A DNA stretch of 22,938 nt from a virus. The DNA is taken from the IMG/VR virus record IMGVR_UViG_3300034375_000215, positions 1-22,938 of that record. One strand, given 5' to 3'. Positions 1-22,938 of the stretch are shown piece after piece. Every line of letters starts with the position of its first letter. Within the stretch, counting starts at the first letter, position 1. A program made the translations under genes and the position numbers. Under the pieces are notes generated by a model. The model did not search any database and was not told where the DNA came from. It saw nothing but the letters and a program-made list of their open reading frames with translations.

Positions 1-1
1 C

Positions 2-1213
2 CAACTTAAAGTATCATCTAGTAAAGCAAGATTTAGAGTTCTTATAAGTGGTCGTAGATTTGGTAAAACATATCTTTGCATAACAGAGATGATGAAATAC
101 GCATCTAAACCTAAACAAAAAATATGGTATGTAGCACCAACATTTAAAATGGCTAAAGAGATTGCATGGGCTAGTTTAAAAGAAATGCTTAATCAGTTTA
201 ATTGGATAGAAGATATTAACGAAACAACTATGACTATTACGATAAGAAAATCTAATAGTACAATCTCATTAAAGGGTGCAGATAATTATGATTCATTAAG
301 AGGTTCAGGTATTAACTTTTTAATATTAGATGAGTTTGCAGATATAGATAAACGAGCTTGGTTTGAAGTTTTACGTGCTAGTGTTTCTGATACACTTGGA
401 AGTGTTTTAATGTGTGGAACTCCTAAAGGTTATGGTAATTGGAGTTATGAAATGTATCTTAAAGGTAAGCAAGATGATGAATGGGATAGTTACCAATTCA
501 CTACTATTCAAGGTGGAATGGTTACAGAAGAAGAAATAGAACAAGCTAAACAAGATATTGATATTAGAACTTTTAGACAAGAGTTTGAGGGTACTTTTGA
601 AAACTATGCTGGAAGTGTTTATTACAATTTCCACCCTGTTGATAATGTAGTTAAAAAACAGATTAATTGGGAAAAACCTTTACATATAGGAATGGACTTT
701 AACGTAGACCCAATGTCAGCTTGTGTTGCACAATTAGAGCAAGATAAAATATTTTTTTTAGATGAAGTTATTATTTATGGAAGTAATACAGACGAAATGG
801 TGCAAGAATTAAGAGATAGATATGGAACGAAGATTCCAATATTTATATATCCTGACCCAGCTTCTAAACAAAGAAAGACATCTGCTGGTGGAAGAACTGA
901 TTTATCAATTTTACAAAATGCTGGATTTAAAGTTAAGGTCAAACATAAGCACCCAGCAATACGAGATAGGGTCAATGCAGTAAATTCAAAACTCAAAGAT
1001 TCTAATGGGGTTAGACATATTTTTGTTTCACATTCTTGCAAAACCTTGATAAAAGGTTTACAAAGACAAATATACAAAGAGAATACAAATATTCCTGATA
1101 AGGAAGATGGATTCGACCATATGAATGACGCACTAGGTTATATGATTGATTACTTAAAACCATTGACTACACAGGCTAAATTTAATTCTCCGACAAGATG
1201 GACAATGAAATAA
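2..1213 (+). CDS. terL: Terminase large subunit (5' end outside window)
   Basis: This is the ATPase/nuclease motor that pumps DNA into the prohead and cuts it. The frame is open from base 2, before the first internal ATG at 89, and the upstream part carries the Walker A loop (SGRRFGKT, visible residues 16-23), so the gene starts left of the window. Counting from the ATG at 89, Walker B is LILDEF (D81, E82) and the coupling motif is CGTPKG (109-114). The C-terminal RNase H-like nuclease shows its acidic residues in GMDFNVDP (D203), YPDP (D256) and HMNDALGY (D347). The portal gene starts 4 bp after the stop, the usual phage order. Identity is secure. Only the first few tens of residues are missing. 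Confidence 0.96.
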   Translation, partial: QLKVSSSKARFRVLISGRRFGKTYLCITEMMKYASKPKQKIWYVAPTFKMAKEIAWASLKEMLNQFNWIEDINETTMTITIRKSNSTISLKGADNYDSLRGSGINFLILDEFADIDKRAWFEVLRASVSDTLGSVLMCGTPKGYGNWSYEMYLKGKQDDEWDSYQFTTIQGGMVTEEEIEQAKQDIDIRTFRQEFEGTFENYAGSVYYNFHPVDNVVKKQINWEKPLHIGMDFNVDPMSACVAQLEQDKIFFLDEVIIYGSNTDEMVQELRDRYGTKIPIFIYPDPASKQRKTSAGGRTDLSILQNAGFKVKVKHKHPAIRDRVNAVNSKLKDSNGVRHIFVSHSCKTLIKGLQRQIYKENTNIPDKEDGFDHMNDALGYMIDYLKPLTTQAKFNSPTRWTMK

Positions 1214-1216
1214 ATT

Positions 1217-2629
1217 ATGGCATATAACAGAGATTCAATTACAGAACTTCATACAGATTATCAAGAAACAGTTACTAATTGGCAGTATTACATTAGATCA
1301 TATAATGGTGGTTATGATTATATGGTAGGACAATATTTAAGCAGATATAATTTAGAATTAGATAATGAGTTTAATCAAAGACTTGCAAACACTCCATGCG
1401 ATAATCATTGTAAAAATATTATTCAAATTTATTCATCATTTTTATTTAGAGTTAGACCAAGTAGAGATTTTGGAGAAATGGCAGATGAAGCTAGTTTAGA
1501 TTCATTCTTAAAAGATGCAGATTTAGAGGGTAACAATTTAAACTCTGTAATAAGACAAGCACAAAATTATGCGTCTATCTATGGTCATTGTTTTATGATT
1601 TTAGATAAACCTAATATTACGACTAACACACAAGCAGAAGAACTAGAACAAAATATCAGACCCTACTTATCAATCTTAACTCCTGAAAATGTTTTTGATT
1701 GGAATTTTCAAAGACAAGCAAATGGTAGATATGAACTTAACTATTTAAAGGTAAGAGAAGAAGTAGACAAAGAGGGTGGACAGTATTTTAGACTTTGGTT
1801 TCCAGATAGGATTGACACAGTATATCTTCCTAAAGATTCAGAACCAAGATTACTAGATACTGCCATAAACCAGATTGGCAAAATACCAGCAGTTATTTTA
1901 TACAATTCTAAATCTCATAAGAGAGGAATTGGTCAATCAGATTTAACAGATATAGCTGACTTACAAAAATCTATTTATAACGAATACTCTGAAATGGAAC
2001 AGTTAATTAGATTAACAAACCACCCATCATTAGTTAAGACTCCAAGTGTTAATGCAAGTGCTGGTGCTGGTGCTGTTATAGAAATGCCTGACGAAATGGA
2101 ACCAAATTTAAAACCATACTTACTACAACCATCAGGTCAAAACTTACAAGCTATTATGGAATCAGTAAGACACAAAGTAGATGCTATAAATAGAATTGCA
2201 CATACTGGTGCTATCAGAAGTACAAAGACACAAGTATCATCTGGTGTAGCTTTACAAACAGAATTTGAATTACTTAATGCTAGACTATCTGAAAAAGCTG
2301 ATAACTTACAAATAGCAGAAGAACAATTATTCAAACTATATGCACAATTCCAGAATGTAAAATATGATGGAGAAATAAACTATCCTGATTCATTTAACAT
2401 TAGAGATTATGCAAGTGATCTTATGTATTTCCAACAAGCAAAAGCATTAAACATTGGCTCTCCTACTTTTAATAAAGAAGTAGATAAAGAAATAGCTAGA
2501 GCAGTAATAGATGATGATGAAAAGCTAAATGATATATTTGATGAGATAGATGCTAAATCAGAAGTTGGAGAATTTACACAAGACGAAGTAGTAGCAGAAG
2601 ATCAAGAAGTAGAGCAAGAGGAAATTTAA
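1217..2629 (+). CDS. Portal protein
   Basis: 470 residues, predicted to form the dodecameric DNA gate at the special capsid vertex. The assignment rests on its place between terL and a MuF-type head protein, its length (typical portals are about 400-550 residues), and features common in portals: an aromatic, charged N-terminus, a helical stem region near 280-345 (DLQKSIYNEYSEMEQLIRL and the following helix), and an acidic C-terminal tail after residue 430 ending in EVEQEEI. I do not see a short diagnostic motif, so the family (SPP1 gp6-like or DUF4055-like) is uncertain. It starts 4 bp after terL without a clear Shine-Dalgarno sequence (TAAATTATGG), so initiation may depend on coupling. Confidence 0.85.
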   Translation: MAYNRDSITELHTDYQETVTNWQYYIRSYNGGYDYMVGQYLSRYNLELDNEFNQRLANTPCDNHCKNIIQIYSSFLFRVRPSRDFGEMADEASLDSFLKDADLEGNNLNSVIRQAQNYASIYGHCFMILDKPNITTNTQAEELEQNIRPYLSILTPENVFDWNFQRQANGRYELNYLKVREEVDKEGGQYFRLWFPDRIDTVYLPKDSEPRLLDTAINQIGKIPAVILYNSKSHKRGIGQSDLTDIADLQKSIYNEYSEMEQLIRLTNHPSLVKTPSVNASAGAGAVIEMPDEMEPNLKPYLLQPSGQNLQAIMESVRHKVDAINRIAHTGAIRSTKTQVSSGVALQTEFELLNARLSEKADNLQIAEEQLFKLYAQFQNVKYDGEINYPDSFNIRDYASDLMYFQQAKALNIGSPTFNKEVDKEIARAVIDDDEKLNDIFDEIDAKSEVGEFTQDEVVAEDQEVEQEEI

Positions 2630-2632
2630 TGA

Positions 2633-3622
2633 ATGTCAGATATAGTAAAAGATTCAACACTTTACAGAATTAAACAAATAGAACTTGCTGAAGCAGAGTA
2701 TTACAAAACATTAATCAAAACATTAGATAGAATAGAACGAGAAGTAGTATCTCTTGCAAGTCGATTACCTTTAACAGATGGTAAGTTATTAGAACTACAA
2801 TCAGCTATTGCTATTAGACCACAGATTAAAGCTATACTTGAAAGAGAATATTTAGCATGGTCAGATACAGTTGTTAGAGATGGTTTTAATAAACAAGCTA
2901 AACGAATTGAGAAAACATTTAAACGAATCGGTAATATTCCAGTAGCATTTCAAGAAATTACTAAAGGCGATAAAGCATTAATACAGAATCTCAAACAACA
3001 ATATTTTACACAGTTTAAAGATGTGTCTAATACTTTTACAAGAAGATTATCAGAAAAGGTTTATCAGAATACATTAGTTGGTTCAGAATTTACTGTATTA
3101 GAAAAAGAATTAAGACAAACTATCAATGGTATTTATGCTAGTGCAGATGACCCAGAAGCACAAAAACTAATTAATTATATAAATAATAATAAGTTTGATA
3201 AAGCAAAACAATCACAAGTTGATAAGGCAGTTCAAACATTACAATCTAAATTCGCTAGAGATAGGGCTGGAGAGAACATGAAAAGATATGCTGGCCAGAT
3301 ATTAAACGACTCATTAAGAGATTTTGATGCAACTTTAAACTTTAATAAGTCTAAAGATGCTGGACTAACTTTTGTTAAATACTATGGAGATGTAATTCCA
3401 ACCACTAGGGAGATTTGCAGAAATTTAATTAGTGGTGTATATAACAAGAGGAAAAGTGGACTTTTCACAATTGATGAAGTCAGAAAACTTTGGACAAGTA
3501 GAAGCTGGTCAGGTAAAAAATCTGGAAACCCTTTAGTTGTCAGAGGTGGTTATAATTGTCGTCATCAATGGTCTTATGTCAATCCTGATTGGTATGACAG
3601 TAAAGGCGAACTAATAATATAA
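2633..3622 (+). CDS. MuF-like minor head protein
   Basis: 329 residues. The gene follows the portal gene, as SPP1 gp7 / Mu gpF-type minor head proteins do. The first 240 residues are mostly helical and charged. The last 80 or so contain the conserved Cys/His/Arg cluster of the phage head morphogenesis domain: TTREICRNL near 258-266, and RGGYNCRHQWSYV near residue 310. These proteins sit inside the capsid at the portal and are thought to help DNA entry or exit. The start at 2633 lies directly after tandem TAA-TGA stops, with GAGG about 11 bp upstream. A second ATG at 2629 is in another frame and leads nowhere useful. There is no C-terminal toxin extension of the kind some MuF proteins carry. 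Confidence 0.82.
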   Translation: MSDIVKDSTLYRIKQIELAEAEYYKTLIKTLDRIEREVVSLASRLPLTDGKLLELQSAIAIRPQIKAILEREYLAWSDTVVRDGFNKQAKRIEKTFKRIGNIPVAFQEITKGDKALIQNLKQQYFTQFKDVSNTFTRRLSEKVYQNTLVGSEFTVLEKELRQTINGIYASADDPEAQKLINYINNNKFDKAKQSQVDKAVQTLQSKFARDRAGENMKRYAGQILNDSLRDFDATLNFNKSKDAGLTFVKYYGDVIPTTREICRNLISGVYNKRKSGLFTIDEVRKLWTSRSWSGKKSGNPLVVRGGYNCRHQWSYVNPDWYDSKGELII

Positions 3623-3635
3623 CTAGGAGAAATAA

Positions 3636-4331
3636 ATGTCTGAAGAAACAAACACAATACCTACTAAAAAAGTAGAAACTAAAGAAGAAGTAAAAGTAGA
3701 AACACCAAAACAACAAGTTTTTACACAAGAACAATTAGATAACATAATCAAAACAAGACTTGAAGCTGAACAAAGAAAAACACAAAAGATTCTTGAAGCA
3801 GAAGAAAGTAAAAAAGCTGAATTGCTAAAAGAACAGCAATTAAAAGAAGCTAAATCTAAAGCAGATATTGAAAAGATTATGCAAGATAGATTATCTGAAA
3901 AAGATTCTGAACTTAACAGATATAAAACACAGATTAAAAAAGAAAAAGTTGATAATTCAATCTTATCTGTTGCTAATAGAGAAAAATCTATCAATGCACA
4001 ACAAGTCGTATCTTTATTAAAAGATGAAGTTAAATATACTGATGATGGTCGTATAGAAATAGTTGATAATAATTCTAATGTACGATATAACACAAAAGGA
4101 GAACTATTAACAATAGATGATAGAGTTAAAGAGTTTTTAGATGCTAACCCACATTTCCGTCAAGGGTCTTTGTCTGGTTCAGGAAGCCAAAGTAGTGTCG
4201 AGGGTAAAACTGTAAAACCATTTAATATTCAGGATTTAGATATGAGTAAGCCAGAAGATCGTGCTAAATATGCAGAGTATCGCAAAGAACGAGATTCAAA
4301 ACCTACTCAAATTAACTTAACAAATAAATAA
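3636..4331 (+). CDS. Capsid scaffolding protein
   Basis: 231 residues, very rich in Lys, Glu and Gln, with a long predicted coiled coil between about residues 35 and 110 and almost no hydrophobic core elsewhere. This composition, and its position immediately before the major capsid gene, is typical of assembly scaffolds (DUF4355-type proteins in many siphoviruses). The scaffold fills the prohead and is removed before packaging. I see no protease gene next to it, so scaffold exit is more likely by release than by cleavage from a neighbouring gene, although no gene order proves this. It has a strong ribosome binding site, TAGGAGA, 7 bp before the ATG. The C-terminus (about 185-231) is more basic and could contact the capsid protein. 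Confidence 0.78.
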   Translation: MSEETNTIPTKKVETKEEVKVETPKQQVFTQEQLDNIIKTRLEAEQRKTQKILEAEESKKAELLKEQQLKEAKSKADIEKIMQDRLSEKDSELNRYKTQIKKEKVDNSILSVANREKSINAQQVVSLLKDEVKYTDDGRIEIVDNNSNVRYNTKGELLTIDDRVKEFLDANPHFRQGSLSGSGSQSSVEGKTVKPFNIQDLDMSKPEDRAKYAEYRKERDSKPTQINLTNK

Positions 4332-4346
4332 TAAAGGAAATAAAAA

Positions 4347-5210
4347 ATGTCAGCAGAAACTACAAGTTCTACACTATCGGAACTATACACAGAGATAGTG
4401 GCAGAAGCATTGTTTGTAGCAAGTGAAAGATCAATAATGAGACCACTTGTAAAAAACTATGCTATAACAGGTGGCGGAAAGTCAGTTGAAGTTCCAATCT
4501 ATGCGGCAGTAAGTGCGGCGGCGGTATCGGAAGCGGCTGATTTATCTAACACAGCAATCAATCCATCTTCTGTAACTATTACAGCATCAGAAAATGGAAT
4601 AATGACTACTCTAACAGATTTAGGAAGAAATGCGGCACCAAGAAATGTTGCGGCAGATATTGGTAAACTGTTTGGAGAAGCGATTGCAAAAAAAATAGAC
4701 ACAGACTTAACTGCACTATTCGGTGGTTTTTCAAACACTGTTGGTTCAGCTACAACTGTTATGTCAGCGGCATTGATTTTCAATGCAGTGGCTAAATTAA
4801 GAGCAACTGGTGTTCCAAGTGATAATCTTGCTTGTATATTACACCCAAATATTGCTTTTGATTTAAAATCTGGTTTATCAAACACATTTGCTAACCCTAA
4901 TCCAGGTGCTGGTAATGAAGCTTTGAGAACTGGTTTTGCTGGTCAAATCGCTGGTGTTAGTGTTTATGAAACATCAAACATGGCAGACTCATCAGGTAAT
5001 AATCCAGGAACTACTGGAGATTACAAAGGTGCAGTATTCCATTCAGACGCTTTAGGTCTAGCAATGATGCAAGACTTGAAAATTGAAACTCAAAGAGATG
5101 CGAGTTTAAGAGCAGATGAAATTGTTGCAACAGCAGTTTATGGAGTTGGCGAATTACAAGACTCTTATGGTTGTGAAGTTGAAGCAGACTCATCAATACA
5201 AGACGCTTAA
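4347..5210 (+). CDS. Major capsid protein (HK97-type)
   Basis: 287 residues, the shell subunit. Evidence is its position after the scaffold, its length, and HK97-fold-like features: an N-terminal helix with LYTEIVAEALFVASERS, the PLVKNYAITGGGKSVEVPIY strand region (about 33-52), a central domain rich in Ala and Thr, a long spine-helix candidate (IGKLFGEAIAKKIDTDLTAL, about 105-124), and a C-terminal ETQRDASLRADEIVATAVYGVG segment typical of this class. No pro-region is evident. An AAGGA ribosome site lies about 9 bp upstream. Codon use differs from neighbours in having many GCG alanine codons, nearly all as the first of two adjacent alanines (see findings). The gene is followed by a perfect hairpin. 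Confidence 0.92.
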   Translation: MSAETTSSTLSELYTEIVAEALFVASERSIMRPLVKNYAITGGGKSVEVPIYAAVSAAAVSEAADLSNTAINPSSVTITASENGIMTTLTDLGRNAAPRNVAADIGKLFGEAIAKKIDTDLTALFGGFSNTVGSATTVMSAALIFNAVAKLRATGVPSDNLACILHPNIAFDLKSGLSNTFANPNPGAGNEALRTGFAGQIAGVSVYETSNMADSSGNNPGTTGDYKGAVFHSDALGLAMMQDLKIETQRDASLRADEIVATAVYGVGELQDSYGCEVEADSSIQDA

Positions 5211-5219
5211 TCATAATTT

Positions 5220-5245
5220 TACAAGGGCGAGAAATCGCCCTTGTA
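5220..5245 (+). terminator. Hairpin behind the capsid gene; partial terminator or mRNA stabiliser
   Basis: An 11-bp perfect stem (TACAAGGGCGA against TCGCCCTTGTA) closed by a GAAA tetraloop begins 9 bp after the capsid stop. GNRA loops make very stable RNA hairpins. No T-run follows (ATCAACTAGG), so a classical intrinsic terminator is not shown. It is better read as a partial terminator, a processing site or a 3' stabiliser that raises capsid mRNA relative to the genes after it. The next gene's ribosome site lies just outside the stem. Confidence 0.7.
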
Positions 5246-5262
5246 TCAACTAGGAGAAAATT

Positions 5263-5472
5263 ATGGAAGAAATGATAAAATTAATAAATGGAAAAAAAAC
5301 CATTATTAGATCAAAAATACAGTACGAAGCTAATGTAAAACATTTTGAAATGAGAGGTTTTGTTCCTTTTGATGAAGTAAAAAAAGAAATTAAAAAAGCG
5401 ACAGTAAAAGACATTTCTGATAAAGTGGTTCAACTTAAACCAAAGAAAAGAAAAACAAGGAAAAAGAAATGA
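5263..5472 (+). CDS. Small basic protein of the head module, unknown function
   Basis: 69 residues, not recognised. The first 45 residues read as a small folded unit (IKLINGKKTIIRS near residues 5-17, then a helix and RGFVPFDEV). The last 12 are almost all Lys and Arg (KPKKRKTRKKK), a tail suited to binding nucleic acid. It has one of the best ribosome sites in the window (TAGGAGA, 7 bp upstream), so it is probably made in quantity, just after the capsid protein. Its stop overlaps the start of the next reading frame (ATGA). Possible roles are an internal head protein or a decoration protein; nothing in the sequence decides this. Confidence 0.72.
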   Translation: MEEMIKLINGKKTIIRSKIQYEANVKHFEMRGFVPFDEVKKEIKKATVKDISDKVVQLKPKKRKTRKKK

Positions 5473-5567
5473 AAAATTTAGAAAAATATATTAAACTTGC
5501 AAAAGATAATCCTAAAGTAACTGCTGGAGTTATTGTAGGAATTATTGTTTTAATTTGGATATTATAA
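5469..5567 (+). CDS. 32-residue membrane peptide
   Basis: A short gene overlapping the preceding stop by ATGA. It encodes a charged N-terminus (MKNLEKYIKLAKDNPK) followed by one hydrophobic helix (VTAGVIVGIIVLIWIL, residues 17-32) that ends exactly at the C-terminus. AAGGA lies 7 bp before the ATG, and the next gene starts 1 bp after the stop, so the frame fills the gap between two genes precisely. Comparable tiny membrane peptides occur in head modules of many phages without known roles. A pinholin-like or ejection role is possible but unsupported. Confidence 0.62.
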   Translation: MKNLEKYIKLAKDNPKVTAGVIVGIIVLIWIL

Positions 5568-5568
5568 T

Positions 5569-6054
5569 ATGGCAAACTATACTGGTGCTGATGTAATTAC
5601 TCATGCTGATGTAACAAAGTATCAACCTGATGCTTTTGATTTTGGTATTGCAAATAACGCAACAGAAACAGTTAATTTCTTTGCACAAACTACAAATGAT
5701 ATTTTAAGAGCATTAAGAGTTGAGTGGTGGCCTGTATATAAAACAAACATATTTACAGATATTACAGTTTTAAACACAGCAGAAATGGTTAATACAAAAG
5801 TTAATTTAGATCAGTTTGAGAGGGCTGGTGTTTATCTATTTCTAGGAAGATTCTTTTTACCAGCATTAACTAAATTTAGACCAGAAACAGAAAAAGATAG
5901 ATTTGAAAGAATGGCTGAATATTACATGGGTCAGTACAATATTGAATGGCGAATGATATTAGAAGATGGTGTAGAGTATGATTCAGATGCAGATGGAAGT
6001 ATTGTATCTAATGAAAGAGAACCTTTACATGGATATAGACGATTGACTAGATAA
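5569..6054 (+). CDS. Head-tail connector / adaptor-type protein
   Basis: 161 residues, no motif that I recognise with certainty. It lies between the capsid gene and a gpG-like tail completion gene, where siphoviruses encode head-completion connectors (HK97 gp6 / SPP1 gp15 type). It is soluble, mixed helix, with many aromatic residues (VEWWPVYK near 51-58; YYMGQYNIEWRMIL near 117-130) and an acidic stretch DGVEYDSDADGS near 132-143. A non-helical N-terminus (MANYTGADVITHADV) is followed by a Tyr/Phe-rich segment. Start spacing is poor for ribosome binding, so translation is probably coupled to the preceding peptide. Its stop overlaps the next ATG (TAATG). Confidence 0.55.
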   Translation: MANYTGADVITHADVTKYQPDAFDFGIANNATETVNFFAQTTNDILRALRVEWWPVYKTNIFTDITVLNTAEMVNTKVNLDQFERAGVYLFLGRFFLPALTKFRPETEKDRFERMAEYYMGQYNIEWRMILEDGVEYDSDADGSIVSNEREPLHGYRRLTR

Positions 6055-6533
6055 TGGCTATACAAGCAAGTATTAAATCAAACTCTAAATTAATATCAAA
6101 AAAATTTAAACACCTAGAATCTAAATTACCTAGAATAATTGATAAAGGATTAAAACAAGCTGGGTTTCAATTATTAGATATTATAAGAACTAAAACACAA
6201 AAAGGACAAGATTTTAGAGGTAGACCATTTGCACCATACTCACAAGGTTATTTAAAACAATTAACAAAAGAGGGAAAACCAACAAGAGTAGATTTATTTA
6301 ACACTGGTAGAATGTTAGGAAGTTTAACTCCATCATCTACTGTTAAAGCCTCTGGTAAAAACAAAGTATCATTAGCTTTTAGTAATGGACAAATGCGTCA
6401 AAGAGCATTGTTTAATCAAGTTCTTGGAAAAAACAAAAGAGAGTTTTTTGGGTTTAATTCTCGTACAGAAAAGATTATAAGTAAGCAATTCAATAGATTT
6501 GTAGAAAAAGAAATTAGAGGAATAAAATTATGA
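6054..6533 (+). CDS. Tail completion protein, virion morphogenesis (gpG-like) family
   Basis: 159 residues, basic. The segment KGQDFRGRPFAPYSQGYLK (about residues 50-68) and the following LFNTGRMLGSL (about 82-92) match the pattern I know from phage virion morphogenesis / tail-completion proteins such as Mu gpG and HK97 gp10-type minor proteins, which connect head and tail. A second conserved-looking stretch, KREFFGFNSRTEKII near 128-142, fits the same family. It overlaps its neighbours on both sides (TAATG in front, ATGA behind), so the three genes form a translationally coupled block. Confidence 0.75.
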   Translation: MAIQASIKSNSKLISKKFKHLESKLPRIIDKGLKQAGFQLLDIIRTKTQKGQDFRGRPFAPYSQGYLKQLTKEGKPTRVDLFNTGRMLGSLTPSSTVKASGKNKVSLAFSNGQMRQRALFNQVLGKNKREFFGFNSRTEKIISKQFNRFVEKEIRGIKL

Positions 6534-6967
6534 GCATAAGAGAAGATATAGCTTCAAATATACATAGTGTTATAAATGCAATATCAAGCCCAGATATTAA
6601 GTTATGTACTAGACAACCTTTTGAATTAGAAGAATTATCACAGCAACAATATCCAGCAGTAGTAGTGCAGACTTCTGAAGAAACTAGAGAAGATGCAGAA
6701 CTAGGAAGTGGTGCTAAAACAAGATCAGGTACTATTGATTTTGTAATATTAGGTTTTGTCAAAGGAACAGATACTAATATTGATACAGCTAGAAACGCAC
6801 TTATTACAGCTATTGAAACTGCTTTAGAATCTGATATTACAAGAAACAACAAAGCATTAGATACTGAAATTACACAAGTTGAAACTGATGAGGGAACTTT
6901 GTTTCCTGTTGGTGGTATAAGAATGGTTGTAAGATGTATATATGAGTATCAAGCTGGAACACCATAG
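6530..6967 (+). CDS. Tail terminator protein-like
   Basis: 145 residues. Position (directly before the tail tube gene, directly after the gpG-like gene), size and the strand-helix order fit the tail terminator family (lambda gpU / SPP1 gp17-type), which caps the tail tube and joins it to the head. Visible elements are an N-terminal helix (REDIASNIHSVINAI), a strand YPAVVVQTSEE near 45-54, a long central strand FVILGFVKGTDTN, a helix TARNALITAIETALESDI and a final GIRMVVRCIYEYQ strand. The ribosome site AGAGGA lies upstream inside the preceding gene. A related neck or minor tail protein is the main alternative. Confidence 0.68.
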   Translation: MSIREDIASNIHSVINAISSPDIKLCTRQPFELEELSQQQYPAVVVQTSEETREDAELGSGAKTRSGTIDFVILGFVKGTDTNIDTARNALITAIETALESDITRNNKALDTEITQVETDEGTLFPVGGIRMVVRCIYEYQAGTP

Positions 6968-6975
6968 GAGATAAC

Positions 6976-7188
6976 ATGACAACTAAAATTATAAACAAAA
7001 TAGAAAAGAAAATAGACCAAATAGAAAAAATGCACGATAAAGAGTCTATGTTATGCGAAGAAGTAAAAGATTTATTATCTGAACTAAAAGAGAACCAAGA
7101 AGAAGATAATCAAGAGTGGGAAGAAGATTTAGATGATGATAATTTTGAAGAAGATGAAGAAGATATTGACGAACAAGAAGAAAACTAA
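6976..7188 (+). CDS. Small acidic coiled-coil protein, unknown
   Basis: 70 residues. The first 40 form a charged amphipathic helix (KIINKIEKKIDQIEKMHDK), and the last 30 are almost only Glu, Asp, Asn and Gln. The gene has a textbook ribosome site (TAGGAGA, 6 bp upstream). It lies between the tail terminator and tail tube genes. The acidic tail could mimic nucleic acid or neutralise one of the basic small proteins, but this is a guess. No family recognised. Confidence 0.7.
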   Translation: MTTKIINKIEKKIDQIEKMHDKESMLCEEVKDLLSELKENQEEDNQEWEEDLDDDNFEEDEEDIDEQEEN

Positions 7189-7199
7189 TAAAAGGACTT

Positions 7200-7367
7200 A
7201 TGGCTAAAGATATTAAATTATTTAAAGATGGGAATGAAGTTATAATTAACGAAACTCAACTTGATAATTTTTTAGATTTAGGTTGGAAGCAAGAAAAACA
7301 AAATATATCAACAAGTAAAAAGGAAAATAAAAAATGGCAACACACTTTGGAAAAGAAGGAGTCGTAA
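7200..7367 (+). CDS. Small protein overlapping the tail tube gene
   Basis: 55 residues, ATG with a good AAAGGA site 5 bp upstream. It begins IKLFKDGNEVIINETQLDNF (residues 5-24) and then DLGW, a compact pattern that faintly resembles the N-terminus of the small protein at 5263 (IKL, Gly, II, then Gly-aromatic). The C-terminus is basic. Its last 34 bases overlap the start of the tail tube gene in another frame, so the last eleven residues or so are probably constrained by that gene. No known family. Confidence 0.6.
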   Translation: MAKDIKLFKDGNEVIINETQLDNFLDLGWKQEKQNISTSKKENKKWQHTLEKKES

Positions 7368-7720
7368 CTGCTGGTGGAACTGGTATAGGCGAACTAACTG
7401 GTTACACACTTGAAACTACTGCTGATGTTGTTGAAGATACTCAATTATCAGATGCAACTAAATCATTTGTAAGTGGCAGAACATCATTTTCAGGAACTTT
7501 AGAAATGAGTTATGATGAAACTGATTCTCCACAACAAACATTAACTGCTGGAACTACAATAGCTTTTATATTAGCACCAGAGGGTAATTCATCAGGAGAT
7601 GAAACTTTTACAGGATCAGGAATTGTTACAGGCATGAGTGTCAATGTTACTTTAGATGGAATAACTACTAGATCAGTTACATTTCAAGGCACAGGGGCAT
7701 TAACAAGAGGAACTGTATAA
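7334..7720 (+). CDS. Major tail tube protein
   Basis: 128 residues, almost all beta-strand with Gly, Thr and Ser turns. The N-terminus (MATHFGKEGVVTAGGTGIGELTGYTLE) and the motif SGRTSFSGTLEMSYD near 46-60 are typical of short tail tube proteins of the lambda gpV / TP901-1 class, which stack as hexameric rings. Position directly before the chaperone and tape measure genes supports this. An AAGG ribosome site lies about 11 bp upstream. No Ig-like C-terminal decoration domain is present, so it is a minimal tube subunit. Confidence 0.88.
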   Translation: MATHFGKEGVVTAGGTGIGELTGYTLETTADVVEDTQLSDATKSFVSGRTSFSGTLEMSYDETDSPQQTLTAGTTIAFILAPEGNSSGDETFTGSGIVTGMSVNVTLDGITTRSVTFQGTGALTRGTV

Positions 7721-7729
7721 TCCTAATTT

Positions 7730-8083
7730 ATGTCAGTTATCGATAGAGTAAAGACTCATTTTGAAACTCTTAACACAATTACTATTGAAGTTGAGGAGTG
7801 GAAAGACGAGCATGGTAATCCGAGTATATTTTATTCTGAACCACTTACCCTTGAAGAAAAAAACATAATCTTTAAAAAGTCTAGTAACTTTCAAGACTTA
7901 ACTGTTCTTGTTGATTTGCTTATAATGAAACTCCAAGTCAAAAACGACAAGGGAGAAATGATTAAAGCATTTGAACCTTTTGATAAACTTGCTTTAAGAA
8001 AGAAAGCAGACTCTAATGTTATTGCTAATATTGCTAATAAAATTCTTTTAGACACTAATTACGAGGATGCCGAAAAAAAGTAG
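7730..8083 (+). CDS. Tail assembly chaperone, short form (gpG-like)
   Basis: 117 residues. It sits between tube and tape measure genes, where lambda-like phages encode gpG and the frameshift product gpGT. These bind the tape measure protein and tail tube subunits during assembly and are not kept in the virion. Visible features are a strand region TITIEVEEWKDEHGN, the sequence YSEPLTLEEKNIIF (about 35-48, the usual 'lt..ek' segment) and a helical C-terminal half. The frame ends in GAA AAA AAG TAG, where AAAAAAG is a frameshift heptamer. No ribosome site is obvious. Confidence 0.8.
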   Translation: MSVIDRVKTHFETLNTITIEVEEWKDEHGNPSIFYSEPLTLEEKNIIFKKSSNFQDLTVLVDLLIMKLQVKNDKGEMIKAFEPFDKLALRKKADSNVIANIANKILLDTNYEDAEKK

Positions 8084-8250
8084 TTAGCGACCCTGACATC
8101 AGGTCGCTTTTAGTAATAGCAGACAGACTCCACATTACAATTCAAGAAGTATTAGATATGCCAGTTAGCCATTATAATCTTTGGTTAGCATACTTGAAAA
8201 AAGAGCAAGATGAGTATAAAAGTCAAGAGAGAATAGCGAAACACAGATAA
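7730..8250 (+). CDS. Tail assembly chaperone, -1 frameshift product (gpGT-like)
   Basis: Reading 7730-8080 in frame and slipping back one base at A AAA AAG (8074-8080) continues from codon 8080 for 56 more residues to TAA at 8248, giving a 173-residue fusion. The extension has the look of gpT-type domains: DIRSLLVIADRLHITIQEVL, then MPVSHYNLWLAYLKKEQDEY. The downstream frame has no ATG, GTG or TTG near its beginning; its first ATG is deep inside at 8158. So frameshifting is the natural way to express it. In lambda the T domain recruits tube subunits to the tape measure-gpG complex. The tape measure gene starts 6 bp after the stop. Confidence 0.85.
8074..8108 (+). promoter_or_regulatory. Programmed -1 ribosomal frameshift signal
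   Basis: The slippery heptamer A AAA AAG occupies 8074-8080, in the correct phase, and the zero-frame stop TAG follows at once. After a 5-nt spacer a hairpin begins: AGCGACC (8086-8092) pairs perfectly with GGTCGCT (8102-8108) around a 9-nt loop. An alternative fold gives 5 bp, one bulged C and 4 more bp (8092-8095 with 8100-8103). Heptamer, spacing and stem form the standard bacterial stimulator arrangement. Confidence 0.88.
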
Positions 8251-8256
8251 TAAATT

Positions 8257-9834
8257 ATGGCACAACAACTTAAAATAGACATTGTAGCAAAAGATAGAAC
8301 CAAACAAGCATTAGGTAAGTTACAGGGAAGTCTAGGTAGATTAAAAAATGCTGTATTTAGTTTAAAAGGTGCTTTTGTAGGTTTAGGTGCTGGTCTAGTA
8401 GTTAGATCATTTGTTAATACAGGAAGAAGCATAGAAGATTTAAATGTTAGATTAAAACAATTATTTGGTAGTACCCAAGAGGGTGCTAAAGCATTTGAAG
8501 TAATGTCTAACTTTGCTTCTAAAGTTCCTTTTTCACTAGAACAGATTCAAGAAGCATCAGGAAATTTAGCAGTAGTTGCTGGAGATTCTGAAAGACTTGC
8601 AAAAATTTTAGAAATAACAGGTAATGTTGCGGCAGTTACAGGAATAGATTTTAGAACTGCTGGAGAACAAATACAAAGATCATTCGCTGGTGGTATAAGT
8701 GCGGCAGATATTTTTAGAGAAAAAGGTGTTAGAGATATGCTTGGTTTTAAAGCTGGTGCAACTGTTACAGCAGAAGAAACTGTAAAAGCATTTCAAAAAG
8801 TTTTTGGTAAAGGTGGAAAGTTTGGTAATGCAACAGACGAACTTGCTACAACATTTACTGGAACTTTATCTATGCTTGGAGATAAATTATTTAACTTTAA
8901 AAGAGGAGTTGCTGGTGCTGGTTTCTTTGATGAACTTAAAAAAGAGTTCAAAAGTTTAAATCAGTTTATAGAGGAAAATGCATCAGCATTTGAAACAATA
9001 GGTAGAGCAATAAGTAAAGTTTTAGTATTTGCTGTAAGAGCATTAGCTGGTGCAATAAGAGCAGTTGGTAACGCAACTAATTTTATTAAAAGACAGATAG
9101 AAGATATACAAAGATTATTAGGTTTTGATGTTCCTTTTGTTGTTGAAATAGAAAAAGGTAAAAAAGTTATAAAAGAAGTAAATTTTGATTTAGTTAAACA
9201 AAAAACATTATTTGAAAAAATTAAAGAGGAACTTAAAAACTTAAATGAGGGTTTTAAAATACAAAAAGAAATAGTTGGAATGATAAAGTCTGGTGTGGGT
9301 AGTGTTTCAAAATCTATTGCAGAATCAATAGTATTAGGTAAACAATTAAATGAAACATTTAAGAAGTTAGCACAACAAATATTAATAAACATTATTTCTA
9401 AAACTATTGAAAGACTTGCTTTACTTGGTATAGAAAAATTATTATTAGGAGATATTGTTAAAGAAGAAGAAAAAAAAGATAATTTAATTAGACGACAGAA
9501 TACAAATTTAAAAAGACAAATAGCACTTAATGCTATGACAGGGGGTGGTGGAAGTTTTTTAAGTGGTTTATTTGGTAAAGCATCAGGTGGTGCAGTAGCA
9601 AAAGGACAACCAACTATTGTAGGAGAAAGAGGTGCAGAATTATTTATACCAAATTCATCAGGACAAATAACACAATCTGCAAGAGGAACTGATGGTGGAA
9701 GTACAACAGTTAATTTCAATATAAACACAGTAGATGCTTCTGGCTTTGAAGATTTATTAGTTAGATCAAGAGGAACTATTACACAATTAATTAATAATGC
9801 TGTTAATGAAAGAGGGAGTAGAAATTTAATATAA
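8257..9834 (+). CDS. Tape measure protein
   Basis: 525 residues. It sets tail length and is ejected with the DNA. The N-terminus (MAQQLKIDIVAKDRTKQALG, then SLGRLKNAVFSLKGAFVGLG) and the segment VPFSLEQIQEASGNLAVVAG are typical of tape measure proteins. A hydrophobic stretch lies near 250-266 (VLVFAVRALAGAIRAVG), and helical segments fill the middle. From residue 444 comes the C-terminal motif GGAVAKGQPTIVGERGAELF, then IPNSSGQI, seen in many tape measures. At roughly 0.15 nm per residue the length predicts a tail near 80 nm, which is an inference. No lytic transglycosylase domain is visible. Start TAAATTATGG has no Shine-Dalgarno sequence, and the stop overlaps the next start (TAATG). Confidence 0.92.
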   Translation: MAQQLKIDIVAKDRTKQALGKLQGSLGRLKNAVFSLKGAFVGLGAGLVVRSFVNTGRSIEDLNVRLKQLFGSTQEGAKAFEVMSNFASKVPFSLEQIQEASGNLAVVAGDSERLAKILEITGNVAAVTGIDFRTAGEQIQRSFAGGISAADIFREKGVRDMLGFKAGATVTAEETVKAFQKVFGKGGKFGNATDELATTFTGTLSMLGDKLFNFKRGVAGAGFFDELKKEFKSLNQFIEENASAFETIGRAISKVLVFAVRALAGAIRAVGNATNFIKRQIEDIQRLLGFDVPFVVEIEKGKKVIKEVNFDLVKQKTLFEKIKEELKNLNEGFKIQKEIVGMIKSGVGSVSKSIAESIVLGKQLNETFKKLAQQILINIISKTIERLALLGIEKLLLGDIVKEEEKKDNLIRRQNTNLKRQIALNAMTGGGGSFLSGLFGKASGGAVAKGQPTIVGERGAELFIPNSSGQITQSARGTDGGSTTVNFNINTVDASGFEDLLVRSRGTITQLINNAVNERGSRNLI

Positions 9835-10454
9835 TGTCAGGTTCTTTCCCTATATCAACTGCTAAATTTGGAACTTTAGGAATAAAGTCAATTCAAAATA
9901 CAATTATATCTAAATCAGTATCAGGTAAAAGATTAGTAAGACAAATAGATAACCAAAGATTTGCTTTTACAGTTCAGATTATTACTGCAAAAAGATCAGA
10001 TGTATATGGAGATTTAATGGCTTTTATAATGAAACAAAGAAGTCAAAAAGAAACTTTTACAATCATACCACCAGAAATAGAAGATGCTAGAGGTAACGAG
10101 TCAGGTACAGTTTTAGTTAATGGTGTTCATGCAGTTGGAGATACAACAATCGCTTGTGATGCTTTTGCTGGAGATGGTGCTGGTAGATTTAAAGCTGGAG
10201 ATTTTTTAAAGTTTGCTTCACATAATAAAGTTTATATGGTTGTTGCAGATGTAACAAGTTCTAGTAATGCGGCCACAGTTACAATAGAACCACCTTTACT
10301 TGTAGCACTAGCAAACGATTCAGTAGTTACTTATGACAATGTTCCTTTTACAGTTTCATTAACAACAGACATTCAAGAGTTTGGAGTATCTGGTGCAGAT
10401 AAAGATGGTAATTTATATTATGAGTTTCAATTTGATGTTGAAGAAGCATTGTAG
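9834..10454 (+). CDS. Distal-tail (Dit)-like / minor tail protein
   Basis: 206 residues, mostly beta. The N-terminal segment IISKSVSGKRLVRQIDNQRF (about 25-44) followed by AFTVQI resembles a pattern I know from siphovirus minor tail proteins encoded just after the tape measure ('SGrrqvRQidgqrf.ftv'). These belong with the ring that joins tube to tip, as lambda gpM or Dit proteins do. Residues 90-175 contain a strand-rich insert with GTVLVNGVHAVGDTTIACDA, which could be a small Ig or OB-like domain. Coupled to the tape measure by TAATG, and followed immediately (0 bp) by the next ATG. Confidence 0.65.
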   Translation: MSGSFPISTAKFGTLGIKSIQNTIISKSVSGKRLVRQIDNQRFAFTVQIITAKRSDVYGDLMAFIMKQRSQKETFTIIPPEIEDARGNESGTVLVNGVHAVGDTTIACDAFAGDGAGRFKAGDFLKFASHNKVYMVVADVTSSSNAATVTIEPPLLVALANDSVVTYDNVPFTVSLTTDIQEFGVSGADKDGNLYYEFQFDVEEAL

Positions 10455-10679
10455 ATGAAATATAAAGTTAAGTATTGGATAAGTGTTGATTTTTTAGCAG
10501 AAGAAATAATAGATGCTGATGATTTTAATTCTCAATCCTTTAATCAGGGTAAGTATAGCGAACCATCTAAAAATGCTAGTTATATGGTCAATGATGCAAT
10601 AAAAATTAACAGACGAACATTTGAGGAACATGACGAGAAGCCTGACAACAGCGATAAAGAACGAACTAGCAACAAATGA
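10455..10679 (+). CDS. Small protein between tail genes, unknown
   Basis: 74 residues, not recognised. The N-terminal half (MKYKVKYWISVDFLAEEIID) looks like strand plus helix. The C-terminus is charged and probably disordered (EEHDEKPDNSDKERTSNK). The ATG directly follows the stop of the preceding gene, and the 3' end overlaps the next gene by 50 bp in another frame, so the disordered tail may only reflect the overlap. Size and place fit an accessory tail-tip or chaperone-like protein, but nothing specific supports that. Confidence 0.6.
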   Translation: MKYKVKYWISVDFLAEEIIDADDFNSQSFNQGKYSEPSKNASYMVNDAIKINRRTFEEHDEKPDNSDKERTSNK

Positions 10680-11196
10680 TATTAAACCAGTACATCTTAT
10701 CACTATTGGCTTCGGTACTCCTGTTAATATTACAGATTGCTCATTTCCATTAACATCATCAATATCAGGTTCATCAGTTACATATTCTTCTAGTGATTTT
10801 ATATTAGGAATATCTAATCATACAGAAGAAACAGACGTTACAAAATCAAGTGTAAGTATTAATCTATCTGGTGCAGATCAAACATTTATTTCAATAGTAT
10901 TAAATGAAAATATAGTTAATGACAATGTTGATATTTTTAGAGGTTTTTTAAATGATTCTAATGCTTTAATTGCTGACCCTTTTTTACTTTATAAAGGAAA
11001 AATTGAAAGTTTTGAAATACAAGAGGGAGAAAAAGAAAGTATAGTTGGTTTATCAGTTGTATCTCATTGGGCCGACTTTGAAAAAAAAAATGGTCGAAAA
11101 ACAAACAACAATTCTCAACAAAGATTTTTTAGTGCAGACGTGGGTATGAATTTTTCATCACAAACAGTACAAGATATTAAATGGGGTAGAAAATAA
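10630..11196 (+). CDS. Tail-tip protein, gpL / DUF2163-like
   Basis: 188 residues from ATG 10630. The alternative TTG at 10621 would add only three residues; I chose the ATG because GAGGA lies just before it (short spacing) and similar proteins begin MTRSL-like. The N-terminus (TAIKNELATNDIKPVHLITI) leads into a beta-rich body, and the C-terminus SADVGMNFSSQTVQDIKWG is a pattern I associate with DUF2163 / phage BR0599-type tail proteins, equivalents of lambda gpL in the distal tail. It precedes the hub gene as expected, coupled by TAATG. Cysteines that bind iron-sulphur in lambda gpL are not evident here. Confidence 0.62.
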   Translation: MTRSLTTAIKNELATNDIKPVHLITIGFGTPVNITDCSFPLTSSISGSSVTYSSSDFILGISNHTEETDVTKSSVSINLSGADQTFISIVLNENIVNDNVDIFRGFLNDSNALIADPFLLYKGKIESFEIQEGEKESIVGLSVVSHWADFEKKNGRKTNNNSQQRFFSADVGMNFSSQTVQDIKWGRK

Positions 11197-14063
11197 TGGG
11201 TATTAGGAGTGTTGTTAGAAGAGCAGTATCGCCTATTTTAAGATTTCTTGGAGTAAATCCATTAGTCGCATTAGGTGTTAGTTTATTTCTTGCTTGGATA
11301 TTAAGACCAAAAGTTCCTGAAATAGAAGATTTTGGTACAAATGAATTTGATGATTTTGAAAGAGGTTTATTAGTTAATAAACAATCTAATGACTCAAACA
11401 TTCCTGTTATATTTGGAGAAAGACTTGTTGGTGGAACTAGAGTCTTTATGGAAACTTCAGGCACAGATAATACTTATTTATATATGGCAATCGTTATGTC
11501 GGAGGGAGAAATAAACGATATAGAAGAAATTAGAGTAGATGATAAAGTTGTTACATTTGCATCTAGTTTTTCAGATGGAACAGAAGTAGAAGTAGGAAGT
11601 GGAGATAGTAATTTTTTTAAAGATAGTGAAAGTTTAATTAGAGTAGAACCTCATTATGGAACAGATGGTCAATCAGCATCATCTTTATTATCAACATTAT
11701 CATCTTGGGGAAGTAACCATAAATTATCTGGTTTATGTTATTTAGCATTAAGATTTAAATGGAATCAAGACGCATTTACTGGAATACCTAAAGTCCAAGC
11801 AAAGATACAAGGTAAAAAAGTTGTATTTTATAATTCTGATTTAGATGCACAAACTGCGGCTTATAAAACAAATCCAGCTTGGTGTTTATTAGATTATTTA
11901 ACAAATGAAAGATATGGAAAAGGTGTAGCAATTTCAGAAATAAATTTACAAAGTTTTTATGATGCTTCAGTTGTTTGTGAAACACAAGTAACACCATATT
12001 CAGGTGCAAGTGATATAAATATTTTTGATACAAATACTGCATTAGACACATCACAAAAAATTATAGATAATGTTAGAGAAATGTTAAAAGGTTGCAGAGG
12101 TTATCTTCCATACACACAAGGTAAGTATAGTTTAATTATTGAAACAACAGGAAGTGCATCAATCACATTAACAGAAGATGATATTATAGGTGGATATAAT
12201 TTATCTATCCCAACAAAAAATGAAAGATACAATAGAGTTATAGTTGGCTTTGTTGACCCAGCAAGAAATTTTCAAGTTAATGAAGTTCAGTTTCCACCTA
12301 TTGACGATAGTGGATTATCAAGTGCAGATAGACACGCAACTATGAAAACTGTTGATGGTGGATTTTTATTAGAGGGTAGATTTACATTTAAGACACTTAC
12401 AAGTCCATATCAAGCAGAGGAGATGGCAGAAGTTATTTTAAGAAGATCAAGAGAAGCATTAACACTTGGTATTAATGTTAGCTTTGATGCTTATGATTTA
12501 GCCATTGGAGATATAGTAAATATTACACATAGTTCTTTAGGTTTTTCTGCAAAAGCATTTAGAGTTATGGGTTTGACCTTTAACGAAGATTACACAATAG
12601 GATTATCTCTTGTTGAATATCAAGCTAGTCACTATACTTGGGCAAGTAAAGCACAAGTAGCATCTACACCATCTACTAATCTTCCTAATCCTTTTATTGT
12701 TCAAGCACCATCAAGTGTAACTTTAGATGATGAGTTAATTGAATATAATGATGGAACTGTAATTGTAGCTTTAAATGTAACTGTTGGTGCTTCTGCTGAT
12801 AGTTTTGTTGATTATTACCAAGTAGAATACAAATTAAGTACAGATTCAGATTTTATAATTTATGCACAAGGTTCAGGATTAAATCACAGAGTCTTAAATG
12901 TAATTGACCAAAAGATTTATAATGTAAGAGTTAAAGCTGTATCATCTCTTGGTGTATCATCAGCTTATGTAACAGCAACTAGAACTATTGTAGGTGCTAT
13001 TGAACCACCAGCAGATGTAACAGATTTTTCTTGTAATATTTTAGGACAAGAAGCACATTTAGCTTGGACACAAATACCTGATTTAGATTTAGCTTTTTAT
13101 CAAATTAGATATTCAACAGAAACAGATGGCACAGGAGATTGGGCAAACTCTGTATCTTTAGTAGAAAAAGTATCAAGACCAGCAACATCAGTTACAGTTC
13201 CAGCTAGGGCTGGAACCTATCTTATAAAAGCATTTGATAAATTAGGTAATGCAAGTTCTAATGCAACTGCAATAGTTTCTAATGTTATTGGAATACAAAA
13301 TTTTAATACAATAACTTCTGTATCAGAACACCCTAATTTTAATGGAACATTGACAGATACTACAATAGTAGATGGCAGTTTAAGATTAGATTCTTCAGAA
13401 TTATTTGATTCAGCTAGTGGAAACTTTGATGCAGAAACAACTAGATTTTTTGATTCAGGTGTTAGTAATGCAGACTTTAATGCAAGTGGTAATTACTTAT
13501 TTGCTGATGTAGTTGATATAGGTGCTAAACATACAACTAGAATTACAGCTACTTTAAAACAAACTTCTGATGACCCAGATGATTTATTTGATAATAGATC
13601 AGGACTATTTGATTCACAAAATTCTAGCTTTGATGGAGATACACCAGCCAACTCTAATGCACATTTAGAAATTGCCACAAGTGATGACAACTCTACTTAT
13701 ACTGATTTTCAAAATTTTGTTATAGGAAATTATACAGCTAGATATTTTAAATTTAGAGTTGTTTTAACTTCTAGTGATTTAGCTTCTACTCCTGTAGTTC
13801 AAGAAGTATCAATCACAATAGATATGGAAGATAGAATATTTAGTGGAAATGATATAACATCAGGTGCAGCAACTAAAACTGTATCATTTACAAACCCTTA
13901 TAAAACTGTTAATTATGCAGTTGGAATTACAGCAGAAGATATGGCAACTGGAGATTTTTTTTTAGTAGAATCTAAAACAATCAATGGTTTTAATGTAACA
14001 TTTAAAAATGCAAGTGGTTCAGCAGTATCTAAAACATTTGATTTTATTGCAAAAGGGTTCTAA
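11196..14063 (+). CDS. Tail-tip hub / host specificity protein (gpJ-like)
   Basis: 955 residues, the largest gene. Residues 20-37 are hydrophobic (VNPLVALGVSLFLAWIL), perhaps lining or plugging the tip. About 55-340 resemble the gpJ hub domains (NIPVIFGERLVGGTRVFMET). About 340-490 form a second hub domain with YQAEEMAEVILRRSREA and ending in LVEYQASHYTW. About 505-700 are two fibronectin type III-like domains (PPADVTDFSCN starts the second). The last 250 residues are a beta-sandwich-like region with repeated FD motifs (LFDSASGNFD and LFDNRSGLFD). It opens the cell envelope and carries receptor-binding elements. Coupled to the upstream gene by TAATG; a second N-terminal identity (gpI-like) cannot be excluded. 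Confidence 0.85.
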   Translation: MGIRSVVRRAVSPILRFLGVNPLVALGVSLFLAWILRPKVPEIEDFGTNEFDDFERGLLVNKQSNDSNIPVIFGERLVGGTRVFMETSGTDNTYLYMAIVMSEGEINDIEEIRVDDKVVTFASSFSDGTEVEVGSGDSNFFKDSESLIRVEPHYGTDGQSASSLLSTLSSWGSNHKLSGLCYLALRFKWNQDAFTGIPKVQAKIQGKKVVFYNSDLDAQTAAYKTNPAWCLLDYLTNERYGKGVAISEINLQSFYDASVVCETQVTPYSGASDINIFDTNTALDTSQKIIDNVREMLKGCRGYLPYTQGKYSLIIETTGSASITLTEDDIIGGYNLSIPTKNERYNRVIVGFVDPARNFQVNEVQFPPIDDSGLSSADRHATMKTVDGGFLLEGRFTFKTLTSPYQAEEMAEVILRRSREALTLGINVSFDAYDLAIGDIVNITHSSLGFSAKAFRVMGLTFNEDYTIGLSLVEYQASHYTWASKAQVASTPSTNLPNPFIVQAPSSVTLDDELIEYNDGTVIVALNVTVGASADSFVDYYQVEYKLSTDSDFIIYAQGSGLNHRVLNVIDQKIYNVRVKAVSSLGVSSAYVTATRTIVGAIEPPADVTDFSCNILGQEAHLAWTQIPDLDLAFYQIRYSTETDGTGDWANSVSLVEKVSRPATSVTVPARAGTYLIKAFDKLGNASSNATAIVSNVIGIQNFNTITSVSEHPNFNGTLTDTTIVDGSLRLDSSELFDSASGNFDAETTRFFDSGVSNADFNASGNYLFADVVDIGAKHTTRITATLKQTSDDPDDLFDNRSGLFDSQNSSFDGDTPANSNAHLEIATSDDNSTYTDFQNFVIGNYTARYFKFRVVLTSSDLASTPVVQEVSITIDMEDRIFSGNDITSGAATKTVSFTNPYKTVNYAVGITAEDMATGDFFLVESKTINGFNVTFKNASGSAVSKTFDFIAKGF

Positions 14064-14083
14064 AAGGGATATAAGAAAACATT

Positions 14084-15376
14084 ATGGCACAACACGATTA
14101 TAACATAGCAAACGCATCATTCCCTACAGTTAGAACAGATATAAACAATGTTCTATCTGCTATTAATTCAACTAATTCAGGTTCTTCAAGACCTAGTAGT
14201 GCTGTCGCTGGAACGATCTGGTTGGATACTTCTGGTGCTGCAACTGCTCAACTTTTAAAAATGTATGATGGTGCTGGAGATATAACTTTAGCAACTGTTA
14301 ATTTTACAGCTAACACAGTTGATTTTCAAGATAGTGATGCTGGTGGAATTACATTTAAACAAGAAGGAACAAATTTTACAGACAGTTTATTAATTGGTCA
14401 TGCAACACATGGAACTTTAGATGATGCACAAAATAATACTGGCGTTGGTATTGGTGCGTTAGATGCTTTAACTTCCGCAAATCAAAATACAGCACTTGGC
14501 TATAATGCTGGTTCATCTGTTGGTACTGGTGGTGGTAATACTTTTATTGGTGCTTATGCAGGTCAATCTGTAAATGGTGGTACTAATAATACTGCTGTTG
14601 GAAAATTAGCTGGTGGTGGATTAAATAGTGCCGCAAATTATAATACTATGCTTGGAGAAGATGCTGGACTAAATGTAACAAGTGGTGATGGTAATGTAAT
14701 TATTGGTAAAGTTAATGCTCCAAGTGCAACTGACGACAGACAATTAGTAATTGCTGGTTATGATGGTTCAACAACTACAACTTGGATTTCTGGAGATAAT
14801 TCTGGAAATGTAACAGTAGCTGGAACATTAACATCAACAACTGGATTAACTAAAACAGTTGGTAAAGAAACTATGTGGGTTCCAGCTTCAGCTATGTATG
14901 GTGCTACAACTAATCCAGCAGACGCACAACAAGTAGAAACAACAGCAACAAGACCTGATATGAAAGTATTAGACTTTGATGCTGGTACAGATGAATTTGC
15001 ACAATTTTCAGTAGCATTTCCTAAATCATGGAATGAGGGAACAGTAACTTATCAAGTATATTGGACACCAGCTTCTACAAACACAGGTAATTGTATTTTT
15101 GGATTACAGGGGGTTTCTTGTGGAGATAGTGATACTATTGACGTTACTTATGGAACAGCAATAAATGTTACAGATGCTGGTATAGGAACTGTTAAAGATC
15201 AACAAGTAACAGCAGAAAGTGGTGCAGTTACTATTGCTGGTAGTCCAGCAGTTGATCAATTAACTTACTTTCAATTATTTAGAGATGCAAATGCTGGTGG
15301 AGATACATTTAGTGCTGATGCAAGAGTTCTAGGTATTAAAATATTCTTTACTACTGATGCGGCTAATGATGCGTAA
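14084..15376 (+). CDS. Tail fibre with beta-roll repeats
   Basis: 430 residues. The N-terminus (FPTVRTDINNVLSAINSTN, residues 13-31, then GTIWLDTSG) is an attachment module I know from phage tail fibres. Residues 117-209 contain six degenerate repeats of 16-22 residues with the pattern N-T/V-x-x-G-x-x-A-G (NTALGYNAG, NTFIGAYAG, NTAVGKLAG, NTMLGEDAG, GNVIIG), as in left-handed parallel beta-rolls of trimeric adhesins. From about residue 250 to 430 a different domain, likely a receptor-binding jelly-roll, begins KTVGKETMWVPASAMYG. The two only GCWGC pentamers of the window are at 13866 (previous gene) and 14237 (this gene). Ribosome site AAGGGA is distant (about 14 bp). Confidence 0.8.
   Translation: MAQHDYNIANASFPTVRTDINNVLSAINSTNSGSSRPSSAVAGTIWLDTSGAATAQLLKMYDGAGDITLATVNFTANTVDFQDSDAGGITFKQEGTNFTDSLLIGHATHGTLDDAQNNTGVGIGALDALTSANQNTALGYNAGSSVGTGGGNTFIGAYAGQSVNGGTNNTAVGKLAGGGLNSAANYNTMLGEDAGLNVTSGDGNVIIGKVNAPSATDDRQLVIAGYDGSTTTTWISGDNSGNVTVAGTLTSTTGLTKTVGKETMWVPASAMYGATTNPADAQQVETTATRPDMKVLDFDAGTDEFAQFSVAFPKSWNEGTVTYQVYWTPASTNTGNCIFGLQGVSCGDSDTIDVTYGTAINVTDAGIGTVKDQQVTAESGAVTIAGSPAVDQLTYFQLFRDANAGGDTFSADARVLGIKIFFTTDAANDA
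14429..14710 (+). repeat. Degenerate repeats coding the fibre beta-roll
   Basis: About six tandem units of 48-66 bp encode the N-T-x-x-G-x-x-A-G repeats of the fibre. Units differ in length and base sequence, so they are old and conserved at protein level rather than recent DNA duplications. Confidence 0.65.
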
Positions 15377-15378
15377 TT

Positions 15379-16320
15379 ATGAGAGATTTAAAAAATAAAC
15401 TCATTTCTAGCAAGAATACAAAAAATATACAAACACGAAAAAATAAATCATTTGGTTATCAAGTATTAGGTTTTGGTTCTGGAGGCTCTGCCCCACCAGC
15501 ACCTTATAATATAGAATTTTTAGTTGTAGCTGGTGGTGCTGGAGGCGGCCCGAATCCTCATGGTGGTGGAGGGGGTGCTGGAGGTTACAGAACTTCTACG
15601 CAAGAAGTTGCACCAGACGTTCAAATTACAGCAACAGTTGGTGCTGGAGGTGCTGGGGGTACAGCATATTCTTCAAGAGGTGTTAATGGTTCTAATTCTG
15701 AAATATCAGGTACAGATTTAACAACTATTACTTCTGCTGGTGGAGGTGGTGGTGCTTTTGAAAATGTTGCTACTGCTGGTAATGGAGGTTCTGGTGGAGG
15801 AGGAGAGGGAAGAAATTCTCCTGGTTCAGGTGGCTCTGGAAACACTCCAAGTACATCTCCAAGTCAAGGTAATAATGGTGGTAATGGAAGTGGTGGTTCT
15901 GCTAACTATGGTGCTGGTGGTGGTGGTGGAGCTGGTGCTACAGGTGGAAATGGAAGTAGTGGCTCAGGAGGTAATGGAGGTAATGGAACTTCAAACTCAA
16001 TAACAGGTTCTTCAGTTAATTATGCTGGAGGTGGAGGTGGTTCATTATTTAATGGCACTCCATCTGGTTCAGGTGGCTCAGGAGGTGGAGGTGCTGGTTC
16101 AAATGGTCAAGGTGCTAATGGAACTGCTAATACTGGTGGTGGAGGAGGTGGTAGTGAAAGACAACCTAATTCAAATGGAGGAAATGGTGGTTCTGGTGTT
16201 GTAATTTTAAAGATGCCAACAGCATCTTATACAGGAACACAAAGTGGTTCTCCTACTGTTACAACATCTGGAGATAATACAATTTTAACATTTACAGGGA
16301 GTGGCACTTATACTGCTTAA
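15379..16320 (+). CDS. Glycine-rich tail adhesin-like protein
   Basis: 313 residues. A basic N-terminus (1-25) is followed by FGYQVLGFGSGGSAPPAP and then NIEFLVVAGGAGGG (about 45-58). Residues 50-275 are about half glycine, with runs such as GGGGGAGG separated by Ser, Asn and Thr segments. The end (SGVVILKMP, then TGTQSGSPTVTTSGD and LTFTGSGTYTA) is a beta-strand cap. Proteins with this design occur in many marine phages and recall the polyglycine-II sandwich of T4-like gp38 adhesins, which form the host-contacting tip. Receptor contact at the loops is an inference. Starts 2 bp after the fibre stop with no ribosome site (TAATTATG). Confidence 0.75.
   Translation: MRDLKNKLISSKNTKNIQTRKNKSFGYQVLGFGSGGSAPPAPYNIEFLVVAGGAGGGPNPHGGGGGAGGYRTSTQEVAPDVQITATVGAGGAGGTAYSSRGVNGSNSEISGTDLTTITSAGGGGGAFENVATAGNGGSGGGGEGRNSPGSGGSGNTPSTSPSQGNNGGNGSGGSANYGAGGGGGAGATGGNGSSGSGGNGGNGTSNSITGSSVNYAGGGGGSLFNGTPSGSGGSGGGGAGSNGQGANGTANTGGGGGGSERQPNSNGGNGGSGVVILKMPTASYTGTQSGSPTVTTSGDNTILTFTGSGTYTA
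15530..16200 (+). repeat. GGT/GGA-rich low-complexity coding repeat
   Basis: The glycine runs are written with GGT and GGA codons in short imperfect tandem arrays (for example around 15739-15760, 15786-15810, 15915-15935 and 16137-16155). This is the most G-rich DNA in an AT-rich window and is a natural site for replication slippage or recombination that would change loop number in the adhesin. Leu/Val-rich open frames on the same strand here are shadows of it. Confidence 0.7.
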
Positions 16321-16326
16321 AAAATT

Positions 16327-16704
16327 ATGGCTCATTTTTGTAAAATAGGAACAGAAAATTTAGTTGAAAAAATTGAAATAGTATCAAATGATATTGCAAC
16401 AAATGAAGAAGCTGGTGTAAATTTTTTAAATAATCTTTATGGAACAAGTGATGTTTGGAAACAGACTTCTTATAATACATTAGCTGGGATACATAAATTA
16501 GGTGGAACACCATTTAGAAAAAATTATGGTTGCATTGGTTATACTTATGATGAATCAAAAGATGCTTTTATTGCACCAAAACCATTTAATAGTTGGATTT
16601 TAAATGAAACAACTTGTGTTTGGGAAGCACCTTTGTTAAAACCAGATGATGATAAAACATATTCATGGAATGAATCAACAGTAAGCTGGGATTTAATTGA
16701 ATAA
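16327..16704 (+). CDS. MAHF-type fibre-locus protein, conserved in marine phages
   Basis: 125 residues. I recognise the pattern from proteins common beside tail fibre genes in cyanophages and other marine phages, though its function is not known. Landmarks are MAHFCKIGTENLVEKIEIV at the N-terminus, VWKQTSYNT near 43-51, FRKNYGCIGYTYDESKDAFI near 63-82, PKPFNSWILNETTCVWEAP near 84-102 and a Trp-rich end (YSWNESTVSWDLIE). Regular Trp and Tyr spacing suggests a small beta domain that could bind sugar or cap a fibre. It starts 6 bp after the adhesin stop, no ribosome site. Confidence 0.72.
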   Translation: MAHFCKIGTENLVEKIEIVSNDIATNEEAGVNFLNNLYGTSDVWKQTSYNTLAGIHKLGGTPFRKNYGCIGYTYDESKDAFIAPKPFNSWILNETTCVWEAPLLKPDDDKTYSWNESTVSWDLIE

Positions 16705-16726
16705 ATATTAAATAAAAATGGTGTGA

Positions 16727-17347
16727 ATGAATTACGATATTATACCTTTATTTTCTAAAGTTTTTTATATAAAAAAACTAGATATTGATACTAAAAAAAT
16801 TGTATCCATGATGAATAATGATTTTGAAAAAGCTGGTTCAAAAACATCAGTAGATATTGAGAATATATGTTCATCTTCAATCTCAATGTCTGTGTTAGAA
16901 CAAAATAAATTTAGTTCTTTAAAGAAACAAATAATGAAAGAATTTTATAATTTTGCTCATAATGTAATGAAATATGACAATGAGTTTAAAATAACAACAT
17001 CTTGGTTTACAAAAACTAAAACAAGTCAAAGTTCAAACTATCATAATCATAATAATTCAATGATTAGTGGAATATTATATTTACAAACAGATGACAATTC
17101 TGGAAATATAAGTTTTGAAGATTTTAGTAATCGTAGATTTAACTTAAATGTTGAAAAATATAATATACATAATTGTTTAGAGTATCAGTTTAAACCTACA
17201 GATGGACTTATGATTCTATTTCCTAGTGAAGTACATCATAAAATATTAAAAAATAATTCTAACATTGTAAGACATTCACTAGCTTTTAATTTTTTACCTA
17301 TTGGTAAAATAGGAGATGGAGATAATTATATAAATATACAAATATAA
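16727..17347 (+). CDS. 2OG-Fe(II) oxygenase-like protein 1
   Basis: 206 residues. It matches the phage 2OG-Fe(II) oxygenase-like family (PF13759-type) by order of motifs: N-terminal PLFSKVFYIKKL, a Trp-containing strand (TSWFTKTK), YHNHNNSMISGILYL (H106, H108, then S-G), ILFPSEVHHKI (H170/H171) and VRHSLAFNF (R182, S184). The two histidine clusters would hold iron and the RxS would bind the 2-oxoglutarate carboxylate. The canonical HxD acid is replaced by HNH, as is usual in this family. Such enzymes hydroxylate proteins or small molecules; the substrate is unknown. It lies directly behind the adhesin genes, and a close relative follows. Confidence 0.78.
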   Translation: MNYDIIPLFSKVFYIKKLDIDTKKIVSMMNNDFEKAGSKTSVDIENICSSSISMSVLEQNKFSSLKKQIMKEFYNFAHNVMKYDNEFKITTSWFTKTKTSQSSNYHNHNNSMISGILYLQTDDNSGNISFEDFSNRRFNLNVEKYNIHNCLEYQFKPTDGLMILFPSEVHHKILKNNSNIVRHSLAFNFLPIGKIGDGDNYINIQI

Positions 17348-17355
17348 AATAATTT

Positions 17356-17973
17356 ATGAAAAATTCAACAATACAAAATTTATTTCCAACACCAATTTAT
17401 CAAAATAACATAGGAAGAATATTTAACAAAAAAGAATTAGAGTTTATAAAAAATGAAAAAAATTACTGTGTTAAAAATGTTGGCAATGTTAATACTATTA
17501 ATAATTATATATTAAACAAACCAGAATTAAAAAATATAAAAAACTTTATACAGCAATGTTGTGATGATTATTTAAAAAAAATTATATCTCCTAAAAATAA
17601 TGTTAAACTTTATATAACTCAATCTTGGTTAAACTATACTAATAAAGATGAGTTTCATCATTCTCACGAACACGCAAATTCAGTAGTATCTGGTGTTTTT
17701 TATTTTAATTGTAATAAAAAAAATGATTCTATTAAATTTACAAATCCTAAAGGTTATGAACAAATAAAACCTGAAATAAAAAATTTTAATATATGGAACT
17801 CTGATACATGGTGGTTTTCTGTTGAAAGCGGAGAATTAATAATGTTTCCATCTTCAACAAAACATCAAGTAGATACAAAGCATGGTACAAATACTAGAAT
17901 AAGTTTAGCATTTAATACTTTTTATAAAGGCACAATAGGTTCAAATAGTTCTTTAACAGAATTGATATTATAA
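17356..17973 (+). CDS. 2OG-Fe(II) oxygenase-like protein 2
   Basis: 205 residues, same architecture as the preceding gene: LFPTPIYQNNI at the N-terminus, TQSWLNYTNKDEFHHSHEH, then ANSVVSGVFYFN (H104, H106, S112, G113), IMFPSSTKHQV (H170) and TRISLAFNTF (R181, S183). The motif spacing is nearly identical to gene 1 (HxHxNSxxSG in both; distal His 64 residues on), so the two are paralogues or a pair acquired together. Outside the motifs they have diverged strongly. This copy has the more canonical motifs. The codon composition is even more A+T-rich than the tail genes. Starts 8 bp after gene 1, no ribosome site visible. Confidence 0.82.
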   Translation: MKNSTIQNLFPTPIYQNNIGRIFNKKELEFIKNEKNYCVKNVGNVNTINNYILNKPELKNIKNFIQQCCDDYLKKIISPKNNVKLYITQSWLNYTNKDEFHHSHEHANSVVSGVFYFNCNKKNDSIKFTNPKGYEQIKPEIKNFNIWNSDTWWFSVESGELIMFPSSTKHQVDTKHGTNTRISLAFNTFYKGTIGSNSSLTELIL

Positions 17974-17990
17974 AAAAAAACTGATATATA
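17962..17990 (+). promoter_or_regulatory. Candidate sigma70-type promoter for the lysis region
   Basis: TTGATA (17962-17967) and TATATA (17985-17990) are separated by exactly 17 bp, straddling the stop of the second oxygenase gene. Transcription would start near 17997. This is the largest gap in the rightward gene block. Chance matches are common in AT-rich DNA, so this stays a candidate. Confidence 0.4.
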
Positions 17991-17996
17991 AAAAGT

Positions 17997-18031
17997 GCAA
18001 GTGGGTATTTACACACCATTTACTCACTTGC
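17997..18031 (+). promoter_or_regulatory. Stem-loop in the endolysin leader
   Basis: GCAAGTGGGTA (17997-18007) pairs with TACTCACTTGC (18021-18031), 11 bp with one G-T pair, around a 13-nt loop. No T-run follows on the plus strand. It may be a 5' stabiliser at the start of a lysis transcript. Read on the minus strand, the stem is followed by CTTTTTA and a further T-run, so it could stop leftward transcription, although no leftward gene ends here. Confidence 0.55.
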
Positions 18032-18050
18032 TTAACTATGGTTTAAAACT

Positions 18051-18539
18051 ATGCAACTATCAAAACATTTTACATTAGAAGAATTTGAGAAATCTCAAAC
18101 TGCTACTAGAAAAGGTATAACTAATAAAGCTGGTAGTGGAGAGATTAAAAGTCTAGGCGATCTTTGTTATGAGATACTAGAGCCAGTAAGAGTTAAGTTT
18201 GATAAACCAGTTACAATAACAAGTGGCTATCGTAGTAAAAAACTTTGTCTAGCTATTGGTAGTTCAGAAAATTCACAACATACTTGTGCTAATGGTTCGG
18301 CGGCGGCTGATTTTGAAATAGCTGGTGTTAGTAATTTAGAAGTAGCTTTATGGATTGAAAACCATTGTGACTTTGATCAATTAATTTTAGAGTATTGGAC
18401 AGGCGAAGCGAATAGTGGGTGGATTCATGTATCGTATAAAGATGGTTCTAATAGAAAACAAGTCTTAACATTTGATGGCAAATCATATACTAATGGATTA
18501 CCAGAAGCAAAATGGTCTGGTGGTAAATTACAAAACTAG
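18051..18539 (+). CDS. Endolysin, peptidase M15 family
   Basis: 162 residues; predicted zinc L-alanyl-D-glutamate or D-Ala-D-Ala peptidase that cuts peptidoglycan at lysis. The N-terminus LSKHFTLEEFEKSQTATRKG is typical of phage M15 proteins; VTITSGYRSKKL (54-65) contains the conserved SGYR. Zinc ligands are H77 (SQH), D87 (AADFE) and H126 (WIHVS). GVSNLEVALWIEN and FDQLILEYW also match the family. The H77-D87 spacing is 10 residues instead of the usual 7 (SxHxxGxAxD), so about three residues are inserted between the first two ligands and the Gly is displaced. No signal peptide, so a holin is needed. Confidence 0.86.
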   Translation: MQLSKHFTLEEFEKSQTATRKGITNKAGSGEIKSLGDLCYEILEPVRVKFDKPVTITSGYRSKKLCLAIGSSENSQHTCANGSAAADFEIAGVSNLEVALWIENHCDFDQLILEYWTGEANSGWIHVSYKDGSNRKQVLTFDGKSYTNGLPEAKWSGGKLQN

Positions 18540-18547
18540 GAGATAAT

Positions 18548-18637
18548 ATGCTAACTAAAAAACAAAAAAAACTACCAATGGCTTTACAAAAAGCAATTAT
18601 GAAGAAACAAAAGAAAAAAAAGAAAGTGAGAAAATAA
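18548..18637 (+). CDS. 29-residue lysine-rich peptide
   Basis: A short frame with one of the strongest ribosome sites in the window (TAGGAGA, 6 bp upstream), which supports real translation. It reads MLTKKQKKLPMALQKAIMKK and ends in a run of Lys with Val-Arg-Lys. About half the residues are Lys or Arg, with a potential amphipathic helix in the middle (PMALQKAIMKK). First of five consecutive small basic genes. Function unknown; nucleic acid or membrane binding are both possible. Confidence 0.65.
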   Translation: MLTKKQKKLPMALQKAIMKKQKKKKKVRK

Positions 18638-18638
18638 C

Positions 18639-18707
18639 ATGGCTTATGGATATAGTATGAAACCTAAGAAGAAGAAAAAGAAAAAAAAAAAGAATAAGAA
18701 GAAGTAA
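18639..18707 (+). CDS. 22-residue poly-lysine peptide
   Basis: The frame MAYGYSMKPK is followed by eleven Lys and one Asn. It begins 1 bp after the preceding stop and ends directly before the next ATG, so it fits the gene block exactly. MAYGY-plus-polylysine peptides appear in other marine phage sequences as I recall, which makes it more than chance coding in A-rich DNA. An 11-A run (18681-18691) could cause slippage or sequencing error. Weak ribosome site. Confidence 0.5.
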   Translation: MAYGYSMKPKKKKKKKKKNKKK

Positions 18708-18890
18708 ATGGTAAAAGTAGCATCAATCACAGGAATCATTAAAGGTTTAAAACCTAGACAGCAAAAGACTATGAAAAGTCATGCTCGACATCACTCGTTA
18801 AAACATATGCGATCTATGGCTAATGCTATGAAAAAAGGTGCTACTTTTTCTTCTGCACATACTAAAGCTATGAAAAGTGTGGGAAAATGA
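18708..18890 (+). CDS. Small basic His/Met-rich protein
   Basis: 60 residues, strongly basic. A hydrophobic start (MVKVASITGIIKGLKP) is followed by MKSHARHHSLKHMRSMANAM and FSSAHTKAMKSVGK. The repeated H-x-x-M spacing (HHSLKHMRSM, SSAHTKAM) is a pattern I know from small proteins of uncultured marine phages; none has a described function. The histidine and methionine content could bind metal (Cu, Zn), but the basic charge fits nucleic acid binding as well. It ends with an ATGA overlap to the next gene. Confidence 0.7.
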   Translation: MVKVASITGIIKGLKPRQQKTMKSHARHHSLKHMRSMANAMKKGATFSSAHTKAMKSVGK

Positions 18891-19060
18891 AAATACGTAG
18901 AGTTTCAAAGGATAAAAAAACTAAAATTCCTAAAAAGTATTTATCAGGTCTTAAAGGTGGTAAAAGATCAGCTAGAGCAAGTCTTATTAAAGCTATGTCA
19001 GATGCTTATAAAAAAGGTCAAAGAATACCAAAATCAATGTTTAAAGCGAGGTATAAATAA
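18887..19060 (+). CDS. Small basic protein with IPKKYLSG motif (DUF5824 N-half-like)
   Basis: 57 residues starting at the ATGA overlap (18887), with GGGA just before the start. Key segments are KTKIPKKYLSGLKGGKRSAR (11-30) and SLIKAMSDAYKKGQRIPKSM. The order 'VPKxLSxxDKxKQ.. SrxxYkxGxY' is what I remember from the N-terminal half of DUF5824-type proteins of large DNA viruses and phages. The C-terminal half of that pattern appears in the next gene. Family assignment is from memory and needs a profile search. The gene ends in TAATG overlap with the next start. Confidence 0.7.
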   Translation: MKIRRVSKDKKTKIPKKYLSGLKGGKRSARASLIKAMSDAYKKGQRIPKSMFKARYK

Positions 19061-19305
19061 TGGCTATAAGAAGAAAACCACTATCTGCACAAGTTATCTC
19101 AACACTTAGAGCAAAAGCAAAAAATAGAAAAAACATCACACTTGGACAATTAAAGAAAGTATATCGTAGAGGTCAGGGTGCATTTTTAGGAAGTGGAAGC
19201 AGACCAAAGACTTCTATGGCTTCTTGGTCTATGGGTAGAGTAAATAGTTTTTTACGAGGTAGTAGAAAACATGATCTTGATTTAAGAAGAAAGAAAAAAA
19301 AATAA
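19060..19305 (+). CDS. Small basic protein with GQGAFLGSGSRP motif (DUF5824 C-half-like)
   Basis: 81 residues. The segment LKKVYRRGQGAFLGSGSRPK (31-50) then TSMASWSMGRVNSFLRG corresponds to the signature of DUF5824-like proteins as I recall it ('KGxGAYYSSGSRPNQT.. W..aRl.S.l.G'). The C-terminus is a Lys/Arg tail. A good GAGG ribosome site lies about 9 bp upstream inside the preceding gene, and both ends overlap neighbours by TAATG. Together with the preceding gene it seems to represent one domain in two chains. Role unknown; likely binds nucleic acid from its charge. Confidence 0.75.
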   Translation: MAIRRKPLSAQVISTLRAKAKNRKNITLGQLKKVYRRGQGAFLGSGSRPKTSMASWSMGRVNSFLRGSRKHDLDLRRKKKK

Positions 19306-19496
19306 TGGCTAAGTTAAACGCATTACAAAAAATAGAATCACACGAAAAACTTTGTCGTATAATGCAAAAACTAACTCACAATAAAATCCACTCAATAGAA
19401 GAAAGAGTAAAACGATTAGAAAAAATTTTACTAATTTCTACTGGCTCACTTATAAGTGCTATGGGCTATGTAATATTTACATTATTATCTAAATAA
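19305..19496 (+). CDS. XhlA-like holin or holin-associated protein
   Basis: 63 residues. Residues 5-40 are a charged coiled coil (KIHSIEERVKRLEKILL), followed by a single transmembrane helix (ISTGSLISAMGYVIFTLL, about 44-61) and a Lys at the C-terminus. This arrangement and size match the haemolysin XhlA family, small membrane proteins of phage lysis modules. Its position a few hundred bases behind the endolysin supports a lysis role. Cysteine 17 is the only cysteine. Alternatively it anchors another protein at the membrane. Confidence 0.68.
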   Translation: MAKLNALQKIESHEKLCRIMQKLTHNKIHSIEERVKRLEKILLISTGSLISAMGYVIFTLLSK

Positions 19497-19517
19497 GGTA
19501 CAAGTTATGCTTGTATG
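19495..19517 (+). promoter_or_regulatory. Hairpin between ribosome site and start codon
   Basis: AAGG (19495-19498) lies 16 bp before the metallophosphoesterase ATG (19515). Between them TACAAG (19499-19504) pairs with CTTGTA (19510-19515) around TTATG. Folding would bring AAGG next to the ATG, as described for phage T4 gene 38. The stem includes the A of the start codon, so it could also repress. Confidence 0.45.
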
Positions 19518-20216
19518 AACAATAAAAAAATACTTGTTATTTCTGATATGCACCTACCTTATCAACATAAGGATTCAATAACATTTTTAAAAGAAATCAA
19601 AAAAGAATTTAAACCAGATAGAATAATTAACATTGGCGATCTGTTAGACTTTCATGCTATATCTATGCACGAACATAACCCAGATTTATATTCTGCTGGA
19701 CATGAACTAGATAAGGCCAAAGAATACATACAACAATTAGAAGCAATATTCCCAGAAGTTACAGAAGTTGATAGTAACCATTCAAGCCTAGTTTATAGAC
19801 GAGCATTAAAATATGGAATGTCTAAACAATTCCTAAAACCTTATGGAGATTTTTTAGGTACTAGAAAATGGAAGTGGATAGATGATTTAACTCTTACAAT
19901 GTCTAATGGCCAAAGATGTTTTTTTACACATGGAAGAAGTGCAGATGTATTAAAGGTAAGTCAAGCTATGGGTATGTCAGCAGTTCAAGGCCATTATCAT
20001 ACTAAATTTGTAATAAGCTATTGGGCAAATCCTGACAATCTATTCTTTGGTATGAATGTTGGTTGTTTAATTAATCAAAAGTCTATGGCTTTTAACTATG
20101 CTAAGAACTTTAAGACAAGGTTTATTCTAGGTTGTGGAATTATACTTAATGGAATACCTAGACTACTTCCTATGGTTATTAATAAAAAAGGCGATTGGAT
20201 AGGTAAAATTGTCTAG
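19515..20216 (+). CDS. Calcineurin-like metallophosphoesterase
   Basis: 233 residues. The dinuclear metal site motifs are in order: VISDMHLP (D11, H13), GDLLDF (G41, D42, D45), DSNHSS (N88, H89), FFTHGRS (H139) and QGHYH (G159, H160, H162). The third motif is usually GNH[D/E]; here Ser replaces Gly and Ser follows the His. Phage members of this family act on nucleotides, nucleic acid ends or phosphoproteins; the substrate cannot be read from the sequence. It lies among late genes between two holin candidates. A helical insert between motifs 2 and 3 (about 48-80) is moderately acidic. Confidence 0.85.
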   Translation: MNNKKILVISDMHLPYQHKDSITFLKEIKKEFKPDRIINIGDLLDFHAISMHEHNPDLYSAGHELDKAKEYIQQLEAIFPEVTEVDSNHSSLVYRRALKYGMSKQFLKPYGDFLGTRKWKWIDDLTLTMSNGQRCFFTHGRSADVLKVSQAMGMSAVQGHYHTKFVISYWANPDNLFFGMNVGCLINQKSMAFNYAKNFKTRFILGCGIILNGIPRLLPMVINKKGDWIGKIV

Positions 20217-20451
20217 GTTAAGGCCACAGAGAACGACTTTAAAGGCTACTGACAAGCAAATAGGTGGGAAGCACTACAAGGAATATAAAATCCAACCTAT
20301 TGAGTTTATAGTCGCAAATAAACTTGATTTCATACAAGGTAATATTATAAAATACGCACTTCGAAAAAAAGATGGAGAACACCTTGATGAGAAGTGGAAT
20401 AAGATAATTCATTACTGCGAATTAGCAAAAGAGTTGCAAAATAAAAAATAA
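20209..20451 (+). CDS. DUF3310 protein (putative nucleotide kinase)
   Basis: 80 residues from TTG at 20209. There is no in-frame ATG before the conserved domain, and AGG lies 6 bp before the TTG, so the TTG is the best start. The domain is clear: DKQIGGKHYKEYKIQPIEFI (15-34) then LDFIQGNIIKYALRKKDGE, and IIHYCELAKELQ. DUF3310 proteins are widespread in phages and often called nucleotide kinases, but I know no firm activity. The start overlaps the phosphoesterase stop by 8 bp, so the two are probably coupled and may act in nucleotide metabolism. Confidence 0.82.
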   Translation: MSRLRPQRTTLKATDKQIGGKHYKEYKIQPIEFIVANKLDFIQGNIIKYALRKKDGEHLDEKWNKIIHYCELAKELQNKK

Positions 20452-20467
20452 GGAATATTAGGAATGA

Positions 20468-20551
20468 ATGAACTTTACTCATTTTATTTACTCTGCTCTT
20501 GTGTTATATTGGATAACATTATTATTTTTAACAAGTAACACATATTTATGA
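20468..20551 (+). CDS. 27-residue membrane peptide
   Basis: A short frame whose TGA overlaps the next start (ATGA at 20548), with AGGA upstream. It encodes one hydrophobic helix (HFIYSALVLYWITLLFL, residues 5-21). Another ATG at 20464 opens a 24-residue frame that is also hydrophobic at first; the ATGA overlap and the more even helix favour 20468. It lies directly before a holin candidate and could be a holin partner or antiholin. Size limits confidence. Confidence 0.45.
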   Translation: MNFTHFIYSALVLYWITLLFLTSNTYL

Positions 20552-20913
20552 TTTTTAGTTTATTGAATAACCCACTTACAAAATTAGCAGTTGGTAAAGT
20601 AACTGACCATTTTAAACACAAAGCTGAAAAAGTTAAAACAATACGAGCCGCAGAAATAGAAGCCGCAAAAGATGTAGATATAACTAGAATTAAAAGCCAA
20701 GATAAAAGTTTTAAAGATGAACTTTTACTCGTGTGGCTAATTGGAATGTTGAGTACTGGATTTTTTGAAAGCACTAGAGATAACTTTGAAGAATGGGTAA
20801 GAATAATAAACGATTTACCTGATAGTGTTTGGTATTTAGTTATTATAGTATTTACTGCAACTTTCTCTACCAAGATGACAGATAAGGTTTTAAATAGAAA
20901 CAAAAAGAAGTAA
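20548..20913 (+). CDS. Holin-like membrane protein (GTA_holin_3TM-like)
   Basis: 121 residues. The first 57 are charged and helical (KVTDHFKHKAEKVKTIRAAE, then IKSQDKSFKDE). Two hydrophobic segments follow: LLLVWLIGMLSTGFF (59-73) and SVWYLVIIVFTATFS (93-107), separated by a Trp-containing loop (NFEEWVRIINDLPD). The end is basic (KVLNRNKKK). The order 'SxKDE - TM - W..l..LP.w - TM' fits the family named for holins of gene transfer agents, as found in many marine and alphaproteobacterial phages. It would permeabilise the inner membrane to let the endolysin out. Only two segments are obvious, not three. Confidence 0.7.
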   Translation: MIFSLLNNPLTKLAVGKVTDHFKHKAEKVKTIRAAEIEAAKDVDITRIKSQDKSFKDELLLVWLIGMLSTGFFESTRDNFEEWVRIINDLPDSVWYLVIIVFTATFSTKMTDKVLNRNKKK

Positions 20914-20922
20914 TATGTCCTA

Positions 20923-21159
20923 ATGGACATAGACGCAGTAATTATAGATTTAGAATTTCAATTAGAAACAGTACATAATCCTTATGGGCATTTTGTTAAT
21001 TTTAGATTTATAGATGTAACTCCTAATAAAACTAAATTATTGAAAATGATTTCTGATATACAGAAGCATCCAGAAGTTGATCTAATAGATTATAACTATA
21101 CTGAAACTCCTATCACATCTAAAACTAGCATAAAATATTTTGATATTACTAAACATTAA
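20923..21159 (+). CDS. Unknown small protein at the end of the late region
   Basis: 78 residues, last rightward gene. No family recognised. It looks like a compact alpha/beta fold: strand DAVIIDLEFQLETV, GHFVNFRFIDVTPNKTKLLK (strand and helix) and VDLIDYNYTETPITSK. No signal or membrane segment. An earlier ATG nearby (TAATATGTCCTAA) runs into a stop after two codons, so 20923 is the reasonable start. It ends 4 bp before the first hairpin of the convergent boundary. Confidence 0.6.
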   Translation: MDIDAVIIDLEFQLETVHNPYGHFVNFRFIDVTPNKTKLLKMISDIQKHPEVDLIDYNYTETPITSKTSIKYFDITKH

Positions 21160-21162
21160 ATA

Positions 21163-21190
21163 GGGTGGTAAAGAGAGAGCAAAACCACCC
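21163..21190. terminator. Hairpin at the convergent boundary, candidate terminator
   Basis: GGGTGGT (21163-21169) pairs with ACCACCC (21184-21190) around a 14-nt purine-rich loop, starting 3 bp after the last rightward stop. No T-run follows on either strand, so termination would need Rho or partial readthrough. It is the most G+C-rich stem in the gap. Confidence 0.5.
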
Positions 21191-21198
21191 CACCAAAC

Positions 21199-21268
21199 TG
21201 TTAACTCTCGCTAACAACTTTATTCACTAACTGATTAACAAGGGAGCAATCCAATTCTCGTTAGTGAA
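21199..21268. repeat. Inverted repeats in the convergent intergenic gap
   Basis: TGTTA (21199-21203) and TAACA (21212-21216) form a small stem. TTCACTAAC (21223-21231) and GTTAGTGAA (21260-21268) form a perfect 9-bp inverted repeat with a 28-nt spacer, ending 5 bp before the stop of the leftward gene. AACTCTCGCTAAC (21203-21215) and the AATTCTCGTTAGT stretch near 21253-21265 are similar direct copies. The long inverted repeat could terminate leftward transcription or bind a protein. The 114-bp gap holds no gene. Confidence 0.5.
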
Positions 21269-21273
21269 ATTCA

Positions 21274-21606
21274 TTAAACTTTACTATTCAAAGCTAAATC
21301 TCTTTTTAACTCTGATTGTTTTAAACTGACATATCTATCTATATTGGCATATTTATATCTAGCTTTAATTAATTCTTTTTCTGTTTCTGCATATTGTTCA
21401 ACAATCATTTTATAGTCTTTATCTATTCTAGCTTCATGTTCAGCTTCAGACATAGTTTTAACTAATTTCTTATGTTTAATTACACACGCAGAAAATACTG
21501 CTTTTCTACCCTCATCTAAAATAATTACTTTCTTTTGCCACTCTGCCCATTCGTTAGATGCTTCTTCTAATTTTTTATATAATTGATCACTTAATTGGTT
21601 GCTCAT
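21274..21606 (-). CDS. Helical protein of the early region, unknown
   Basis: 110 residues, almost entirely charged helix: NQLSDQLYKKLEEASNEWAE, ILDEGRKAVFSACVIKHKKL, SEAEHEARIDKDYKMIVEQY and RYVSLKQSELKRDLAL. Proteins of this form are common in phage early or recombination regions, as I recall, but no function is known to me. A strong ribosome site (AAAGGAGA) lies 6 bp before the start, better than those of its neighbours, so it is probably well translated even though it overlaps the lipoprotein gene by 20 bp. Last gene of the leftward unit. Confidence 0.72.
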   Translation of the reverse strand: MSNQLSDQLYKKLEEASNEWAEWQKKVIILDEGRKAVFSACVIKHKKLVKTMSEAEHEARIDKDYKMIVEQYAETEKELIKARYKYANIDRYVSLKQSELKRDLALNSKV

Positions 21607-21772
21607 TCTTTTTCTCCTTTAACATATATTTTAGTGTACTTGTTGTTGGGTTAAAATCTAATTTATCACAAGACATTAGACTAATTGCTATAACAATCAT
21701 AAATATTATAGCAACTATCTTTACGACAAGTCTATTGTATTTTCTGTGTATTGAATGACCAAATATTATCAT
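21587..21772 (-). CDS. Small lipoprotein
   Basis: 61 residues. A basic N-terminus (HRKYNRLVVK) and a hydrophobic core (IVAIIFMIVIAIS) lead to the lipobox LMSC, so C35 would be lipidated and a 27-residue mature peptide released by signal peptidase II. Position +2 is Asp (CDKLDF), which in enterobacteria keeps lipoproteins in the inner membrane. The start is supported by ATGA overlap with the upstream gene. Phage lipoproteins of this size are o-spanins (Rz1-like) or superinfection exclusion proteins; early location, Asp+2 and the lack of a proline-rich body favour the latter, but this is inference. Confidence 0.7.
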   Translation of the reverse strand: MIIFGHSIHRKYNRLVVKIVAIIFMIVIAISLMSCDKLDFNPTTSTLKYMLKEKKNEQPIK

Positions 21773-21999
21773 GGATACAACAACATTTCCTCTGCTTCTT
21801 TTTCTAATTGTTTTATTTGTTGTTTAAGATGTTTGTTTTCTATTTCATATTTTTCAGCCAAACTTCTTTGTTGTTTAACTTCTAAATATAAGGCTTGTAC
21901 TTCTTCTTCTTTTATAGCCATGTTTTTTTTTAATTTATAAATTTCTTTATCTTTAGACGAACCAACTTCATTTTCAAAAGTTTTATCAAAATCAAGCAT
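21769..21999 (-). CDS. Coiled-coil protein, unknown
   Basis: 76 residues from the ATG at 21999. The frame remains open further upstream, but that part is the shadow of a membrane peptide in another frame, and its stop TAA lies 2 bp before this ATG, so 21999 is preferred. Residues 15-72 are a continuous coiled coil (KEIYKLKKNMAIKEEEVQAL, then EIENKHLKQQIKQLEKEAEE). It overlaps the lipoprotein start (ATGA). No ribosome site lies close by (AGGAG is 16 bp upstream), so translation is probably coupled. It could pair with the lipoprotein or the membrane peptide; not shown. Confidence 0.62.
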   Translation of the reverse strand: MLDFDKTFENEVGSSKDKEIYKLKKNMAIKEEEVQALYLEVKQQRSLAEKYEIENKHLKQQIKQLEKEAEEMLLYP

Positions 22000-22001
22000 A
22001 A

Positions 22002-22103
22002 TTAAAACAATAAGACTCCTAATATAAATCCAGATATAAACCATACAATTTCTGTACGATAATATAAAGACCAAATATTTACTTTTTTAATTATTTTTTT
22101 CAT
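22002..22103 (-). CDS. 33-residue membrane peptide
   Basis: MKKIIKKVNIWSLYYRTEIV is followed by a hydrophobic helix (WFISGFILGVLLF) that ends at the C-terminus. The frame fills the space between the SSB-like stop and the coiled-coil start; both junctions read TAATTATG. The positive N-terminus predicts it stays inside with the helix in the membrane. Function unknown. Possible partner of the neighbouring lipoprotein and coiled-coil protein in an envelope-directed early system. Confidence 0.55.
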   Translation of the reverse strand: MKKIIKKVNIWSLYYRTEIVWFISGFILGVLLF

Positions 22104-22105
22104 AA

Positions 22106-22570
22106 TTAAAATGGTATCTCGTCATCCATATCATTCATATTCTGTACTGGAACAGCATTATCTGGTGCAGAGGGTTGAGCCTGTGTCATTGGTTGTGGTG
22201 TGTACTGTGGAACAGTTTGACCAATAGGTTTAAATCCATCTACATTAGCACTAGGCTTATAAGGTTTAATCATAACCAAACAAATAATCTGTTCAAGATT
22301 ACCTTTTGCATATTGAGGTGGATTTTGCATTTCCTGTGTTTTAGTCATATACTTTAAAACATATCCAGCTTTAGTATATTCTTGAACTTCAGGTGTATTA
22401 AACCAATCATTAACTTGTGATAACCCATATTTTCTTTTGGTTAAACTACAAGTAAATTTCACTTTACTAGCTTCTCCACTATACTCATATTTAGGGCTTT
22501 GATTTCCTGTTGGGAATAATCTCATTGATAATCCGCAGAATGGTTTGTCAAATTTAGTTTTTTCGTACAT
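22106..22570 (-). CDS. SSB-like single-stranded DNA binding protein
   Basis: 154 residues. The C-terminus NDMDDEIPF is the acidic tip that SSB proteins use to recruit replication and repair partners, and it follows a Pro/Gln-rich linker (about 113-145), the usual SSB layout. The N-terminal domain (FDKPFCGLSMRLFPTGNQSP, then KVKFTCSLTKRKYG) is strand-rich but I do not recognise a standard OB-fold pattern. It could be a divergent phage SSB or another protein with a convergent tip. Position next to a PD-(D/E)XK nuclease supports a recombination/replication module. The ribosome site AAGGA is good, and the start overlaps the nuclease gene by 17 bp. Confidence 0.72.
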   Translation of the reverse strand: MYEKTKFDKPFCGLSMRLFPTGNQSPKYEYSGEASKVKFTCSLTKRKYGLSQVNDWFNTPEVQEYTKAGYVLKYMTKTQEMQNPPQYAKGNLEQIICLVMIKPYKPSANVDGFKPIGQTVPQYTPQPMTQAQPSAPDNAVPVQNMNDMDDEIPF

Positions 22571-22937
22571 TTTGTTTTCCTTTTTTTAGTTTATATTGAC
22601 GTACTGACTCGTTAAACAACAACTCGGACTTATGACAACTTAATAATCCAAGAAATGCTTTTAAGTGTTCCTTTTTATATAAGACATGTCTAGCTTCAAA
22701 ATCTCCACTATCTTTAGGGAGTCTAACTATATACATCTTATTTATCTTCTTTCCTGTTTGTTCTTCATAGGCCAACTTATATCCATGTAGTTGATGAACC
22801 ATATTTAGAAACAAACCTTTTGAAGTTTTTATATCTATTAGCCATAGGTTATTCTGTGAGTCTTTAGCAATTAAGTCTAAAGTTCCACAAAACCCACGTT
22901 CAGAATATAAAACCTTTTCAGACTCAACAACTTTTAA
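22554..22937 (-). CDS. PD-(D/E)XK exonuclease, C-terminal part (5' end outside window)
   Basis: 127 residues are visible; the frame is open to the right edge, so the start lies outside. Motifs in order are SERGFCGTLDLIA (Asp of motif II), WLIDIKTSKG (D-x-K core of motif III) and VHQLHGYKLAYEE (Gln-Tyr helix, motif IV), a pattern of RecB/Cas4-type PD-(D/E)XK nucleases. Residues after that (MYIVRLPKDSGDFEARHV) are the usual final strands. The likely role is end resection for recombination or replication, paired with the SSB-like protein. A TTG near 22814 is internal, not the start. The basic C-terminus (KLKKGKQNVRKN) overlaps the SSB-like start. Confidence 0.85.
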   Translation of the reverse strand, partial: LKVVESEKVLYSERGFCGTLDLIAKDSQNNLWLIDIKTSKGLFLNMVHQLHGYKLAYEEQTGKKINKMYIVRLPKDSGDFEARHVLYKKEHLKAFLGLLSCHKSELLFNESVRQYKLKKGKQNVRKN

Positions 22938-22938
22938 C

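Follow-up and report, generated by a model that had tools for sequence, protein, structure and literature searches.

The mechanism of −1 frameshifting in tail chaperone genes is known in long-tailed phages, and the frameshift has already been announced for Rhodobacter phages related to the phage considered here; that announcement names a −1 frameshift of the tail assembly protein (PMC4882933). The Rhodobacter phages RcRhea, RcCronus, and RcSaxon (Cronusvirus) carry a homologous chaperone plus T domain (26% identity, 86% coverage), and the RcRhea deposit contains both a short CDS and a joined CDS, with the slippery heptamer directly before the stop codon. The description of RcZahn reports no clear sign of the usual tail assembly chaperone frameshift, unlike most phages described (PMC8601537).

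The locus analyzed here lies in a viral contig of 22,938 bases (IMG/VR record IMGVR_UViG_3300034375_000215) from a marine virus of bacteria, the whole of which is referred to as the window. Similar to RcRhea, the heptamer of the window stands directly before the stop, but it reads A_AAA_AAG TAG rather than G_GGA_AAC TGA; the downstream fold differs as well, and RcRhea has a high-GC host. The lambda gpG/gpGT system differs in its heptamer (G_GGA_AAG), in a distance of 15 nt from heptamer to stop, and in its longer T domain, and homology searches with the window chaperone returned no sequence match to lambda. The HK97 tail assembly chaperone is, like that of the window, a −1 fusion by annotation, and its structure, 2ob9, is among the two best fold matches; it differs in that a pattern search found no in-phase X_XXY_YYZ within 90 nt of its stop, and the Foldseek E value is 0.034. 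Outside tail genes, Escherichia coli dnaX shares A_AAA_AAG, a sole tRNA-Lys(UUU), and a downstream stem-loop (PMC5009743, PMC3711429), but the dnaX shift shortens the product whereas the window shift lengthens it, and the Shine-Dalgarno-like element of the window is putative. Also mentioned is a reversed dnaX type in which the shift site is immediately followed by the stop (PMC5009743). In Rous sarcoma virus and barley yellow dwarf virus, the stop lies immediately 3′ of the slippery heptamer (PMC4373837), as in the window, but these are unrelated viruses and genes, read by eukaryotic ribosomes.

The Chaperone Gene and Its Neighborhood

The features of the locus are as follows.

7334–7720, + strand: major tail (tube) protein gene, directly upstream of the chaperone (phrog_1407 major tail protein, E 1.9e-8)
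7730–8083, + strand: 0-frame ORF for a gpG-like tail assembly chaperone, 117 aa (reading frame and predicted fold)
8063–8066, + strand: GAGG, Shine-Dalgarno-like, a possible 5′ stimulator 7 nt ahead of the heptamer
8074–8080, + strand: slippery heptamer A_AAA_AAG, in the X_XXY_YYZ phase that tandem −1 slippage needs
8081–8083, + strand: 0-frame stop TAG, against the heptamer
8086–8108, + strand: stem-loop of 7 bp, starting 5 nt past the heptamer (folding and conservation)
8080–8250, + strand: −1 frame extension, a gpT-like domain of 56 residues plus stop
8257–9834, + strand: tape measure gene (phrog_973 tape measure, E 1.6e-14; Pfam TMP_3 at 2.6e-8 is under the curated cut-off)

The chaperone gene is thus flanked by the major tail protein gene and the tape measure gene, and a distal tail protein gene (phrog_1302) comes after the latter. 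Positions 5569–10454 as a whole hold tail tube, tail terminator, chaperone, tape measure (525 aa), and distal tail genes; this gene content indicates a long tail, despite the suffix P in the names of related isolates. Elsewhere in the window, two adjacent 2OG-Fe(II) oxygenase genes are found at 16727–17973 (Pfam PF13759, E 1.2e-18 and 2.8e-20).

The closest isolates are Pelagibacter phages, with chaperone identities of 90% (HTVC112P), 75% (HTVC111P), 51% (HTVC202P), and 47% (HTVC026P). By sequence, the window belongs with the SAR11 phages HTVC111P/112P, and its presumed host is taken from these two isolates. In all four isolate records, the short CDS is the only chaperone annotation and the extension is absent, which bears out the expectation of the earlier note that the 173-residue product would be missed in annotation. 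The HTVC112P and HTVC111P records instead have a minus-strand hypothetical CDS called across the extension. A literature search on pelagiphage frameshifting (incl. PMC10504331, PMC8163748) found no description of the site in the portions of text it covered; the paper on the HTVC111P/112P isolates lay outside that search.

The identity of the gene as a tail chaperone, proposed from the letters alone, is upheld by its family, its neighbors, and its fold. The joined 173-aa protein matches phrog_16513, “tail assembly chaperone”, at E 3.2e-9 over positions 6–158 of 160, whereas the two halves searched singly match neighboring parts of that profile at E 0.29 and 0.02 (PHROGs). The 0-frame protein alone matched tail chaperone families weakly, no tail chaperone model of Pfam was found above cut-off, and a PDB sequence search with the chaperone profile gave no matches at E up to 1. 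In fold comparisons, the predicted 0-frame structure (pLDDT 79.9) has as its two best PDB matches YqbN (3klu) and the HK97 chaperone (2ob9), with probabilities of 0.92 and 0.98 and E values of about 0.03. In a viral structure library, both domains match one 160-residue RcRhea chaperone, with E values of 9.5e-5 and 0.071.

Anatomy of the Frameshift Cassette

The 0-frame gene ends in the codons GAA (8072–8074), AAA, AAG, and TAG (8081–8083), and the spacer between heptamer and stem is TAGTT (8081–8085). From 8080, the −1 frame runs for 56 codons until TAA at 8248–8250, such that the joined product has 117 + 56 = 173 residues. A TAA at 8056–8058 closes the −1 frame on the 5′ side, and a −1 shift must therefore occur within 8059–8083. 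The only start codons in the −1 frame, ATG 8158 and TTG 8194, are both within the extension domain; the claim that no start precedes this gpT-like domain holds. The cassette described in the earlier note (heptamer in phase, immediate TAG, 5-nt spacer, 7-bp hairpin) is present as stated and is kept in near relatives. Trypsin would cleave the junction peptide proposed there, EKKVVSDPDIR, at its KK.

Irrespective of phase, AAAAAAG occurs 22 times in the window with 21 expected, and since this count is near expectation the motif by itself would mean nothing. Among the 4117 codon positions of 13 window genes, the in-phase A_AAA_AAG occurs once, namely at this site, and any X_XXY_YYZ occurs in phase 48 times. 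An Rfam scan of the window yielded no family at gathering score. The GAGG element, whose function would be that of a stimulator, includes a codon that is GAG in 98 of 106 near relatives and GAA in 8, with GAG making up 16% of Glu codons.

Conservation of the Heptamer and Stop Codon

At least 585 of 599 candidate stretches were confirmed as IMG/VR relatives of the window chaperone. Viral loci were compared in sets of 80, 80, 80, and 40, the first three being the best 80 of 585, 398, and 492 confirmed; together with six phage loci and the window, they comprise 287 sources. Two loci that were too short past the stop (L114, L116) were dropped, leaving 285 sources, which reduce to 210 distinct sequences over the stretch compared. 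Loci were assigned by best query to clade 1 (window, HTVC111P/112P; 109), clade 2 (HTVC026P/202P; 65), clade 3 (DSL-LC06-like; 35), and phi3LM21 (1).

An in-frame A_AAA_AAG or A_AAA_AAC is found at most four codons from the stop in 210 of 210 distinct relatives, so that the comparison called for by the earlier note turned up no relative lacking a slippery site. The stop lies directly against the heptamer in 199 of them (109 in clade 1, 57 in clade 2, and 33 in clade 3); the distance is one codon in 8 and four codons in 3. With the in-frame heptamer kept throughout and the abutting stop in 199, the cassette is judged not to be a chance arrangement. The heptamer is AAAAAAG in 109/109 clade-1 loci and AAAAAAC in 101/101 others. 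The layout had been called a compact variant: the stop is indeed directly against the heptamer, but “variant” does not apply, as the layout is the rule in this phage branch and has precedents such as RcRhea.

Two bacterial MAG contigs outside these counts (L293, L294) have the same two cassette types. The contig of L293, which bears a pelagiphage-type chaperone, cassette, and stem, is binned as a Campylobacteraceae MAG and is probably a mis-binned phage contig. Among deeper relatives, of which 6 of 20 matching records were examined for the cassette besides the earlier isolates, TGA abuts a G_GGA_AAC heptamer in Rhodobacter phage RcRhea and Dinoroseobacter phage R4C; in three Roseobacter phages (CRP-811, CRP-406, and CRP-823), TAA abuts A_AAA_AAC; and in Pseudomonas phage PARCL1pr, a single codon separates G_GGA_AAC from the stop.

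In clade 3, the codon that supplies the first A of the heptamer encodes any of six amino acids (E, A, S, G, I, V), and A occupies its third position in 35/35 loci against a background of 39% A at third positions of the upstream domain. On a tree of 42 rows, built quickly with the heptamer codons left out and with 16 of 38 inner branches weakly supported, at least nine amino-acid changes at that codon compare with no change of its A. These counts indicate that the heptamer is selected as a heptamer, as tandem slippage requires. On the same tree, the switch between AAC and AAG takes a single change, as does gain of the hairpin, and both set clade 1 apart; together, they may have raised the clade-1 frameshift rate.

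The Downstream Stem-Loop

The stem arms are AGCGACC (8086–8092) and GGTCGCT (8102–8108), enclosing a 9-nt loop, and the minimum free energy is −12.1 kcal/mol (z −3.09 against dinucleotide shuffles). Two places on the + strand of the window, about 5222 and 8086, hold a perfect 7-bp stem with five or more G-C pairs and a loop of 3–12 nt. The stem at about 5222–5250, the other GC-rich perfect one, comes right after the major capsid gene and is perhaps a terminator. When the stretch at the chaperone gene was recoded with its amino acids fixed, 87 of 2000 recodings folded as well, because the residues S-D-P...R-S-L lend themselves to pairing. It is the conservation of the stem that supports it strongly, rather than folding of the window alone.

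All seven pairs are intact in 104 of 109 clade-1 loci, which contain 20 different loop sequences, and the remaining five (L178, L193, L200, L201, L202) have one A-G mismatch. Two loci (L010, L046) have altered stem bases and retain pairing through G-U. The distance from stem to heptamer is fixed in all 109 loci. The stem codons AGC, GAC, AGG, and TCG are found in 105, 100, 106, and 106 of 106 clade-1 rows (the 109 loci minus the broken L003 and two that are too short at one end), and their shares among synonymous codons in ten other window genes are 2, 14, 4, and 2%. Covariation carries little information, as most stem pairs never vary. The otherwise almost identical L003 has one hairpin base fewer, which closes its −1 frame after 10 codons (L003:3351–3380); this may be a sequencing or assembly error, and its right stem arm was taken one base earlier owing to the missing base.

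Against synonymous recodings, the mean z of the fold is −2.94 in clade 1 (39 of 40 randomly sampled rows), −0.53 in clade 2 (40 rows), and −1.63 in clade 3 (35 rows), the last a weak tendency. Since clade 2 has no strong stem and clade 3 shows just this tendency, a stem is not required in every lineage. The strong hairpin and the AAG ending are, among the loci aligned, confined to clade 1.

The −1 Frame Extension

In clade 1 (107 rows), dN/dS is 0.12 in the −1 frame versus 0.13 in the upstream domain, and in clade 2 (57 rows) the values are 0.21 and 0.12; synonymous change is saturated in clade 3 (33 rows; pS 0.759, pN 0.259). Stops interrupt both remaining frames in 107/107 clade-1 and 57/57 clade-2 rows. 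The substitution pattern indicates that the extension is under selection as a protein, consistent with the gpT-like domain first suggested for it. Its predicted fold consists of three helices (pLDDT 88.8).

Within the extension, codons 38 (TAC) and 39 (TTG) are invariant in 108/108 clade-1 rows and codon 46 (TAT) in 107/107 (window 8188–8221), TTG being 4% of Leu codons. TTGAAA and TATAAA, spaced by 15 nt, are present over this segment in 104 of 109 clade-1 loci. They are possibly a promoter or other element ahead of the tape measure gene; a promoter scan did not list the pair at 8188–8221.

Alternative Explanations

An RNA polymerase adding an A at the A run would place some of the mRNA in the long frame before any ribosome reads it. 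A homopolymer A run is present, and in clade 2 the run is exactly A9 in 65/65 distinct loci, a length for which efficient transcriptional slippage is described (PMC5009743). The run is, however, A7 in the window and in 109/109 clade-1 loci and A6 in 17 of 35 clade-3 loci, and RcRhea and R4C carry G_GGA_AAC. The threshold given for A runs is n > 7 (PMC3711429), and the window falls short of the A or T run of at least 8–9 associated with programmed transcriptional slippage (PMC3711429, PMC5009743). As a polymerase slip would need neither the fixed phase nor the abutting stop nor the stem, it is a quite improbable source of the long product here. Chances are slimmer yet that the extension is made alone, without fusion, by reinitiation after TAG from ATG 8158 or TTG 8194. 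The in-frame ATG encodes a Met shared by 106/106 near relatives, but clade 3 has no Met at this place, and an internal start would drop the first 26 residues, among which S3, D4, R8, S9, L10, L11, A14, R16, and L17 are kept in 95–100% of 106 rows. It would also leave heptamer, phase, and stem unexplained, and the phrog_16513 profile spans both domains.

The hairpin could instead be an intrinsic terminator or attenuator with no role in frameshifting, given the TTTT after the stem in the window and a terminator-like site scored on the − strand. On the + strand, no terminator was scored at the hairpin; the T run is not kept (the Leu codon is CTG in 14 and CTA in 3 of 106 relatives), and the constant stem-to-heptamer distance in clade 1 also speaks against this reading, which is as slight a prospect as reinitiation. 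Two ORFs in neighboring frames might also arise from a chaperone gene split by a frameshift mutation, yet the arrangement is found in 210/210 distinct relatives, down to about 28% identity, under purifying selection, which makes decay a negligible prospect. Stop read-through was rejected as a candidate, the 0 frame closing again inside the compared stretch in 107/107 clade-1 rows.

Proposed Mechanism

The sequence anatomy, its conservation, selection on the extension, stem conservation, family, and fold are results of this analysis, and lambda-type −1 ribosomal frameshifting, yielding gpG- and gpGT-like chaperones from one gene, is very probably the mechanism. From these results we infer slippage and its stimulation by the stem, with a rate, a host, and tail-assembly roles that are likewise presumptive. 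The majority of ribosomes would end at TAG 8081 and release the 117-aa gpG-like protein. The rest, fewer in number, would have tRNA-Lys(UUU) paired to both AAA and AAG while the stem-loop sits at the mRNA entrance; a one-base backward slip would then allow both tRNAs to re-pair with AAA, and reading would resume at GTA 8080 to give the 173-aa gpGT-like protein. If the roles parallel those in lambda, the tape measure protein would be bound by the gpG part, and tail tube subunits would be recruited by the T domain. The RcRhea homologous gene, deposited as a joined CDS, is in favor of this mechanism. Two Pelagibacter-genus genomes, read of 12 searched, each have one tRNA-Lys, with anticodon UUU, among 32 and 30 tRNA matches; both were reached via a MAG titled Candidatus Pelagibacter, the host of the window itself being presumed. 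In E. coli, dnaX shifting is tied to the sole tRNA-Lys (PMC5009743).

A Possible Role of the Abutting Stop Codon and Implications

The distance of 0 nt from heptamer to stop is short, as the mean distances given with PRFect are 26 nt in training phages and 36 nt in Xu phages (PMC10885494) and that of lambda is 15 nt. A stop placed at this codon is reported to lower frameshifting, in competition with release factor (PMC4373837). In the phages compared, three different heptamers (G_GGA_AAC, A_AAA_AAC, A_AAA_AAG) and lineage-dependent stems are found, yet the stop stayed against the heptamer. It is conceivable, though rather unlikely, that the stop codon is a working part of the site, with some slipping occurring post-translocation, with the stop in the A site and in competition with release factor, and with the A9C clade relying partly on transcriptional slippage. 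If so, the gpG:gpGT ratio would follow termination capacity. Clade 2 (L084, L085, and others; HTVC026P-like) has exactly A9C in its 65 distinct loci, without a strong downstream stem, and this run is a possible site of transcriptional slippage in phages sharing the host genus.

The locus is a well-supported −1 cassette of the known tail chaperone type that is left out of deposited annotation in these phages, and its description adds a gene product that had been lacking for a phage group with SAR11-infecting isolates. It also provides a natural series of −1 sites in which the stop abuts the heptamer, the heptamer itself differs, and a strong stem is present in some and absent in others; such a series is useful for asking if the stop codon takes part in bacterial −1 frameshifting.
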